This document shows positions 1 to 64,000 of a stretch of 64,000 nt of DNA, in pieces. The stretch is from positions 1 through 64,000 of the forward strand of contig CALCCA010000089.1 in assembly GCA_937899725.1 (NCBI GenBank), given 5' to 3'. A program made the position numbers and the translations under genes. The stretch comes from an uncultured Halomicronema sp. (GTDB lineage: Bacteria > Cyanobacteriota > Cyanobacteriia > Phormidesmidales > Phormidesmidaceae). The stretch's first letter is position 1; each line of letters begins with the position of its first letter. Under the pieces are notes generated by a model. It saw only the letters and a list, made by a program, of their open reading frames with translations, was not told the DNA's origin and ran no database searches.

Positions 1-219
1 GCTTTGAAGGCTTAAATAATGGTCGAGGTATTCCCGCCAGGGAGTACTAGGTGGGTGGCTGGCTGCCACAGGAAAAGTTACGCCTGGGCACAGTTTCCGC
101 CAGTCATCCAATTTGACATCGCCAACTAGCACTGGGAGGTTAGAAGCATTCTCCAACAGCAGGGCGCTTCGGAGGATGCCGTTAGTGAGGCATAGCGGAC
201 TTCTAGGCCACATTTTCAT
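1..219 (-). CDS. partial unrecognised ORF running off the left edge
   Basis: A minus-strand frame opens at the ATG at 219-217, 30 nt after an in-frame stop at 249-247, and stays open for 73 codons to the window edge. Its composition looks protein-like, with KLDDWRKLCPGVTFPV and TPWREYLDHYL near the edge. There is no clear Shine-Dalgarno site. I do not recognise the family and the C-terminus is missing. It could be the N-terminus of a real gene or a decayed one. Confidence 0.35.
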   Translation of the reverse strand, partial: MKMWPRSPLCLTNGILRSALLLENASNLPVLVGDVKLDDWRKLCPGVTFPVAASHPPSTPWREYLDHYLSLQS

Positions 220-1257
220 GGCAGGAAGTGACCGAGGTTGCAGTACTCACTCTGGTGGTGAGCTCATCGCCGCAAGCCGGGAATCTGACATCAAAGCAAC
301 AGGCAATTTAAGTGAGAAGAGCCACTATGCACTCGGCAAGCAGGACAGCCCCGAACGATATGAGGGCATGTCATCGCCTAACGTGACGCACCAAAGCCTG
401 CTGGGGCTTGCGCCACAATGCCCTCGACAGCATTGTTTAATGAGAACTCTTGAGTGATCTGATTGGAGAGGAACGCTAAAGCCAGATTCTGCGATCGCCT
501 CCCATCACAAGGCAACGCCAGCCACCGGCGACATGATACGTCTGCCCTTTTTTCGATCCCATGCTCCGAGTTGCTCCCTCTCATTTGGCCCAATATTTCG
601 TGGCTGAAGCAGGCTCAGGCGATCGTTTCAACCGCGTCACCATCAAGCTTAGGATGACCCATGGGCCAGCGCTAGAGATTGTCATCATTTAGCGGCTGAG
701 TCCTTATGTTGAAAGCGGTTCAGCCTCTAGCTAGGTTTACGGAGTGGACGCGGTAATGCCCATACCATCAGGCTTTCGAGTTTAATTGATGACGCGCCCT
801 CGGCAACAGCCGTTGATGAATGACCGCTTTGCCCCGTCTACAACGTCCAGGAGATTCGCGAGGACTGGATAACGAGGTGCCACAAGTTGGCTCCCCGCTA
901 AATATAAGGATGATCCCTCAGGGGGATTGAGTCGTTGACTCCCTGCCGCAGCAGAATCTTAAACACTGGATAGCGACCATGCTTCATTGGCTCTTGCCTC
1001 AGAGCACAACGATTAAAGCTGAGCTGTTTCTAACTCTTGAGTTGTTTTAGTGGCAATACGAACTCAGACCTGAGTCAGTCAAAGCGACTGGCAGTAGTAG
1101 CATCACTAGCAGCGCCTTATGCCCCAATCACGTGCAGAAAAATCTATCCCCGTTCCATCGTCAAGGTCTATAAATGCGTGCAGCCTTTGCGATATGATGA
1201 TTGCGTTTAGGAAATGTTACCTATTAAGTCTTTAGAGAGAACAGAGGGTAAAGCGCA
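220..1257. other. 1-kb stretch without a convincing gene
   Basis: Several short frames exist on both strands, but none has a recognisable domain or a good ribosome site. The stretch holds a 129-bp dispersed repeat (672-800). The last 150 bases are the upstream region of gap2, with a possible -10 box TATGAT at 1193-1198. Confidence 0.6.
672..800 (+). repeat. MITE-like dispersed repeat, family A, copy 1
   Basis: Bases 681-800 align without gaps to 62748-62867 with 8 mismatches in 120 by hand count. The left end is CTAG followed by a GTCATCATTTAGCGG core. The right end, read on the other strand, starts AGGGCGCGTCATCAATTAA, so the two ends form an imperfect terminal inverted repeat. There is no coding potential. 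This copy has CTAG on the left but CTCG on the right, so the right flank differs from copy 2. It is probably a non-autonomous element. Confidence 0.6.
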
Positions 1258-2271
1258 GTGATTAGAGTAGCCATTAACGGATTTGGACGTATTGGGCGGA
1301 ATTTTTTGCGTTGCTGGTTAACCCGCAACGATAGTTTGCTCGATGTGGTCGCTATCAACGACACGTCTGATCCCCATACCAATTCACACCTGTTGAAATA
1401 CGACTCGATGCTTGGTCGACTCGATGCCGACGTGCAGGCCGGTGAAGATAGCTTGATCGTCAACGGTAAGACCATCAAGTGCTGCTCTGATCGCAATCCT
1501 AACAATCTTCCTTGGAAAGCCTGGGACATTGATCTGGTTATTGAGTCTACTGGGGTTTTCCGCAGTGTGGAAGGGGCCGGGCGACATATTGAGGCCGGGG
1601 CCAAAAAAGTTGTGATTACTGCGCCGGGTAAGGGCAGCGGTGTTGGTACGTTCGTCATGGGCGTTAATCACGAAGATTACAACCACAGTGATTTTGATGT
1701 CGTCAGCAACGCGAGTTGCACCACAAACTGTCTCGCACCAGTTGTCAAAGCTCTGCATGAGAGCTTCGGCATCGTTAAGGGCACGATGACAACCACCCAC
1801 AGCTACACCGGCGATCAGCGTCTCTTAGATGCTAGCCACCGTGATTTGCGCCGGGCTCGTGCCGCCGCTCTCAACATTGTGCCCACGACCACAGGGGCAG
1901 CGGAAGCGGTCGCTAAAGTGTATCCAGCGGTTGCCGGCAAGCTGAATGGCATTGCCCTGCGCGTGCCCACCCCTAACGTGTCAATTGTTGACTTTGTGGC
2001 TCAGGTTGAGAAGCCCGCGATCGCCCAGCAAATTAACGATGCCATGAAAGAGGCGGCTGAAGGTAAGTTGAAAGGCATTTTGGGATATAACGACTTGCCG
2101 CTCGTTTCTTGTGATTATCGCAAGACCGATGAATCATCGATTGTGGACTCTAGCCTAACCATTGCTTTAGGCGGTGACCTCGTGAAAATTGTTGCTTGGT
2201 ATGACAACGAGTGGGGCTACAGCCAGCGCGTTGTGGATCTCGCCGAATTAGTCGCTCAAAAGTGGAGTTAA
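1258..2271 (+). CDS. gap2: glyceraldehyde-3-phosphate dehydrogenase, Calvin-cycle type
   Basis: This 337-aa protein carries the full GAPDH fold: the N-terminal Rossmann motif INGFGRIGR (residues 7-15), the catalytic site SNASCTTNC with Cys154, and the partner His181 in [10 protein letters not shown]. The segment [18 protein letters not shown] is typical of plastid and cyanobacterial Gap2, which uses NADPH or NADH to reduce 1,3-bisphosphoglycerate in the Calvin cycle. The start is GTG at 1258, preceded by GAGG about 10 nt upstream; no ATG is available nearby. It stands alone and is followed by its own terminator. Acts in the cytosol. Confidence 0.96.
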
Positions 2272-2305
2272 GCGCCTAACTCTTAATTGACGCATCATTT
2301 CCTAG

Positions 2306-2336
2306 ACGCCGGGTGTTTAATACACTCGGCGTTTTG
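2306..2336 (+). terminator. intrinsic terminator of gap2
   Basis: An 11-bp stem (2306-2316 with 2322-2332, one G-U pair) closes a TTAAT loop and runs into TTTTGTTT. It lies 35 nt after the gap2 stop codon. Confidence 0.85.
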
Positions 2337-2692
2337 TTTATAATCCGTTTGTTGATCAACCCTGCTGACAGTCGCAACGATTGCTCGTGAAGCCATTCTT
2401 TGCGACTGTCAGTGGCATCTTGACTGAAGATGGGTAGATTTCATCATGCATCCGCCTCGATGACAGCGCCCAAAATCATCAGGGTGAGTGGCTCTACACA
2501 GAGCGTTGAGTCGAATAAATCCGACTCGATTGACCCACAACTTACCGCCTGTTCTGTGGGCAATTCTGTCAAAACCGATGAGTGAACCTTATATCGCTCA
2601 AGCTCTGGTGTGGTGAAGATGAGGGTGTAAACCTAATGTCAGTTCGACGGACTTAACGTTTGAAGTGTGATCAATTTTGATATTCCTAACTT
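2337..2692. other. intergenic region with a perfect 13-bp inverted repeat
   Basis: No gene is seen. CTGACAGTCGCAA at 2365-2377 is repeated in perfect inverted orientation at 2400-2412 with a 22-nt loop. A second small hairpin, GAGTCG with CGACTC, lies near 2508-2528. No U-tract follows either, so they are not ordinary terminators. Confidence 0.6.
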
Positions 2693-3007
2693 ATGAAGTT
2701 TCGATCGCTCATTCGCAAATTGCACGGTACCCTTGCCCCCATTGTGCTGCTTCCCCTGCTGATGACCGTGATCACTGGCGTCGCTTATCGACTCTCAAAA
2801 GATTGGCTGGGCCTGACCCGCGATCAGGTGCACTTTTTGATGACCCTGCATGAAGGCGAATATTTGGGCTCAACGTTAGAACCGTTTTATGTGTTGCTCA
2901 ATGGCCTGGGTCTGTTATGGATGTTGGTCACTGGCAGCATCATGGCAGTGCAAAATTTTAGACGGGCTTGGCAGCGCCCCGCCCCGCCCAAATCAACCAG
3001 CAGTTAG
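2693..3007 (+). CDS. small two-helix membrane protein, PepSY-associated type
   Basis: 104 aa. The N-terminus MKFRSLIRKLHGTLAP followed by a hydrophobic helix (about residues 14-34) resembles the first membrane segment of PepSY-domain membrane proteins. A second helix lies at about 66-86, and the tail is basic and proline-rich. Between them is a short polar segment with HFLMTLHEGEYLG, which echoes the PepSY helix-strand pattern. The ATG at 2693 is the first start after a long intergenic region. Function unknown; the PepSY assignment is by pattern only. Confidence 0.6.
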   Translation: MKFRSLIRKLHGTLAPIVLLPLLMTVITGVAYRLSKDWLGLTRDQVHFLMTLHEGEYLGSTLEPFYVLLNGLGLLWMLVTGSIMAVQNFRRAWQRPAPPKSTSS

Positions 3008-3130
3008 CGCCGTTTGTCTACCCAAGTTTGCCTCCAGCCGCTGCTGCCAACCTTAGTGACGTCTGCGCTCAATTCTCTCCGCAAATGTACCTGTGTTAAC
3101 ATCAGTGCAATATTCTTCAAGCAATCACTG

Positions 3131-3628
3131 ATGAGCAAGGTTCTAGTGCTTAATGCCTCCTACGAACCGCTTAACATCACTAGTTGGCGTCGAGCGATTG
3201 TACTGGTTATTAAGGGCAAGGCTGAACAGGTTGAACATAATGGTCGATTCGTTTATCCCGATCTGCCTTTGCCGACCGTCATCCGTTTGAGACACTACGT
3301 TCGAGTGCCCTACAAAGAAATTCCCCTGACCCGCCGCAACATTCTTCAGCGGGACAATCACACTTGTCAGTATTGTGGCTATTCGGGCGATGGCTTGACG
3401 CTAGACCATGTGGTGCCGCGCTCGCGCGGGGGCGGTGACACCTGGGAAAATATGGTGACTGCTTGTGTCCGCTGCAATGTCAAAAAAGGGAACCGCACCC
3501 CGCGCGAGGCTGCGATGCCGCTGCGCAATCCACCCCGTCGCCCCCACAGCAGCCTATATTTTGAGGTGACGCGCCAAGTCAAAAGTGGCACCCACGCAGA
3601 GTGGAAGAAATATGTCATTGGGGTTTAA
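3131..3628 (+). CDS. HNH endonuclease family protein
   Basis: 165 aa from the ATG at 3131. The reading frame extends further upstream, but homologous proteins begin near MSKVLVLNASYEPL, so I place the start here. Residues 79-82 (CQYC) and 112-115 (CVRC) form a zinc-binding pair around LDHVVPRSRGG (His93) and Asn107, the HNH beta-beta-alpha metal finger. Such short stand-alone HNH proteins are conserved in cyanobacteria; their DNA target is not known from sequence. The gene converges on the regulator at 3648 with 19 nt between stop codons and a 7-bp inverted repeat (3639-3657) there. Confidence 0.85.
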   Translation: MSKVLVLNASYEPLNITSWRRAIVLVIKGKAEQVEHNGRFVYPDLPLPTVIRLRHYVRVPYKEIPLTRRNILQRDNHTCQYCGYSGDGLTLDHVVPRSRGGGDTWENMVTACVRCNVKKGNRTPREAAMPLRNPPRRPHSSLYFEVTRQVKSGTHAEWKKYVIGV

Positions 3629-3647
3629 ACCCTTCCCTCATGACGTT

Positions 3648-5879
3648 TCAGGTCATGACTGGGGAAGCAGGTCGCCCTTGCGGACACTCTCTGAGCAGCG
3701 TGGCGATCGCTTCAGCCCTCAGCGGTTTTGAAAAATAATAGCCTTGGCCAAATTCGCTCTTCAGTTCTTTCAATAGATAGAGCTGCAGTTCGAGTTCGAT
3801 ACCTTCAGCGGTAACATCCATCCCGAGCGTTTGAGCTAAGGCCGTAATGGTGCGCACAATTTCTAAGCTGTCGGCTTCTAGATGCATGCGGCTGACAAAT
3901 GACTGATCGATTTTCAAGTTATCAATGGGCAAACGGCTGAGATAACTCAAAGACGAATAGCCAGTGCCAAAATCATCAATGCTCAACTGAATACCGCGCT
4001 GACGGATTTGCCTGAGCACATCAATTGCCTGTGCCGTTTGTTCGACCAGCGTCGTCTCCGTCACCTCTAAGCGCAAATAGTGACCAGCGAGGCCAACGGT
4101 GTTCAAAATCTGATCGAGCTTTGACAACAGCATCGGGTCCCACAGCTGCGATCCGGCGACATTGACATTGACCCGCAAATGCTGAAAGCGCGGCGCAATC
4201 TGTTGCCACTGCCTTAAATGACGACAAGCTTCAGTCAACACCCATTCCCCCAGAGGAATGATCAAACCAGTCTCTTCAGCGATGGGAATAAATTCAGCAG
4301 GGCTGATGACCCCCTCTTGGTAATTACGCCAACGCACTAAGGCCTCAAACCCGACAATCGCCTCGGTTTTGAGCGCCACAATCGGTTGATAAACCAGCTC
4401 AAATTCGCGGTTTTTGAGACCAATATGCATGTCATGCTCTAGCTTGAGCCGCCGGATCAAACGGGCATGCATTTCTAAATCAAACAGCTCATAGCTGGAC
4501 TGAGGGCTTTCTTTAGCGCGATACATGGCAATATCAGCATCGCGCAGCAAATCGAGGCCAGCAGTGTAAACCGTGGTGGCGATCACAATACCGATGCTGC
4601 AGCCAGTAAACAAAGTTGCGCCGCTGATTTTTACCGGTTGGCTCAAGGCCACTTGAATTTTTTGGACTCTGGCGATCGCCTCAACGGTGGTATCGACATC
4701 GTCTAATAAAATAGTGAACTCGTCGCCGCCTAAGCGAGCCACAGTATCCCCCGCATTCACACATCCTAAAAGTCGATTGGCGACCTCGATCAATAGCTGG
4801 TCGCCAGCCGCGTGCCCCAAGCTATCGTTGACAACTTTGAAGCGGTCTAAATCTAAAAACAGCACGGCAAAGCCGTAGTCTGGCGAGCGGTGCTTACGCG
4901 CTAAGGCAGTTTCGAGACGGTCGACAAACAGTGTCCGATTCGGTAATTGGGTCAACCCGTCGTGCAGGGCATCGTGAATGAGTTGTATCTCAGCTCGTTT
5001 GCGATCGCTGATATCGGTCACTAGTCCCTCTATTCGAATGGAGGCCGTATCGTCTTCACCCACCACGATGTGGCTCCGATTTTTAACCCATCGCACCTGC
5101 CCGGTCGGCCAAACAATGCGATATTCAATGTCAATGCTGCCACGACTGGTAATGCTGTTCATACACTCAACCACTTCGGGGCGATCGTCAGGATGAATCA
5201 CCTCAAACCAAAGTCGGCTGTCCTTTAAAAAGTCTTCTAATGGCCGGTGATAAATCTTCGCCGCCGCCGGATTGAGATACAAAATCTGAAAGGGCTCAAT
5301 TGCCGCTGACCAGACAATATCTTGCAACGTCTCTAAGATATTTTCCAGCCGTTCTTCACTGGCTTTGAGGCGATTATGCACCGTTTTTAGCTGCAGTGTA
5401 CGTTTAACGACCCGCTGTTCTAAATCACTGTTGACTTCATTTAAATGCTTCCGGGTGGTTTGGACTTCCAGTTGATTACGAATTCTCAGCAGCGTTTCTT
5501 CGATTTCAAAGGGCTTAGTCAGGTAATCAACCCCGCCCACCTCAAAAGCTTTAACTCGATCATCAGCGGCTTGCGAAGTACTGACAAAAATAATGGGAAT
5601 ATGGTGAGCTTGCAACGTTGATTTGATTTGAAGGCACACTTCGTATCCATCCAAACCAGGCATGTGAGTATCAAGCAAGATCAAATCAGGCAACAGAGCG
5701 GGAATCAATTCCAAAGCCATCGCCCCATCGCCCACACAGTAAGCGTCATAACCTTGTTCGCGTAGAATTGCCCCGATAGCTTTTCGATAAAAAGTCGAAT
5801 CATCCACTAGCAATATTTTCTTTCTTTGAGGCATTTCTGAGGCAAGATGCGTAGTTCCCTGGTCGCCAAAGTTTTCCAT
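3648..5879 (-). CDS. response regulator with PAS, GGDEF and EAL domains
   Basis: 743 aa from the ATG at 5879. A TTG 15 nt further upstream (5894) and an ATG at 5834 are alternative starts; none has a strong Shine-Dalgarno site. Domains in order are REC (phospho-acceptor Asp in LILLDTHMPG, about residue 70), a coiled coil at 140-175, PAS (about 180-295), GGDEF (motif RLGGDEF near 384) and EAL (GFEALVRWR near 512, IDDFGTGYSSL and AEGIEL later). Both catalytic signatures are intact, so it may make and degrade c-di-GMP. The usual RxxD inhibitory site before GGDEF reads NAGD, so product inhibition may be lost. No kinase is adjacent. Confidence 0.92.
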   Translation of the reverse strand: MENFGDQGTTHLASEMPQRKKILLVDDSTFYRKAIGAILREQGYDAYCVGDGAMALELIPALLPDLILLDTHMPGLDGYEVCLQIKSTLQAHHIPIIFVSTSQAADDRVKAFEVGGVDYLTKPFEIEETLLRIRNQLEVQTTRKHLNEVNSDLEQRVVKRTLQLKTVHNRLKASEERLENILETLQDIVWSAAIEPFQILYLNPAAAKIYHRPLEDFLKDSRLWFEVIHPDDRPEVVECMNSITSRGSIDIEYRIVWPTGQVRWVKNRSHIVVGEDDTASIRIEGLVTDISDRKRAEIQLIHDALHDGLTQLPNRTLFVDRLETALARKHRSPDYGFAVLFLDLDRFKVVNDSLGHAAGDQLLIEVANRLLGCVNAGDTVARLGGDEFTILLDDVDTTVEAIARVQKIQVALSQPVKISGATLFTGCSIGIVIATTVYTAGLDLLRDADIAMYRAKESPQSSYELFDLEMHARLIRRLKLEHDMHIGLKNREFELVYQPIVALKTEAIVGFEALVRWRNYQEGVISPAEFIPIAEETGLIIPLGEWVLTEACRHLRQWQQIAPRFQHLRVNVNVAGSQLWDPMLLSKLDQILNTVGLAGHYLRLEVTETTLVEQTAQAIDVLRQIRQRGIQLSIDDFGTGYSSLSYLSRLPIDNLKIDQSFVSRMHLEADSLEIVRTITALAQTLGMDVTAEGIELELQLYLLKELKSEFGQGYYFSKPLRAEAIATLLRECPQGRPASPVMT

Positions 5880-6389
5880 ATATAAAGAATTCAAGATAGA
5901 TGTCAGTATTTTTGATTAATTGAGTCCACCTAGCATCACAGTTCAGGTCAGCAAATATCGCTTTACCGATTGAATAGTGGGGTGAAGTTTTTCGAGAAAA
6001 AACCATGCTTTAATTGGGCAGCTTATACTTGATTGCCCAAAAAACCAGTAAATGATGTCGATCTAAGACTTTTTCTTCAGGACTTCAAGTATTAGGCAGA
6101 GTGGAAACTGAGCTTAGCTGCTTTGAGAGGCTCAATCACATCTCCTTAAAAATCGAAATTTGTATTGTCTAAACTAGCATTAGCTTAGTCTAAGTTTGCA
6201 GGTAGCAACAAGCTATTATAATCCCAAAGATTTCGATCAAAAACTGACAAGAATACGCTTGACAAAGCCGAATATCTTCATAGCCCAATTAAATTAGCTG
6301 GTTGAATTGGACAGTAAAATCGGACCCTCTCTGCTCTGAGACAGTTGATGACCTGCAGGTCTAGTAAACACCCTGGCAACAGACCGGAT
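5880..6389. other. intergenic region, no gene seen
   Basis: This AT-rich stretch separates two minus-strand genes and presumably carries the promoter of the REC-PAS-GGDEF-EAL gene. A weak inverted pair TTGGGCA/TGCCCAA lies near 6016-6041. I see no coding frame worth calling. Confidence 0.5.
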
Positions 6390-7088
6390 TTATCCGAGTT
6401 GTTTGAGTAATGCCGGCAAGCGCGCCTTTTCCACCACGTAAACATGCTGCACCTGGCTAATCGAGGCGGCAACGTGAGCCTGCGAGAAAGCCACTATCGG
6501 CGTCACGAATCGCCAGTCTCGCTGCTGTTTGAGCACCAAAGCTTGTCGCTTCACCTGTTTGAGAAAATCCTTCTCAAACGCATATTTTTGTTGACCCATC
6601 ACGCGATAGAGCTGCTGCCCATCCGTCACCACGCGACCGCGATGAGATTTGACGTCGATCGCATAGGCGTTGTGACGGGGTGATCGACACACCACATCGA
6701 CATCGCCCAACCCCTGACCCAAACGAACGTTGTACTCAATCTGCCAGCCAGCGGCGGTTAAGCCCGCGAGGGCGAGGGCGATGTCTTCTTCTCCTTTGGC
6801 TCCCTGATCAGCGTGATTGGCTCGCCGCCACCAATAAAGGCCGTTGGCGATCGCCCCCAAACTCGCCATCACAAACATGAGGTAAAAGACAGGGGGCACC
6901 TCAAGACGGCGAGACGCCTGAGCACTGCGGAAGGAAAGTTCAGCAAGCAGGGTGCCAAACAGATGGGGCAACATGAAGGGCAGCAATAATAAAAAACCGG
7001 CTGAACCAAAAGAGATGACGGCTTTGACCCGGCGTTTCAGGGCCAAGTCGCGAATATTTTGTCCGGCTTTGCGCGAGGATGACTTCAT
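6390..7088 (-). CDS. membrane-anchored NERD-domain protein
   Basis: 232 aa. Two hydrophobic segments (about 22-48 and 66-86) precede a cytosolic domain that starts GAKGEEDIALALAGL. The later parts LGDVDVVCRS (Asp129, Asp131) and AYAIDVKSHRGRV (Asp145, Lys147) fit the NERD fold, a nuclease-related domain with an acidic-acidic-x-K metal site; here the usual Glu of ExK is Asp. NERD proteins are thought to act on DNA or RNA, but the role of the membrane-bound forms is unknown. It sits next to an unrecognised phage-like protein on the same strand (91-nt gap). Confidence 0.75.
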   Translation of the reverse strand: MKSSSRKAGQNIRDLALKRRVKAVISFGSAGFLLLLPFMLPHLFGTLLAELSFRSAQASRRLEVPPVFYLMFVMASLGAIANGLYWWRRANHADQGAKGEEDIALALAGLTAAGWQIEYNVRLGQGLGDVDVVCRSPRHNAYAIDVKSHRGRVVTDGQQLYRVMGQQKYAFEKDFLKQVKRQALVLKQQRDWRFVTPIVAFSQAHVAASISQVQHVYVVEKARLPALLKQLG

Positions 7089-7179
7089 TGGGTTGAGGGC
7101 TGCAGGAATAGCGAAGGGCGATCATGGGCCTCAGCTGGCCACTTTGCCCCCCTCTCTATGGAATTTAACAGCTCAATCC

Positions 7180-8127
7180 CTACCGATTGGCTGGAGACAG
7201 GTATTTGATGGCGACCGCCAACGGCCTCTGGTTAATCTTGCGCTGCAGATAGGACGGAAAGCGCTCAGGAATGTAATACGAATTAAGCCATTGCTTAAAC
7301 TGATCAAGTGCCGCAATGGGATAAATATAAGTCTTGACAGCGCCCGTAGGCATGAGCCGCAGTGGAGCAGTTGACTCCCGCTGACGACGCGGGAAGCGCT
7401 CTCCATAAAGCTCCCACAGTTTTTGAGTATCCCAATATCGACTCCAAGCCTGCTCAATACTGACATGCGAGATCGCCTGAGAACCGAGGAGCAAACCAGT
7501 TTGCATCGATCGCAGCTTAACGGCTGAAATAGCCTGAACAACACTGAAATAGTTGGTGGCAATGTCATCCGGCGCGGGGCGATCGCGAACAGACCTTTGG
7601 GGGGCACTGGCGACTTTTGGGGGCTGATAACCGGTGGCTTCGTAGATAAATTGCGGCAGCTGCTTTTCACTCAGAATGCGGAGGCTATTGCGGGCGTCTG
7701 CTTTGTTGGCTTCAAAGCAGTAGTAGTCTAAAAACGCCATGCAGACTTGGTAGGGATAGGCACTGACGTTAGCTTTGCCCGCAAATTTAACGCCGTTCGG
7801 TACTCTCACAAACAGGCGATCGCCGTGATAGCCATAGGTCGCTAGCAGGGCCGCCATTTTGCCCGCTCGATATTTGTCGCCGATTTGGGGCGGCAGTTCC
7901 CCCCAGCCGACCAAGGTACTGTTAGAAATTCCACAGGCTTTAGCCAGTCCGCGCCCTGACAAAAAAGGCGTCCCGTCTGGCAAAACCCCGACTTCAATCG
8001 GCAAGCCTGAGACTTCGATGGATTGGGTGACTTCGAGGTGGGTAGGCAGAAGGTTCTGACTAGGCATCGTTTTAAGCTGATTTGCTGTTAAGGCGCAACA
8101 GACATCTTGATGGGCGCGATCGCTCAT
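7180..8127 (-). CDS. conserved hypothetical protein with phage or plasmid flavour
   Basis: 315 aa from the ATG at 8127; an alternative ATG is at 8067. The N-terminal part LPDGTPFLSGRGLAKACG looks like a small helix-turn-helix region. The middle YPYQVCMAFLDYYCFEAN followed by LPQFIYEATGYQPP matches a pattern I associate with uncharacterised proteins of phages, plasmids and bacterial accessory regions (KilA/BRO-like neighbourhoods). The C-terminal part has no motif I know. DNA binding is plausible from the N-terminus, but I do not assign a function. It is followed on the same strand by the NERD protein. Confidence 0.6.
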   Translation of the reverse strand: MSDRAHQDVCCALTANQLKTMPSQNLLPTHLEVTQSIEVSGLPIEVGVLPDGTPFLSGRGLAKACGISNSTLVGWGELPPQIGDKYRAGKMAALLATYGYHGDRLFVRVPNGVKFAGKANVSAYPYQVCMAFLDYYCFEANKADARNSLRILSEKQLPQFIYEATGYQPPKVASAPQRSVRDRPAPDDIATNYFSVVQAISAVKLRSMQTGLLLGSQAISHVSIEQAWSRYWDTQKLWELYGERFPRRQRESTAPLRLMPTGAVKTYIYPIAALDQFKQWLNSYYIPERFPSYLQRKINQRPLAVAIKYLSPANR

Positions 8128-8383
8128 TCGCCTGAGGATGCCGCCACATATAGAGGCATGCCAGTAGTTTACCGCCTTTCAAGCAGATATCTAGCGTATT
8201 TATACGTTCCTCCTGCCTACGCCAGCCGCGATTCATCATTGAGAGTGTGGCGCGAACCTCATGGGGGATGGCTCTGCCACAAGTGAATATTGAACTGATC
8301 GAGCCGATGGAACTAACGGTCAGGCGCGACCACCTGCCTGAGGAGACATGAGGGATGTCTGAAAACGGATATTTGCACCCTCA
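8128..8383. other. intergenic region upstream of the phage-like gene
   Basis: No gene is seen. It leads into the TA-flanked repeat at 8384-8547, giving 420 bases without a gene in total. Confidence 0.5.
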
Positions 8384-8547
8384 TACCAGTTCTGCAAATT
8401 ACAGCGACACAGACAAGTCGGCTTTCTCCCAGTCGGAGACCCTGCGGGTTGGCCTGGCCTGCCCGTCGGGCTGACGACTCCGCTCAGCCGACGTTCCTTG
8501 AGCGGAGTCGAGAGGAAGATCTGTCGTCCAGCTTCAGAGAATTGGTA
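8384..8547 (+). repeat. MITE-like repeat, family B, copy 1
   Basis: A TA-flanked element whose ends read TACCAGTTCTGC and, on the other strand, TACCAATTCTCTGAAGCTGG. Related copies are at 25075-25237 and 50487-50626, both in the opposite orientation. The interior holds palindromic GC-rich segments with CGTCGGCTGAGCGG. Terminal TA dinucleotides and CCA(A/G)TTCT ends suit a non-autonomous IS630/Tc1-type element; this is inference. The right TA lies directly after the stop codon of the membrane-protein gene at 8548. Confidence 0.65.
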
Positions 8548-9279
8548 TCAAAGCATCAGGATCAAAACCGTGTAGAGGGCAGCGCCGCCGACAAAAGACC
8601 CAAAGCAGCTTTTTTGCTCGTCTGGTAACTCCCGCTTCAGAATATTGAGGATGATGCTGCCAGCGAGAAACGACCAGATCAAGGCAATGGCTGCTTCGTT
8701 CAGTTCAATCGTTTGCCCCGCGATCGCCCCCACCATGATCGCCGCCGTCAATAGCCAGCGTCCCTGGCGGTCGTAGGGGGTTTGGTGATGCTCTCGCAAA
8801 TTATGGTCAATGATGAAAAAGTGCAGCGCCACCGCCACGAAAAACAAGATGCACTCAAAGATGCTGTGGGCGGCTAAATCTTGGAGCAGATAACCAAAAA
8901 TCCCGTTTAATACGGCAAAAGCCGTGATGTGAATCCAAAATACCGCCGTGCCGGTGCTGGCGTCCTGCCTGGTTTGGCGATTCCAGCGGCGAGAGGTGAG
9001 CACCAAAATATCCAGACCATAAAAGACGAGTAATCCCAACAAGGCCAGGATGTACACGTGATTTTCTAGATACGCCACCATCGGCACAGCCGAATGTGTC
9101 AGTTCTTCTTGGGCATGGCTGAGTTCTGGAAAAATTTCTAGAAAGACATAGCCAATCGAAACACCCCCGGCAAAGGAAACCCATCGATGCTCAGGGACAA
9201 ACGACAAAACATTCAGTTTTGAGGCGAAAGCATGAATCGATGCTAAGCCAATGGCTAAAACCAGACCTGGCCCTTGCAT
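8548..9279 (-). CDS. ZIP-like polytopic membrane protein
   Basis: 243 aa with about seven hydrophobic segments. SFAGGVSIGYVFLEIFPEL near the N-terminus and FLAGSIILNILKRELPDEQ near the C-terminus resemble the paired helix motifs of ZIP-family metal transporters. The histidine-rich HFFIIDHNLREHH lies mid-protein. It is shorter and more divergent than bacterial ZupT, so transport of zinc or another divalent metal is only a suggestion. Its stop codon abuts the family B repeat, so the 3' untranslated region is made of repeat sequence. Confidence 0.6.
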   Translation of the reverse strand: MQGPGLVLAIGLASIHAFASKLNVLSFVPEHRWVSFAGGVSIGYVFLEIFPELSHAQEELTHSAVPMVAYLENHVYILALLGLLVFYGLDILVLTSRRWNRQTRQDASTGTAVFWIHITAFAVLNGIFGYLLQDLAAHSIFECILFFVAVALHFFIIDHNLREHHQTPYDRQGRWLLTAAIMVGAIAGQTIELNEAAIALIWSFLAGSIILNILKRELPDEQKSCFGSFVGGAALYTVLILML

Positions 9280-9862
9280 GATGAGTGGCCTCTTTGAAAG
9301 TTTAATCCAACTAGCCAGCGCTCACAGAGGCGGCCATCTTGGCCTTACAGTAGTCAATTTTGATACTGAAGCAGGGCTTTTTCACAAAAATAAATTTTAC
9401 GCAAAAGTGAATTCAGCCGGTTTTCGCCTCTAAATTGATTGATTTATCAGCAAAAAGATGGTGATCATTTTTTTTCGTATCGACTTAGTTCAGAAGATTG
9501 ATCAGCAGCATTGGTTTTTATGATGCTAGTTAAACCAGTCATGAGCGGCGATCGCCCACTTAATCTAGAACAACTGTTGGGTCATAGCGCTATTGAGAGC
9601 TGAGAAGATTTGCTGTCCAAGCTCGCAGCGATGCGGCAGGTAGCCGCATCGTCTGTCATTAAACCTCGAAAGCTCATCCTGCTCCCTTTAAAACCACTCA
9701 ATTCTGGCGTCTCACTATCTGCTTCGGAGAATGATTGACATCGAGTTTACTCAATTGAGTATATAGACATTAATACAAGCATATTCAATACTGTCAAAAC
9801 CTAGTTGCGTATCCTATACCAATATTTTTTAATAGGTTCATAAACTCTGTTGAGCACTACCA
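9280..9862. other. 583-bp intergenic region with a hairpin and a possible promoter
   Basis: No gene is seen. A perfect 9-bp stem, CGATGCGGC (9629-9637) with GCCGCATCG (9643-9651), closes a 5-nt loop. Further right, TTGACA (9735-9740) and TATATA (9760-9765) could be a promoter with a long 19-nt spacer. The perfect palindrome ACTCAATTGAGT (9749-9760) lies between them. This would drive the gene at 9863. Confidence 0.4.
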
Positions 9863-10558
9863 ATGATTCCTGAAGGTCATCATCTTGAGACACGCTTAAA
9901 AAAAGATAAATCCTCTGCACCAAAACGCGGCCCAGGCGTAATTGTCTTACGCACAATCGCTGTAAGCGTTTCTGTACCTTTAACTTTTACACTCGTGGAT
10001 ACACTCCTGGGCTTTGATCCTGAAATCAATGTAGGCGTTCAAGAAAGATCGCCAGAAGGGGTGACAGCCAGACCGGACGTGCTTTCTAGAGAAGAATTTA
10101 TAACAATTGGAGACTCTGTTCCGAATTCGAGCGAAGAGTCTGCAACGTCTGAAGATTCCATTCTTGACATTGACGAAAATTCCGGGAGTTCTGAAAATCT
10201 TGATGCTGGCTCTAATCAAGAATCTGAGCCAGAAAGGCCTTTGGCAGAGTCTGACTCAGATGAGAGATCATCAGAAAATTCAAGGGAGCATTGGGTGCAA
10301 ATCCCTCGATACTGCAATGGACTCTATGCTGGAAGTGCAAATTTCCGAGCTTCTCCGTCACTCTTACCGTCGGAGATTAAGGGCGTTGTCATCGTGGGTC
10401 AATGGGTTTCACTCACAGGGCAGACGGCCTACGGTGACGGAATACTTTGGTATGAATCCGTTAATCAAACAGCTTTAAATGCTTCTGCTGAGCCAGAGGC
10501 TCGAAATCAGCTCAATGCTGGTCAACCTGGATGGCTAGCAGCTTGCTTTGTTGGTTAA
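9863..10558 (+). CDS. single-span membrane protein with acidic linker and SH3-like domain
   Basis: 231 aa. A basic N-terminus is followed by one hydrophobic helix (about 27-48) and a long Ser/Glu/Asp-rich disordered linker (about 60-140). The C-terminal domain, from YCNGLYAGSANFRASPS to QPGWLAACFVG, has the look of a bacterial SH3 (SH3b) domain: RASPS, a strand with VVIVGQWVSLTG, and a closing GWLAACFV. Such domains often bind peptidoglycan or ligands outside the membrane. The topology would put the SH3 domain in the periplasm. No enzyme motif is seen. Confidence 0.65.
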   Translation: MIPEGHHLETRLKKDKSSAPKRGPGVIVLRTIAVSVSVPLTFTLVDTLLGFDPEINVGVQERSPEGVTARPDVLSREEFITIGDSVPNSSEESATSEDSILDIDENSGSSENLDAGSNQESEPERPLAESDSDERSSENSREHWVQIPRYCNGLYAGSANFRASPSLLPSEIKGVVIVGQWVSLTGQTAYGDGILWYESVNQTALNASAEPEARNQLNAGQPGWLAACFVG

Positions 10559-10731
10559 ACGTTGGCACTGAGACAAAAATAGTTTCCGTCGTAATTCTCT
10601 AAATTACCTAACCCTAAAGAGTCACTCAAAAACAGCTTTCTCTATGAATTGGTGGTGGCGGCTTAATTGTGTCGGTAAACGATCTCTGCTCAGAACTTAG
10701 ACCACCGATGCCAAGACGAGTGACGACAACG

Positions 10732-11295
10732 CTAAGACGGCACCTCTAGCGGTAGGCGTTGGTGGCAAGTCCAGGAGCGATCGGGGTGTTGTTGATAGAA
10801 CCGGAGTTCCCACGTGACCGTCGCTTGAGCGTCAATCAAATCCGCAGCCAGTGATTTGAGGCACTCAGCCTGCTCTGGCGCAAAGCCATAGGCCAGACTC
10901 AAATGCAGCCAGTCTTTGTGGCGCAGGGGCGACTTGCGAGTGGGTGAGGTAGCCGTGCAGACGAAGTCGAGCACCAGCTTTCTCAACCAGTCGGATGAGA
11001 GTTCTAAACCGTACCAATCGGGACGAAAGGTCAGGGTTTGAACTTCGAGCGGTGGGGTCGGCTGCGATCGCCGCAATCGCTTAAGCGATCGCTCAAGCGA
11101 TTGCGTATATCGAGGCCTTGCACTGCTGACATCTTCAAAAAAGCCCGTCAGCGTGCAGTGGGGCATGTAGTCATGGGCGGTATTGGGGCCGCAGAGGTGA
11201 CGACTCTTGTCGAAATACGTATCGAGCTGAGTTGCTAACTCACCCACCGGACAGGCATACACAATGAATCTAGACATTAATGACATCGATCGCAT
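10732..11295 (-). CDS. 2H phosphoesterase superfamily protein
   Basis: 187 aa from the ATG at 11295. An upstream GTG at 11307 and a later ATG at 11277 are alternatives; a GGAGG lies 11 nt before 11295. The two HxT/S motifs that define 2H phosphoesterases are present: PHCTLTGFF (His46, Thr48) and LHLSLAYG (His131, Ser133), about 85 residues apart as in cyclic phosphodiesterases and RNA ligase-like proteins. It probably hydrolyses a 2',3'-cyclic phosphate or related bond; the substrate is not predictable. It stands alone. Confidence 0.8.
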   Translation of the reverse strand: MRSMSLMSRFIVYACPVGELATQLDTYFDKSRHLCGPNTAHDYMPHCTLTGFFEDVSSARPRYTQSLERSLKRLRRSQPTPPLEVQTLTFRPDWYGLELSSDWLRKLVLDFVCTATSPTRKSPLRHKDWLHLSLAYGFAPEQAECLKSLAADLIDAQATVTWELRFYQQHPDRSWTCHQRLPLEVPS

Positions 11296-11776
11296 CGGAG
11301 GGGTCACCTCCGCCTAGCAGCAGGTCGTCATGTTCACAAATCGCCTAGTAGACTGCGGCACCCGAGGCAAACTGAAAGACGAGACAGGGCATCAATGTCA
11401 CCCCACAATCCTCAACAGCTCAGGAAACCATGCCCGTATCACAGAGGCAGTGCCGTTATGCTCAATCCCAGTCTCCCTCAGGCGGGGGCAGCTGTTGGTT
11501 AGAACGGTCTTAGCCTGAACTGTTGCTTGGCTGAGAGGCGATTGCACCACCCCGTTAGCTCAAAATGCGAATCATTGTTGAGCCCAATTAAGGTCGAATA
11601 GTCCCTGACCAAAGCATATGGGAGGCGGTCTATGGTGCTATTAACGCGGGTTTATGGGGGTATTAACCGACTGCAGCAAGTGACGTCGTCCCTCACCAGC
11701 CGAGCGACCTCGCAGTCAGCGAGGGGCGAGCAGCCGAATGCCCGCAGTCGCTGCGGTGGCATGATTGCCTGTTGAC
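11296..11776. other. 480-bp intergenic region, no gene seen
   Basis: Short frames on the plus strand have no recognisable content and poor composition. I see no terminator with a U-tract for the neighbouring genes. Confidence 0.45.
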
Positions 11777-12847
11777 CTATTGAATGCTCAGGTTTTTGCT
11801 GAGGTTGGAATACTCGGTCACCAGGCCCCGTCGAAACGTTACAGTGCTGCCTTCAAAGCTGAAGATTTCTTCGCAGCTGTTGTCTACCCGGTTCACCGCG
11901 GTGGGTGTCGTTTGCTCAGCTTGCAAAACTGCCGTGCGGTTAGAGCCCAAGCCCCACGTCGAGGTCACGTCACCGCTGCCGACCGCTGGCATCATTGACA
12001 CTTTTAAGTCGCCCAGCGGGTTGGTGTAGCCCACCACCCGATTATTCACCAGTTCGATGAGACTCTCGTTGTAGTGCAGCGTCACAGCATCTTGAGAGGT
12101 GCTCGTGCGGGTAGGAGTCCCCTGCGCTTGAAACACGTCTTCTTGAGTAGACCCTAAGGTCCACGTATTGGCCCGAGGCTGCACCGACAGCGCCACCTGT
12201 TCATCGCCTAACACGGTGAGATTGCGATCGAAGTCGCTGTAGTCCACAACGTAGCCGTTCTTCAGCTCAACGGTGCTGTTGCCGTAATACATCACCTCTT
12301 TGCAGGTCGTGCTGTGCTGATTAACGCGAACAGGCATGCCTTGAATTTTGAGCACCAACTCGCGATCAGAACCAATCGTCCAATAGGATTGCGCGTTGGG
12401 TTGGCTCGCCACACGAGAATCAACATTACTCTGGGCGTACTTGAGATTGCGATCGTATTCGACCAGCTTTTGTTGGGCCACGTCGTAATTAGGATGCGAC
12501 GGTGAGACCGCCTTCATACTGCTAATCGCTTGCTGCCAGAGGATCGCCACCTGGCTCCAGTCTTCTTTGAACTCAGCAGTTTGCGTCAATTCTGCGGCGC
12601 TCATGGCCTGGTTAAACGCTTGCCGGAAGGGGTCGTCTGCGACTAGGGACGGCTGTCGTTCTCCCAGCCGGAGCTGCAGCGCCGGCAACAGCTGCAAGGC
12701 CCCCACGGTGAGCCCGACTCCCAGGGTGAGCCCTAAAAGCGTCCACAGCAGTTGGTTGCGGCGGGTAGTGCCCTGACGCTTCAGCTCGAAGGTATAGAGC
12801 GGTTGAGACTGATAGCCTTCGAGCTCTGGATGGCGTTCATTCGGCAT
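11777..12847 (-). CDS. membrane-anchored protein with three W-[TG]-x-G-S repeats
   Basis: 356 aa. A single transmembrane helix (about 33-55) is followed by a predicted extracytoplasmic part. After a helical region (70-145) come three copies of a unit of about 70 residues that start at Trp156 (WTIGSDRELVLKIQGMP), Trp229 (WTLGSTQEDVFQAQGTP) and Trp298 (WGLGSNRTAVLQAEQTTP). Each ends in a strand rich in V/Y and a YS or YT turn. This repeat is common in cyanobacterial hypothetical proteins and resembles the small beta-alpha modules of the SmpA/BamE type; function unknown. ATG at 12847. Confidence 0.65.
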   Translation of the reverse strand: MPNERHPELEGYQSQPLYTFELKRQGTTRRNQLLWTLLGLTLGVGLTVGALQLLPALQLRLGERQPSLVADDPFRQAFNQAMSAAELTQTAEFKEDWSQVAILWQQAISSMKAVSPSHPNYDVAQQKLVEYDRNLKYAQSNVDSRVASQPNAQSYWTIGSDRELVLKIQGMPVRVNQHSTTCKEVMYYGNSTVELKNGYVVDYSDFDRNLTVLGDEQVALSVQPRANTWTLGSTQEDVFQAQGTPTRTSTSQDAVTLHYNESLIELVNNRVVGYTNPLGDLKVSMMPAVGSGDVTSTWGLGSNRTAVLQAEQTTPTAVNRVDNSCEEIFSFEGSTVTFRRGLVTEYSNLSKNLSIQ

Positions 12848-13562
12848 AGGGGTGAAGGGAGATGGGGCAAGGTGTAGATGTATTGACTGATGGGGACAAG
12901 CTCAGGAGCCAGTCTCACCGCATCGATAAAGCCTCCAAACATCTTAACTGCGCCCAATTAAGGTAGCCAAGGATATGTAAATTCCCCAGTAGATCAGCCG
13001 GGGAAAATGAAAATTTAGTGAACCCAACGCGCTCCCTCCGGCCATTAACGTCAGCAGGGCAGAACGTAACTCAGCGTCTATGACCGGCGGCGATCGCCCT
13101 TATTCCAGCGACTAGCTGTGCTGCTGGCAACGCCCATATCACCCTCTCGGCAAGCAACTGAGGCTCCATCAAGCTCTGACTCTCGGGGCTGAGACGGGCT
13201 CATTTTGATTGAGTATGAGCCATGGACTGCCCGACACCATCGCAACTCGCAATAAGTGCGATCGCCAGAGACACATCAACTTTTATTTACATTGATCTGG
13301 TCATGTATTGACCAAAAGCCCGATGCAGCCAGGTCCAACAACGAAATTACGTAAAATCTAATTTTCTTACCGAAAAATACTGATCAATCGACAAAGGACT
13401 ATGAATTTCTTGTGAATTGAGCCTCATTTACGAGGCTCCGAGGAAACCCCTAGACTATGCTAGCCGTCAGTTAGAGATGTCTGTGTTTCTTTGGATGTGT
13501 ATCTTCCGATCAGGTTTTTCCGAACCTGATTGCGTTTGTCAAGCGTCACGGTAGCGATCACT
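12848..13562. other. 700-bp intergenic region with one hairpin
   Basis: No gene is seen. A perfect stem, GAGCCTC (13419-13425) with GAGGCTC (13432-13438), has no U-tract after it. The rest holds several HIP1-like GCGATCGC sites and AT-rich sequence that may carry the promoter of the gene at 13563. Confidence 0.5.
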
Positions 13563-14153
13563 ATGCCGAGATATTGGTTTTTGTTAAGTGCCTTTGTGTT
13601 GTCAGGTCTATCTGTCGTAACAGTGCGGCTTGGCGTGGGCCAAAAAGACGCCACCTTACAGTCTTTGGTGTCTCACCCTAAGGTGATCGTGTCTCCCTTG
13701 ATTCCCCTTGAGGGACGAGTTGACGATATTTACACCGTTAAAGGGAGATGGACTTTGCAACCCTACAAGCCAACTGTGCGGATGCGGCAACCGAGCTTTA
13801 GACAGCGGGTTCGTCTCATACACCACAAGCTGGCCGCCCAAGATGCGATCGCCCAAGCCCAATCGCCATTGTCGGCAGATGCGCCGTTAACCGATATCCC
13901 GTCGTTTATTGCTCGATTTTCTGACAGTTTGGCGCGGGTCAGCGACCTCGGCAAAGAGTTGCTAGTTGTGGTGCCTGGTGGCATCAGAGGGATAACTTTT
14001 CACGACTATGATTTAGAGAATTCCTGGTACGACGACGGTCGCAATCTGCCTAGCGATTGGCAGTACTTCGACGAGCCAGCCATTGAAATGCTGACGAGCT
14101 TCCGTCGCACCATTTGGAGTGACATCAATGAACCTGAGGACATCGCCCCGTAG
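13563..14153 (+). CDS. hypothetical secreted or membrane-anchored protein
   Basis: 196 aa from the ATG at 13563; an in-frame TTG lies 33 nt upstream. The N-terminus MPRYWFLLSAFVLSGLSVV is a signal peptide or membrane anchor. The rest is mixed polar sequence without a domain I recognise. It has a C-terminal acidic stretch around DYDLENSWYDDGRNLPSDW and a helical segment near FIARFSDSLARVSDLGKEL. No neighbours share its strand closely, so the context gives no function. Confidence 0.55.
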   Translation: MPRYWFLLSAFVLSGLSVVTVRLGVGQKDATLQSLVSHPKVIVSPLIPLEGRVDDIYTVKGRWTLQPYKPTVRMRQPSFRQRVRLIHHKLAAQDAIAQAQSPLSADAPLTDIPSFIARFSDSLARVSDLGKELLVVVPGGIRGITFHDYDLENSWYDDGRNLPSDWQYFDEPAIEMLTSFRRTIWSDINEPEDIAP

Positions 14154-14371
14154 TCTGATGGTCTCGCAGTGACCTTTAGCGGTCAATATGGGCTCGAAGA
14201 TTCTGATGCAGCTGGGTGGTAAGGCTCCAAAAACGCCAGTTTGAGGAAGCATCTGACACCGTGATAAGGCTGAGATTATAGGCTGATCAGCACGGTGAAT
14301 CATGGCAACAAAACGCCGCTTCGTCTGCTCGCACGCTCATAACCGAGTCAGTAGGTAGACATCCATAAACG

Positions 14372-14429
14372 ATGCTGTCGGGTGCTGTTAGGCGTAGCCG
14401 CAACGCACCACCCGGCAAGGCTTTAATGT
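14372..14429 (+). repeat. 58-bp stem-loop repeat, family C, copy 1
   Basis: Starts ATGCTGTCGGGTGC and ends AAGGCTTTAATGT; it aligns to 43864-43921 over 58 bp without gaps. The outer stem TGTCGGGT with ACCCGGCA differs from copy 2 (TGTAGAGT with ACTCTACA) by changes that keep pairing. The structure, not just the sequence, therefore appears to be maintained. The centre reads GTTAGGCGTAGCC, a form seen in many cyanobacterial intergenic repeats. Confidence 0.6.
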
Positions 14430-14770
14430 TGACGCTATCGCTAACACTTCATTAGGAGTATCGCGATCGCGTCATCAGCCATGGCCCTGAGGAATACCCT
14501 GGGCTCCCTGCCTCGCGGCAAAGATTCCCCCTGACGGGATCGAGCATCGCGATCACGCCATGAAGCCTGGAGAGCATTGTGGCTAGCTTTATCGACATAG
14601 CCACTGCCACCACAACGATGGCTGCGATGAAGAAATTCTTCGTCAACCGCCTTAAATATTATCCTGACGGCCTGTATTGGGGGATGATGAAGGCTAGCAC
14701 CGCTTTTCGCCTCCATTGAGGAAGCGTGAGCCGGTACGTTGCCGCATCGAGCAGGGCGCAGAGAGGCTGT

Positions 14771-14813
14771 TTGATTATCGATTTTTATCAATGATAAACA
14801 AATCACAAATTGA
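14771..14813. promoter_or_regulatory. possible LysR-type operator upstream of ndhF3
   Basis: TTGAT (14771-14775) and ATCAA (14787-14791) form an inverted pair with an 11-nt spacer, the T-N11-A pattern of LysR-type regulators. A further ATTGA lies at 14809-14813, with ATCAAT overlapping the first pair. Cyanobacterial ndhF3 operons are known to be controlled by the LysR repressor NdhR/CcmR. The match here is by pattern only and the distance to the start codon is large. Confidence 0.25.
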
Positions 14814-15027
14814 CTCAAGCCAATTCACCCCTAGACGAACGTAGATCCCTGCCGGTACACTGAATAACACATAGACTTAATTCAATCCAAAGTCAGTCCG
14901 CATAGATTTACGCCTGGAATTTTAGTTTGATCGGCGAGGTCAAAATTTCGAGCGATCGCACTGGGGAACTTGCCTTTGACTGAGTTGGGTCACGCCGATT
15001 GCCCCTCTGAGCTGACATCAGAACCCC

Positions 15028-16893
15028 ATGATTACTGAAACGAGTTGGCTGATACCGCTTTATCCCCTAATGGGGGCCTTGCTAACGATTCCCTGGTCGC
15101 CGGCCTTGATTCGCCGCACGGGACCACGACCCGCTGGCTACCTCAACATTGCCACCACCTTGATGGCGTTTATCCATAGCTTGTTGGCCTTCAATGCGTT
15201 ATGGGGTAAATCGTCCGATCAGTTTTTCTTCGTGCCGTGGCTGCAGGTCGCGGATCTGAACTTAACCATTCCCCTGGAGGTGTCAGCAATCACCGTTGGG
15301 GCTTGCATCCTTATCACGGGGCTCAACTTACTGGCGCAGATTTATGCCGTGGGCTATCTAGAGATGGATTGGGGTTGGGGGCGATTTTTTGCTTTCATGG
15401 CCTTTTTTGAAGCGGGTATGTGTGCACTGGTGCTCTGCAACTCGTTGTTCTTTGCCTACATGCTGCTAGAGGTTCTGACACTCGGCACTTACCTATTGGT
15501 GGGATTTTGGTACAACCAGTCACTGGTGGTGACTGGCGCGCGCGATGCCTTTTTAACCAAGCGAGTGGGCGATTTGGTGTTGTTGATGGGGGTGTTGGCG
15601 ATTTATCCCCTGGCCCATACTTGGGATTTTCGAGAACTTGCGGCTTGGGCCACCACGGCTAATGCTGATCCGAGGTTGCTGACGCTGTTAGGCATTGGGT
15701 TGATTGCGGGGCCGATGAGTAAGTGTGCTCAGTTTCCCCTGCATCTGTGGCTGGACGAGGCAATGGAAGGGCCACTGCCCAGCACAATCTTGCGGAACTC
15801 GGTCGTGGTGGCGGTGGGAGCTTGGGTGCTATTTAAAATTGAGCCCGTGTTGGCACTGTCACCGACGGTGCTCACAGTTACCACGGCTGTGGGGGCGATC
15901 ACGGCGCTGGGCGGGGCGTTGATTGCGGCCGCGCAAATTGACCTCAAGCGCAGCCTGTCTTATCTCTCTAGCGTTTACATGGGCTTGGTCTTTATTGCGA
16001 TCGGGGCTCAGCAGCCAGAAACTGCTTTGCTGATGGTGCTGACCTACGCCCTGGCGATGGCAGTTTTGGTCATGGGGGCGGGCTCCATCATTATTAATGT
16101 CATTACTCAAGACGTGACTCAAATGGGTGGGCTTTGGGGTCGCCGCCCCGTCACCGGCATGGCGATGTTGACGGGAGCCTTAGCGCTGGTCGCCCTGCCG
16201 CCACTGGGCGGCTTTTGGTCCATGCTGAAGCTGGTTACCGGCCTCTGGCTCGATCATCGGCTGATTTTAGTCATCCTCGTGTTGACCGTCAATTGGACGG
16301 TGGCCTTTGGCTTAGCGCGGGTCTTTGGCCTGATCTTTGCAGGCGAACAGCAACAGATGACGATACGAGCGCCGGAGCCCATCTGGCTCATGGTGATGCC
16401 GATGGCGATCACGACGGGAATAACGCTGCATCTGCCGCTGATTTTGAGTGCGTTGGGTCTCTTGCCGAGTTGGGCAACGCTGAACAAAGACATGGGGGTG
16501 GCCCTAATCTGGTCGAGCATTCTTGGGTTTGCCGTGGGCACGGCGCTGTATATCACGCCGCGGGTGACCAATCCGGAGAAGCTCGTGCCGACTGGGTTAC
16601 AAAATCTGTTTGCCTTCGATTTCTACACGCCGCGCTTGTATCGCGCCAGCGTAGTGTTTGGTGTCGATATGCTGTCTCGGATTACGGACTGGCTCGATCG
16701 CTATTTGGTCGATGGGGCCGTCAACCTAGTGGGATTGGCATCGGTGTTTAGTGGTGAAGCGCTGAAATACAACAACAGCGGGCGGCTGCAGTTTTACGTC
16801 TTGACCATTTCGTTTTGCGTGGCGGTCATCAGCATCATCATGAGTTGGCAATACCTCCCCGGTGTCTTTACCGCCATGCTGTCTGGGCTTTGA
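15028..16893 (+). CDS. ndhF3: NDH-1 subunit NdhF3 (inducible CO2-uptake complex)
   Basis: 621 aa, a polytopic protein of the NuoL/NdhF antiporter-like family. It has many membrane helices and the proton-path motifs MLLEVLTLGTYLLVGFW, FLTKRVGDLVLLMG and GPMSKCAQFPLHLWLDEAME, plus a C-terminal long-helix region ending in a final membrane segment. Its length fits NdhF3 or NdhF4 rather than the longer NdhF1. The neighbours ndhD3, cupA and cupS place it in the low-CO2-inducible NDH-1MS complex of the thylakoid membrane, which couples electron and proton transport to CO2 hydration. ATG at 15028. The ndhD3 gene follows after 68 nt. Confidence 0.93.
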   Translation: MITETSWLIPLYPLMGALLTIPWSPALIRRTGPRPAGYLNIATTLMAFIHSLLAFNALWGKSSDQFFFVPWLQVADLNLTIPLEVSAITVGACILITGLNLLAQIYAVGYLEMDWGWGRFFAFMAFFEAGMCALVLCNSLFFAYMLLEVLTLGTYLLVGFWYNQSLVVTGARDAFLTKRVGDLVLLMGVLAIYPLAHTWDFRELAAWATTANADPRLLTLLGIGLIAGPMSKCAQFPLHLWLDEAMEGPLPSTILRNSVVVAVGAWVLFKIEPVLALSPTVLTVTTAVGAITALGGALIAAAQIDLKRSLSYLSSVYMGLVFIAIGAQQPETALLMVLTYALAMAVLVMGAGSIIINVITQDVTQMGGLWGRRPVTGMAMLTGALALVALPPLGGFWSMLKLVTGLWLDHRLILVILVLTVNWTVAFGLARVFGLIFAGEQQQMTIRAPEPIWLMVMPMAITTGITLHLPLILSALGLLPSWATLNKDMGVALIWSSILGFAVGTALYITPRVTNPEKLVPTGLQNLFAFDFYTPRLYRASVVFGVDMLSRITDWLDRYLVDGAVNLVGLASVFSGEALKYNNSGRLQFYVLTISFCVAVISIIMSWQYLPGVFTAMLSGL

Positions 16894-16961
16894 AGATAGG
16901 CAGTTTCCCGATTTGAACGACGACGCAGTTAGTTGATGGCTCTTTTATCTGGCTTACGATC

Positions 16962-18503
16962 ATGTTGAGTGTTCTGATTTGGCTCCCAATTATTGTGGCG
17001 CTGCCCTTGGCCTTTTTGCCCCAGGTGACGGCCAAGCAGGCGCGGGCGATCGCCCTGTCCACCGCTGGCTTCAGCGTGCTTTGGAGCGCCTGGCTGTTTA
17101 CCCAGTTTGACCTGAGCAATCCGGGCTTTCAGTTTCGCGAGTTTTTGCCCTGGCTGCCGCTATTGGGGCTGAATTACGACTTGGGGCTGGATGGTCTCTC
17201 CCTCTTGATGGTGGCCCTCAACAGCCTAATCACCTGGATGGCGCTATGGAGCAGCCGCAGTGAGATGGAGCGCCCCAAACTGTTTTATGGGCTGATGTTG
17301 CTGGTCAATGGCGGGGTGGCCGGGGCGTTTCTAGCACAAAACCTGCTGCTATTTTTCCTACTGTATGAAATTGAGCTAGTCCCCCTCTATTTATTAGTCG
17401 CGATTTGGGGTGGGCAGCGGCGCACCTACGCCGCGACGAAGTTTTTGCTATATACCGCCGTGTCGGGGGCGCTGATGCTGGCCAGCTTCTTGGCTACTGT
17501 CTGGCTCACCCAGCAGACTGATTTTGCCTATACCCCAGCCTTGGGGCAAACGCTGCCGATGACGGGGCAGCTGATTTTGCTGGGCATGATGCTGGTAGCG
17601 TTTGGCATCAAGATTCCGCTGGTGCCGTTTCACACCTGGCTGCCCGATACCTATGTGGCCGCTTCGACCCCCGTGGCCATGATCTTGGGCGGCGTGCTGG
17701 CCAAGTTAGGCACCTACGGTTTGTTTCGGTTTGGACTCGGGATGTTTCCCGATGCTTGGGCAACCTTGTCACCCTATTTAGCGATATGGGCCGCGATCAG
17801 CGTGCTGTATGGGGCCATCACGGCGATCGCCCAAAAAGACATCAAGCGGATGGTGGCCTACAGCTCGATTGGGCACATGGGCTATGTGCTGCTGGGCGGG
17901 GCTTCGCTGACTGATTTGGGCCTCACGGGAGCGGTCAGCCAAATGGTTTCCCACGGTCTAATTTTGGCGATTCTCTTTCACTTAGTGGGGGTGGTCGAGG
18001 CCAAAGTGGGCACTCGCGAGCTAGATGTGCTCAACGGGTTAATGAACCCCGTTCGCGGCCTGCCCCTCACCAGTGCGCTGCTGATTTTAGGCGGCATGGC
18101 CAGCGCGGGCATTCCTGGGCTGATCGGCTTTGTGACTGAGTTTTTGGTCTTTCAGGGCGCCTACAGTATCTTTCCGCTGCCAACGCTGTTGTGTGTCGTC
18201 GGCACGGGCATGACCGCCGTTTACTTCGTCATTTTGCTGAACCGCACCTGCTTTGGCAAACTCGATAACGACCTCGCCTATTTTCCTAAGGTAAAGTTTG
18301 TCGAACGGTTTCCCGCCATTGTGTTGGCGGTGCTCATTTTGTTCTTAGGCGTGCAGCCGACGTGGCTGGTGCGCTGGGGTGAGCCGACGGCGGTGAGTTT
18401 GGTGGCCCAACTGCCACCGCCGCCGCTGGCGATCGCCCCGGTCACCCCCAAGCCGCTGGCCACCGCCCTCTCTGGGGAGGCGCTGGAAGGACCGCTACAG
18501 TAG
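16962..18503 (+). CDS. ndhD3: NDH-1 subunit NdhD3 (inducible CO2-uptake complex)
   Basis: 513 aa, NuoM/NdhD family with about 14 membrane helices. Diagnostic segments are LGLDGLSLLMVALNSL, FLLYEIELVPLYLLVAIWGG (the key Glu) and GIKIPLVPFHTWLPDTYV (key Lys), then KDIKRMVAYSSIGHMGYV. The tail after about residue 470 is proline- and alanine-rich and variable. It works with NdhF3 as a proton-translocating subunit of NDH-1MS. The last 9 nt overlap the end of the Nudix gene on the other strand, so transcription of the two converges. Confidence 0.93.
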   Translation: MLSVLIWLPIIVALPLAFLPQVTAKQARAIALSTAGFSVLWSAWLFTQFDLSNPGFQFREFLPWLPLLGLNYDLGLDGLSLLMVALNSLITWMALWSSRSEMERPKLFYGLMLLVNGGVAGAFLAQNLLLFFLLYEIELVPLYLLVAIWGGQRRTYAATKFLLYTAVSGALMLASFLATVWLTQQTDFAYTPALGQTLPMTGQLILLGMMLVAFGIKIPLVPFHTWLPDTYVAASTPVAMILGGVLAKLGTYGLFRFGLGMFPDAWATLSPYLAIWAAISVLYGAITAIAQKDIKRMVAYSSIGHMGYVLLGGASLTDLGLTGAVSQMVSHGLILAILFHLVGVVEAKVGTRELDVLNGLMNPVRGLPLTSALLILGGMASAGIPGLIGFVTEFLVFQGAYSIFPLPTLLCVVGTGMTAVYFVILLNRTCFGKLDNDLAYFPKVKFVERFPAIVLAVLILFLGVQPTWLVRWGEPTAVSLVAQLPPPPLAIAPVTPKPLATALSGEALEGPLQ

Positions 18504-18923
18504 CTCCCACAGGCCTTTGGGCACTAGGGTAGGCGACCCTTGGCGCAGTGCCTCTAGCGATCGCCAGCGAGCCTTAAAGGTGCGCTTTCCCTCCGTGACC
18601 ACCAGGGTGGATTTTTCATACAGGTGCCCATCGACAAACCGACCGTCATACACAAACACGATTTGGTGGCCGGGTTCTCCTTCGTAAACGTAGATCGATT
18701 CCACAATGCCTAACTGCTTCACATCGACAATGTCAGCCCCCAGCTCTTCGCGCATTTCGCGAATGATGGCGGTGCAACTGTGTTCAGTAAAATCGATGCC
18801 GCCCCCCAGCGGTCGAGCCCACCGTTCACCGGTGACCTTATCGCGGCCTTCTTGCACCAAAATGCGATCGCCCCGCCGCATCAAACAAATGGCGATCGCG
18901 CGAATCCGTGGCTTTTTCGCCAT
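18495..18923 (-). CDS. Nudix hydrolase, antisense within the CO2-uptake cluster
   Basis: 142 aa. The Nudix box is complete: GGGIDFTEHSCTAIIREMRE followed by ELGADI. It contains the G-x5-E-x7-R-E-x-x-E-E-x-G spacing that binds metal and cleaves nucleoside diphosphates linked to another group. The N-terminus RIRAIAICLMRRGDRILVQEG is a typical Nudix first strand. The substrate cannot be deduced. The gene lies between ndhD3 and cupA on the opposite strand, overlaps the ndhD3 end by 9 nt, and starts 90 bp from cupA. Confidence 0.9.
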   Translation of the reverse strand: MAKKPRIRAIAICLMRRGDRILVQEGRDKVTGERWARPLGGGIDFTEHSCTAIIREMREELGADIVDVKQLGIVESIYVYEGEPGHQIVFVYDGRFVDGHLYEKSTLVVTEGKRTFKARWRSLEALRQGSPTLVPKGLWELL

Positions 18924-19013
18924 AACCGTCGCTCCTATGGTTCACTCCCTTGCTTTTCCCTGCGCCTGACCGCTTTAAGCTTGACTGCCTGACGATACTC
19001 CCCCTTAAACACC

Positions 19014-20315
19014 ATGACGACCACCTTACCCGCCGCCGAAATCAACCTAATTCCGCCCTCAACGCATCCCCATGCCGCGGTGATTCACCGCCTCGAAGCA
19101 GGGGGCTCAATGCTGCCGGATACGCCCGACAACCTGATGCAGATTATCGGCATTTATAAGGCCTACGCCGTGCCGATGGACTTTTACTGGCGGGACCTGC
19201 TGTATATTGCCGAGCGCGTGTTTCTGGATCCGCTGCCGGCCTTCAAATACTTTTTACCGCAGGAATATCTTGACCTGCACAATCACTATGCCGGTGAGAC
19301 CGCTGACCTGCGGATTTGGCGCGGCGAAGCCACTGCCCACCCCGAGCTGCTGGAATTTATGGCGCAGGGAGAGGTCAACCGCAAGTGGCCTAAACTGTTT
19401 CACCATCTCTGGCACGATCGCGTCAATATGGAGTTTGCCGAAGCCTGCATGAAGGCTATGCTGTGGCACCAAGATATGGGCGGCCGCTACAACGATTACC
19501 TCTACACCGACGAATACAAGGCCAACTGCGATCGCGCGATCAATGCCTACTTCAAGCGCAATCCCCTGATGCTGGGGCTGCACAAGCTGTTTCCTGACAT
19601 GTTTTACGAGAAATGTCGGGAGCTGTCTTACTACTCCAACTTGGGGCTGTTTTGGGAAGTGATGGCCCCGGTCTTTTTTGAGATGAGCGACATTTACGAC
19701 GAAGGGGGCTTTGCCGGGGTGCCCGCCGCCATGGACTTCTTAGTGAATGGCATTTTTGCTGTGGCCGGTCGCCCGATCTATCACCATGTTTATGTCGGTG
19801 ATGAGTGCTTTGAGCTGGTGCCCAAAGCAAAGGGCTTTAACTGGCTCTATGAAGCGGCGCTGCCCTATGTTGAATCCGTGTTTTACCGTACGGCCCCCTT
19901 CCGGGGCACGAAATCTTACAACGCACAGGCGGGTCAGGTGCCGTTAGATCAAAACGACTTTCACTACGGTATTTTGTATGCCGATGTCTTCCCCGTGGGC
20001 AGTGCCGGCATTCCGCCCACCCTGCTGATGCAAGACATGCTGCACTTTTTGCCGCCCTATTTGATCGACTACTACCAGCAGCATTGCCGGGGCGAAGACG
20101 ACATCCTGATTCAGTTGGGCATCACGTTTCAGCGATCGATGTATAACGTTACGTCGGCGGTAATTCAAGCGCTGCGGGGGGCCTTGCTATATCCCCTCGA
20201 TGATCCCAACCCCCGACATCGCCTGGCCAACCGCCAGTTTTTTGAACAGCAGATGGATCGGTTCTTGCGTCCTGAAGCTCGCTTGAACGAGATTCAGACG
20301 CCGGACTATCGCTAA
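19014..20315 (+). CDS. cupA: CO2 hydration protein CupA (ChpY)
   Basis: 433 aa, matching the ChpX/ChpY family found only in cyanobacterial CO2-uptake NDH-1 complexes. Conserved-looking blocks include FYWRDLLYIAERVFLDPLPA, FKYFLPQEYLDLHNHYAG, KWPKLFHHLWHDRVNMEFAE and YYSNLGLFWEVMAPVFFEM. The family hydrates CO2 to bicarbonate at the cytoplasmic arm, driven by NDH-1 activity. I call CupA (high affinity, inducible) rather than CupB because ndhF3, ndhD3 and a fasciclin-type CupS surround it. ATG at 19014. It is separated from ndhD3 by the antisense Nudix gene. Confidence 0.93.
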   Translation: MTTTLPAAEINLIPPSTHPHAAVIHRLEAGGSMLPDTPDNLMQIIGIYKAYAVPMDFYWRDLLYIAERVFLDPLPAFKYFLPQEYLDLHNHYAGETADLRIWRGEATAHPELLEFMAQGEVNRKWPKLFHHLWHDRVNMEFAEACMKAMLWHQDMGGRYNDYLYTDEYKANCDRAINAYFKRNPLMLGLHKLFPDMFYEKCRELSYYSNLGLFWEVMAPVFFEMSDIYDEGGFAGVPAAMDFLVNGIFAVAGRPIYHHVYVGDECFELVPKAKGFNWLYEAALPYVESVFYRTAPFRGTKSYNAQAGQVPLDQNDFHYGILYADVFPVGSAGIPPTLLMQDMLHFLPPYLIDYYQQHCRGEDDILIQLGITFQRSMYNVTSAVIQALRGALLYPLDDPNPRHRLANRQFFEQQMDRFLRPEARLNEIQTPDYR

Positions 20316-20387
20316 CGTCACCGTGCTTGAACGATCCAGACGGCCTCAGCCAACCCTGTTCTATCCCCCCGAATAGAGGAGCCTCCC

Positions 20388-20531
20388 ATGCGCCAGCGCT
20401 TAGATCGACTCGATCCGTTTTTTGCCGCCGCCGCGATCGCGATCGCCGGGCTGACGGCGATGTCCCAAATGCCCTATCCGCTCATTGTCATCAACCTTGA
20501 TTTGCCCGAATGGCGCGAATTGAGTCAGTAG
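20388..20531 (+). CDS. 47-aa single-span membrane protein between cupA and cupS
   Basis: A short frame from the ATG at 20388 to the TAG at 20531, preceded by AGAGGA about 9 nt upstream, a good ribosome site. The protein begins MRQRLDRLDPFFAAAAIAIA, has one hydrophobic span (about residues 11-36) and ends in a short acidic tail, LDLPEWRELSQ. It lies 72 nt after cupA and 48 nt before the likely cupS start, in the same direction. It is similar in size to small NDH-1 subunits such as NdhP and NdhQ, but I do not see sequence identity with them. A candidate small subunit or assembly peptide. Confidence 0.55.
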   Translation: MRQRLDRLDPFFAAAAIAIAGLTAMSQMPYPLIVINLDLPEWRELSQ

Positions 20532-20579
20532 CCACCGGTGGCGACGCCCGTCCTTTATGCATACCGCCCTGAGAAAACC

Positions 20580-20981
20580 ATGCCGACCATCGTTGATATT
20601 GCTGTGAACAATGAAGGCTTCTCGACCCTAGTCGCGGCAGTAACCGCTGCTGGCTTGGTTGAAACGCTGCAAAGCGCTGGCCCCTTCACCGTTTTTGCGC
20701 CCAATGACGACGCCTTTGCTAAACTGCCCCCCGGCACGGTGCAAACGCTCGTGCAAAATCCGCCGCAGCTAGCCCGGATTTTGACCTATCACGTGGCGAT
20801 GGGCAAACACACCCAAGCGGAGCTAATTAAGCTGGGGCAGATCGATTCAGTTGAGGGGTGGCCGATCCCCATTGATGGCACCGACGGGTTTGAGGTCAAA
20901 AACGCCACCGTTTTAGCCGCCGACATTGAAGCTGACAACGGTATCATTCACGTGCTGGATAACGTCATTTTGATGGGATGA
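20580..20981 (+). CDS. cupS: fasciclin-domain CO2-uptake subunit CupS
   Basis: 133 aa from the ATG at 20580; an in-frame GTG lies 42 nt upstream. It is one fasciclin (FAS1) domain: an N-terminal [19 protein letters not shown], the H1 motif [19 protein letters not shown], the YH motif [11 protein letters not shown], and the H2-like strand [14 protein letters not shown]. CupS is the fourth component of the inducible CO2-uptake NDH-1MS complex and binds CupA. Position after cupA and the expected length support this rather than a secreted adhesion protein; there is no signal peptide. Confidence 0.88.
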
Positions 20982-21213
20982 GGTCGGTTTGCTTCAGGGG
21001 CATTAGAAACATCGGGAATTGATGGCTTGTCGAGGAGTCCTGAATTCCGCAGGCCTCGACAGCCTACAAAATGCCATCGCAGATTTTTCTCTAGAAAAAT
21101 AAAATATCTACTTTTCCAGTCGGTGACGCGGGGTGATGGCGGGCGATCGCGGCATTTATATCCAACATTAGAAAACCCAAAGCCGATGAGGTTGTCAAAG
21201 TCCCGTTTTTTTG
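20982..21213. other. cupS downstream region with a long hairpin
   Basis: TGTCGAGG (21028-21035) pairs with CCTCGACA (21054-21061), and an inner CCTG (21039-21042) pairs with CAGG (21050-21053). No U-tract follows. A second AT hairpin, ATTTTTCT with AGAAAAAT, is at 21083-21100. Either could protect or end the cupS mRNA. No gene is seen. Confidence 0.45.
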
Positions 21214-21241
21214 TTGAAATAACAATAGACTAAGTTATATT
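21214..21241 (+). promoter_or_regulatory. candidate sigma-70 promoter of an sRNA or leader
   Basis: TTGAAA (21214-21219) and TATATT (21236-21241) are separated by 16 nt, a good match to a housekeeping promoter. Transcription would begin near 21248, about 110 nt before a strong terminator. Confidence 0.45.
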
Positions 21242-21247
21242 CCTTTT

Positions 21248-21390
21248 GGATTTGCCATAGAATCTCGTCAATACTTCCTTGTCGTAGTGTTGCTTGAGAC
21301 GGGGTATTCCTACTGGAATTTGGCTGACGTCGTTATCTCCTGATAACTCCTGTATCAACGTGGGTAAGGTTCGCCTTACCCATTTTTTTT
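21248..21390 (+). ncRNA. putative small RNA or terminated leader upstream of the antiporter gene
   Basis: The segment lies between a good promoter and a strong terminator and has no reading frame. It can form a small hairpin ATTCC-TACT-GGAAT and then GTTATC-TCCT-GATAAC, whose loop plus the following AACTCCTG exposes CUCCU, complementary to ribosome-binding sites. The end is the terminator at 21361-21390. It could be an independent trans-acting RNA or an attenuated 5' leader of the antiporter gene. I do not recognise it as Yfr1, Yfr2 or a known riboswitch. Confidence 0.4.
21361..21390 (+). terminator. very strong intrinsic terminator with UUCG loop
   Basis: TGGGTAAGG (21361-21369) pairs perfectly with CCTTACCCA (21374-21382) around a TTCG tetraloop, followed by eight T. 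It lies about 100 nt before the likely antiporter start and 380 nt after cupS. Confidence 0.9.
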
Positions 21391-21492
21391 GACCTCATCA
21401 GCTCGCTAGAGGTGTCGTCTCAAGACATCATCTCAATGCCGGTGACAGGGGTGAGCGGCCCGTTTCCCCCGCGCTTTAGTGAGGTGGCATTC

Positions 21493-23562
21493 GTGCCGAT
21501 GATCGATGCCTTGAGAGTATTGGCTGCGGACAATCCGTTGGTAGCTTTTACGACGCTGCTGCTGGTGAGCCTGACCTTGCCGCCAATATTTGAGCGCTTG
21601 CGCTTACCGGGCTTAGTCGGCCTGCTGCTAGCGGGGGTGATGCTTGGGCCGAGTGGGTTGGGCCTGTTGGATGCCGACGGCGAAATTGAAAAGTTCTTTG
21701 CGGATGTTGGCAAGGTCTACCTGATGTTCGTCGCGGCTCTAGAAATTGATCTTAAAGAGTTCAGCCGCAACCGCGATCGCTCTCTCGTCTTCGGCGGCCT
21801 CACCTTTATCATGCCGCTCGGGGGCGGCATCCTGCTAGGACGGCTGACCGGGGCCAATTGGCCAGCAGCGATCTTAATTGGCTCGCTGCTGGCTTCCCAT
21901 ACGCTGCTGGCTTATCCCATTGTGATGCGGCTCGGCACCTCGCGAGATGAGTGTGTCACTGTCACCGTCGGGGCGACGATTTTTACCGACATTGCCGCCC
22001 TGCTTGTATTGGCAGTTTGTGTATCAGTGCAGGGGGGTAATTTTTCGCCCTTAGGCCTGGGGGTGCAGCTGGCCGGTTTAGGGCTCTATGCCGGTGCCGT
22101 CCTGTTTGGGTTGGATTGGGCGGGCAAACTGTACTTTCGCCAGACCGGTGACGAGCAGGGCAACAAATTTTTGTTTATCTTGCTGGCGGTGTTTCTCGCC
22201 GCAGTGGGGGCACAGCTGATCGACATCGACAAAGTGGTGGGCGCGTTTTTAGCCGGGTTGGCTGTGAACGGGGTCGTGGGCGATGGCCCGGTGAAAGAGA
22301 AGGTGGAATTTTTCGGCAGCGTGCTGTTTATTCCCTTCTTTTTTGTCTGCACCGGCTTGCTGCTCGATGTCCCTGTGTTTCTGGCGGCGCTGACCGATCG
22401 CCTCGGCCTCACCCTAGGCCTAGTGCTAACGCTGATCGGCACTAAATTTATGGCGGCGGTGATCGCGGGCCGCTGGTTTCACTATGGCTGGCTGCAGATT
22501 TTGACGATGTGGTCGCTGTCGTTACCGCAGGTGGCAGCCACCCTGGCAGCAGCGTTGGTCGGGCTGCAGGTCGGGCTGATTGACGCGGCGGTCTTCAACG
22601 CCGTGATCGTGCTGATGCTGATAACTTCCCTGCTCGGGTCGATTACCACTAGCTATTTTGCTCGACAGTTGCCGCTGCCTCCGACCCCTGTTGAGCATTC
22701 TGATGACCCCACCTGGGATTGGCCGGCCGCGCCGCCACTGCCCAACCAGCCCTTTGTCGTCGTCGTACCGATCGCCAATCCGCTGACGCAGCGCAATCTG
22801 ATCGAAATGGCCGCCCTCATCGCCCGTCACGAAAACGGTCACATTGTGCCTCTGACGATCGCCCCCGCCCACGTCCATATGGATGACGCTAACCTCTCAG
22901 CGACGCTGGCTCGCAGCCATGAGCTGCTGCAAACGGCCCAGGCGATGAGCCATGAGCGGGGCACCAAAGCGATCACCCAAATTCGCATTGATGATGATGT
23001 CGCCCAGGGCATTAGCCGCACCGCCCGCGAACAAGCGGCACAACTGATTGTCATGGGGTGGAGCCCAACTGCAGGCTTGCGAGCGCGGCTGTTTGGCACA
23101 TTGATTGACACCGTGTTTTGGTCAACCCACTGTCCGGTCGCGGTCACCCGGTTGCAAACGGCCCCGGTCGAGATGCGGCGAATTTTGATGCCCATCAAGA
23201 TGATGACCCCCCAAACGGTGCGCACGCTGCGGTTTGCCCAGGTGTTTGCCTACACCCACACGGCGACGTTAACGCTGCTGCACGTCAGCGATCGCGATCG
23301 TCCCCCAGCGGAGCAGCAGGCGTTTAAACGCGCCCTGGCGGCACTGATGCAAGAGGGGCCAGCGGTCGCACATGCCATCAAGTTTGTGCGCCACGACGAT
23401 CCCGGGGCGGTGATTCTCAAAGCAGCCCGTTATGTGGATCTGGTAGTTTTGCGATCAATGCGACGGCGCACAGCCGGGGGACTGGCAGTGAGCAACGTGA
23501 CTCACCAAGTCTTGCAAGGGTTGACCGGGTCGGTGGTGCTGTTTGGTGAGCCCCACTCCTAG
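21493..23562 (+). CDS. cation/proton antiporter with C-terminal universal stress domains
   Basis: 689 aa from the GTG at 21493, which has GAGG 8 nt upstream; the frame also allows GTG at 21412 and ATG at 21499. The first 400 residues are a CPA2-type antiporter with about 12 helices. They include LPPIFERLRLPGLVGLLLAG, VMLGPSGLGLLDADG and DKVVGAFLAGLAVNGVVG. The second part holds two UspA-like folds, with QLIVMGWSP and VDLVVLRSMRR strands. It probably exchanges Na+ or K+ for H+, with nucleotide control through the stress domains. The terminated leader upstream may regulate it. Confidence 0.87.
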   Translation: MPMIDALRVLAADNPLVAFTTLLLVSLTLPPIFERLRLPGLVGLLLAGVMLGPSGLGLLDADGEIEKFFADVGKVYLMFVAALEIDLKEFSRNRDRSLVFGGLTFIMPLGGGILLGRLTGANWPAAILIGSLLASHTLLAYPIVMRLGTSRDECVTVTVGATIFTDIAALLVLAVCVSVQGGNFSPLGLGVQLAGLGLYAGAVLFGLDWAGKLYFRQTGDEQGNKFLFILLAVFLAAVGAQLIDIDKVVGAFLAGLAVNGVVGDGPVKEKVEFFGSVLFIPFFFVCTGLLLDVPVFLAALTDRLGLTLGLVLTLIGTKFMAAVIAGRWFHYGWLQILTMWSLSLPQVAATLAAALVGLQVGLIDAAVFNAVIVLMLITSLLGSITTSYFARQLPLPPTPVEHSDDPTWDWPAAPPLPNQPFVVVVPIANPLTQRNLIEMAALIARHENGHIVPLTIAPAHVHMDDANLSATLARSHELLQTAQAMSHERGTKAITQIRIDDDVAQGISRTAREQAAQLIVMGWSPTAGLRARLFGTLIDTVFWSTHCPVAVTRLQTAPVEMRRILMPIKMMTPQTVRTLRFAQVFAYTHTATLTLLHVSDRDRPPAEQQAFKRALAALMQEGPAVAHAIKFVRHDDPGAVILKAARYVDLVVLRSMRRRTAGGLAVSNVTHQVLQGLTGSVVLFGEPHS

Positions 23563-23923
23563 CGTGGCTGGACGAGGGGATGATCGGTAGAGTCTTTGCC
23601 GCCGTCTGCCGGTTATCTTTCGTCACTCCCTCAGATTTTCTATCCACTGGGCGCGGTTCAGCCTTTAAGATTGAGAAATCGGCAATGTGGCAACTCACTT
23701 TTCGGTTGCTGTCACTAACGACTCTGGCAACTAAATTTCTTGCCGTATCGCTGCGATAGTTGCTTGATCCCCCGCTGTCGCCGCCCCCTTGAAGAAGGGG
23801 GGCTATTCACATCCAGGATTGGGCTGCCCCCTTTTTCCAGGGAGGTTGGGGGGATCAAGCCGCCGTCACTAACGGTCAAAACCTGAATTCACGCTGTCAC
23901 TAACGTTCACCTGAGCCCCCATC
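23563..23923. repeat. intergenic region with C-rich/G-rich repeat, family D
   Basis: No gene is seen. Bases 23769-23862 hold alternating C-runs and G-runs (CCCCGCTGTCGCCGCCCCCT, then AAGAAGGGGGG and GGTTGGGGGGATC) that can fold into nested hairpins. Similar sequence occurs at 30809-30850, 51667-51772 and 52846-52922. TCACTAACG also recurs at 23712, 23864 and 23895. Confidence 0.5.
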
Positions 23924-24994
23924 ATGACCCTCGATGTTCCCTCGATTCTGCAAGTGTTGCGCCCCGTTCAAGACCCGGAGCTGCAGAAAAGCCTGGTCGA
24001 GCTGAACATGATCCGCAACGTCGCGGTCGCGGACGGGGATGTTAGCTTTACCCTGGTGCTGACGACGCCCGCCTGCCCGCTGCGCGAGTTCATCGTTGAA
24101 GATTGTGAAAAGGCGGTGCGCCAGCTGCCTGGCGTTAACACGGTAAATGTCGAGGTAACGGCAGAAACCCCCGCGCAGAAGTCTCTGCCCGATCGCCAGG
24201 GCATCGACGGCGTCAAAAACATCATTGCGGTTTCGAGCGGCAAGGGGGGCGTCGGCAAAAGCACCGTGGCCGTTAACTTGGCCGTGGCGCTAGCGCAGGT
24301 CGGGGCCAAGGTGGGCCTGATTGACGCGGATATCTACGGCCCCAATGCGCCCACCATGTTGGGGTTAGAAGGGGCCAACGTCGTTGTGCAGCAGGGGGCC
24401 GAGGGCGAAGTACTCGACCCCGCCTTTAACCACGGTGTCAAAATGGTCTCAATGGGCTTTTTGATCGATCGCGATCAGCCGGTAATTTGGCGCGGCCCCA
24501 TGTTGAACGGCGTGATTCGCCAGTTTTTGTATCAGGTCACGTGGGGCGAGCTGGATTATCTGGTGGTGGATATGCCACCGGGCACGGGTGATGCGCAACT
24601 GACGCTGGCCCAAGCGGTGCCGATGGCCGGCGCCGTCATCGTCACCACACCGCAAAAGGTGGCCCTGTCGGATGCTCGCCGCGGTTTGCGCATGTTTCAA
24701 CAGCTCAAGGTACCGGTGATGGGCATCGTGGAGAACATGAGCTACTTCATTCCGCCCGATATGCCAGAGAAGCAGTACGACATTTTTGGCTCGGGCGGCG
24801 GCGAAAAGGCTGCTGCAGAGCTGGGCGTACCGCTGTTGGGCTGCGTACCGCTAGAGATGACAGTGCGCGAGGGGGGCGATCGCGGCGTCCCGATTGTGAT
24901 CGCCGAACCAGAGAGCGCATCGGCTCAGGCGTTGGTCAATATCGCCAAGGTAGTCGCGGGCAAGGTGTCGGTCGCCGCGCTGACATCAGTTTAA
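23924..24994 (+). CDS. mrp: Mrp/NBP35-type ATP-binding Fe-S carrier
   Basis: 356 aa. An N-terminal MIP18/DUF59 domain (about 1-85, with TTPACPLREFIVED) is joined to a P-loop ATPase with the deviant Walker A SSGKGGVGKST (104-114), DADIYGPNAPTMLG and VDMPPGTGDAQLT. The family inserts or carries iron-sulfur clusters. The CxxC pair that many Mrp/ApbC proteins use to bridge the cluster is absent: the segment after NMSYF reads IPPDMPEKQYDIFGSGGG. This form is, as far as I know, usual in cyanobacteria. rodA follows on the same strand after a family B repeat. Confidence 0.93.
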   Translation: MTLDVPSILQVLRPVQDPELQKSLVELNMIRNVAVADGDVSFTLVLTTPACPLREFIVEDCEKAVRQLPGVNTVNVEVTAETPAQKSLPDRQGIDGVKNIIAVSSGKGGVGKSTVAVNLAVALAQVGAKVGLIDADIYGPNAPTMLGLEGANVVVQQGAEGEVLDPAFNHGVKMVSMGFLIDRDQPVIWRGPMLNGVIRQFLYQVTWGELDYLVVDMPPGTGDAQLTLAQAVPMAGAVIVTTPQKVALSDARRGLRMFQQLKVPVMGIVENMSYFIPPDMPEKQYDIFGSGGGEKAAAELGVPLLGCVPLEMTVREGGDRGVPIVIAEPESASAQALVNIAKVVAGKVSVAALTSV

Positions 24995-25398
24995 TTACTC
25001 ATTTGTCGGCACTAGGCAGCCTGATCCATAACAGTTCCAGCCCTGTCCAGCCCTGACCGACCCAAAACAGTAACACCAATTCTCTGAAACTGGACTACAG
25101 CTCTTCCTTTCGACTTCGCTCCAGGCACGTCGGCTGAGCGGAGTCGTCAGCCCGACGGGCAGGCCAGGCCCACCCGCAGTGTCTCCTACTGGGAGAAAGC
25201 CGACTGGTCTGTGTCGCTGTGATTTGTAGAGCTGTATAACATCATCGAACGGCGCAAATGCTGGCAAAGACCACACAACCGCGCCAGTTTTTCTGCCCCC
25301 CGAGTTCCCCAGCCCCCCATACTCACTCATGGTTTATGAACTAGCATCGCAGTCTACTCCTTAAGGCTTTTCCCGGTTGAGCTAGCAGTGCTACTGTA
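24995..25398. other. mrp-rodA intergenic region
   Basis: 400 bp without a gene; 25075-25237 is a family B repeat. No U-tract terminator is seen. Confidence 0.5.
25075..25237 (-). repeat. MITE-like repeat, family B, copy 2
   Basis: Begins ACCAATTCTCTGAAACTGG and ends GTAGAGCTGTATA, opposite in orientation to copy 1. It shares the interior CGTCGGCTGAGCGGAGTC and GGGAGAAAGCCGACT. Both ends are worn (CACC instead of TACC, and CTGTATA instead of CTGGTATA), so it is an older insertion. Confidence 0.6.
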
Positions 25399-26739
25399 AT
25401 GAACGATTCAGGGCCGCGATGGGCCACCTCGCGCCTGCTGCAACCTGGACTGAACTCATTCGTCGGATCGTCTATGTCCACTTCGTCATTACGTGCCAAA
25501 TCCGCTTGGCAGCGCTGGCTGCAGCCCTGGCAGCATCTCGATTGGGTGCTGTTGCTCATGCCCGTGTTGCTCACTGGCTTTGCCAGCTTGGTGATTACGA
25601 GTACCCAGATCAACCTTGATACAACCGTTCTGGGCTGGAATCATTTCATCTTAGGCACGATTGGCCTGGTGCTCGCCCTGTGGATTGCCCGCATTCGCTA
25701 TGAGGTGTGGCTGCAGTGGCAGTGGATTATTTATGCCATCGTTAATCTGTCGCTGGTGGCGGTGATTTTTGTCGGCACGTCGGGGTTTGGCGCCCAGCGG
25801 TGGATAACGATTTTTGGCTTTAACGTGCAGCCGTCGGAGTTTGCCAAAGTGGGATTGATCATCACCCTGGCGGCGCAACTGCGCGACACGCAAGCAACGA
25901 CGCTGTTGGGTGTGGTCAAGGTGTTAGCGATCGCGGCGGTGCCCTGGTCGTTGGTGTTTGTGCAGCCGGATTTAGGCACGTCGCTGGTATTTGGGGCGAT
26001 CACCCTCGGCATGCTGTATTGGGCCAACGTCAATCCGGGGTGGTTGGTGTTGATGATCTCACCACTGGTGGCGGCCATTCTGTTTCACTTTTCGCTGCCG
26101 AGCTGGCTGGTGTGGTCGATCGGCATGGGCATCATTGCCTGGTTGACGTTGCCCTGGCGGCTGTTCAGCACGGTCACGGCGACAGCGATCAACCTGATAT
26201 CAGGCAAGCTGGGCGAAGTGTTTTGGGGCTTTTTGAAGGATTATCAAAAAGATCGCCTCATCTTATTTCTCGACCCCGATAAAGATCCGTTGGGCGGCGG
26301 CTATCACCTGATTCAATCACGCATTGCCATTGGGGCGGGTCAGCTATGGGGGCGGGGCCTGCATCAGGGTACGCAAACTCAGCTCAACTTTATTCCCGAA
26401 CAGCACACTGACTTTATCTTTTCCGCCGTGGGTGAAGAATGGGGCTTTGTCGGGGCGATCGCCGTCATCACCGCCTACTGGTTGATTTGCCTGCGACTGG
26501 TGCTCATTGCCCAAAACGCGAAGGATAACTTTGGTTCACTGCTGGCGATCGGGGTCTTTTCCATGCTGATCTTTCAAGTCGTGATCAACATCAGCATGAC
26601 CATCGGCCTGGCCCCGGTGACGGGCATTCCCCTCCCGTGGATGAGCTATGGGCGCACGGCTCTGGTGACCAATTTCATTGCCCTCGGCATTGTGGAATCA
26701 GTGGCCAGCTATCGTCATCGCCTCAAGTTTAGAAATTAA
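25399..26739 (+). CDS. rodA: rod shape-determining protein RodA (SEDS peptidoglycan polymerase)
   Basis: 446 aa from the ATG at 25399; an ATG at 25474 would give 421 aa and may be the true start. About ten membrane helices and the SEDS signatures are present: FNVQPSEFAKVGLIITLA, FVQPDLGTSLVFGAI, DFIFSAVGEEWGFVG and GIPLPWMSYGRTALVTNFIA. RodA polymerises glycan strands with a class B penicillin-binding protein during cell elongation. The usual SYGG is SYGR here, which I believe is common in cyanobacteria. Confidence 0.93.
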   Translation: MNDSGPRWATSRLLQPGLNSFVGSSMSTSSLRAKSAWQRWLQPWQHLDWVLLLMPVLLTGFASLVITSTQINLDTTVLGWNHFILGTIGLVLALWIARIRYEVWLQWQWIIYAIVNLSLVAVIFVGTSGFGAQRWITIFGFNVQPSEFAKVGLIITLAAQLRDTQATTLLGVVKVLAIAAVPWSLVFVQPDLGTSLVFGAITLGMLYWANVNPGWLVLMISPLVAAILFHFSLPSWLVWSIGMGIIAWLTLPWRLFSTVTATAINLISGKLGEVFWGFLKDYQKDRLILFLDPDKDPLGGGYHLIQSRIAIGAGQLWGRGLHQGTQTQLNFIPEQHTDFIFSAVGEEWGFVGAIAVITAYWLICLRLVLIAQNAKDNFGSLLAIGVFSMLIFQVVINISMTIGLAPVTGIPLPWMSYGRTALVTNFIALGIVESVASYRHRLKFRN

Positions 26740-26827
26740 GTCCAACGCCGAACGTGGCTCATCCCCTATCGCAGAGCATCTTGTAGCAGACCGATCAGCT
26801 CTCAACGGTCGGTGAGCATGGGCGTTA

Positions 26828-27211
26828 TTAGGCACCGCGGCCGGACGATGACAGCGGGCCGACTTCCATCGCTTGAATCAAGCCATCCTTAAAAGTAAAA
26901 CGGTGGCCAACGTACTCATCGGCCAGCCCGGCTCCAGCCAGATTGCGCACGACCTGATGCACTTCGACCAAGACCTGCCCATCCTCCTCCAGGTAAAAGG
27001 CCACTGGCTCGTTATGGGCATTGATCTCGCTCCCCTGCTCGGTCCAGTAGGCGCGGACTTCTTCAGGGCCACGGACAAACCCCCCTTTGAATGCTCTTGG
27101 CCAATGCACATCGGCAGTCATAAGGGCGAGGACGGCCTCAAAGTTACGCGCGTTAAAGGCCGTATACGCTGCGCGTAGCAGCTCGATTTTGGGTGCCGGT
27201 TGATCTGACAT
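26828..27211 (-). CDS. SnoaL/NTF2-like fold protein
   Basis: 127 aa. The pattern LLRAAYTAFNARNFEAVLAL, then MTADVHWPRAFKGGFVRGP and VRAYWTEQ, is the classic start of a SnoaL-like cone-shaped domain. It may be a small isomerase, hydrolase or ligand binder. It is transcribed away from the AraC-type regulator gene, with a 218-bp shared upstream region, so it could be a target of that regulator. Confidence 0.78.
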   Translation of the reverse strand: MSDQPAPKIELLRAAYTAFNARNFEAVLALMTADVHWPRAFKGGFVRGPEEVRAYWTEQGSEINAHNEPVAFYLEEDGQVLVEVHQVVRNLAGAGLADEYVGHRFTFKDGLIQAMEVGPLSSSGRGA

Positions 27212-27429
27212 CAGCGATTGGTAAAGAAGAGGAGGACAGTGTCCAACCTGCGATAGGACGAACGTGTTCCCGGCGATGGGGATGCTCGCGACTATCGCCT
27301 TGTGTGGACACCCCTACAATGGCTTTAACCTCAGCCTGCCGTCTCATCCGATTCTGCTGAAATTATCCTCATCCTGCTTGGCATGTGCCCTGTCTGAAAT
27401 GTGACATTTTGACTGAGTTCAAGTCCATC

Positions 27430-28320
27430 ATGAATTATGCAACCGCCATCCTTGATCTGACCAACCAACAGGAAGCAGCGCGAGTGCTGCCACAAGCCCC
27501 CCTAGTCGCTAGCTATCATACGGGGTGGCAAGGGTTAACCTTCACCCACTACCGCCATCCTCCCCATGAAACAGTGGAGCATTGCCTGCTACAGCATTCA
27601 CTGGTGATCACCGACCCCAAAAGTTGTTTTCAGGCAGAGCGGCGGTTGGACAGCAAATTTAAACACTACGCCCACGGCAACGGTCGCGTCGATGTAATTC
27701 CAGCCTTGCTAAATCATTGGACAAACTGGGATCGGGAAGTCGAATTTTCGGTGATTGCGATTTGTCCGACCTTGCTGCAGCAAACCGCTCAGCAGCAGGC
27801 CATAGAACTGATTCCACAGTTGGCGATCGCTGATCCGATCATCCAGCAGTTAGCCCTCGCGCTCAAGCTGGAAATTCAAACGGGGTGTCGGTCTGGCCGG
27901 TTGTATGGCGAATCATTGGGAACAGCACTGGCCGCTCGTTTGGTGCAGAACTATGCCGTCAGTCAGCCTGAGTTCAAAGCCAGCGGTTTGCCTCAGTCAC
28001 AGTTAGCGCAAGTCATTGATTACATGCAGACGCATCTGGCACAAGATATATCAATTTTGGATTTGGCGACCCTAACCAACATGAGCAAGTCCCACTTTAG
28101 TCGCTCCTTCAAGCAATCAATGGGAATTGCGCCCTATCAGTATTTGCTGCAGCAACGGGTGAAACGAGCGAAGCGATTACTGAAACAGCCAGCCCTAAAA
28201 CAGCAAACCCTCTCAATGAGCGACATTGCTCTAGAGTGTGGCTTTGCCAATCAAACTCATCTCACAAAAGTCTTCCGTCAGATGACCGGGGTGACACCCA
28301 AAACTTATCAAAAGCGATGA
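27430..28320 (+). CDS. AraC-family transcriptional regulator
   Basis: 296 aa from the ATG at 27430; a GTG at 27385 is a less likely start. The N-terminal two thirds is a ligand-binding region without a clear cupin motif. The C-terminal 100 residues contain the two helix-turn-helix units of AraC: DISILDLATLTNMSKSHFSR and MSDIALECGFANQTHLTKVF, followed by GVTPKTYQKR. Divergent from the SnoaL-like gene. Regulated genes are unknown. Confidence 0.88.
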   Translation: MNYATAILDLTNQQEAARVLPQAPLVASYHTGWQGLTFTHYRHPPHETVEHCLLQHSLVITDPKSCFQAERRLDSKFKHYAHGNGRVDVIPALLNHWTNWDREVEFSVIAICPTLLQQTAQQQAIELIPQLAIADPIIQQLALALKLEIQTGCRSGRLYGESLGTALAARLVQNYAVSQPEFKASGLPQSQLAQVIDYMQTHLAQDISILDLATLTNMSKSHFSRSFKQSMGIAPYQYLLQQRVKRAKRLLKQPALKQQTLSMSDIALECGFANQTHLTKVFRQMTGVTPKTYQKR

Positions 28321-28415
28321 TCTGAAACGGATTTTGGGGTCACAGGTCGACGCGCGGCAAGATGTCACCTAACGTTTATGAAGTACGCCTCAATGGACTG
28401 AGAAGATCATAGAAA

Positions 28416-28448
28416 AGGTAGAGCAGCCATCTAAAGGCTGCTCTACCT
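28416..28448 (-). terminator. terminator of dps
   Basis: A 12-bp perfect stem (GTAGAGCAGCC at 28418-28428 with GGCTGCTCTAC at 28436-28446, plus one more pair) with a 7-nt loop. On the minus strand it is followed by TTTTCTATG, 36 nt after the dps stop. Confidence 0.7.
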
Positions 28449-28483
28449 ACATCACTCACTATTCACAAGCCTGAGGCCAGACG

Positions 28484-29017
28484 TTAGGCCTCGGCCGGCG
28501 TTCTCAGACTGTTGTCGCGATCGCCACTGGACTGCAGCGCTTCACCTTCAACAAAGGAACGCAGCATCCACGCCATGTCTTCATGCTGCTGCATGAGCCC
28601 GGTAAAAAAGTCTGCTGTGCCCTCGTCTTTGTACTCTTCTGCCGACTGCTCAATCGCTGTCCGCAGATTGCGGATGACTTGCTCATGGTCAGTGACCAGA
28701 CGAGAGACCATTTCGTTAGCACTGGGCAGATCACCAGCATGCTCACGAATTGTGGCATGCTTCAAAAATCCCTCAGCCGTACCGAGCGGATACCCCCCCA
28801 ACATCCGAGCCCGTTCAGCAATTTCATCAATGCTGATGGTCAGGGCTTCATAGTGCTCTTCCCACAGCGTATGCAGACTTCTAAACTGAGGCCCCACGAC
28901 ATCCCAGTGGTACTTTTTAGTCTTGATGAGCAGGAGATAAGCGTCAGCCAATGCCTGATTGAGGAGGTTCACTACACCCTGGCGTTGCTTGTCAGAAAGA
29001 CCGATATTAATTGCCAT
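28484..29017 (-). CDS. dps: Dps-family ferritin-like DNA protection protein
   Basis: 177 aa. The dinuclear ferroxidase site typical of Dps is present: His37 in KKYHWDVVGPQF and His49, with Asp64 and Glu68 in SIDEIAERARMLGG, at the canonical 27- and 4-residue spacings. Dps forms 12-mers that oxidise Fe(II) with peroxide and protect DNA in starvation and oxidative stress. The C-terminal 15 residues are polar and disordered. ATG at 29017 in an AT-rich context. Confidence 0.92.
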   Translation of the reverse strand: MAINIGLSDKQRQGVVNLLNQALADAYLLLIKTKKYHWDVVGPQFRSLHTLWEEHYEALTISIDEIAERARMLGGYPLGTAEGFLKHATIREHAGDLPSANEMVSRLVTDHEQVIRNLRTAIEQSAEEYKDEGTADFFTGLMQQHEDMAWMLRSFVEGEALQSSGDRDNSLRTPAEA

Positions 29018-29222
29018 TGAACTTTGTTTGATTTAGACGTCAATAATCTTATTTATATGAGTTTTATTAGCGTGACCTCATCTACCCTGTGAGATAACTC
29101 GTCGTCGCGGCGACCTAGGCTCAAGCAAGAGATTGAGCCGATATCCACCTCCAGCCAGATGTTTTGAAACAAGGCTCAGCGTACTGTAAGGACGATTGTT
29201 AACCGATAAATTTACAAGTTTA

Positions 29223-29477
29223 ATGAGTAGCTCCTTTCCTTTGACTGGGCCAGAATTAGTGGATTGCGCGAAAGCAAATGCCGCCGCTGGCGCGAGCATT
29301 GCCGCCGAGCGATGTGGCTATGGCCAAGATGTTGCGGCCTTTCAGTCAGCGCTTCAGTCAGCCTGTGCAAAAATGGCTGTCGATATTGAGAGTCTGGCTG
29401 ATCTCGTGACGCCCCAGCAGCAAGTCATGGTGCAGGGGGGAAAGTCCATCGCTCCTGAGACCTATTCAGACCTTTGA
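29223..29477 (+). CDS. small conserved cysteine-containing protein
   Basis: 84 aa from the ATG at 29223; an in-frame TTG lies 27 nt upstream. The segment LTGPELVDCAKANAAAGASI is followed by AAERCGYGQDVAAFQSAL, then QSACAKMAVDIESLADLV. It is helical and looks like a cyanobacterial conserved family with three cysteines that I have seen only as hypothetical. No signal peptide or membrane span. It lies 46 nt before the phospholipase D-like gene on the same strand, so they may be co-transcribed. Confidence 0.6.
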   Translation: MSSSFPLTGPELVDCAKANAAAGASIAAERCGYGQDVAAFQSALQSACAKMAVDIESLADLVTPQQQVMVQGGKSIAPETYSDL

Positions 29478-29523
29478 TGTCTAAGTCTGACTGCAGGAAG
29501 TAGCCTTTTCAATGTCCTGATAT

Positions 29524-30807
29524 ATGACCGCCATTCTGATTGCAATTGGCTTACTCAGTCTGACGTTAGTGTCTACTTTTGGGGGCTATCTATACTTCAG
29601 CGGCCATTTTCGGCGGCAGCTGGATTATGGGGTAACAGGACTCCAGTCAGACTCGCCTCACTTTGTCTCTGCGATCGCGAGCTTTTCTGATTCGTTGGCG
29701 ACCCAGGGCACTGCCACCAACTTTTGGTCAAATATTGACGAAATTCAGGCGGCACGGTTAGCGCTGATGGCGAGCGCTCAGCACAGCATTCAGTTTGAGA
29801 CCTTTACCATGACGCCGGGGCGGCGGGCCAATGACTTTGCCACCGTATTGCAGCAAAAAGCCTCAGAAGGTGTCGTCATTGAGGTGCTGGCCGATAGCTA
29901 CGGAGCTAAACAGTTGCCTGCCAGCTATTGGCGATCGCTCACCAATGCCGGGGTCGATGTCCGGTTCTTCAATCCTTTTTCGGCCCGAGCCCCGCTGGAC
30001 TATTTGCGGCGCAATCATCGCAAGCTCTTAATTGTCGATCAGGCTGTGGCGATGATCGGCGGCGCTGGCATTGCCGACCGCTGGGATGGCAAAGATTCTA
30101 GTCACACTGGCGTGCCCTGGTGTGACTTTGAGGTGGCATGGCGAGGTGAGGTGGTCGGGTTACTCACCGGATTTTTTTGGCAGCACTGGCTCGATGCCGG
30201 TGGCCAAGTCGATCTGGCGCGCTATCAGATGCCGGGCTCTGCTCCCCCTGAGCCGACTCCCATGATCATTACTCCGGGCGATGATCCCTCAATCGGTGAC
30301 TCGCCCATTCGGAGCCTGTTTCAGCTCTGTATCACGGCGGCCACCACCCGTCTGTGGATTGCCAGCCCCTACCTTTTGCCCGACGATGCCACTTGCCAAA
30401 AGCTCATTGCCCTTAAGCAGCGTGGCGTTGATGTGCGCATTCTGACGATGGGGCCAAAAGCTGACAAATTCTATGTGTATTGCGTCTCTCGCGAACGATA
30501 TCCGGCTCTGTTAAAAGCGGACATCAAGATCCATGAATATCAGCCCAGTATGATGCACGGCAAGGTGGTGCTAATTGATGACCTCTGGGTCAGTTTGGGG
30601 AGCGCTAATTTAGATCCTCGCAGCTTTTTTCATAATGACGAACTTAATGTCTGCACCAATGCAGCCGGTTTACTGAATGAAATTGAAGCCTTCTTCAAAG
30701 CCGGCTTTGCCCAAAGTCAGCTGGTTCAATTGCCAGAGTGGCAGCAGCGATCGCTCAAAGAACGCGCCCTTGGCCAAGTCGGAAATTTCTTTTATTGGCA
30801 GCTTTGA
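29524..30807 (+). CDS. phospholipase D-family protein (cardiolipin synthase-like)
   Basis: 427 aa with one N-terminal membrane helix (3-26). Both HKD catalytic motifs are present: NHRKLLIVDQAVAMIGGAG and MHGKVVLIDDLWVSLGSANL, each with the HxKxxxxD spacing and a following Gly-Gly/Ser region. Two HKD domains and the membrane anchor are typical of bacterial cardiolipin synthases and related phosphatidyltransferases; hydrolase activity cannot be excluded. ATG at 29524. Confidence 0.87.
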   Translation: MTAILIAIGLLSLTLVSTFGGYLYFSGHFRRQLDYGVTGLQSDSPHFVSAIASFSDSLATQGTATNFWSNIDEIQAARLALMASAQHSIQFETFTMTPGRRANDFATVLQQKASEGVVIEVLADSYGAKQLPASYWRSLTNAGVDVRFFNPFSARAPLDYLRRNHRKLLIVDQAVAMIGGAGIADRWDGKDSSHTGVPWCDFEVAWRGEVVGLLTGFFWQHWLDAGGQVDLARYQMPGSAPPEPTPMIITPGDDPSIGDSPIRSLFQLCITAATTRLWIASPYLLPDDATCQKLIALKQRGVDVRILTMGPKADKFYVYCVSRERYPALLKADIKIHEYQPSMMHGKVVLIDDLWVSLGSANLDPRSFFHNDELNVCTNAAGLLNEIEAFFKAGFAQSQLVQLPEWQQRSLKERALGQVGNFFYWQL

Positions 30808-31107
30808 CATTGAGGAGCCCCCGCTGTCGCTGCCCCCTGTTCTCCAAAGGGTGGAATCGCTGCGACTGTGTAGTCCAGCTTCTGAGAAGGGCTACTTACT
30901 GTTTAAGTTTGCGAAAGGCATAGCGGCGTGACCCTCTAGCCCTTCGGCAAATTCACTCAATTGGCCGGAAAGCTAGATCGTCAGCCTTCGAGAGACCGAT
31001 TTGATGACATGCCTTCAACATTCAGCCAACTGTTTTGGCTGATTTAACCACTGTCTGGGAAAAATAAGTCCGTATTTAGGCCGTAGCTAATTTGCTCATC
31101 AGCGACT
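30808..31107. other. 300-bp intergenic region with a fragment of the C-rich repeat
   Basis: CCCCCGCTGTCGCTGCCCCCT (30814-30834) matches the start of the family D sequence near 23770. Otherwise nothing is seen. Confidence 0.4.
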
Positions 31108-33561
31108 ATGGTTTCTTTCCCATCCAACCATCCGACCGGTCATTCTGAAGAAACTGTATCTGGTTCAAGCGCTGCCGTTTCCCCATTGGCTTCTATTCGT
31201 AATCTGCAGTTTTCGCGTAACTTGGTGGCTCGTCTCGTTGTGGGTGGGACGGCACTAGTGGTTGGGGTTGCAGCCTACTTTAGCTATCAGGTTGTGCGCA
31301 ACACCACTCTGGAAAACCTGAAGGAAAACGCTTTACTGACGGTAAATACTGGCGTAGACACAATTGACCAATGGATCGCTCTGAGAAAATCTGAGTCAGC
31401 AGCACTGGCCAATCTACCCGCCACCCGCACAATGGATTGGGCCGCAATCAAGCCGCTTTTTCAGGAAGAACGCGATCGCCTCAATAGCTTTAGCCCGGGC
31501 TTAGGGATTGTTTATCCCGATGGTGCCTACTTCAATTTAAGAAAAAACGGCGATAACTCTAACCTGGGCGATCGGCCCCATGTCAAAAGTAGTCTGGCGG
31601 GCACAGCTAGCGTACAAGATCCGGTCATTTCGCGTATTACCGGTGAACCTGTCGTTGTCTTTTCTTCCCCCATTTGGTCAGGTCCCGTTAGCGCTAGCAC
31701 TAGAGAACCTGTTGGTGTCTTAAATGCATCTATCGGGATTGAGCAAATTACCGAAGTGGTTCAAAGTTTGGCGTACGGAACAGGCAGCTATGCCTTTGCC
31801 CTTAATTCCCAAGGTGAAGCAATTACCCATCCTGATACCAACTTGATGTCTAATCTGGATCGACCGGCTCCCAGCTTAGCGGCAGCGACCGATCGCGAAT
31901 TAGCCAACATTGCCCAACAAATGGTTGCCCGTCACCGGGGTATTGAGAAAACGATCATTGATGGGACTGAACAATACGTCGCCTTTTTGCCTCTTACAGA
32001 AGCCAATTGGTCGGTTGCGCTTGTCATTCCTCGTGACAATATCGAATCGAAACTACGGCTGCTCGATGGCATTGCCTTGATTGTCTTGGTGCTAGCAGGC
32101 ACACTCATTGGGGTTCTGGTGTATGTGCAATCCACTGAGCAAACCCGCCTGAAACAATCTAAACTGGCTGCTGATGCCGCCAACCAGGCCAAGAGTGAAT
32201 TTTTGGCCAACATGAGCCATGAACTCCGCACGCCCCTCAACGGCATCTTGGGCTATGCGCAAATTCTCAGTCGCTCAAGAACCTGGGGCGAAAAAGAACA
32301 GCACGGAACTCAAGTCATTTATCAATGTGGCTCTCACCTGCTGACATTGATAAATGATGTATTGGATCTCTCCAAAATTGAAGCTCGTAAACTAGAGCTT
32401 GTGCCCCAAGCTCTGCATCTTCCCTCTTTTCTACAAGGCGTCGTCGAAATCTGCCGCATCCGGACAGAACAAAAAGCTATCGAGTTTCGCTACGAACCAG
32501 ATGCCGATTTGCCCGCCGGAATCACAGTTGACGAGAAACGACTGCGACAGGTATTGATTAACTTGTTGGGAAACGCGATCAAATTTACCGATCGCGGCCA
32601 TGTGACCTTGCGAGTAAATCGCGTTGCCGAGGATGTTGACCAAACGGTACGACTCCGGTTGTCTGTCGCTGATACGGGTGTTGGTATTGCCTCAGACGAT
32701 CTCCGCAAGCTCTTTCAATCGTTTGAACAAGTGGGCGCGCAAAGTCGCCAATCCGAAGGTACGGGACTAGGGCTAGCCATTAGCCAGCAAATTGTTCAAC
32801 TGATGGGGAGCCGCATTCAAGTCAAAAGTGAGCCGGGTGTGGGTAGCGATTTCCACTTTGAGGTTACCGTCCCCTTAGCCGCCGATTGGAGCCAACAGCA
32901 GACTGCCTCAATTGGCAATATTGTGGGTTATGAGGGAGAACGGCGTCACATTCTCGTCATAGACGATCACTGGGAAAATTGCGCCGTCCTGGCTAACTTA
33001 CTGGAACCGCTGGGTTTCCAAATTAGCAATGCACAAAATGGTCAGGAAGGCTTAGAAAAAGCAGCTCAGCTCAACCCTGATTTGATCATTACCGATATTG
33101 TCATGCCCATGATGGATGGCTTTGCGTTTCTCCAGCAACTCCGGGCTGATGCCCAACTGAGTCAACATGTCGTTATTGTTTCATCGGCATCGGTCGCCCA
33201 AGCCGATCACCAGATGAGCTTAGATGCCGGTGCCGATGACTTTTTAGCGAAGCCTATCCAAGCAGAGAAATTGTTTGGCTTACTGCAACAGTATCTGACC
33301 CTCACCTGGATCACCGAAACGGCAGCACCGCTAGAGGCGGTAGCCCCTGTGACTCCGATGGCAATAGTGATGCCTCAACGAACTGATCTAGAGCATCTCC
33401 TGATGCTGGCTCGGCAAGGTCGTCTGAAGAAGCTAATAGCAGAGGCCGAACAAATTCAGGGGCAAGATGATCGCTATCGGCCCTTTGTCCAAGAGATCTT
33501 GCCGTTAGCAAAAAGATTCCGGGCCGATAAAATTGTGCAGTTCATCGAATCCTATCTCTAA
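31108..33561 (+). CDS. membrane hybrid histidine kinase with dCache sensor
   Basis: 817 aa. Two membrane helices (about 42-62 and 320-341) flank a periplasmic sensor domain of dCache type with [12 protein letters not shown] at its end. Then come HisKA ([17 protein letters not shown], His371), HATPase ([27 protein letters not shown]) and a REC domain (Asp663 in [12 protein letters not shown]). The C-terminal 60 residues ([20 protein letters not shown]) are a helical extension often found on such kinases. It senses an extracytoplasmic signal. The gene downstream follows after 14 nt and is its likely partner. Confidence 0.92.
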
Positions 33562-33575
33562 AGGTCTCTAAAGGT

Positions 33576-34892
33576 ATGGTCATGGACACAGTACTAACTG
33601 GATTAGTTCTAATCGTGGATGATATGCCAACCAATATCGAGGTTGTTTCAGAAGCGCTAGAGACGGCAGGGTTAGAAGTAGCGATCGCCCTCAGTGGCGA
33701 ACAAGCCCTGGAACAACTTCAGTACAGTCGACCTGACTTGATTCTGCTGGATGTGATGATGCCCGGAATCAACGGCTTTGAAGTCTGTCAACGACTCAGA
33801 CAGTCACCGTTAACCCAGCACATTCCCGTGATATTCATGACCGCTTTAGCCGATACAGACAATCGCGTCAAAGGCTTAGAACTGGGAGCTGTTGACTATA
33901 TCACCAAGCCGTTTGAAGAAAGAGAGGTTTTAGCACGGGTCAAAATCCAATTGCGACTGAGTCAACTCACGAACCAACTGGAACAACAAGTTCAAGATCG
34001 CACCCAAGCACTTCAGCAGGCGCTGGCTCAACTCCAAGCTTCTCAGGTGCAACTGATTCAAAGCGAAAAAATGTCTGCTTTAGGCAATTTAGTGGCAGGT
34101 GTCGCGCACGAAATCAATAACCCGGTCGGCTTCCTCCATGGCAGTATCGATAATGCTAAAGACTATATCCAAGATTTACTGGATTATATTGCTCTCTATG
34201 AAGAGCATCATCCAGATGCTGCCACCCTGGTACAGGATAAAGCCGCAGAGATTGATCTGGAGTTTTTGAGTGAAGACCTACTCAAGCTAGTGGGTTCAAT
34301 GAAAAAAGCCTGCGATCGCATTGAAGACATCAGCACCAGCCTCCGGACCTTCTCCCGTGCCGACACGGCATGCAAACTCACAGCGAATCTGCACGAAGGT
34401 CTAGATAGTACGCTGCTAATCCTGAAGTATCGCCTCAAGGCAAATGAATATCGTTCGGCGATCGCCGTCATCCAGAATTATGGCGAGATTCCAGCGATTG
34501 ACTGCTGTCCTGGACAACTCAACCAGGTGTTTATGAATCTGTTGGCAAATGCAATCGATATGTTTGATGAGGCTGCTCAACAGTCATCGCTTGCTCAACT
34601 TGAAGACACGCCTCAGCAGATCACAATTCAAACAGCGGCAACGAATACTGAAGTGCTCATCAGTATCAAAGACAACGGTAAAGGTATGTCTGAAGAGTTG
34701 AAGGCCAAGGTATTTGACCATCTGTTTACCACAAAAGCCGTCGGGAAAGGGACCGGGTTGGGATTAGCGATTGCCCGTCAAATTGTAGAAGAAAAGCATG
34801 GTGGTAGTTTGGTGCTGCAGTCAGAGCTGGGGCGAGGGACTGAGTTCTGCATTCGATTACCGATCATGGATTGCGCAACGGATGCTGTATGA
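33576..34892 (+). CDS. response regulator-histidine kinase
   Basis: 438 aa. An N-terminal REC domain (Asp59 in LILLDVMMPGINGFEV) is joined by a coiled coil (about 125-165) to a HisKA domain whose H-box reads GNLVAGVAHEINNPVGFLHG (His178), then HATPase ([22 protein letters not shown]). It lacks a sensor domain of its own. The preceding hybrid kinase gene ends 14 nt upstream, and the two probably form a phosphorelay operon. No output domain is seen. Confidence 0.9.
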   Translation: MVMDTVLTGLVLIVDDMPTNIEVVSEALETAGLEVAIALSGEQALEQLQYSRPDLILLDVMMPGINGFEVCQRLRQSPLTQHIPVIFMTALADTDNRVKGLELGAVDYITKPFEEREVLARVKIQLRLSQLTNQLEQQVQDRTQALQQALAQLQASQVQLIQSEKMSALGNLVAGVAHEINNPVGFLHGSIDNAKDYIQDLLDYIALYEEHHPDAATLVQDKAAEIDLEFLSEDLLKLVGSMKKACDRIEDISTSLRTFSRADTACKLTANLHEGLDSTLLILKYRLKANEYRSAIAVIQNYGEIPAIDCCPGQLNQVFMNLLANAIDMFDEAAQQSSLAQLEDTPQQITIQTAATNTEVLISIKDNGKGMSEELKAKVFDHLFTTKAVGKGTGLGLAIARQIVEEKHGGSLVLQSELGRGTEFCIRLPIMDCATDAV

Positions 34893-35466
34893 AAGGCTGT
34901 AGATAGACCACAGACAGTTTTTATAGAAACCGGGGGCTTTGTGTTTCACTTGCTCGTAGAGCGCTTGTGCATAGCGCGTGGTGTAGTGGTGACGCCAGCA
35001 TGGGATGGGCAGGGAAATAACATCCCAGTTGTGAGCAGTGGATGGGTGGATGGGTCAGTTTCGAGTGGGATTCGTTACTTTTATTTCGAGCACGTCCCTA
35101 AGCGAAAGTTTCCAGTTGGCCGTGTCAGAAAATAGGCTTATTGCGGTGATGACAGGGGCTTGAGAGAGAGATTGTTACCGATACGCTCAAGATGCAGGAT
35201 GATAGCTATCATCAACATTCATCAACTATGTGTTTTGGCTGGTTCGATACAGCAAATTAATCTTAATTCGTGAGCCTGAATACCCGGCGAGATTACTCCT
35301 GATTCAAATGTGCTGATCCCTCTTGAATGACCTTGAGTAGCAGACACTCTAGCGCCTTGTTTTCTCGCCCGCTATTCATGACCTTCAAGGTTTTGGCAAA
35401 CAGAAAAAGCTTGCCTTAGGATTTTCTCCGAAAGCTCTGACCGAAGAGGGGCGGGCTGGCGTTCGA
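34893..35466. other. 570-bp intergenic region between convergent genes
   Basis: No frame with recognisable content is present and no clear terminator is seen. I see nothing in it to annotate. Confidence 0.5.
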
Positions 35467-36231
35467 TCAGGGTTGTAAAAGCTCTGCATCATAGCGATCG
35501 TTTTGAGTGCCTAAAACCTTATCCCAAAAAGTGAAATAGAGACCGTAGTGCTGGCTATATTGGCGATGATGAACGAGATGATGGGTTGAGCCAATCAGCC
35601 ATCTTCCCCACCAGCGGCTGGTTTGTGAAGAGGGCACTACCTGGAATCCGAGGTGATTACCCATCGCCCAGACTGCCATAGTAATTAAGATGGCCACTAA
35701 GACTCCCAAGTGTAAAGGAACTACAAAGGTAATGCCGAATAGAAAGGTCGCTTGAACAGCCGCCTCCATAGGCTCCAAAGCAAAGAAAGTCCAAGGAGTT
35801 GGAGGCTGGGACAGGTGATGCCCTTGGTGAAACCATTTGAACAGCAGCGGTAGATGAAATAACCGGTGAGTAAAATAAAAACAGGTGTCCTGAAGCCACA
35901 AAACCAGAATGTAGCTAAAGGCAATATAACCCAAGTCTTGAAGTTTCCACTGAGTATAAACTTGCGTCAAATCCCAGTCGTAGCAGACCATAAAGCAAGC
36001 CGCCCCCAGTGCAAAAAAGAGTCCTGAGAGAACGGAAAGCTTGATATCTTTTGAAATCGCTTCTCTACTCTTTTGTCTACTGCCACACGATGAAGCTGGC
36101 GGCTTCCGGCTCAAAACTGAATATAGCAGCCAATAAAGTCCGGAGGCAGCAGCAAAATAGCCTCCCATGATGATGCCGCAAAAAACAAACCAGTAAAACC
36201 AAAAGTTAGGTTGAATTGCCGGAATATTCAC
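35467..36231 (-). CDS. fatty acid hydroxylase/sterol desaturase-family membrane protein
   Basis: 254 aa with about five membrane helices. The three His clusters of the di-iron family are intact: HRLFH (122-126), HQGHH (135-139) and HHLVHH (217-222), with an extra NHLG at 192. They oxidise C-H bonds in lipids or carotenoids; the substrate is unknown. It begins 7 nt after the pentapeptide-repeat gene on the same strand, so the two are an operon. Confidence 0.88.
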   Translation of the reverse strand: MNIPAIQPNFWFYWFVFCGIIMGGYFAAASGLYWLLYSVLSRKPPASSCGSRQKSREAISKDIKLSVLSGLFFALGAACFMVCYDWDLTQVYTQWKLQDLGYIAFSYILVLWLQDTCFYFTHRLFHLPLLFKWFHQGHHLSQPPTPWTFFALEPMEAAVQATFLFGITFVVPLHLGVLVAILITMAVWAMGNHLGFQVVPSSQTSRWWGRWLIGSTHHLVHHRQYSQHYGLYFTFWDKVLGTQNDRYDAELLQP

Positions 36232-36238
36232 GGGGCTC

Positions 36239-36973
36239 CTAGGCTTTGTGAGGGATCGCTTGTTCTGACCCTGAGTCTTGCGTAAAGACTTTTAAGTCAG
36301 TGTCAGATGACCAGTAAGAACCGTCCGGTAGTCGAGTATTCCGACTAAAGCGAGCCTGATTGAAGTCGGCATTCTTTAAGTTAGCTCCCGACAAATCTGC
36401 GGCATCCAGGTTTGCTTCGACTAAATCAGCCCCCGTCAAATTAGCAGACAAAAAATTGGCATGGCTCAAGTTAGTGCGCCGTAACGTCGCGTCGGCCAAC
36501 TCAGCTCCTTGAAGTGAAGCGTCTGACAGATTCGCTTCATATAAGTCAGCATCTGTCAGGTCACAGGTGTCGAGGGTGACCTGCTGTAAATCCACCCCAT
36601 ACAGCCAGGCGTCAGCGAGCAATCCCTGTTGGGCCATCCGGTCTAAAACCTTTTGACGTCGCTCCCGCGTGCGGGCGCGCTTCAGCTGACTGGTCAAATG
36701 CTCGCGGCGGCGGGTCAGCGCTTGGTCGATACGGTTGGCTTCGTCACGCTTTTGGTAAATCACTAACTCAACCAGCAAAATCGTGACGGCAGCACCCAGC
36801 ATCTCAGTACCGACATCTTGCAGCCAATTACCCCACCACCGCAGGGAACTAGACGTTCCGCTGACAGCAAATGACCAATACCCCGACATGCCACCAACAA
36901 GCGCTAAGCCTAAAGCGATGCGTAAGCCGAGGGACCGCAAATTATTACGAGACTGTTGCTGCTGCTTCGTCAT
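36239..36973 (-). CDS. membrane protein with pentapeptide repeats
   Basis: 244 aa. Two hydrophobic helices (about 14-35 and 55-73) and a basic coiled coil (75-115) precede about fourteen pentapeptide repeats of the A(D/N)LxX type (about 128-205), for example DLYEANLSDASLQGAELADA. These fold into a right-handed quadrilateral beta-helix. The C-terminal tail is polar. The role is unknown, but it is co-transcribed with the lipid hydroxylase. Confidence 0.85.
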   Translation of the reverse strand: MTKQQQQSRNNLRSLGLRIALGLALVGGMSGYWSFAVSGTSSSLRWWGNWLQDVGTEMLGAAVTILLVELVIYQKRDEANRIDQALTRRREHLTSQLKRARTRERRQKVLDRMAQQGLLADAWLYGVDLQQVTLDTCDLTDADLYEANLSDASLQGAELADATLRRTNLSHANFLSANLTGADLVEANLDAADLSGANLKNADFNQARFSRNTRLPDGSYWSSDTDLKVFTQDSGSEQAIPHKA

Positions 36974-37005
36974 ATTGCCTGCTACTAGCGTCTGAGAAGA
37001 AATCT

Positions 37006-37878
37006 CTATTTGGCCGTACTCAGCTGCTGAAGTTGAATTTTTTTACAGATACCTTCAACAGCTAACGTCAGCGACTTCATCAGTTCTGATCCGGCGCTGT
37101 AGTCGGCAAGGGCTAGGTTGCTGACTCGCTCGCCTTGACTAGGCTGATAATGGTCAGCCCACTGTTGCGCTGAGCCTTCAGGATAGACCCCGATCGCGGT
37201 GCCGCCTTCGCGGTTCAGCATGGCAAAGCAGGGAATATCGGAGTCGCCATCCCCCACGTAGATCACTTGGGGCAACGGAATCGCTAGCTCTGCCGGGGGC
37301 ACGTCTTCGTAGACAAAGAGAATATCGTCCCGGCTGTCATCGTCGCGCACCCCTTTGGAGATGTAGTAGAGATAACGAGGTTTAGCCGGATGGTCAAGCG
37401 ATCGCTTCAAAAACTCAATTTCCCCCGATTCGGAATAGTGAAATTCTGGCCCCCACATCGCTTTAAAGCAGTCAGCAATTTTGCAGCTGCGGGCCATTTC
37501 AACAAATCCACTCGTGATTAGATAGAATTCCACTTCTACTTGGGGGACGATCGCTGTTGCCGTTTCTTGCAGACGATGGAACATGTCAGTCACCCCGGCA
37601 AAGGGCTGTAGTGACTGCCCAAACTCACGGATGGTTTCTCGGGTGATCTTCTCACTCGAATTTGAACGACTTTTTGAGTAGTTGATAAAACTGTAGAATC
37701 GGGCGGAAATCGGATCCCAACCGTCAGCTTTGAGCGGGTCGTAGACCTGCTGGCGAAACTCGGTCGCATCCATACCCAAATATTCGATGAACGTGTCGTA
37801 GGTACTCGGCACCAATGTGTCATCAAAATCAAACGCGACGGCAATTTTTTCCGCTGTGGGATGAGTCGCCTTAACCAT
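37006..37878 (-). CDS. HAD-superfamily hydrolase
   Basis: 290 aa. HAD motif I is FDFDDTLVPS (Asp17, Asp19), motif II FYLITSGFVEMA, and motif IV IYVGDGDSDIPCFAML, all intact. A cap domain lies between motifs I and II. This fits a phosphatase acting on a small phosphorylated metabolite, not further assignable. It is 32 nt upstream of the pentapeptide gene on the same strand and may be the first gene of that operon. Confidence 0.87.
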   Translation of the reverse strand: MVKATHPTAEKIAVAFDFDDTLVPSTYDTFIEYLGMDATEFRQQVYDPLKADGWDPISARFYSFINYSKSRSNSSEKITRETIREFGQSLQPFAGVTDMFHRLQETATAIVPQVEVEFYLITSGFVEMARSCKIADCFKAMWGPEFHYSESGEIEFLKRSLDHPAKPRYLYYISKGVRDDDSRDDILFVYEDVPPAELAIPLPQVIYVGDGDSDIPCFAMLNREGGTAIGVYPEGSAQQWADHYQPSQGERVSNLALADYSAGSELMKSLTLAVEGICKKIQLQQLSTAK

Positions 37879-38001
37879 AAAAATATACGTATTTTCTACG
37901 TTGCCAGTTTAGTCAAGAAAAAAGGCGAAAAAAACATCCTCAAGGTAGAGGACATCAAAGCTTGGCTTCAGCGATTCTACGGATAGCTATCACGATGAAC
38001 C

Positions 38002-38223
38002 ATGCTAGAAGTTCTTAAATCCACAGTTAAGCCGCTGCTGCTCGACGAAAAGGTTTTAGAAGCTGCCTACTCGATTTATTTAACGGCACCGCGCACCAAC
38101 ACGCCAGCCATTAGCCTTAGACAGCTATCGCGGGCAACGGGTAAATCGCCGCTCAACTGTCGCAACGCGATTGTTGAGGCGAATAGTCTGGGTCGGTTCC
38201 CCGATTGTGAACTGCATCCCTAA
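38002..38223 (+). CDS. small hypothetical protein
   Basis: 73 aa from the ATG at 38002. The sequence has an N-terminal helix (LLLDEKVLEAAYSIYL) and then ISLRQLSRATGKSPLNCRNA, which could form a winged-helix-like fold. No family is recognised. It diverges from the HAD gene. Confidence 0.5.
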   Translation: MLEVLKSTVKPLLLDEKVLEAAYSIYLTAPRTNTPAISLRQLSRATGKSPLNCRNAIVEANSLGRFPDCELHP

Positions 38224-38626
38224 ACTGTCAAGTAGGTAGCCATAAGTAAACATTGCCGTAGGGGGTGTTGTGGTGACACCCCAACGCACCGCCAAGATTG
38301 GCTTGGGTGCGTCACGCTGGGCGATGACATATAGCAGAAGTCGGAATGCAGAAGTCGGAAGTCGGAGTTAAAAGGCTCGTCAGATGGTGATTTCAGCTAT
38401 CTAGAGTGACCGGATCAAATTGCGGCTTGCTATACCCGACGATAGTTAGAGCTTTCTACTTAGCAGCCCGATCGCCGTCGGCAGTGCGACCCTTGCCCAC
38501 CCAACCGCAGTCCACGAGTGGGACTTGCACAGTCGGATTTGGCTTTATCCCTGGAGTCTCCAGTGTGGAAAGGTCGACGTTAATGCGCCTTGGCAGGGGG
38601 AGAGACCAGGGGCACATGCGTAAGTT
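38224..38626. repeat. 400-bp intergenic region with hairpin and direct repeats
   Basis: GGGGTGT (38262-38268) with ACACCCC (38276-38282) is a perfect hairpin, followed by a CCAAGATTGG dyad. At about 38335-38370 the unit AGAAGTCGGAA repeats two to three times (AGCAGAAGTCGGAATGCAGA, then GAAGTCGGAAGTCGG). Such heptad-spaced repeats are common in cyanobacterial intergenic DNA. No gene is seen. Confidence 0.45.
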
Positions 38627-40330
38627 CTATGCGTGACTCACTTTTGGCCAAGTAAAGGCAAAGGTACTGCCTGCGCCGATCGCTGAGGTGACGCTCGCCT
38701 GGCCGCCTTGCCGCTCCACTAGCTTTTTCACAATACTCAGTCCGATGCCGGTACTCTCAACATCATCACGGCTTTGGAGCGTTTGAAACACCTTAAAGAT
38801 GCAATCGTGGAATTCTGGGGCAATGCCCGGCCCGTCGTCTGAGATGGCAAATTCGATCCAATTTGCCTGAGGTTCGGCAGTGATGCGAATTTCACCGTCG
38901 GCCCGATCGTGATACTTGACCGCATTGCCAATCAGATTGGCGAGCACTTGCTGCAGCAAAATCTTTTGGGTGTGAACAACTGGCATCACCTCCGGAATAA
39001 CGATTCGAAACTCAGGAGCCAGCGTCAAAGATGAACAAATTTCGTGAATGAGCTCACGGGTATCAACGGCAACAGTATCTAGGTTTTGACGGCCGGCCCT
39101 GGAATATTGCAGTAAGCCATTAATAAACCCTTCCATGCGGAGAATCCGCGATTGCATCAGGGCTAGCTGCTGCTGGTTTTCCTCCGGCAGCTGACCTTTC
39201 AGGTCTTCTTCGATCCAGCCAGCCAGGTTCGAGATCGCCCGCAGCGGTGCTTTCAAATCATGGGAAGCGACCGAGGCAAACTCGTCCAGTTCTCGATTGC
39301 GAATCGCCAATGTTTCCGTTGTTTGGCGTAAGGTCTCATTGATGGCCGCTAAGCGACTGGCCCGCTCTTCTAGGCTGGAGAGCAGTTCGCTTTTTTGAAT
39401 GGCGATCGCCACCTGGACGGTGAGGTCATCCAACAAAGAGAGATCACCGGCTTGCCACTCTTTCGGGGCGCGACAGTTATGGGCAATTAATAAACCCCAA
39501 AGCTTGAGCTGATTTGGGGTGCTCATGTCCGACAACAGAATCGGTACGACGATGTTCGCCTTCACCTGAAACTGTTCTAACAATTGCATATGACAAGGCG
39601 AGAGGTGAGAGTCGTAGATATCGGGGATGACGGTTCTGTGGCCTTGCCGATAGTGATCAGTTCCCTGCTGTTGAAAGCAGGTATCGACAATATTGGTGCC
39701 CAGGCTGACTCGCCACTCCGGCAGCACGGACTCGGCTAAAATCGTGCCGCTCATATCGGTTTCAAAGCGGTAGATGATGGTGCGATCGCACTCTAGAAGG
39801 GCTCGCCCGCCTTCAACCGTGACCTGCAAAATGTTTGCTAGAGACTGTAGCTGACTGATTTTTAGGGCAATCTCAGCGAGCAACTGCTGCTGTCGTTGTT
39901 GATGGGCGAGCTGTTGTTGTAACAGCCGTTGGGTGAGCGATCGCCGAATCGTTTGCTCTAACTGTTCTGCTGACAGCTTGCCTTTAATCAGATAATCTTG
40001 AGCACCCAGTTTCATGGCCTCAACCGCCACCTGCTCGCTGCCCTGCCCTGTGAGCATAATCACGGCTGGCAGTGTCGCCCCACTGGCCTGCATAGTCTGC
40101 AAAAACTCTAACCCATCTAGGTCTGGCAGCAGATAATCCAACAACACGACATCAGGCTGATGCGCGGCAAATTTTTCTAATCCGACTTCGCCACAGTCAC
40201 CTTCCAGGATTGAGCAGCCAAAAACGCGAGATTGCTCAAGATAGCGGCGATAGGTGGCTCGATCAACATCAGAGTCATCCACGATCAAAATCTTGCACGC
40301 CATGCCGGCAGTGTTACATGTCTGATACAT
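38627..40330 (-). CDS. REC - cyanobacteriochrome GAF - histidine kinase
   Basis: 567 aa. REC (Asp65 in VVLLDYLLPDLDG) and a glutamine-rich coiled coil (130-165) precede a bilin-binding-type GAF (about 165-315), then HisKA (FASVASHDLKAPLR, His357) and HATPase. The GAF carries the canonical Cys246-His247 in LSPCHMQLLEQFQVKANIVV and an Asp-Thr-Cys-Phe motif (216-219, Cys218), the DXCF pair used by two-cysteine cyanobacteriochromes. The start CDRTIIYRF is also typical. I infer a photochromic light sensor, probably of the violet/blue-green class; colour cannot be read from sequence. ATG at 40330, alternative 40303. Confidence 0.85.
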   Translation of the reverse strand: MYQTCNTAGMACKILIVDDSDVDRATYRRYLEQSRVFGCSILEGDCGEVGLEKFAAHQPDVVLLDYLLPDLDGLEFLQTMQASGATLPAVIMLTGQGSEQVAVEAMKLGAQDYLIKGKLSAEQLEQTIRRSLTQRLLQQQLAHQQRQQQLLAEIALKISQLQSLANILQVTVEGGRALLECDRTIIYRFETDMSGTILAESVLPEWRVSLGTNIVDTCFQQQGTDHYRQGHRTVIPDIYDSHLSPCHMQLLEQFQVKANIVVPILLSDMSTPNQLKLWGLLIAHNCRAPKEWQAGDLSLLDDLTVQVAIAIQKSELLSSLEERASRLAAINETLRQTTETLAIRNRELDEFASVASHDLKAPLRAISNLAGWIEEDLKGQLPEENQQQLALMQSRILRMEGFINGLLQYSRAGRQNLDTVAVDTRELIHEICSSLTLAPEFRIVIPEVMPVVHTQKILLQQVLANLIGNAVKYHDRADGEIRITAEPQANWIEFAISDDGPGIAPEFHDCIFKVFQTLQSRDDVESTGIGLSIVKKLVERQGGQASVTSAIGAGSTFAFTWPKVSHA

Positions 40331-40379
40331 CTTTAGGGCATTGAGGTATCCCCAATTGTGGACTTTTGCTGGAGCTTAA

Positions 40380-40401
40380 AGCTCTACCTTAGGGTAGAGC
40401 T
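40380..40401 (-). terminator. weak terminator or processing hairpin between light-sensing genes
   Basis: AGCTCTACC (40380-40388) pairs with GGTAGAGCT (40393-40401) around TTAG. On the minus strand only TTTAAG follows, so termination after the response regulator gene would be partial. Confidence 0.4.
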
Positions 40402-40435
40402 GCCGATGAGAGGCCTATCGTTGTTGGGTAACCGC

Positions 40436-40888
40436 TCAAACCGTCGTCGGCAGCACCGCGACTTTGAACCAATAATCGACGAGGAGTTGCACCGATGTCT
40501 TGAGCTGCTCGATATTGGTCGGCTTGACCATATAGCTGTTGACCCCAAATTGGTAACAGGTGTGAACATCTTTGGGGCTAGAAGAGGTCGTCAAGACCAC
40601 CACCGGAATCTCTTTTAGCTGTTCGTCTTGTTTGATTTCCATCAGCACTTCGCGACCGTCGGTGCCCGGCAGGTTGAGATCTAACAAGATCAATCCGGGT
40701 AAGTCGGTGGCACTAAGGTCGGTATATTGGCCGGTTTGGTGCAAAAAATCTAAAGCTTCATCGCCATCCGTACACCGAGTTAGCGGCATGGCAATATTGC
40801 AGGTCTTGCGTATGATCCGACCGAACGCTTCGAAATCTTCGTCACTATCCTCGACCACCAATAAGGAAGGATACCGTCTCTCAGTCAT
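40436..40888 (-). CDS. rcpB: phytochrome-partner response regulator
   Basis: 150 aa, a single REC domain of the Rcp1 type: acidic pair EDSDEDFEAF, Asp70 in LILLDLNLPGTDGREV, Thr in VVVLTTSSSP and Lys in YMVKPTN. There is no output domain. Its ATG at 40888 overlaps the phytochrome stop codon by 8 nt (ATGACTGA), so translation is coupled and the pair is almost certainly kinase and receiver. By analogy with CphB-RcpB of other filamentous cyanobacteria I use the name rcpB. Confidence 0.88.
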   Translation of the reverse strand: MTERRYPSLLVVEDSDEDFEAFGRIIRKTCNIAMPLTRCTDGDEALDFLHQTGQYTDLSATDLPGLILLDLNLPGTDGREVLMEIKQDEQLKEIPVVVLTTSSSPKDVHTCYQFGVNSYMVKPTNIEQLKTSVQLLVDYWFKVAVLPTTV

Positions 40889-43235
40889 GCTGATGGCCCT
40901 TTAAGGTGAAGTAAAAAGTGCTCCCCTCACCATATACGGAGTCGATCCAAATTTGCCCGCCGTGACGCTCGACAATTTTTTTGACAATAGTCAGACCGGC
41001 CCCAGTGCCGCCACCGTAGCGATTTTGAGCATGCAGCCGCTTAAAGATTCGAAAAACAGACTCGATGTGTTTGGGCCGAATGCCCATGCCATTGTCTCGC
41101 ACCCAAAAGACGTTGGCAGGGGGCAGCACACCGGCCGGCACAGTGACGTGCCCAGCGCGGATGATCTCAGCCGCTGTCAGACACCCAATTTTGATGACCT
41201 TTTCATCACTCGTGTTGTATTTAATGGCGTTGCTAATCAGGTTGGTAAACAACTCGGTCACTTGGGTGGAGTCGCACTCAACCAGCGGCAATGGCTGAGG
41301 TAGCTGAAAATTGACCTGCTCTGGTTTACTGATTTTGATGACTTCAATGACGTCTTCCACTAAGGCTCGCAGATCAACTGGCGTGATTTGCAAATCGGTG
41401 CGCCCCAGTCGGGAGTAATGCAAGAGCGAGTTGATCAAATTTTCCATGCGTTGCGTGAGGCGCATGAGGGTATTGAGTTTATCGACCCCATCTTGGCCCA
41501 GTTGGTCGCCGTAGTCCTCGATCAAAAAGCTGGAATAGTTGTGAATGCCCCGCAACGGTTCCTTTAAATCGTGGGAAGCCACATAGGCAAACGAGTCTAA
41601 CTCCAGGTTGCTGCGTTCTAGCTGAGTGTTGAGTTGGGTCAACTCATCCGCCTTTTGCAGCACCAAGCCAACGACCATACTTCTCAGCTCTACGGCGGCT
41701 TCGATCTCATGCGATTGCCACGGCAAAGCGGCTTGATGCACCACCTCTTGCCATTTCTCAAATGATTTTCGCGGTGACATCCTGACTTGACCAGTGGCAT
41801 CGATTTCTTGGGGTTTGTGCGGCGCTCCAGCCCAATCAACCGTTTGAACGATTTCTGGACGCAGCCAAATCATATAGATTTGCTGCACCTGTGAAATTGA
41901 GATTGCTAGCAAGCCGCTGCTGGTATCACTGAACTCAGCCGCTGGGGGATAGCGATCGCTGAGGCGAGCAGTGTGATAAACCACATCACTGGCCAATTGC
42001 TGGCTAAGCCAATCAATTAAGGGCCACAATGCCGATTTATCTGGGGTTTGCCCGATTAGGGTCACTTCGCCTTGGTCACACAAGACCGCCCCAGTCGCAT
42101 TCACCAAACCGAGGAGTCGCTCGGCATCTTGAGTGAGGACATGCCGTAAGGAGTCATTGTGGGCAAAGGCTTCCACAAAACTAGCCTGTAGCGCCCGAGT
42201 CTGCAGGCGACTATCAACGTCTTCACTTTCTTGTCGGTTGGACAACTCCAGGCCGACAACCTGTCCCAAAAATTCACAGATTGAGCGCAACTCATGACTC
42301 AGCTGGCGCGGTTGTGGATGGTGGCACGCGATCAACCCCCAAAGGGACTGATTTTGCATTAAGGAAATCGACATAGAAGCCTGAATGCCCATATTGGCCA
42401 GATATTCTGTATGCAGCGGTGACACGCTGCGCAGATAGGATAGGCTCATATCGAGCGGGGTGTAGGTAATAGGATGGCGGTCGGGCACAATCGCCACTGG
42501 CTCGTAGCTCGCATCAGGAATCAACCTTAATAGGTTGAGGAGGTAGAGGTACTTTACCTGCTGGGGGATATCCGTCGCTGGGTAATGCAAGCCTAAATAA
42601 GGCTCTAAATCATCGCGCTTGGCCTCAGCGATTACGTGACCGGAGCCATCTTCGTCGAGCTGATAAACCATCACGCGGTCAAAACCAGACACCGCTTGGA
42701 TGACCGTTACCGCCGTTTGACACAGTTCGGCCAGGGTACGAGTCCGTTGTATTTGGCTGATCGGACGCTTGACCGATTGATAAAAATCGAAAAAGTTGAC
42801 TGATTCTGTAGCTTCAGCCGGTTCCAGTTCGATCACAATATTGTCGTCACTGCGATGAACCACCCCGGCAAAAGGGCGCGTTGCAGCCCCTGAAGTGAAG
42901 TCAAAGTGCAAAGGATTAATCGCTTCAAAATTTGCGGCTAAACACTGCTCAATGAGCTGAATCTGATGGAGTTCAAACAGCTCAGAGGCTGGCTGATTGA
43001 GCAAGGCTTCGATCGGTTTGCCCAAGTATGCTTCAACATTGGCACTGACCTGCACGATGGACCAATCGGCCTCATTGATCACCACCAATGCTCCATGAGG
43101 TTGAATCGCCGCTGGAATATGGATGGGCTCGCGATCACAATTGTTGAGATCTACCCTAGTCGCCGAAATCTTTGCATCCGTAATTTCGGCGATCGCGGCT
43201 TTTGTCTGAGCAATTAATTCTGTAATCGACATCAA
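40881..43235 (-). CDS. cphB: biliverdin-type phytochrome histidine kinase (CphB-like)
   Basis: 784 aa: PAS (about 25-140), GAF (about 150-335), PHY (about 345-525), HisKA (FAYVASHDLKEPLRG, His555) and HATPase (NLISNAIKYNT, DNGMGIRPK, GGGTGAGLTIVKK). Cys33 in VDLNNCDREPIHIP is the biliverdin-binding site of bacteriophytochromes. The GAF position that carries Cys in Cph1 is Leu274 (SPLHTEYL). The Asp of the DIP motif (HYPATDIP, Asp222) and the tongue motif PRKSF (488-492) are present. I conclude that it binds biliverdin, unlike Cph1, and senses red/far-red light. It is followed by its receiver with an 8-nt overlap. Confidence 0.92.
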   Translation of the reverse strand: MMSITELIAQTKAAIAEITDAKISATRVDLNNCDREPIHIPAAIQPHGALVVINEADWSIVQVSANVEAYLGKPIEALLNQPASELFELHQIQLIEQCLAANFEAINPLHFDFTSGAATRPFAGVVHRSDDNIVIELEPAEATESVNFFDFYQSVKRPISQIQRTRTLAELCQTAVTVIQAVSGFDRVMVYQLDEDGSGHVIAEAKRDDLEPYLGLHYPATDIPQQVKYLYLLNLLRLIPDASYEPVAIVPDRHPITYTPLDMSLSYLRSVSPLHTEYLANMGIQASMSISLMQNQSLWGLIACHHPQPRQLSHELRSICEFLGQVVGLELSNRQESEDVDSRLQTRALQASFVEAFAHNDSLRHVLTQDAERLLGLVNATGAVLCDQGEVTLIGQTPDKSALWPLIDWLSQQLASDVVYHTARLSDRYPPAAEFSDTSSGLLAISISQVQQIYMIWLRPEIVQTVDWAGAPHKPQEIDATGQVRMSPRKSFEKWQEVVHQAALPWQSHEIEAAVELRSMVVGLVLQKADELTQLNTQLERSNLELDSFAYVASHDLKEPLRGIHNYSSFLIEDYGDQLGQDGVDKLNTLMRLTQRMENLINSLLHYSRLGRTDLQITPVDLRALVEDVIEVIKISKPEQVNFQLPQPLPLVECDSTQVTELFTNLISNAIKYNTSDEKVIKIGCLTAAEIIRAGHVTVPAGVLPPANVFWVRDNGMGIRPKHIESVFRIFKRLHAQNRYGGGTGAGLTIVKKIVERHGGQIWIDSVYGEGSTFYFTLKGHQHD

Positions 43236-43451
43236 GCATTCCTAGTTTAATCTTGGCTATTGCTGCTTTTTTCCAAGCAAAAATTGATCAACATGCAGCC
43301 TTAAAATACAGTATCTCTATCAGACTTTAATGCTTGATCGGCTTATAGTAGAGGTGCAGTCTCACAACACAAATAGGCTTCTAAAAAAGAATGAAATTCT
43401 ATCTTGATGAATAGCCTAACCTATTTAGCAACTTGCCACCTGAGTCAGCAC

Positions 43452-43478
43452 AAAAAAAGGCGACACTTCAGTGTCGCC
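43452..43478 (-). terminator. strong terminator of the small protein gene at 43521
   Basis: GGCGACAC (43459-43466) and GTGTCGCC (43471-43478) with loop TTCA; on the minus strand it runs into seven T (43458-43452). Confidence 0.85.
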
Positions 43479-43520
43479 AGGCCAACTGTTCAAAATTAGA
43501 CTTGAAAGCTTTCGCGAGAT

Positions 43521-43706
43521 TTAGCGAGCTTCCGTTCCCTGATTGGGGTCACCAGCAACGTCAGTGTTCTTATTGCCAGGGGCTTCGGGTGCAGCTCCAT
43601 CTTTCACATCGCTAGTTCGAGCATCAGTGCCGGTACGGCGCTGTCCAGGGTCGATAGGCGTATCTTGACCACCGGTAAATGTGCTGTCTGAATTGTTCTT
43701 AGTCAT
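43521..43706 (-). CDS. 61-aa disordered hydrophilic protein
   Basis: The start is ATG at 43706, chosen because AGGAGGAA lies 5-6 nt upstream; an ATG 27 nt earlier lacks such a site. The protein MTKNNSDSTFTGGQDTPIDP and its continuation are rich in Gly, Asp, Asn, Thr and Pro without hydrophobic segments. It is probably intrinsically disordered and heat stable, as in desiccation or osmotic stress proteins; that is inference. A strong terminator follows, so it is monocistronic and likely well expressed. Confidence 0.65.
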   Translation of the reverse strand: MTKNNSDSTFTGGQDTPIDPGQRRTGTDARTSDVKDGAAPEAPGNKNTDVAGDPNQGTEAR

Positions 43707-44256
43707 AAGATTCCTCCTAAAGGCATTCATCAAACTTAAAGGTCATTTTTAACCAGTGATGAAAGCGTAACTTTTCTGATTTACAGCGGCACCTAGCTTA
43801 GGGTTGATATCTCTAGATATAGTCAACGAGAGCTCGTTTTAAGTCGAAATACACGCATGAATAATGCTGTAGAGTGCCGCTAGGCGCAGCCATAACGCAC
43901 GACTCTACAAGGCTTTAATGTCAATATCGGAAACTAGTTTTTGGGGCGAGAAGAGCGATTTAAATCAGGCCATAGTTCGAGTTAAACAATCATTTTATGC
44001 GCTCAAAATCACGCAGCCGCTCAAGGGAGCTGGTCTCTTATGGCGACAAAATCCAGGATGGCTACTGACTAGATAAGACCTTCCAGCCTCTCGAAAAGTC
44101 CATCAAAAAGTTTGACCGTCATATAATCAACTCGCTCAAAGCAGAATCTTCCTGTTGATTGATCAATCAAGAATTACACTTATTACTTCAGGACGATGTC
44201 AGCATCCTGTACATCCTGGCAGTATTGTCTCAAGTTACGAACAGAGGAACGCTTTC
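43707..44256. other. 550-bp divergent intergenic region
   Basis: Shared upstream region of two small hydrophilic proteins on opposite strands. It holds the family C repeat at 43864-43921. No gene is seen. Confidence 0.5.
43864..43921 (+). repeat. 58-bp stem-loop repeat, family C, copy 2
   Basis: Starts ATGCTGTAGAGTGC, ends AAGGCTTTAATGT, ungapped to 14372-14429. The outer stem is TGTAGAGT with ACTCTACA, perfectly paired. Confidence 0.6.
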
Positions 44257-44601
44257 ATGAGTAATTCCAAAATTAAAAAAGACAGTTTTGATCCTAATTT
44301 GATCCCGGCTGAAACGGCGGCTCGCATCGAACGTGAGCAAGAAAATTATAAGCAGGTCAAAGAAGAGCCTCAGGGTGACATCAATACGACCGGTGGGGCC
44401 ACCGTTGACCAAGAAGGGCTCGCCAATAACTACGCGATCGAGCCTGAAATGTATGTGAATGAACCCGGTGATTTGAGACATGAGCAAGCGGCCAACGTCG
44501 AGCGCCGGATAGCCGAGCGCGAAGCAGTCAACCAGACTGACGAAGACGGCAACCTGACAATGGAATCTGATCAGCGCGGCAAAGGCGTCGGTATTATCTA
44601 A
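44257..44601 (+). CDS. 114-aa hydrophilic protein
   Basis: The start is ATG at 44257 with AGAGGA 9 nt upstream. The protein MSNSKIKKDSFDPNLIPAET is followed by a long charged region with RIEREQENYKQVKEEPQGD and a C-terminal QRGKGVGII. There are no membrane spans. I do not recognise it, but the composition (Glu, Asn, Asp, Gln, Lys) resembles small stress proteins. It has its own strong terminator. Confidence 0.65.
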   Translation: MSNSKIKKDSFDPNLIPAETAARIEREQENYKQVKEEPQGDINTTGGATVDQEGLANNYAIEPEMYVNEPGDLRHEQAANVERRIAEREAVNQTDEDGNLTMESDQRGKGVGII

Positions 44602-44677
44602 AGAGTCCCAGAACTCTGTGAGCAGTGATCATTAGCCAGTGAGCTTTGATGACTGATAGTCTCCCCGAACCAAGAAG

Positions 44678-44712
44678 AGCATGAAACACAGATTAGTGTT
44701 TCATGCTTTTTT
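44678..44712 (+). terminator. strong terminator of the gene at 44257
   Basis: AGCATGAAACAC (44678-44689) pairs perfectly with GTGTTTCATGCT (44696-44707), loop AGATTA, then six T. Confidence 0.9.
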
Positions 44713-44786
44713 GTCGGCCTCCAAAATGAGTAGTTTCCTGATTGTCCAAACTCAGAAAGGAAAGATCTGTTGGCAACTCCTTCCGT

Positions 44787-45980
44787 TTAAGATTCTGGCA
44801 AAATCAGTGGCAAAATCACCGTAAAGGTAGACCCTTGATCGACTTCAGAAACCAATTCGATTTGCCCTTCCATCAGATCGACAATGCTGCGAACAATGGC
44901 TAAGCCTAATCCGGTGCCCGCGATCGCTCGGGTTTGTGAGCTAGAGCGAGCGTATGGATCAAAAATCAGCGATCGGGCGTCTTCCTCAATGCCGATCCCG
45001 GTATCTGTTACCTCGATTTCCCAAAACGCCGCATCCCTCTGGCGACAGACTACTCGAATACTCCCCTCTTCGGTATAGCGAATCGCATTACCCACTAAGT
45101 TAGTGACCAACTGCTGCACTCGCAGGCTATCTGTCATCGCCAAAGGTGGAGCCTGGGTGACATTGATTGATAGTTCAAGGTTTTTTTCAGTAGCTAAAGG
45201 TCCCAAACCGTCTTCGATGATTTCCTGAATCAAACTCCCAACTGACGTTGGGACAGGATTGAGTGTGATCTGGCCTTGGTTATAGCGGGATATTTCTAGC
45301 GTATCGTTAATAATCTGTAGGAGCTTTCGCCCATTTCTCAAAACTCGCTCAATCTGATCGAGATTAGTTGTTGTATCTTTCTCATTGAGCTTCTTGCGCT
45401 GTTTTTGAAGCAATACGCTAGAGTGGCCAATAATCGAAGTTAGTGGTGTTTTAAGTTCATGGGCCATATAAGACAAATTATCTTTATGAGCTTGAACTAG
45501 ACGAGTCAGCTCTTGATTGGTTAAAGTCAGCTGGCCCTGCATTTGCCGTAATTCCACCAAACGAGATTCGATGTAGCTCTCCATACTGGCCGTAATCACT
45601 TCATCAAAAACCTGATCAATTAGCCGGACAGACTCTAAGACTTCTCTGGCAGAGCCCGACAGTAAGTCAGGTTCAAGAACGATTAAAACGACTTGGCGAA
45701 GGATGCGATATTCCCTAACGATCTCCGCCGTATCGTAGCCTTGCTCAGCTCGAACAGTACCGTGATGTAGGCTTTTATTTTCTAATTCTTCTTCATTGCC
45801 AGGCAGCCTAGGTGAAAGGAGCCCTGCCAACGCCTCAAGCACCTTCGGCAGGCTATTTCTGACGGACTCATAAGCCAGTTTTTTAGCGCTTTCGATTTCT
45901 GAGTCTCGATAGACCGCTTCGATCCATCTTTGAGTAATAATTTCGACGTTATCTTCTAAAGCTCGACCGAGGTCGTTCAT
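44787..45980 (-). CDS. histidine kinase with RsbRD-like N-terminal domain
   Basis: 397 aa. The N-terminal 130 residues (LGRALEDNVEIITQRWIEAV, then YRILRQVVLIVLEP) resemble the four-helix sensor domain of stressosome-type RsbR proteins. A short coiled coil leads to HisKA (NLSYMAHELKTPLTS, His174) and HATPase ([29 protein letters not shown]). There are no membrane spans, so it senses something in the cytosol. It stands alone, converging with the small protein at 44257. Confidence 0.87.
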   Translation of the reverse strand: MNDLGRALEDNVEIITQRWIEAVYRDSEIESAKKLAYESVRNSLPKVLEALAGLLSPRLPGNEEELENKSLHHGTVRAEQGYDTAEIVREYRILRQVVLIVLEPDLLSGSAREVLESVRLIDQVFDEVITASMESYIESRLVELRQMQGQLTLTNQELTRLVQAHKDNLSYMAHELKTPLTSIIGHSSVLLQKQRKKLNEKDTTTNLDQIERVLRNGRKLLQIINDTLEISRYNQGQITLNPVPTSVGSLIQEIIEDGLGPLATEKNLELSINVTQAPPLAMTDSLRVQQLVTNLVGNAIRYTEEGSIRVVCRQRDAAFWEIEVTDTGIGIEEDARSLIFDPYARSSSQTRAIAGTGLGLAIVRSIVDLMEGQIELVSEVDQGSTFTVILPLILPES

Positions 45981-46642
45981 ATTGTTGTGCCACTTTGAGC
46001 AGGGAATATTGCCGCCTAATTAACGGGCCAAAATTCTAACGAACACAATTGCCGAGCGGAGCTTACTCCCCGCAGGGTGACCCCATGTAATGAGACCTTC
46101 GATCAATGATGCTAACGCCATGAGCGCCCCAAGCCCTTAAGTCAATTGCGCTTGGGGCGATGGCCGGAGGCTTCACTCACTCTAGGGCAGCATGAGGGCT
46201 TTAAGCATTGTGTCAGCAAATTTAGGAGCTCGGCCGATCACGGCTAAGGCCGCCATGATGCATTTGAACAAGGTCAGACGGTGAACACCGCCTAAAAGCA
46301 ATGATAAATTTTAGGAAAAATATTCGCTAGACGCATCTATCCTACGGGGTATCATCGTCAAAATTGGCTCACAGGGGAAAAGGCGAGGTGATAGCAACTG
46401 CCACGCCCCACTTTTATAAGTCTCGGGCGGGCATCTTGCCCGCAAGCAGGACTGCGAGATGTCACCCTAGTCAGGCTTGAGGGTGCGTCCAGAGTCACTT
46501 CCAAAACCATGATTGCTGGCCCCTCCCAGATCCAAAGGCGGTCATCAATTAATCCCAGAAGTCTTTTTGGGGGGGCAAGCACAACCGCGCCCGCACCGAC
46601 TCAACCGGCTAGGGGCTATCGTTCCTTTGCTGAAAAGCTTTG

Positions 46643-46667
46643 GCCACTAAATGATGACAGGCCCTAG
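46643..46667 (-). repeat. single end of repeat family A
   Basis: On the minus strand it reads CTAGGGCCTGTCATCATTTA and matches 22 of 25 positions of the left end of the element at 62739. The second end is not visible nearby, so it is probably a solo remnant or the end of a larger, decayed element. Confidence 0.45.
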
Positions 46668-46841
46668 CAATTGCAACTTTATCTCAGGGGATAAGTCGGT
46701 CGATTAGTCTAAACATAAGCTGATATGCACAACCGGGAAAAGTGCCCTCTATGCAACTAGCTCAAAACATTTCATCTCAACTTTCCAGGCTGAATCAAAT
46801 GCCGCTGTGGGTTATTTCTATTTTTTCGCTCACAACTCAAA

Positions 46842-46871
46842 GAGCCGATTACTCATTAAAGCAATCGGCTC
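46842..46871 (-). terminator. possible terminator of the small protein gene at 46952
   Basis: GAGCCGATT (46842-46850) pairs with AATCGGCTC (46863-46871). On the minus strand it is followed by TTTGAGTT, a weak U-tract, 81 nt after the stop. Confidence 0.45.
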
Positions 46872-46951
46872 CTTGGCAATTCAATCTTCTTAGAATAATT
46901 TTAGTTGAAAGTCGCTGTTGTCAAAGTGACGGTTCTTTTAGGATGATCGCT

Positions 46952-47164
46952 CTACACTTCAGACTGAGCCGAGTTGGCGTTCAGCTCCCACCGCTTCTCA
47001 TCCCGTTGATCTAGCTTTTCTTTGATGTCGATCGCTTCTTCGTCAGCCAACTCGATGCCTGTTCGCTGGCCTAAGCTATCTGCATTATCTCTTTCTGGTA
47101 AGGGGTTGGCATTGCCAGCAACGGCCCCTTTGCCGTCATAAGCGAAATTTTTACCGTGAGTCAT
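46952..47164 (-). CDS. 70-aa hydrophilic protein
   Basis: ATG at 47164; another ATG lies 15 nt upstream. MTHGKNFAYDGKGAVAGNAN is followed by a charged region IDIKEKLDQRDEKRWELNAN. No hydrophobic stretch. Unrecognised; similar in style to the other small hydrophilic proteins near by. Confidence 0.55.
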   Translation of the reverse strand: MTHGKNFAYDGKGAVAGNANPLPERDNADSLGQRTGIELADEEAIDIKEKLDQRDEKRWELNANSAQSEV

Positions 47165-47545
47165 ACTCTGAATTCTCATAAAACTTGTACTGTATTAACA
47201 GTGACTTTATGCCGTTTGTCTGATCAATTCATCCCGCCAACGGCATAAATATGTGCCCTTAAACCGATGGTGCTGATGCCGTGTTTTCCTTCGGGCAGCA
47301 GTACAGCGCGGTCAGCCTAATCAGACTTAATCCAGCAGTTGCACCTCCTGCAGACAAAACATGAAACTCCTCACCCAGATAGAGGACTTCAAATTTGTGA
47401 AAGCATAATCTGGGAAGGCATTGTTTGTAGGAATGACTGTTTCAGGATAGGACTGTGCACTGATGACTTCAGCGTGAGATCAGGGTTCTATTCAATTTAA
47501 TCATTCCTCTGGGCAGCATTTGTTGACCGCTATCTTCCAATTGCT
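47165..47545. other. 380-bp divergent intergenic region, no gene seen
   Basis: It lies between the small protein gene and the DedA gene and must hold both promoters. Nothing distinctive is seen. Confidence 0.45.
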
Positions 47546-48163
47546 ATGGTGTCTTGGATTACTAACTGGCTTGAGTCTCTGGGCTACTTTGGCGTGTTCG
47601 CACTGATGGTGCTAGAGCACGTTTTTCCCCCGATTCCCTCGGAGTTGGTGATGCCGCTGTCTGGTTTTGTCAGCAGTCGCAGTTCTGAAATGACGATTGG
47701 CTGGGTGATTGTGGCTGGCTCTATCGGTTCACTGGTTGGCACCCTGTTTTGGTATTACTTAGGGCGGCAGGTCAACCAAGCGCAATTAATGAGGTTGACG
47801 GCCAAATATGGCAAGTGGTTGACCCTACAACCTAAAGATCTTGAAAAAGCGATCGCTTTCTTTCAGCGGGGCGGCGGGCATTGGGTTGTGGGTTTGGGCC
47901 GTATTGTCCCCGGCGTTCGAACCTACGTTTCAGTCCCGGCGGGGCTGACCAAAATGCCCCTGGTGCCCTATCTGTTTTACTCCGCCATCGGCACCGTACT
48001 CTGGACGGCGGCTTTAGCGATCGCAGGCTACGTTTTAGGCAATCGATTTGAAGCAGTGAGTGCGTTTATAGCCCCCATCAGCAAAGGGGTTTTACTGGCT
48101 TTAGGATGCACTGCTGTGGGTTGGGTGATTTACCGCTGGCGGCGGCGTCCCCCTTCGGCCTAG
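47546..48163 (+). CDS. DedA-family membrane protein
   Basis: 205 aa, four or five helices. DedA hallmarks are the reentrant segment EHVFPPIPSELVMPLSGF, FWYYLGRQVN, and GRIVPGVRTYVSVPAGLTKM with the conserved arginine. The family moves or flips lipid carriers such as undecaprenyl phosphate or phospholipids and maintains proton motive force. ATG at 47546. Confidence 0.9.
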   Translation: MVSWITNWLESLGYFGVFALMVLEHVFPPIPSELVMPLSGFVSSRSSEMTIGWVIVAGSIGSLVGTLFWYYLGRQVNQAQLMRLTAKYGKWLTLQPKDLEKAIAFFQRGGGHWVVGLGRIVPGVRTYVSVPAGLTKMPLVPYLFYSAIGTVLWTAALAIAGYVLGNRFEAVSAFIAPISKGVLLALGCTAVGWVIYRWRRRPPSA

Positions 48164-48244
48164 CGAGCCAGCCATTGATCTGAGCTGGGGGTCAGAAGCC
48201 GTTGAGAGAGTCAGACTCCGAAAAACTGAGGTAAAAAAAGACGC

Positions 48245-49261
48245 GTGAAATACAGTCAGTGGCTGACCCTCATCATCTTAGCGATTTGCCTATATGTATC
48301 CTGGCAAATTCGCACCATTTTGCTACTCGCGTTTGCGGCAGTCGTGTTTGCTGTGGTCTTAAACCGAGCGGTCAGTTTTGTGCAACGCTGGGTACCGGCT
48401 CGCAAAGCCGCTGTGCTGCTCGTTCTCTTGGGTGGCTTAATTGTCTTTGGGACATTTGGCATGCTCATTGTGCCCCCCTTTGGCCGACAGCTGAAAGAAC
48501 TGATCGAACTCTCGCCGCAGATAGTTTATCGCCTGCAACTATGGCTGCAAGACCGCATCATTGAAAATTCTGACTTGCCAGACGATTTTCGACTGGTTGA
48601 ATCACTGTATAACCAGTTGAGTAATTTTGATTTAAGGCTGCTTGTAAATCGTTTCTTTTTAGTTTTTTCGAATACCCTTTCCCTTACGGTCAATGTCTTG
48701 TTGGTGCTGGTGGTGATGCTCATGATGCTGCTAAATCCACAGCCCTATCGACGACTCTTTAAGGTTATCTTTCCGTCTTCCATGCGTCGCACGGTCGAGC
48801 AAGTTTTAGATCACTGTGAGGATGCAATCGTCGGCTGGTTTATCGGCATTACCTTCAACATGGTGGTCATTGCGATCATGAGCATGATCGGGCTATGGCT
48901 TTTGGGGGTGCCCTTGATGTTAGCGAACGGTCTGCTGGCAGGGCTTTTAGCGTTTATCCCCAATATTGGCCCGGTGGTGAGTGTGATTCCCCCTGTGGCG
49001 ATCGCCCTGCTCGAAGCCCCTTGGAAAGCGATCGCGGTGATCGGCCTTTATATTTTGATTCAGCAGATCGAAAGCAATCTCCTCACCCCTTTTGTCATGA
49101 AGCAGCAGGTCGATCTGCTGCCAGCCATCACGCTCCTCGCCCAAGTCGTTTTCTCACTCTTTTTTGGCTTTTTAGGGTTACTCTTAGCACTGCCCCTAGC
49201 CCTGACTCTGCAACAGTGGCTGAACGAGTTTTGGGTCAAGCGCTATGCTGAAGCGCATTGA
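48245..49261 (+). CDS. AI-2E/PerM-family transporter
   Basis: 338 aa, about eight helices. It shows the AI-2E exporter pattern: an N-terminal helix pair, FGMLIVPPFGRQLKELIELS, then LLAFIPNIGPVVSVIPPVAI and QQIESNLLTPFVMKQQVDLL. The substrate is unknown; relatives export small molecules or act in salt stress. The start is GTG at 48245, 81 nt after the DedA gene; the two may be co-transcribed. Confidence 0.87.
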   Translation: MKYSQWLTLIILAICLYVSWQIRTILLLAFAAVVFAVVLNRAVSFVQRWVPARKAAVLLVLLGGLIVFGTFGMLIVPPFGRQLKELIELSPQIVYRLQLWLQDRIIENSDLPDDFRLVESLYNQLSNFDLRLLVNRFFLVFSNTLSLTVNVLLVLVVMLMMLLNPQPYRRLFKVIFPSSMRRTVEQVLDHCEDAIVGWFIGITFNMVVIAIMSMIGLWLLGVPLMLANGLLAGLLAFIPNIGPVVSVIPPVAIALLEAPWKAIAVIGLYILIQQIESNLLTPFVMKQQVDLLPAITLLAQVVFSLFFGFLGLLLALPLALTLQQWLNEFWVKRYAEAH

Positions 49262-49433
49262 TAGAAGCCAAAACCATTGCTGACCTGGAGCCCATGTCGG
49301 CCTAACCCAGACCAGAGCAACCAATCCTTGCGAGACGATGGTACCCGTTGTTCATTGCCGCTGTTTCTCGTATTAACAGCATGACCGGTTGCGATCGTGC
49401 TGTCAGTTGTTATCCAGCTAAGTGTGATGTTCA

Positions 49434-50315
49434 ATGACCACAGTTCGCCGCTTCACTTCGTTTGCCACCCGCCAGTTCATCCAAATTCAACGTTGGGTAA
49501 ATCGATTGTTCAATACCGTTTGGGCGCAACGGTTGATCCGGCTGGGCCATGCGGCTAAAGGGCTGCTATATGGGGCGATCGCACTGATTTCTATGCGGTC
49601 TGTTGTTTACGATAGTGAGTCGGCTGGGGGCAGCGACGCGGTCATCGCGGCCCTTGACGATCGCGCCGTGGGCAGTGTGCTATTGCTCTTTCTGTGCATT
49701 GGGCTAGCGGGCTATTCATTCTGGCGGCTTGTGCAAGCGCTGGTTGATCCAGACTACGCTGATCAGCCCATGACCCTCAAACGCGTAGCGCAGCGTTGTG
49801 GGTACACCTGTAGCGCCTTGACTTATTCTGGCATTGGCTATAGCGCCGGACGCTTGGCCATTGGCCTGACGGTCGATTTTGATGACACGGCAGAAGAGAT
49901 TGCCGAAACCCTGTTTGAAGTGCCGGTTGGGGCCTGGGCCTTGTCGGCCTGTGGCGTGGGCGTGATGGGTATCGGACTGATTTATATTTACGGCGCTTAC
50001 TCCGGCAGCTTTATTAGCGACTTCCAGACCAAGCTCTATTCAGCGGTCAAGCGCTTGACGGTCTTCATGGGTAAATTGGGATACACCGCCAGAGGGGTCA
50101 GTTTTGTCTTAGTCGGCGCCTATTTGATTAAGGCGGCTTACTTTTTAGATGACGAAGCAGCAGGCGGTATGGGACAAGTCCTCGATCGCTTAGACGATGT
50201 ACGCTTTGGCAAAATTTGGCTGACCGCGATCGCCTTTGGCTTTTTTGCCTATGCGATCTATATGATTATGGCCGCCTTGTATCGCAAGTTCCCCACCGAA
50301 AAACGGTTAAGATGA
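49434..50315 (+). CDS. DUF1206-type membrane protein
   Basis: 293 aa with three copies of a two-helix module: RLGHAAKGLLYGAIALISM, RCGYTCSALTYSGIGYSAG and KLGYTARGVSFVLVGAYLIK each begin a module, followed by FWRLVQALVDP-like and FAYAIYMIMAALYRKF ends. This is the DUF1206 architecture, found in many bacteria and of unknown role, often near stress genes. ATG at 49434. Confidence 0.85.
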   Translation: MTTVRRFTSFATRQFIQIQRWVNRLFNTVWAQRLIRLGHAAKGLLYGAIALISMRSVVYDSESAGGSDAVIAALDDRAVGSVLLLFLCIGLAGYSFWRLVQALVDPDYADQPMTLKRVAQRCGYTCSALTYSGIGYSAGRLAIGLTVDFDDTAEEIAETLFEVPVGAWALSACGVGVMGIGLIYIYGAYSGSFISDFQTKLYSAVKRLTVFMGKLGYTARGVSFVLVGAYLIKAAYFLDDEAAGGMGQVLDRLDDVRFGKIWLTAIAFGFFAYAIYMIMAALYRKFPTEKRLR

Positions 50316-50486
50316 CCTGCTGACATGAGTGCTTGACGGCTACTATTCCAGGCTCCCAGCTCATTGGCCATGCCATCCCGTCGATCAGGAATGCAATTGG
50401 TAAACCACTCCTGAGTTTTGCCCAATGAATGTGCCATAGCAGCTTGGGAATTTGCAGGCCGTCAAATGCCATGCACCGATACCTAA

Positions 50487-50626
50487 TACCAATTCTCTGA
50501 AACTGGGCTACAGATCTTCCTTTCGACGCCGCTCCAGGAACGTCGGCTGAGCGGCGTCGTTCGCATCGCGTCTCCCCGAGGGAGAAAGCCGACTTGTCTG
50601 TGTAGCTGTAATTCGTAGAACTGGTA
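50487..50626 (-). repeat. MITE-like repeat, family B, copy 3
   Basis: TA-flanked: starts TACCAATTCTCTGAAACTGG and ends GTAGAACTGGTA. The ends form an imperfect inverted repeat (ATACCA(A/G)TTCT). At 140 bp it is shorter than copies 1 and 2 because the GC-rich interior lacks about 20 bases. Confidence 0.65.
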
Positions 50627-50670
50627 TAAAACAACTCCCCCTAACCTGATATCAGAGGTTAAGGGGGAGT
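50625..50670 (-). terminator. terminator of the SDR gene at 50695
   Basis: ACTCCCCCTAACCT (50634-50647) pairs with AGGTTAAGGGGGAGT (50656-50670) with one bulge. On the minus strand TTGTTTTAT follows. The U-tract overlaps the end of the adjacent repeat. Confidence 0.75.
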
Positions 50671-50694
50671 CGTGGATGGACCCTATGTGAAAAC

Positions 50695-51564
50695 TTAGCT
50701 GGAAGTTAGACCGCCAGCGACATCTAACAGTGCTCCCGTTACAAAGCTGCTATCCTGAGCCGCCATATAAACGTAGGCCGGTGCCAACTCTTCTGGTTGA
50801 GCTGCCCGGTTCATAGCGACATCCGTGTCGAAGTTGCCGACTTTTTCTGCGGGCATCGTGGCGGGAATGTTGGGGGTCCACACGGGGCCAGGCACCACGG
50901 CATTGACGCGAATTCCCCGCTCGGCCAGGTTCAACGCGAGGGATTGAGTGAAGGTATGCACGGCACCTTTGCTAGCGGCGTAGTCCACCAACATGTCTTT
51001 GCCAACTTTGCCAACAATGCTGCCGGTGTTGATAATGACATCACCCTCTTTGAGATGAGGCAGAGCCGCTTTAGCCATGTAAAAGTAGCCAAAAACATTC
51101 GTTTCCATCGTGCGTTGAAACTGCTCTACAGAAATGTCCTCAAATTTTTTTTGAGTCATTTGGTAAGCGGCATTGTTGACCAAAATATTGAGCTGACCCA
51201 ATTCGTCGACGGTTTTAGTGACGGCAGCCTGACAAGCCTCAAACTCGCGCACGTCAAATTTGAGGGCTAAGCATTTACGACCGAGTGCCGTCACTTTGTT
51301 GTAGGTGGTTTCGGCATCGCTGTCGTTCTCGTTATAGAGAATCGCGACGTCAGCCCCTTCCATGGCATAGGCGATCGCCACAGCGCGACCAATGCCCGAG
51401 TCCCCGCCAGTAATCAGGGCGACTTTACCCTGGAGCTTGTTAGCAGGCTGATAGTTCGACAAATCACTATCGGGAACCGGTACCATATCTGACTGTTTGG
51501 CCGGATATTCGAGCTGCTGAGCAGGAATTTCATCAGGGGTAGGACGGCGTTCTTGAGTTTGCAT
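50695..51564 (-). CDS. SDR oxidoreductase, general stress protein 39 type
   Basis: 289 aa. A 45-residue N-terminal extension (TPDEIPAQQLEYPAKQSDM) precedes a classical short-chain dehydrogenase with TGGDSGIGRAVAIAY, NNAAYQ, a catalytic Ser in NTGSIVGKVG and YAASKGAV. This extended form is the YhdF/YdaD group of stress-induced oxidoreductases. Substrate unknown. It has a terminator at its end and lies downstream of a second SDR on the same strand. Confidence 0.88.
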   Translation of the reverse strand: MQTQERRPTPDEIPAQQLEYPAKQSDMVPVPDSDLSNYQPANKLQGKVALITGGDSGIGRAVAIAYAMEGADVAILYNENDSDAETTYNKVTALGRKCLALKFDVREFEACQAAVTKTVDELGQLNILVNNAAYQMTQKKFEDISVEQFQRTMETNVFGYFYMAKAALPHLKEGDVIINTGSIVGKVGKDMLVDYAASKGAVHTFTQSLALNLAERGIRVNAVVPGPVWTPNIPATMPAEKVGNFDTDVAMNRAAQPEELAPAYVYMAAQDSSFVTGALLDVAGGLTSS

Positions 51565-51915
51565 AATCTTTCCGTAAATGAACTGTTGAGGCTGCGAGGG
51601 TTGTAGCGGCTAGCAAGACGATCGACGGCAGACGGGTTCAGTAGACCTCTTGCAGGAATAAAATAAAGCCCCCTTCCGTCCCCCAAATTGGGGGGAACGG
51701 CTCTTGAAGGTTCGGTATGTCGCTAATATCGGCTCGAAAGTCCCCCAGTATTGGGGGATTTCGGAGGCGCTCGATCTTGACGCAAGAGACCTACTCAAAG
51801 TAATCAAGGCGTTCTGCGGCGCTTTCGACCCAGGCACTGAGATTAACCATGGCTGACGCATTAATCGTGAGAAACTCTCGTTTTTTGCCCATGGGCAGTC
51901 TGCGGGGGATACAGC
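51565..51915. repeat. intergenic region with C-rich/G-rich repeat, family D
   Basis: Bases about 51667-51772 hold GCCCCCTTCCGTCCCCCAAA, then TTGGGGGGAACGG and AGTCCCCCAGTATTGGGGGA, which can form a pair of hairpins. No gene is seen between the two SDR genes. Confidence 0.5.
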
Positions 51916-52719
51916 CTACAGGCTAATGCTGGCGACTGAGCCGCCATCGACCCGATAGTTTGCCCCCACTACAAAGCTGGAAAGTTGAGAGCAGAGGAAC
52001 GTGATGACGGCCGCAACTTCTTGCGCTTTGCCCCGGCGCTGCAGTTCTAAATGTGGGCGTTTTTCTTTGAGGAAGGTGGCGATCGCGTCATCAAAACTGA
52101 CGCCGAGCTTGTCCGCCCGCTGCTTCATCATGGCGTCGGTCATGGGGGTGGCAATGAAGGCGGGCGAGACCGAGTTTACCAGCACGCCATCCTGGGCGTA
52201 GGCCTTCGAAAGGTTTTTCGTCAAGTTAAGCAGACCGGCCTTGGCAGCACAGTAGGGCATTTCATCGGTGTAGGGCTGCACAGCATCTTCTGAGGTCACC
52301 AGCACCACCCGGCCCCAACCAGACTTTTGCATGAGGGGAATAAAGGTGCGGCAAACCCGGACGGCACCCATCAGATCGACTTCGATCGCGTCATGCCAGT
52401 CGTCATCACTAATTTCCAGAAAGTCGCCAGTCGCGCCCGTAATGCCCGCACAGTTGACCACCATATCGACCGTGCCGTAGTGCTCTACAATCTGGTCGCG
52501 AGCGGCTTCAACCTCAGACAGATGGCGGAGGTCAGCCGGCACGGCCAAGGCCTCGCCCACGGTGTTGACCTCTTCGACAGTGGCTTGCAGTTGCTCCGTT
52601 GTCTTATCCAACAGCGCAATTTTGACCCCTTCGTCGGCCAGCAGTTTTGCCGTGGCGCGGCCCATGCCTGAGTCACCGCCGGTGATCAAGGCGACTTTTC
52701 CTTTAATTCCGAGTTCCAT
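51916..52719 (-). CDS. SDR-family oxidoreductase
   Basis: 267 aa classical SDR: ITGGDSGMGRATAKLLADEG, NCAGITGATGD, catalytic Ser in VLVTSEDAVQPY and YCAAKAGLL. The C-terminus SSFVVGANYRVDGGSVAS is typical. It uses NAD(P)H on an unknown carbonyl or alcohol. It lies upstream of the GSP39-type SDR on the same strand with 350 bp between. Confidence 0.88.
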   Translation of the reverse strand: MELGIKGKVALITGGDSGMGRATAKLLADEGVKIALLDKTTEQLQATVEEVNTVGEALAVPADLRHLSEVEAARDQIVEHYGTVDMVVNCAGITGATGDFLEISDDDWHDAIEVDLMGAVRVCRTFIPLMQKSGWGRVVLVTSEDAVQPYTDEMPYCAAKAGLLNLTKNLSKAYAQDGVLVNSVSPAFIATPMTDAMMKQRADKLGVSFDDAIATFLKEKRPHLELQRRGKAQEVAAVITFLCSQLSSFVVGANYRVDGGSVASISL

Positions 52720-53070
52720 ACCGTTACCTCACCATACAGATTTAAGTTAATGAACGGTGACCGGCAATTGCTCTACCGTTGTATAGAAGCTGGACCAGCC
52801 CGGAGAAAGATTTGCGAGCAGGGCGTTGCTGAATAGCAGTATGATTTGCCCCCTAGCCCCCCAATTCTGGGGGGAACCGAGTCTTGAAGTCCCTCAAAAT
52901 TGGGGGATTTAGGGGGCATACCAAGTTGGGTACAAAAACCGACTCATACCTTGGTTAAGCAACACCGATTTACGAGCAGCAGTCCGAACAGAGCGGCATC
53001 GCATTCGCCATCGCCGCCCCGATGGCGTGATCGTTGCAGACCCCAGTGCCCGTTGCTGCCCACAACCGGC
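52720..53070. repeat. intergenic region with palindromic repeat, family D
   Basis: Bases 52850-52918 start GCCCCCTAGCCCCCCAATTC and end GATTTAGGGGGC; the ends are inverted copies, with an inner CCCCCAATTCTGGGGGG hairpin. The sequence type is common in cyanobacteria. No gene is seen. Confidence 0.5.
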
Positions 53071-54549
53071 TTAGGTTTGAGGCACCCAAACCGAGACTGA
53101 CCCAGCTTCGCACCGAAATTCGGCCCAGCCTTTCTCATTCGTCGTGACGGGGTCAGGCACGTGTTCGGTAATGTCGATATATGTCTGGTGAGGCTGCGCC
53201 GTTTCCATCCACTTAAAGCCGCGATCGCCATTGCTCAAAAGCACTGCCATCCCCCCCGGCTGGTCGGCATTGCCTAACCGACTCCAGCCAATGGTTTGAG
53301 GATGATCGAAATAGTCGTATTGCTCGCCATAGGCGTAGGTTTGCCGGGCGTATAAAAACTTGTCGATCAGCCATTGATGACTGTCGAGCCAAATCTCATA
53401 CTCGCCGCCATCGGTGCCGACATCGGTATAGTGCGCCCCATAATAATCGGCATAAAAGATGCAGGGGTAGCCGTCTTGGCGCAGCAAGATAAGCGCATAG
53501 GCCAACGGCTTAAACCACGGTTCGACCACTGACTCTAAGGCTTGCAGCGGTTGCGAATCATGGTTGTCAACCAGCGTCACCGCTAAGGCTGGTTGCTGCT
53601 GTACGAGGGTATTGTCAAAAATTTGCCGCAGGTCGTAGGTGTCGCCCGCCTTACTGGCTTCCGTAAAGTTGTAGTGCAGAGGGGCATCAAACAAATGTAC
53701 ATCCCCCCCAGTGACATCAATAAAGTGATGGAGCGCCTCGATCTCGTAGGACCAATACTCCCCCACGGCAAACAGGCGCTTACCTGACTCGCGGCGACAG
53801 TGGTTGAGCCATTGCGGAAAAAAGCCCGCTTTGACATGTTTCACCGCGTCAAAGCGAAAGCCATCGACCTCGGTGGTGTCAACGTACCAGGTGCCCCAGT
53901 CATTCAACGCGGTGCGCACCTCCTCTGACTCCATGTCGAGGTCACAGCCCATGAGGTAGTCAAAGGCTCCCTTTTCCAGATCAACGTTGTCATCAAACGA
54001 CTTGTCTTGCAGCAGATAAACCGCGTTGAAGTCGGGGTCATGTTCGTTGTAATCCACCGCGTCAAAGTGCCACCAGTGCCATTCCATATCGCTATATTTG
54101 CGATCGCGCCCCTCAAACTTAAAGTGCGTCCACACTTTGGCGGTTCGCGGTTCGCCAATGGCTTCTCCGCGATTGTCGGGATTAAAAGGGGTGGCCTCAA
54201 CTTCTTCCGGCGCGTCACCGCCCATCATGTGGTTAAACACCACGTCGGCATACACGCGGATGCCAGCATGTTGTACCTGTTTGACTGCTTTCAAATACTC
54301 ATCTTTGGTGCCGTACTTGGTGCGGATACTACTCTTTTGGTCAAACTCCCCTAAATCATAGAGGTCGTAAACACCATACCCGACATCCAGACCGCCGCCT
54401 GAGCCTTTATACGCTGGCGGCAACCACACCGAAGTCACGCCTTTCTGAGCCAGCTCATCAGCCTGCTCGGCTAGCTCCTTCCACAAGTTGCCATCAGATG
54501 CGATGTACCAATGAAAGTACTGCATCATTACGCCGTTCAGTTCAGACAT
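53071..54549 (-). CDS. amyA: cytoplasmic alpha-amylase, GH13
   Basis: 492 aa without signal peptide. GH13 catalytic residues are Asp234 in GFRFDAVKH, Glu264 in AVGEYWSYE and Asp331 in LVDNHDSQP. Region I is DVVFNHMMG. The start VMMQYFHWYIASDGNLWKEL and VWLPPAYKGSGG match the GH13_5 type of E. coli AmyA and liquefying bacillar amylases. It cleaves alpha-1,4 bonds in glycogen or maltodextrins inside the cell. The gene stands alone; ATG at 54549. Confidence 0.94.
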   Translation of the reverse strand: MSELNGVMMQYFHWYIASDGNLWKELAEQADELAQKGVTSVWLPPAYKGSGGGLDVGYGVYDLYDLGEFDQKSSIRTKYGTKDEYLKAVKQVQHAGIRVYADVVFNHMMGGDAPEEVEATPFNPDNRGEAIGEPRTAKVWTHFKFEGRDRKYSDMEWHWWHFDAVDYNEHDPDFNAVYLLQDKSFDDNVDLEKGAFDYLMGCDLDMESEEVRTALNDWGTWYVDTTEVDGFRFDAVKHVKAGFFPQWLNHCRRESGKRLFAVGEYWSYEIEALHHFIDVTGGDVHLFDAPLHYNFTEASKAGDTYDLRQIFDNTLVQQQPALAVTLVDNHDSQPLQALESVVEPWFKPLAYALILLRQDGYPCIFYADYYGAHYTDVGTDGGEYEIWLDSHQWLIDKFLYARQTYAYGEQYDYFDHPQTIGWSRLGNADQPGGMAVLLSNGDRGFKWMETAQPHQTYIDITEHVPDPVTTNEKGWAEFRCEAGSVSVWVPQT

Positions 54550-54758
54550 GATCTAAAAGCCTCCACCACTTCAAGGCACAACTAGACAGAGTGACAGACG
54601 TTTAGACGAATTTCGCCCTGCTTGAGATAGATCTCGTGAATTTATTCAGTGAAGCGTCTTGAGCACTCAGTCAAAGACCAGAAGGCGATATTTCGGGACG
54701 GTTCAAAACGGACTTAGCGACGCTCTCTCTATCTTGAGACAGAGGCTTTTAACCACCT

Positions 54759-54786
54759 TTGACAGATGTTTACCTACACTTATTTA
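54759..54786 (+). promoter_or_regulatory. candidate promoter of the Psb35-like gene
   Basis: TTGACA (54759-54764) and TATTTA (54781-54786), with a 16-nt spacer, lie about 40 bp before the ATG at 54825. Confidence 0.45.
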
Positions 54787-54824
54787 AGTAATATGATTGT
54801 TGTAGATAAATTGAAAGTTAAAGT

Positions 54825-55022
54825 ATGCGTTCGTTTGCTTATATGTCTTTGATGGAAATACAAGCCGCTAGTGCTCCTTATTTTTCTAGCATTGCAGTTG
54901 TTGGCATTGTCGGCTTTATTGCAGCAGTTAGTATTGGCTCCATCGCCTGGTACAACTCTAAGCGTCCGGCTGGTTGGGAGAACAAAGAGCGTCCAGACAT
55001 TATCCCCAATGTAGAGAAATAG
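54825..55022 (+). CDS. psb35: small one-helix protein, Psb35-like
   Basis: 65 aa. One membrane helix (about 21-43, SIAVVGIVGFIAAVSIGSIA) is followed by the conserved stretch WYNSKRPAGWENKERPDIIP. I associate this pattern with the cyanobacterial photosystem II assembly factor Psb35. It would sit in the thylakoid membrane with the tail on the cytosolic side. A good promoter precedes it. The name is from memory of the family, so moderate confidence. Confidence 0.65.
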   Translation: MRSFAYMSLMEIQAASAPYFSSIAVVGIVGFIAAVSIGSIAWYNSKRPAGWENKERPDIIPNVEK

Positions 55023-55235
55023 CGTCAACTATTAATCTGTCGCTCCGAACCTGTCTGGCGACAGATGAAAACTCAATATTATTTCAAAAGGCATTCGATT
55101 CTTAGTGAGTCGGATGCCTTTGATTGATTGATGCAAGTCAACCTGATCGTAAGTATTTTTATGTAAAAAGAGAGATGCTAAGCGAGTGATTTTCTTGTCC
55201 AATGAGAGTGCTGTTTTGCTGATTGAGGTGAACTA

Positions 55236-55400
55236 ATGCTCAGATATACGCTACTCTTTTTCATTGTTGCTATTATCGCTGCCGTGTTTGGCTTCAGTGG
55301 TATCGCGGCGGGGGCTGCGAGTATCGCTAAGGTTTTATTCTTCATTTTCTTGGCGTTGTTTGCGGTATCGTTGGTGATGCGTTTGCTCAAGACGGCCTAA
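55236..55400 (+). CDS. DUF1328-type small membrane protein
   Basis: 54 aa, from the ATG at 55236 with GAGGTG 8 nt upstream. [20 protein letters not shown] is followed by [20 protein letters not shown] and a final basic end RLLKTA. This is the two-helix DUF1328 (YtjA) pattern. Such proteins are induced by stress in many bacteria; function unknown. It is followed by a hairpin at 55416-55450. Confidence 0.85.
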
Positions 55401-55415
55401 GTCGGCCAAAACTCG

Positions 55416-55450
55416 AAAGCCTCCCGAAAAATGATCTTTCAGGAGGCTTT
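55416..55450 (+). terminator. terminator of the DUF1328 gene
   Basis: AAAGCCTCC at 55416-55424 pairs with GGAGGCTTT at 55442-55450, extended inward by GAAA/TTTC across one mismatch. The T-run is short, so termination may be partial. Confidence 0.65.
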
Positions 55451-55491
55451 GCTATATCTGAAGAATTCTTTGTCAAGAAGTTGATTTTCCG

Positions 55492-55941
55492 TTACAGATC
55501 TTCTAGCGGAAACTCTTGGTGAAGCTGCTTGCAAGCATCCCGTAACAGGCCATTTTCGATGGTGTATTGTTTGGGCGATCGCTGAAAGACTTCCTCACAG
55601 GGAATATCAATCATGTTGGGATTGCCATCGGCAAAGTCAGCTGACCCCACGCCGTAGACAATGTGCTGTATCCCTGCCCACAGGCAAGTCGCAGCGCACA
55701 TCGCGCAGGGCTCACAGGTTGAATACAGTGTATAAGAGCCCGACGGAGCAGCATTGCCGAATCGTTTAGCGAGCTGACGAATCGCATTGACCTCAGCATG
55801 GCAGACCGGATCTTGATCCGTTTGTACCGTATTGCCAGCCTGCTCAATGACTTCGCCCTCTTGAACAATCACTGCGCCAAAGGGAGTTTGACTTTTGCGA
55901 GCTTCCTCAATGGCGAGATGCATAAATGCTTCTGGATTCAT
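55492..55941 (-). CDS. cytidine deaminase-fold protein, guanine deaminase-like
   Basis: 149 aa. Zinc site: CHAEVNAI (His48, Glu50) and TCEPCAMCAATCLW (Cys79, Cys82). QTPFGAVIVQEG is the usual start. The C-terminal part with IVYGVGSADFADGNPNMID fits the guanine deaminase/tRNA-adenosine deaminase branch. I favour free-base or nucleoside deamination over tRNA editing because of length and the missing tRNA-type tail. ATG at 55941. Confidence 0.82.
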   Translation of the reverse strand: MNPEAFMHLAIEEARKSQTPFGAVIVQEGEVIEQAGNTVQTDQDPVCHAEVNAIRQLAKRFGNAAPSGSYTLYSTCEPCAMCAATCLWAGIQHIVYGVGSADFADGNPNMIDIPCEEVFQRSPKQYTIENGLLRDACKQLHQEFPLEDL

Positions 55942-55975
55942 AAACCGATTTATCCCCTTTCAAATAAAAATCCGC

Positions 55976-56008
55976 AAAAAAAAGAGGCGAACATTGCGCC
56001 TCTTTTTT
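55976..56008 (-). terminator. strong bidirectional terminator downstream of the CsbD gene
   Basis: AAAAAAGAGGCG (55978-55989) pairs with CGCCTCTTTTTT (55997-56008), loop AACATTG. T-runs occur on both strands. It separates the CsbD gene from the deaminase gene. Confidence 0.88.
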
Positions 56009-56027
56009 GGGTTGAATGCAAAAGAAA

Positions 56028-56210
56028 CTAGTCAATCGCTTTCTTGACTTGATCTTTCACGTCTTCTTTACCGTGCTGAGCGCGAGCCTCTACTTGCTTG
56101 GCTTTACCTTCAGCTTCGTCAGAAGTGTTACCCGTCAAATCACCAACAGCTTCTTGGACTTTACCTTCAACGTTTTTAGCAGTTGCTTCTACTCTATCTT
56201 CGATACCCAT
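56028..56210 (-). CDS. CsbD-family stress protein
   Basis: 60 aa from the ATG at 56210; an ATG 6 nt earlier is also possible. GIEDRVEATAKNVEGKVQEA and GDLTGNTSDEAEGKAKQVEA are the CsbD pattern of amphipathic repeats. These proteins are induced by general, osmotic or oxidative stress; the biochemical role is unknown. Confidence 0.88.
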   Translation of the reverse strand: MGIEDRVEATAKNVEGKVQEAVGDLTGNTSDEAEGKAKQVEARAQHGKEDVKDQVKKAID

Positions 56211-56316
56211 AATCACTGAGTCCTCTGAAAATTATCTACTCTTCTACAATAAAAAGAACCTGGATTGATGCCCTCCATCTAAAGGGTGATCCGGCGCTGG
56301 ATTGATTTACTTCGAA

Positions 56317-56463
56317 ATGGGGATTACGTGGCGATATTACCGCGAACAGGCGCGTATTGAAGACTTCCTCGCTAATATGCTGCGAGGAAAAAACTTTATG
56401 AGATGCCAACTAGCTGAAGGCGATTTCTTTAGCTGTGAAGTCCATCAGCAAACATCTGGCTGA
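56317..56463 (+). CDS. 48-aa hypothetical ORF
   Basis: A frame from the ATG at 56317 to the TGA at 56463, beginning MGITWRYYREQARIEDFLAN, with a plausible composition and two cysteines. There is no clear Shine-Dalgarno site. A perfect 12-bp inverted repeat (56446-56457 with 56467-56478) spans its stop codon, which would be unusual for a strongly translated gene. It may be chance. Confidence 0.3.
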   Translation: MGITWRYYREQARIEDFLANMLRGKNFMRCQLAEGDFFSCEVHQQTSG

Positions 56464-56478
56464 ATTAGATGTTTGCTG
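56446..56478. repeat. perfect 12-bp inverted repeat
   Basis: CAGCAAACATCT with AGATGTTTGCTG and a 9-nt loop. No U-tract follows on either strand. Confidence 0.5.
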
Positions 56479-56548
56479 GCGCAACGCGCTATTTCTACTT
56501 TTGGCGTTGCTACGCGATTAATTAGATGTGGAGCAAGCACCGCAGCAA

Positions 56549-57901
56549 CTACCGAGGAGAAATGCTGAAGAGTTCTTCAGCAGAGGTGGGGTGAATCGCG
56601 ACAATTTTGGCGAGTTCTTGTCGATTAATGCCTTGCTTTAAGGCTGGTAGCAACCCTTGGATGATTTCTGGCGCTTGGTCACCGGCCAAATGCACGCCTA
56701 CCACCTGTTGGGTCTGACGATTGAATACCCATTTGATGACGGACGCGGGTGAGTCGGTCATCAAACTGTACTTCAGGGGAGTAAAGGTTTGCGAGACGGT
56801 TTCTACCGCGTCATCCCCCAATTGCTCCCGCGCTTCGGGTTCAGACCAGCCCACTGTGGCGACGGGCGGCATGCCAAATACGGCCGAGGGGATCCAGCGA
56901 TAGTCCATGCGGGTGACCTGCTGACAGATCGTTTGTGCCACGGCCTGCCCTTCGGCGATCGCCACGGGTGTGAGCGGCAGGCGGCCCACACAATCGCCCA
57001 CCGCATAAATTGACGGTTGCGAGGTTTGCCCGTAGTCATCCACCACAATTTTGCCGTCCTCTACCTTGACCCCAGCAGCTTCTAGATTGAGCGGAGAAAG
57101 TTTGGGCGATCGCCCTACCGCTAGCAGCACGGCATCCGTTGTGACGGTTTGGCTTGACTGATCCGACCCCGATAGAGATAAGCGATACTGTTCACCCTGA
57201 CATTCGATCTCCTTGCCCGTCATTTCGGCAATGAATTCGACGCCCAGGCGCGTCAATCCGGCTTGGGCGGCCTCTCGCAGCACCGGGTCAAACCCTGACA
57301 GCACCTGCTGATCGGTATCAATGAGCGTGACTTGAGTGCCCAACAGCGCAAAGATATGGGCAAACTCTACCCCAATGTAGCCGCCGCCCACAATGGCGAG
57401 GTGATTGGGGCGGTTGCTTAACTGAAACATCTCCGGTGACGTTAGGGCGCAATCTGCCCCCGGCATATCAGGCACCGTCGGAGCGCCGCCCACGGCAATC
57501 ACAATATGCTGCGCTGTGAGGGTCTGCCCAGCCACCTCGACCTGATGCGCGTCGAGCAGCCGCGCTGTACCGCGCACGATGTGAACGTTGGCGGCTTGCA
57601 AGCTCTCTTGCTGTGACTGCCGGATGCCCTGCAAATGCTCAGCGATCGCAGTCTGCAAACGCTGCCAATCGAGCAGGCCCGTCGGATTTACCCACTGCAA
57701 TGAGGCCGCAACCTGCTGTTGGTGGATGAACTCAGCAGCGTTGACCAGCAATTTTTTCGGCACGCAACCACGATTGACACAGGTGCCGCCTAAAGTTCGG
57801 GATTCAGCGATCGCAACTCGCGCACCCAGGCTCGCCGCTTGCTTGGCGGCCGCTAACCCTCCCGAGCCCGCACCAATCACCAAAATATCGAAGTCAGCCA
57901 T
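56549..57901 (-). CDS. gor: glutathione reductase-like flavoprotein disulfide reductase
   Basis: 450 aa from the ATG at 57901; the frame extends 33 nt further upstream. FAD motif DILVIGAGSGGLAAAK, redox pair GGTCVNRGCVPKKLLV (Cys41, Cys46), NADPH motif IVGGGYIGVEFAHIFAL, second FAD motif IYAVGDCVGRLPLTPVAI, and the catalytic His in AIHPTSAEE. This fits reduction of glutathione disulfide with NAD(P)H. Other class I disulfide reductases share the motifs, so the substrate is likely but not certain. Cytosolic. Confidence 0.82.
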   Translation of the reverse strand: MADFDILVIGAGSGGLAAAKQAASLGARVAIAESRTLGGTCVNRGCVPKKLLVNAAEFIHQQQVAASLQWVNPTGLLDWQRLQTAIAEHLQGIRQSQQESLQAANVHIVRGTARLLDAHQVEVAGQTLTAQHIVIAVGGAPTVPDMPGADCALTSPEMFQLSNRPNHLAIVGGGYIGVEFAHIFALLGTQVTLIDTDQQVLSGFDPVLREAAQAGLTRLGVEFIAEMTGKEIECQGEQYRLSLSGSDQSSQTVTTDAVLLAVGRSPKLSPLNLEAAGVKVEDGKIVVDDYGQTSQPSIYAVGDCVGRLPLTPVAIAEGQAVAQTICQQVTRMDYRWIPSAVFGMPPVATVGWSEPEAREQLGDDAVETVSQTFTPLKYSLMTDSPASVIKWVFNRQTQQVVGVHLAGDQAPEIIQGLLPALKQGINRQELAKIVAIHPTSAEELFSISPR

Positions 57902-58004
57902 CTTCACTTGTCCCGTTTTTCTTAAAGGCGTCAAATTAACATGCTCACCTTAAGAAAAATCGGTAATGGTGCCATCAATCGGCAGAGATAAATAGCCGAG
58001 TTAT

Positions 58005-59159
58005 CTACCCTTTAGCCGGTAGATAAAGGGTGAATGTACTCCCTTGCTTCAAAGCTGACGTCACGTCAATCAGGCCCCCATGCATTTCCGCAATCCGGCA
58101 GCATAAATGTAGCCCTAAACCGCTGCCCGAGCGCCGCTGGTCACCTTGACGAAACCAATCAAAAATCTCCATTTGATCCGCTTCAGAAATCCCGATACCC
58201 GTATCAATCACCTGAAGCATCAGCCACGGTGACTGGTCGGCATCGTGATTATTGAGCAGTTGGTGGTCTGGGCCTTGCTGCGAACAGCTGATTTGAACGA
58301 AGACATGACCTTGGTCAGTAAATTTCAGGGCATTGCCCACCAAGTTTGTAATCACGCGACGCAGCTCAATCACATCACCCTGCATTGCATAGGGGGTAGC
58401 GTCAGCAACGGGATTGCCGGAGCGATCGCCCATTTTGAGCGTCAATTGCTTCTCATCGGCGAGGGGCTTTAACGTATTCACCACATCAGTCGCGATATCA
58501 CACAAATTGAGCGCCGTCATGGTGAGAGACTTGTGCCCTGCATCATGGCGATAAACCTCTAGCAAGGTATTCACCATATCGAGCAGTTGCTGATTATTTT
58601 GAATCGTTTCTGTGATAGCCTCCTTGGCGTCCTTCGCCACCTGCCCGAAGGACTCATTCTTGCAGAAGGTCAACATGCGGTTAGCGGCGACTAACGGCGT
58701 TCTCAGATCATGGGTCAGTCGCGCCACAAAATCATCGCGTTGACGAATCATGTAGGATTGCCCATCCATCGCGGCTTTCATGCGCAACAGCGATCTCACT
58801 CGGGCCTGTAACTCTTCAATATCAAAAGGTTTACGGATAAAATCATCAGCCCCGGCGTCTAAACCTTCTACCAGACTCACATGGTCATGGGCCGTGAGCA
58901 GCAGGATAGGAATATAAGGCAGCTGGGTAGCCTGGCGGATTCTTCTCGTCACCTCATAACCATCCATGCCCGGCATCATGATGTCCAAGAGGACTAAATC
59001 GGGTGGGGAGGCCTCGATCCTGGTTAGAGCTTCTTTGCCACTTTTAGCGGAATCTAAGTGATATTCATCGTCATCCAAAACCGTTTCAACCAGGAAAAGG
59101 TTGTCAACAGAATCATCAACGGCAAGAATTTTTTTGGCCTGCATCATATCATTCGTCAT
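58005..59159 (-). CDS. response regulator-histidine kinase
   Basis: 384 aa: REC (Asp59 in LVLLDIMMPGMDGYEV), HisKA with FVARLTHDLRTPLVAANRML (His150), and HATPase with NLVGNALKFTD, DTGIGISEA and GSGLGLHLCCRIAEMHGG. No membrane span or sensor domain. Input presumably comes by phosphotransfer from another kinase to REC. ATG at 59159, 70 nt upstream of the flavoprotein frame's end on the same strand. Confidence 0.88.
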   Translation of the reverse strand: MTNDMMQAKKILAVDDSVDNLFLVETVLDDDEYHLDSAKSGKEALTRIEASPPDLVLLDIMMPGMDGYEVTRRIRQATQLPYIPILLLTAHDHVSLVEGLDAGADDFIRKPFDIEELQARVRSLLRMKAAMDGQSYMIRQRDDFVARLTHDLRTPLVAANRMLTFCKNESFGQVAKDAKEAITETIQNNQQLLDMVNTLLEVYRHDAGHKSLTMTALNLCDIATDVVNTLKPLADEKQLTLKMGDRSGNPVADATPYAMQGDVIELRRVITNLVGNALKFTDQGHVFVQISCSQQGPDHQLLNNHDADQSPWLMLQVIDTGIGISEADQMEIFDWFRQGDQRRSGSGLGLHLCCRIAEMHGGLIDVTSALKQGSTFTLYLPAKG

Positions 59160-59652
59160 CTATTATTCTTAAGCCAATGAATTTTGAAGTTAAATTAAGT
59201 AATGCTATACCTTCTAACGCTTACATAAGTCTGAGGTTTTGGCCTCTGACTTTCGAATGATTTTCCAGAGGATGAGTCAAGAACGCTTGTTTTCTAGCGA
59301 TAGCCATGACCTAAACCACTTCGGCGTTGCGATTGCTGGGATAAATTAATTTTGGCAGGCCCGTGTGAAATTAGAGCGGCTGAAATTCGTTCATCCCTGA
59401 TTTCAGCAACGCTCAAAAAGGTCGCACGGCCATGGTATTTTAGGCCCGCGTTGCACTCGCAACTGCTGCGGATTTGGGCTCATAGGACATCAGCTTTCAA
59501 GCAGCCTTAAACCTTCGTTCCGCCTGATCCATAACCCTTATCCCTGCAACAATGCTACTGCAACCTCCGAATTCCCCACTCCGTGGAACTCGACTCTTCT
59601 CACCGGGCACTCCGAATTCCGAACGCCGAACGCCGAATGCCAAATTCAGGAC
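59160..59652. repeat. 490-bp intergenic region with short direct repeats
   Basis: Near 59609-59643 the unit CCGAA(C/T) repeats four times (CCGAATTCCGAACGCCGAAC, then GCCGAATGCC). Such tandem heptads are typical cyanobacterial intergenic repeats. No gene is seen. Confidence 0.45.
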
Positions 59653-60327
59653 TCAGTGCGGCGACAACACCGCTTCCTCATTCACCTCAATTCCCATCTC
59701 CACCGCGTGTTCCCAACCCAACCCTTTGCGTTCAATTACCGGCGCTTCTGGGTCAGCCAGATTCAAGATGGTTGAGAGGCCGTAGCCTAATTCTTGGTCA
59801 TCGTCGATGATGAAATCAACGCGAGGCCCGACTTGGTCAAACAGCGCTGCTTTTGACGACACCGGCACCGACTCTGATTCCACTAGGGAAAGGGCGGAGG
59901 TCGAAACAATGGGATTATCGAGGGCCTCGATCAGCGCTAAACAGATGGGGCAGTCGGGGACACGAATGCCGGTTGTCTTGCGTTTGGGGCTCATCACCAG
60001 CTTGGGCACCAGCTTGGTCGCCGGCAACAAAAATGTGTAAGTGCCGGGAATCAGGTGACGAATCTTGCGATAAGCCGGGTCACTGACCCAGGCATATTCG
60101 GCAATGTTAGACAGCGACGAACACATGAATGTCAGCGGCTTGTCGTTAGAAACCTGTTTGAGCTGCTGCACGCGCTGCACCGCCGATTTCACCGTCAGAT
60201 CACAGCCGATCGCGTAGACCGTATCAGTGGGGTAAAGCATAATTGCGCCCTGCCGCAGCGCAGCGCGGATGGTCGCGATTTTGCGCGATTGAGGATTTTG
60301 GGGATGAACTTTGTAGATTGTCGTCAT
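59653..60327 (-). CDS. YrdC/Sua5/YciO-family protein
   Basis: 224 aa. LYPTDTVYAIGCDL and the following KPLTFMCSSLSNIAEYAW place it in the YrdC fold that binds ATP, bicarbonate and threonine in threonylcarbamoyladenylate synthesis. The C-terminal part DDQELGYGLSTILNLADPEA matches this family. It may be the TsaC enzyme for tRNA t6A or the related YciO group, which has uncertain function. It diverges from larC across 87 bp. Confidence 0.82.
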   Translation of the reverse strand: MTTIYKVHPQNPQSRKIATIRAALRQGAIMLYPTDTVYAIGCDLTVKSAVQRVQQLKQVSNDKPLTFMCSSLSNIAEYAWVSDPAYRKIRHLIPGTYTFLLPATKLVPKLVMSPKRKTTGIRVPDCPICLALIEALDNPIVSTSALSLVESESVPVSSKAALFDQVGPRVDFIIDDDQELGYGLSTILNLADPEAPVIERKGLGWEHAVEMGIEVNEEAVLSPH

Positions 60328-60414
60328 CGCTCGGGCTCCTGCATTTTCCTGCGAAGGTTGCCTGCAAAGGCGTCTTCATTATGGAAGATGGAGGGGACGC
60401 TGCGGAGACCTTGT

Positions 60415-61791
60415 ATGAAGACTTTAGCCTTTCTGGATTGTCCGACCGGCATTTCGGGGGATATGTGTTTGGGCGCGTTGGTCAGTGCTGGGGTGCCGCT
60501 GAGCTATTTACAAGCCCAAATCGATCGCCTCAACCTGCCAGAAACGGTCAAATTAACGGCGGCGATCGCCCGCAAAAATGGCATTGCGGCCACGCAGGTC
60601 AACGTTGGGCTGCCCCACGCAACCACTGCTCAGACGCCCTCGCCGCCGCTGCGTCATCTCCATGACGTTGAGCAAATCATTACTGTCGCCGACTTGCCCA
60701 CCCGCGCGATCACCTGGAGTTTGGCCATCTTTCGGCGGTTGGCCGAGGCCGAAGGGGCCATTCACGGTATTGCGCCGCAGCAGGTGCATTTTCATGAAGT
60801 GGGGGCAACCGACGCGATCGTCGATATTGTCGGCACCTGCCTGGGTCTCGACTGGCTCAACGTCGATGAACTGCACTGCGCCCCCTTGCCGACGGGGAGG
60901 GGCACTGTCCGCGCCGCCCACGGTCGTTTACCCGTCCCGGCTCCAGCCGTGCTCAAACTGATGGAAATGGCGCAGGTGCCCATCTACAATGCTGGGCTGG
61001 TAGGCGAACTGGTGACTCCCACTGGGGCCGCGATCGCCACCGAACTCGCCGCCCACTTTGGCGAGCCCCCGGCGCTCCAGCTGCAAAAGGTGGGCCTCGG
61101 TGCTGGCACCAAAGACCTGGCCCTGCCCAATATTCTGCGGCTGTGGCTGGGGACGACAAGCACACTGGTCTCGCCCCCGATGCACCATACCCATCAGGCC
61201 CCGAGCCCCCCGGCGGCATCGACGGCGACCCACCGCCATCCCCACGAACATTCGCTCCCTGAGCCCGCCTTGCCGCGCGATCGCACAGCAGGGCCTCCAG
61301 CGGATGATATTGAGCGGCGAGCCGGTCAAGAAACCGTCGTGGTTTTAGAAACTCAGGTGGATGACATGTCGCCTCAGGCGATCGGGTATTTGTACGATCG
61401 CCTGCTGCAGTCGGGCGCGCTGGACGTTTTCACCCAAAGCGTCACGATGAAGAAATCTCGCCTGGGCCACCTAATTAGCGTGATCGCTTACCCCGAAACA
61501 GCTGACGATTGCGAACGCATTTTGCTGCAGGAAACCACAACTTTAGGCGTGCGGCGATCGGTGCAGCAGCGGCTGCGACTGCGACGAGAGATGCGGTCCC
61601 TCGCGACGCCCCTCGGCCCAATTCGCATGAAGCTGGCTTTTGCCCCTGGTCAAGATCACCCCCTCAAGGCCCATCCTGAATATGAGGACTGTGTCGCCCT
61701 GGCCCAGCAGCATCACCGACCCTGGCGCGAAGTCCACAATCAAGCGTTGGCGTGCTGGCAAACCCACCTCAACCAGGTGCAGGAGAGCTAG
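60415..61791 (+). CDS. larC: nickel-pincer cofactor protein LarC
   Basis: 458 aa from the ATG at 60415; the frame is open further upstream but that part only shadows the YrdC-type gene. LAFLDCPTGISGDMCLGALV, HFHEVGATDAIVDIVG and APLPTGRGTVRAAHGRLPVP are the family signatures. LarC inserts nickel into the pyridinium-type pincer cofactor of lactate racemase and related enzymes. A His-rich linker (257-279, HHTH then THRHPHEHS) lies mid-protein and could hold nickel. It is one continuous frame, unlike the frameshifted larC1/larC2 of Lactobacillus. No larB or larE is in this window. Confidence 0.9.
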   Translation: MKTLAFLDCPTGISGDMCLGALVSAGVPLSYLQAQIDRLNLPETVKLTAAIARKNGIAATQVNVGLPHATTAQTPSPPLRHLHDVEQIITVADLPTRAITWSLAIFRRLAEAEGAIHGIAPQQVHFHEVGATDAIVDIVGTCLGLDWLNVDELHCAPLPTGRGTVRAAHGRLPVPAPAVLKLMEMAQVPIYNAGLVGELVTPTGAAIATELAAHFGEPPALQLQKVGLGAGTKDLALPNILRLWLGTTSTLVSPPMHHTHQAPSPPAASTATHRHPHEHSLPEPALPRDRTAGPPADDIERRAGQETVVVLETQVDDMSPQAIGYLYDRLLQSGALDVFTQSVTMKKSRLGHLISVIAYPETADDCERILLQETTTLGVRRSVQQRLRLRREMRSLATPLGPIRMKLAFAPGQDHPLKAHPEYEDCVALAQQHHRPWREVHNQALACWQTHLNQVQES

Positions 61792-61927
61792 CGCGAGGCG
61801 GGGCTTCTTTCCCGCATCATCCCGATTTCTTCGAACTTGGAAGATCGCCCAGTCCCCGCCAGGTGAGGCATTGCTCAAGGCCTCAGCCCCGATTTGATAA
61901 GTTAATAGAGCCCAGTGTCAACAAGCT

Positions 61928-62635
61928 ATGAAGAGTATGTGCCAGGTGAGTGCAATCGGGGTCGGTATCTGCCTCGGACTGAGTCTTTGGGTCGGTGATG
62001 CTGTAGCGCTGCCAGACCCCGAGCGGATGGAACCGCGCCAGATGACGCAACTGCAGCTCACCGATCAGCCGGAGACCGCGATTGATTGGCTGCTCGATGC
62101 GGTTGAAGAACAGCCCAAAACCGCCGAGTCTTTTATCCTCGCTCACCCTAACCTCACCGCTGAGCAGCAGCTGCAGATTCAAGAAATCTATGCCCGATAT
62201 GACCACGACTTAGAGATCGCCGTCGAGGCCTATCTGCAATCGGTCAATTTACTCACCAATTTGGTCAGTCCAGAGACGGCCAATGAAGCGATCACCTATG
62301 TCCGGGGTGAAGTGCTCGCGAACGAACAGGTGGTTCACGACCTCTTGTTTCAACGGACGATGGCCATTCGCGCCATTCTGCCGGTAGCACAACGTGCTTC
62401 CCTCAACCAACTGCTGCGATCGCTGCTCAATTTAGGCACGCCCATCGAGGCTTCGACCTTTCCCTTTGACCTGATTGGGCAACCAGCAGCATCCGTGACC
62501 GATCAGCTGCTAGAGCAGGGCTGGAACCTGTCGGTACAAACGCCACGCACCCTATTTTTTGATAAAGAGGGGCAAATGCTTGACCTCATCATCAATGGCG
62601 ATCGGCAAGTCGCAGAGGTGCAGCTAACTCCCTAG
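61928..62635 (+). CDS. secreted helical protein, CpxP/Spy-like
   Basis: 235 aa. N-terminal signal peptide (VSAIGVGICLGLSLWVGDAV, with a cut after about 27). Residues 50-150 are helical with LTAEQQLQIQEIYARYDHDL and NEQVVHDLLFQRTMAIRAIL, reminiscent of the LTxxQ helical periplasmic proteins CpxP and Spy. The C-terminal 70 residues are different and unrecognised. ATG at 61928, 136 bp after larC. Confidence 0.6.
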   Translation: MKSMCQVSAIGVGICLGLSLWVGDAVALPDPERMEPRQMTQLQLTDQPETAIDWLLDAVEEQPKTAESFILAHPNLTAEQQLQIQEIYARYDHDLEIAVEAYLQSVNLLTNLVSPETANEAITYVRGEVLANEQVVHDLLFQRTMAIRAILPVAQRASLNQLLRSLLNLGTPIEASTFPFDLIGQPAASVTDQLLEQGWNLSVQTPRTLFFDKEGQMLDLIINGDRQVAEVQLTP

Positions 62636-63019
62636 CAGACTACGGCGTAATTTTACCCACCATTACCGATGACTGGGGGCCGTAGGGGCCAAGGGGGCAT
62701 CGAAACTGGAATGGTCGTCTTATTTCTGCCGTAGAGTACTAGAGGCTGTCATCATTTAGCGGCTGAGTCCTGATGTTGACAGCGGTTCAGCCTCTATCTA
62801 AGTTTACGGAGCAGGCGCGGTAATGCCCATACCGTCAGGCTTTCGAGTTTAATTGATGACGCGCCCTAGTGCGAGTAGCTTCCGGCCCAGCGTTTAAGCC
62901 TGTCTCACGACAAACCCGTTTTCTGCTGAGGTTTGGCCCTAATCCCGGCGATCACCGCCTCATCTTGGAGCCACTTCCTCAGGATGCTCTATTAGGGAGC
63001 ATCTGTAGACCGTCCGCTC
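62636..63019. other. intergenic region with repeat family A copy 2
   Basis: No gene is seen besides the repeat at 62739-62869. It separates the secreted protein gene from the convergent YciI gene. Confidence 0.5.
62739..62869 (+). repeat. MITE-like dispersed repeat, family A, copy 2
   Basis: Bounded by CTAG on both sides (62739-62742 and 62866-62869). Inner ends pair as an imperfect terminal inverted repeat: 17 of 22 positions match between the left end and the reverse complement of the right end. It aligns to 681-800 with about 93 per cent identity. It fits an element with a 4-bp CTAG-type target duplication. Confidence 0.65.
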
Positions 63020-63289
63020 TCAAAACACCTGATTCCAGCCGTAGACCTGATAGTCTGTCCAGATGCCGTTTTCCCAGTAAGGATCCCCTTCTACCAGCTG
63101 CCGCACCGTCGCTTCATCGTCAGCCTCATAAATACCCAAGACTTTCGTGTTATCGACGGTTGGCCCGAGGGTGACCAGCACCCCGCTCTCTTTCTGCGAT
63201 GTCAGTCCGGCGAGGTGAGCGGTGCGGTAGGGCGTCCGCTTTTCCAGCGCGTTCTCACAGTAGCTGCCCCACAGGATGAATTTCGCCAT
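63020..63289 (-). CDS. YciI-family protein
   Basis: 89 aa. MAKFILWGSYCENALEKRTP begins a small alpha-beta fold. SGVLVTLGPTVDNTKVLGIY and VEGDPYWENGIWTDYQVYGW are the YciI pattern with the conserved GDP(Y/F). Its function is unknown; related domains are often fused to enzymes. It lies 17 nt downstream of the ureidoglycolate-lyase-like gene on the same strand, so they are probably co-transcribed. Confidence 0.82.
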   Translation of the reverse strand: MAKFILWGSYCENALEKRTPYRTAHLAGLTSQKESGVLVTLGPTVDNTKVLGIYEADDEATVRQLVEGDPYWENGIWTDYQVYGWNQVF

Positions 63290-63306
63290 TGATCGCGTTC
63301 CTATCG

Positions 63307-63801
63307 CTAGATGATTTCAAATTCTACGTGGAAGCGCGATCGCAAGTTGCAGGTTTGATGATCAACGACGTTGGTGTCGCTCAGCTCTAGGTTATAGAAA
63401 TCCACCTCTGGCGCGTCAAACAGCGGCCCCGCATGCCAGGTGCCTACATGCAGTTTGATGAAACAGTCACCAGGAATCGTGAAGGCACGAATACCGGCTG
63501 GCTCCGGCTCTGTAGCGGCTCCCGGAGCCGCTACAGCCATCAACCAGGGAATGCCATTGAGAGATCCTAAACATTGCGTGCAGCGCTGATGGCGGGTGAT
63601 TGCGCCAAACTGACGGCCCTTAGTCGGCAGTCGCATGATGTAAAACCGTGGAATGCCCTGACTCAGGTCTAGCTGGGCATCCTCTGGGCCATAGGCGGTC
63701 CCATCTTGGGAGGCTTTTATCACCTGACCAAAAGGAGCAAAGGCGTCGGGGGTTAGGGGCTCAGCCGTCAGCGATTTGAGGGTGATCGGGGTCGCAGTCA
63801 T
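63307..63801 (-). CDS. ureidoglycolate lyase-like cupin protein
   Basis: 164 aa from the ATG at 63801; the frame runs on upstream but that part lacks similarity. LTPDAFAPFGQVI, then GIRAFTIPGDCFIKLHVGTW and HAGPLFDAPEVDFYNLELSD are the AllA cupin pattern with His and acidic metal ligands. It would release urea from ureidoglycolate in purine breakdown, although some relatives act on other substrates. A 27-nt perfect palindrome lies inside the coding region (63510-63536). Confidence 0.78.
   Translation of the reverse strand: MTATPITLKSLTAEPLTPDAFAPFGQVIKASQDGTAYGPEDAQLDLSQGIPRFYIMRLPTKGRQFGAITRHQRCTQCLGSLNGIPWLMAVAAPGAATEPEPAGIRAFTIPGDCFIKLHVGTWHAGPLFDAPEVDFYNLELSDTNVVDHQTCNLRSRFHVEFEII
63510..63536. 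repeat. 27-nt perfect palindrome inside the AllA-like gene
   Basis: Arms CTGTAGCGGCTCC and GGAGCCGCTACAG flank a single C. It encodes the Ala/Pro/Gly-rich stretch VAAPGAATEP, in frame. Confidence 0.6.
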
Positions 63802-64000
63802 GGTAATACTCAAGCGATCGACTGCTCCCAATCTAGCGCCTGCCGCCCGCCTTCTACCGTTTTTGGCGGGACGATCGCCCCGCCAGGCGCTACCCGTCCG
63901 GTGCTTGCAAGATCGCCAGCGACTAAGCATCTATGTCAGCCCCGATCACTTTCCTGGGTGCCGCGATCGGGGCTGACCCATAGGGCTGTCCCTCGCCACC

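Follow-up and report, generated by a model that had tools for sequence, protein, structure and literature searches.

The window analysed here, a stretch of 64,000 nucleotides from an uncultured Halomicronema sp., contains three minus-strand genes for light signalling (Table 1): a phytochrome histidine kinase, a receiver, and a histidine kinase fronted by a receiver (REC) domain and a GAF domain. The first-pass annotation had placed these genes in a row with an 8-nt overlap between the first two; all three lie where it put them, their domains are confirmed by profiles, and the overlap is present at 40881–40888. A gap of 105 nt separates the receiver gene from the kinase gene and encloses a stable hairpin (z −2.4), so that the third gene is not certain to share the transcript. 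Since a terminator-like hairpin with a T tract lies upstream of the phytochrome, the cluster probably has its own transcript start. On the far side of this hairpin is an RsbRD_N histidine kinase (44787–45980, minus strand). The listed start of the phytochrome gene is a TTG at 43235, and an in-frame ATG at 43232, which has AGGA seven bases upstream, is the likelier start. Elsewhere in the window, the gene of a dCache-HisKA-HATPase-REC hybrid kinase and, 14 nt behind it, that of a REC-HisKA-HATPase kinase (31108–34892, plus strand) form another pair of a sensor kinase and a REC-fronted kinase. A further REC-HisKA-HATPase protein is encoded at 58005–59159 (minus strand), and REC-fronted kinases are numerous in the genome.

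Table 1. Positions of the genes, domains and hairpins of the phytochrome cluster in the window.
Feature	Position	Strand	Basis
CphB-type phytochrome, PAS-GAF-PHY-HisKA-HATPase	40881..43235	−	Domain profiles, structure match, residues
RcpB-type receiver, one domain	40436..40888	−	Response_reg profile, overlap with phytochrome gene
REC-GAF-histidine kinase, PPHK-type dual-sensor	38627..40330	−	Domains, DXCF (DTCF) and SPCH, PPHK match
Front REC of kinase	39926..40330	−	DD/D60/T/K intact; DRxxYRRYL alpha-1 helix
GAF of kinase	39341..39925	−	Second Cys (DTCF) and canonical Cys-His
HisKA-HATPase output kinase, DHp HDLKAPLRAISNLAGWI	38627..39340	−	Without C-terminal REC
RcpB–kinase intergenic stretch	40331..40435	−	Perfect 9-bp hairpin AGCTCTACC/GGTAGAGCT, weak T tract
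Terminator-like hairpin and T tract, upstream of phytochrome	43459..43478	−	Sequence

The phytochrome matches the PAS_2, GAF, PHY (E = 2e-56), HisKA and HATPase profiles in the order PAS-GAF-PHY-histidine kinase, and its best match among solved structures is a full-length bacteriophytochrome, aligned over the whole length (E = 2e-180). Its N-terminal extension carries NCDREPIHI at the position of the biliverdin cysteine, and its GAF domain reads SVSPLH, which places Leu where PCB-type phytochromes carry Cys; the DIP and PRxSF motifs are intact. These residues support a biliverdin-type class with predicted red/far-red sensing. Both residue states were described correctly at first, namely a biliverdin cysteine and no GAF cysteine, but the number Cys33 is likely to become Cys32 with the start at ATG 43232. 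The gene directly following encodes a single-domain receiver with an intact acceptor Asp, and we take the two proteins to belong to the CphB and RcpB families. The biliverdin Cys, the absent GAF Cys and the adjacent Rcp-type receiver are shared with CphB–RcpB pairs and cyanobacterial bacteriophytochromes. No difference from CphB–RcpB pairs was found, and the window pair is an ordinary member. NCBIfam gave no equivalog above cut-off for the phytochrome, the receiver or the kinase protein. Heme oxygenase and PcyA are present in the same genome. Outside the window, this genome also holds a cluster resembling those of far-red photoacclimation (FaRLiP-like; G000:C87, L344 and L261), in which a REC-DNA-binding-REC protein (646 aa), a phytochrome with a partial PHY match (858 aa) and a small receiver (162 aa) follow the published rfpB-rfpA-rfpC order. 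The neighbours of this cluster include extra PsaA and PsaB, a D1/D2-type reaction-centre protein and three phycobilisome proteins, and the organism is probably capable of far-red light acclimation.

The third protein (567 aa) matches REC, GAF, HisKA and HATPase profiles and contains the H, N and G boxes of the kinase. By residue scoring, its front REC retains the acidic pair, D60, T and K. The GAF domain carries the residues of a DXCF cyanobacteriochrome, with the DTCF and CH cysteines of the first-pass annotation found as C218 and C246 (SPCH), and the residues support the chromophore classes predicted for both photosensors. The canonical Cys and the DXCF second Cys are shared with cyanobacteriochromes of the TePixJ and Tlr0924 type, and members of the dual-Cys class as a rule convert PCB to PVB by isomerisation and have a blue/green photocycle (PMC11284453). 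As compared with the TePixJ/Tlr0924 type, the window GAF lies between a REC and a kinase, and its colour is predicted from residues; it probably senses blue/green.

Compared by sequence with solved structures, the kinase protein first retrieves 6OAP, a ‘dual sensor histidine kinase’ (E = 7e-71; REC and GAF). The AlphaFold model of the protein has a mean pLDDT of 83 and a pTM of 0.50, the latter leaving the domain arrangement uncertain; with this model, the first six Foldseek matches are 6OAP, 6OAQ and 6OB8 (41–42% identity). These entries represent PPHK, the phosphorylation-responsive photosensitive histidine kinase from Leptolyngbya sp. JSC-1, whose kinase takes input from both light and REC phosphorylation (Shin et al. 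2019, PNAS, doi 10.1073/pnas.1910855116). Control of the logic-OR type by these two inputs is regarded as a trait of PPHK-type kinases. PPHK is red/green, with Pg at 562 nm (PMC11480761). In 6OAQ, the REC of PPHK was crystallised with BeF3−, a phosphate mimic.

Our comparison reveals that the window kinase, at ~41% identity, shares with PPHK a REC-GAF tandem sensor that long helices connect to a histidine kinase, as well as a REC that is catalytically competent by its residues. The two differ at the second-Cys position, which reads EDQYF in PPHK and VDTCF in the window kinase; PPHK is therefore without a second Cys, whereas the window kinase falls into the dual-Cys colour class and departs from a red/green GAF with the canonical Cys only. 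Such a GAF is probably not defining for the wider PPHK-type family and, judged by its residues, the window kinase is a colour variant within the PPHK type, a kind already known. Furthermore, most PPHK-like relatives comprise 800–1400 aa and usually end in a C-terminal REC, which the shorter window kinase lacks. LvrB-type Rec-controlled histidine kinases (PMC13269768) likewise possess an N-terminal REC whose phosphorylation gates the kinase, but they have no photosensory GAF and belong to another lineage. A literature search on such phytochrome–kinase clusters found nothing closer than PPHK. No sampled genome yielded the PPHK locus of JSC-1 itself (best match, 67–69% identity), and the nearest relatives of PPHK have the same gene order as the window locus.

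The gene order extends well beyond this locus. For 77 cyanobacterial phytochromes of the genome sample, we inspected the flanking DNA and typed the neighbours with profiles made from the window's own domains. An Rcp-type receiver lies next to the phytochrome in 68 of the 77 loci, and the full order of phytochrome, Rcp and REC-fronted kinase (hereafter, triad) occurs in 56; some of the other loci are contig ends. A search of 390 genomes gave 56 PPHK-like REC-GAF matches, of which 21 lie 0.5–1.5 kb downstream of a phytochrome on the same strand; among the best 15, 12 do so. A scan of the genome contigs yielded mostly partial or kinase-domain matches. The triad order is thus widespread among cyanobacteria and kept across distant families, a recurrence that argues against chance as the cause of the cluster. 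The window locus and those of G244, G155, G225, G230 and G238 group as a single clade, with support of 100 in the phytochrome tree and 98 in the GAF tree, indicating joint inheritance of the three genes. In a genome of the same genus (G003), the phytochrome and RcpB are retained at 62% and 72% identity, and all that is left of the kinase is a 47-residue remnant of its C-terminus (residues 517–563, 70% identical; L127:6486–6626) directly after RcpB, marking the kinase as the dispensable part.

The state of the front REC differs between proteins inside and outside the triad. Its catalytic residues are complete in 55 of 55 scorable triads, compared with 46 of 68 REC-GAF proteins outside (Fisher 4e-7, a statistic that ignores relatedness, the losses being partly non-independent). 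REC intactness changes at least 15 times on the GAF tree, and every dead REC lies outside the triad. A pairwise sign test of linkage versus intactness on supported branches points in the expected direction, with six usable pairs being too few for significance. Among six short REC-GAF-histidine kinases outside the triad (about 560–610 aa), five have dead RECs (G007, G218, G370, G359 and G063) and only that of G077 is intact. In G007, the acidic-pair and acceptor positions read IDGS and LLLS, with loss of the acceptor Asp and one acidic partner, although both GAF cysteines are retained; no canonical phytochrome was found in this genome. The REC of G359 is dead despite a phytochrome elsewhere in the genome. 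As counter-evidence, one REC that adjoins a phytochrome in a locus lacking Rcp (G029, L128) is dead. Most RECs of this subfamily that front kinases away from a phytochrome are intact, some of them in genomes with no canonical phytochrome match (G206, G102 and G198), and other phosphate donors must therefore exist. The REC-GAF-kinases at L101, L304, L306, L307 and L310, none with a phytochrome neighbour, have degenerate receivers in which the acceptor Asp or other catalytic residues are lost. The DRxxYRRYL receiver signature was considered as specific to phytochrome neighbours and rejected, since unlinked kinases carry the same signature.

Conservation within the triads is uneven. The DHp helix of the phytochrome has a mean pairwise identity of 0.86 over 17 residues and the alpha-1 contact helix of the REC one of 0.64, compared with 0.52 for the DHp of the REC-fused kinase, which exists in at least four types (HDLKAPLRAI, HELRSPLNPILGW, HEYRSPLA and HDLNNILTPI). 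That alpha-1 is kept while the fused kinase is swapped argues against the latter as partner of the REC, which would then be expected to change along with it. In triads with the GAF directly after the REC, a dual-Cys GAF accompanies 23 of 28 biliverdin-type and 1 of 11 PCB-type phytochromes, and the window triad is of the common biliverdin/dual-Cys type. Co-evolution of the two was considered (raw Fisher 4e-5) and rejected: the biliverdin and PCB types separate once on the tree, so the colour pairing is a description rather than evidence of selection. The triad GAFs of L154, L156 and L165 carry an insert of ~19 residues directly after the second Cys of DXC (e.g. DPCLAENYLRFSRPE...).

We favour, with some reserve, a two-colour module in which the phytochrome would phosphorylate both RcpB and the front REC, and the REC together with the light state of the GAF would set the activity of the attached kinase. 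The biliverdin-bound, red/far-red phytochrome would autophosphorylate in a light-dependent manner and pass phosphate to RcpB and to the front REC of the third protein. This REC would serve as an input domain whose phosphorylation state is combined with the light state of the DXCF GAF next to it, for which phycocyanobilin or phycoviolobilin and a blue/green response are expected. Both states could act on the kinase via the long interdomain helix, as in PPHK, and the output kinase may signal to RcpB or to an unlinked regulator. The colours, the sign of the response and the output target are assumed by analogy. The authors of the PPHK study reportedly suggested that the phosphorylation comes from an upstream photoreceptor. 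We infer that the phytochrome is the donor to the REC, as is favoured indirectly by the difference in REC intactness together with the swapped kinase domain; the BeF3−-bound REC of the homologue counts as support for phosphorylation as an input. The first-pass proposal that the phytochrome kinase sets the phosphorylation of the second sensor gains indirect backing from the conserved triad, the intact RECs, alpha-1 and 6OAQ, but it is not new in kind, given PPHK; as a reading of the sequence it is plausible. What is added here concerns this member's colour class, how widely the gene order occurs and the decay of receivers outside triads.

Alternatively, the two kinases might meet at RcpB, both phosphorylating or dephosphorylating it, with the front REC being no substrate of the phytochrome. 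The position of RcpB between the kinases, the regular presence of an Rcp gene next to the phytochrome and the related HDLKxPLR type of both DHp domains in the window would fit such a hub. However, most other triads combine an unchanged Rcp with an unlike second-kinase DHp (HELRSPLNPILGW, HEYRSPLA or HDLNNILTP), and a shared RcpB leaves the constant intactness of the REC in triads unexplained, so that we consider this arrangement unlikely.

It is improbable, in our assessment, that the front REC serves its own kinase as a feedback or sink domain. Hybrid kinases often transfer phosphate intramolecularly, REC and kinase lie in one chain, and many proteins away from phytochromes keep intact RECs; against this stand the alpha-1 helix kept despite the swapped kinase domain, the separate C-terminal REC that many relatives have too, and several non-triad members in which the REC has decayed and the kinase remains. 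We give an equally small chance to the view that the genes stay together but serve independent light pathways and do not cross-phosphorylate. Clustering by itself is no proof of interaction, the kinase proved dispensable in G003, and G007 and others retain the kinase without a phytochrome, but the gene order kept by distant families and the pattern of REC intactness speak against independence.

The locus is a good example of combined colour signals and no new kind of system. Our comparison suggests that the crystallised PPHK, red/green and without a second Cys, is a minority colour variant in a family that mostly has dual-Cys GAFs beside biliverdin phytochromes. Cyanobacterial photosensors have mostly been studied singly, and the triad allows a test of whether one photoreceptor passes phosphate to another of a different colour, with the dead-receiver members and the remnant gene of the sister species as natural controls. 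As a tentative generalization, to which we give somewhat less than an even chance, the triad may represent a relay general to cyanobacteria: the phytochrome would be dedicated to donating phosphate to a second photosensor, whose receiver decays once unlinked, and the usual form, as in the window, would pair a biliverdin red/far-red phytochrome with a dual-Cys blue/green sensor. If this relay reading is true, a single kinase would compare far-red/red with blue/green light.
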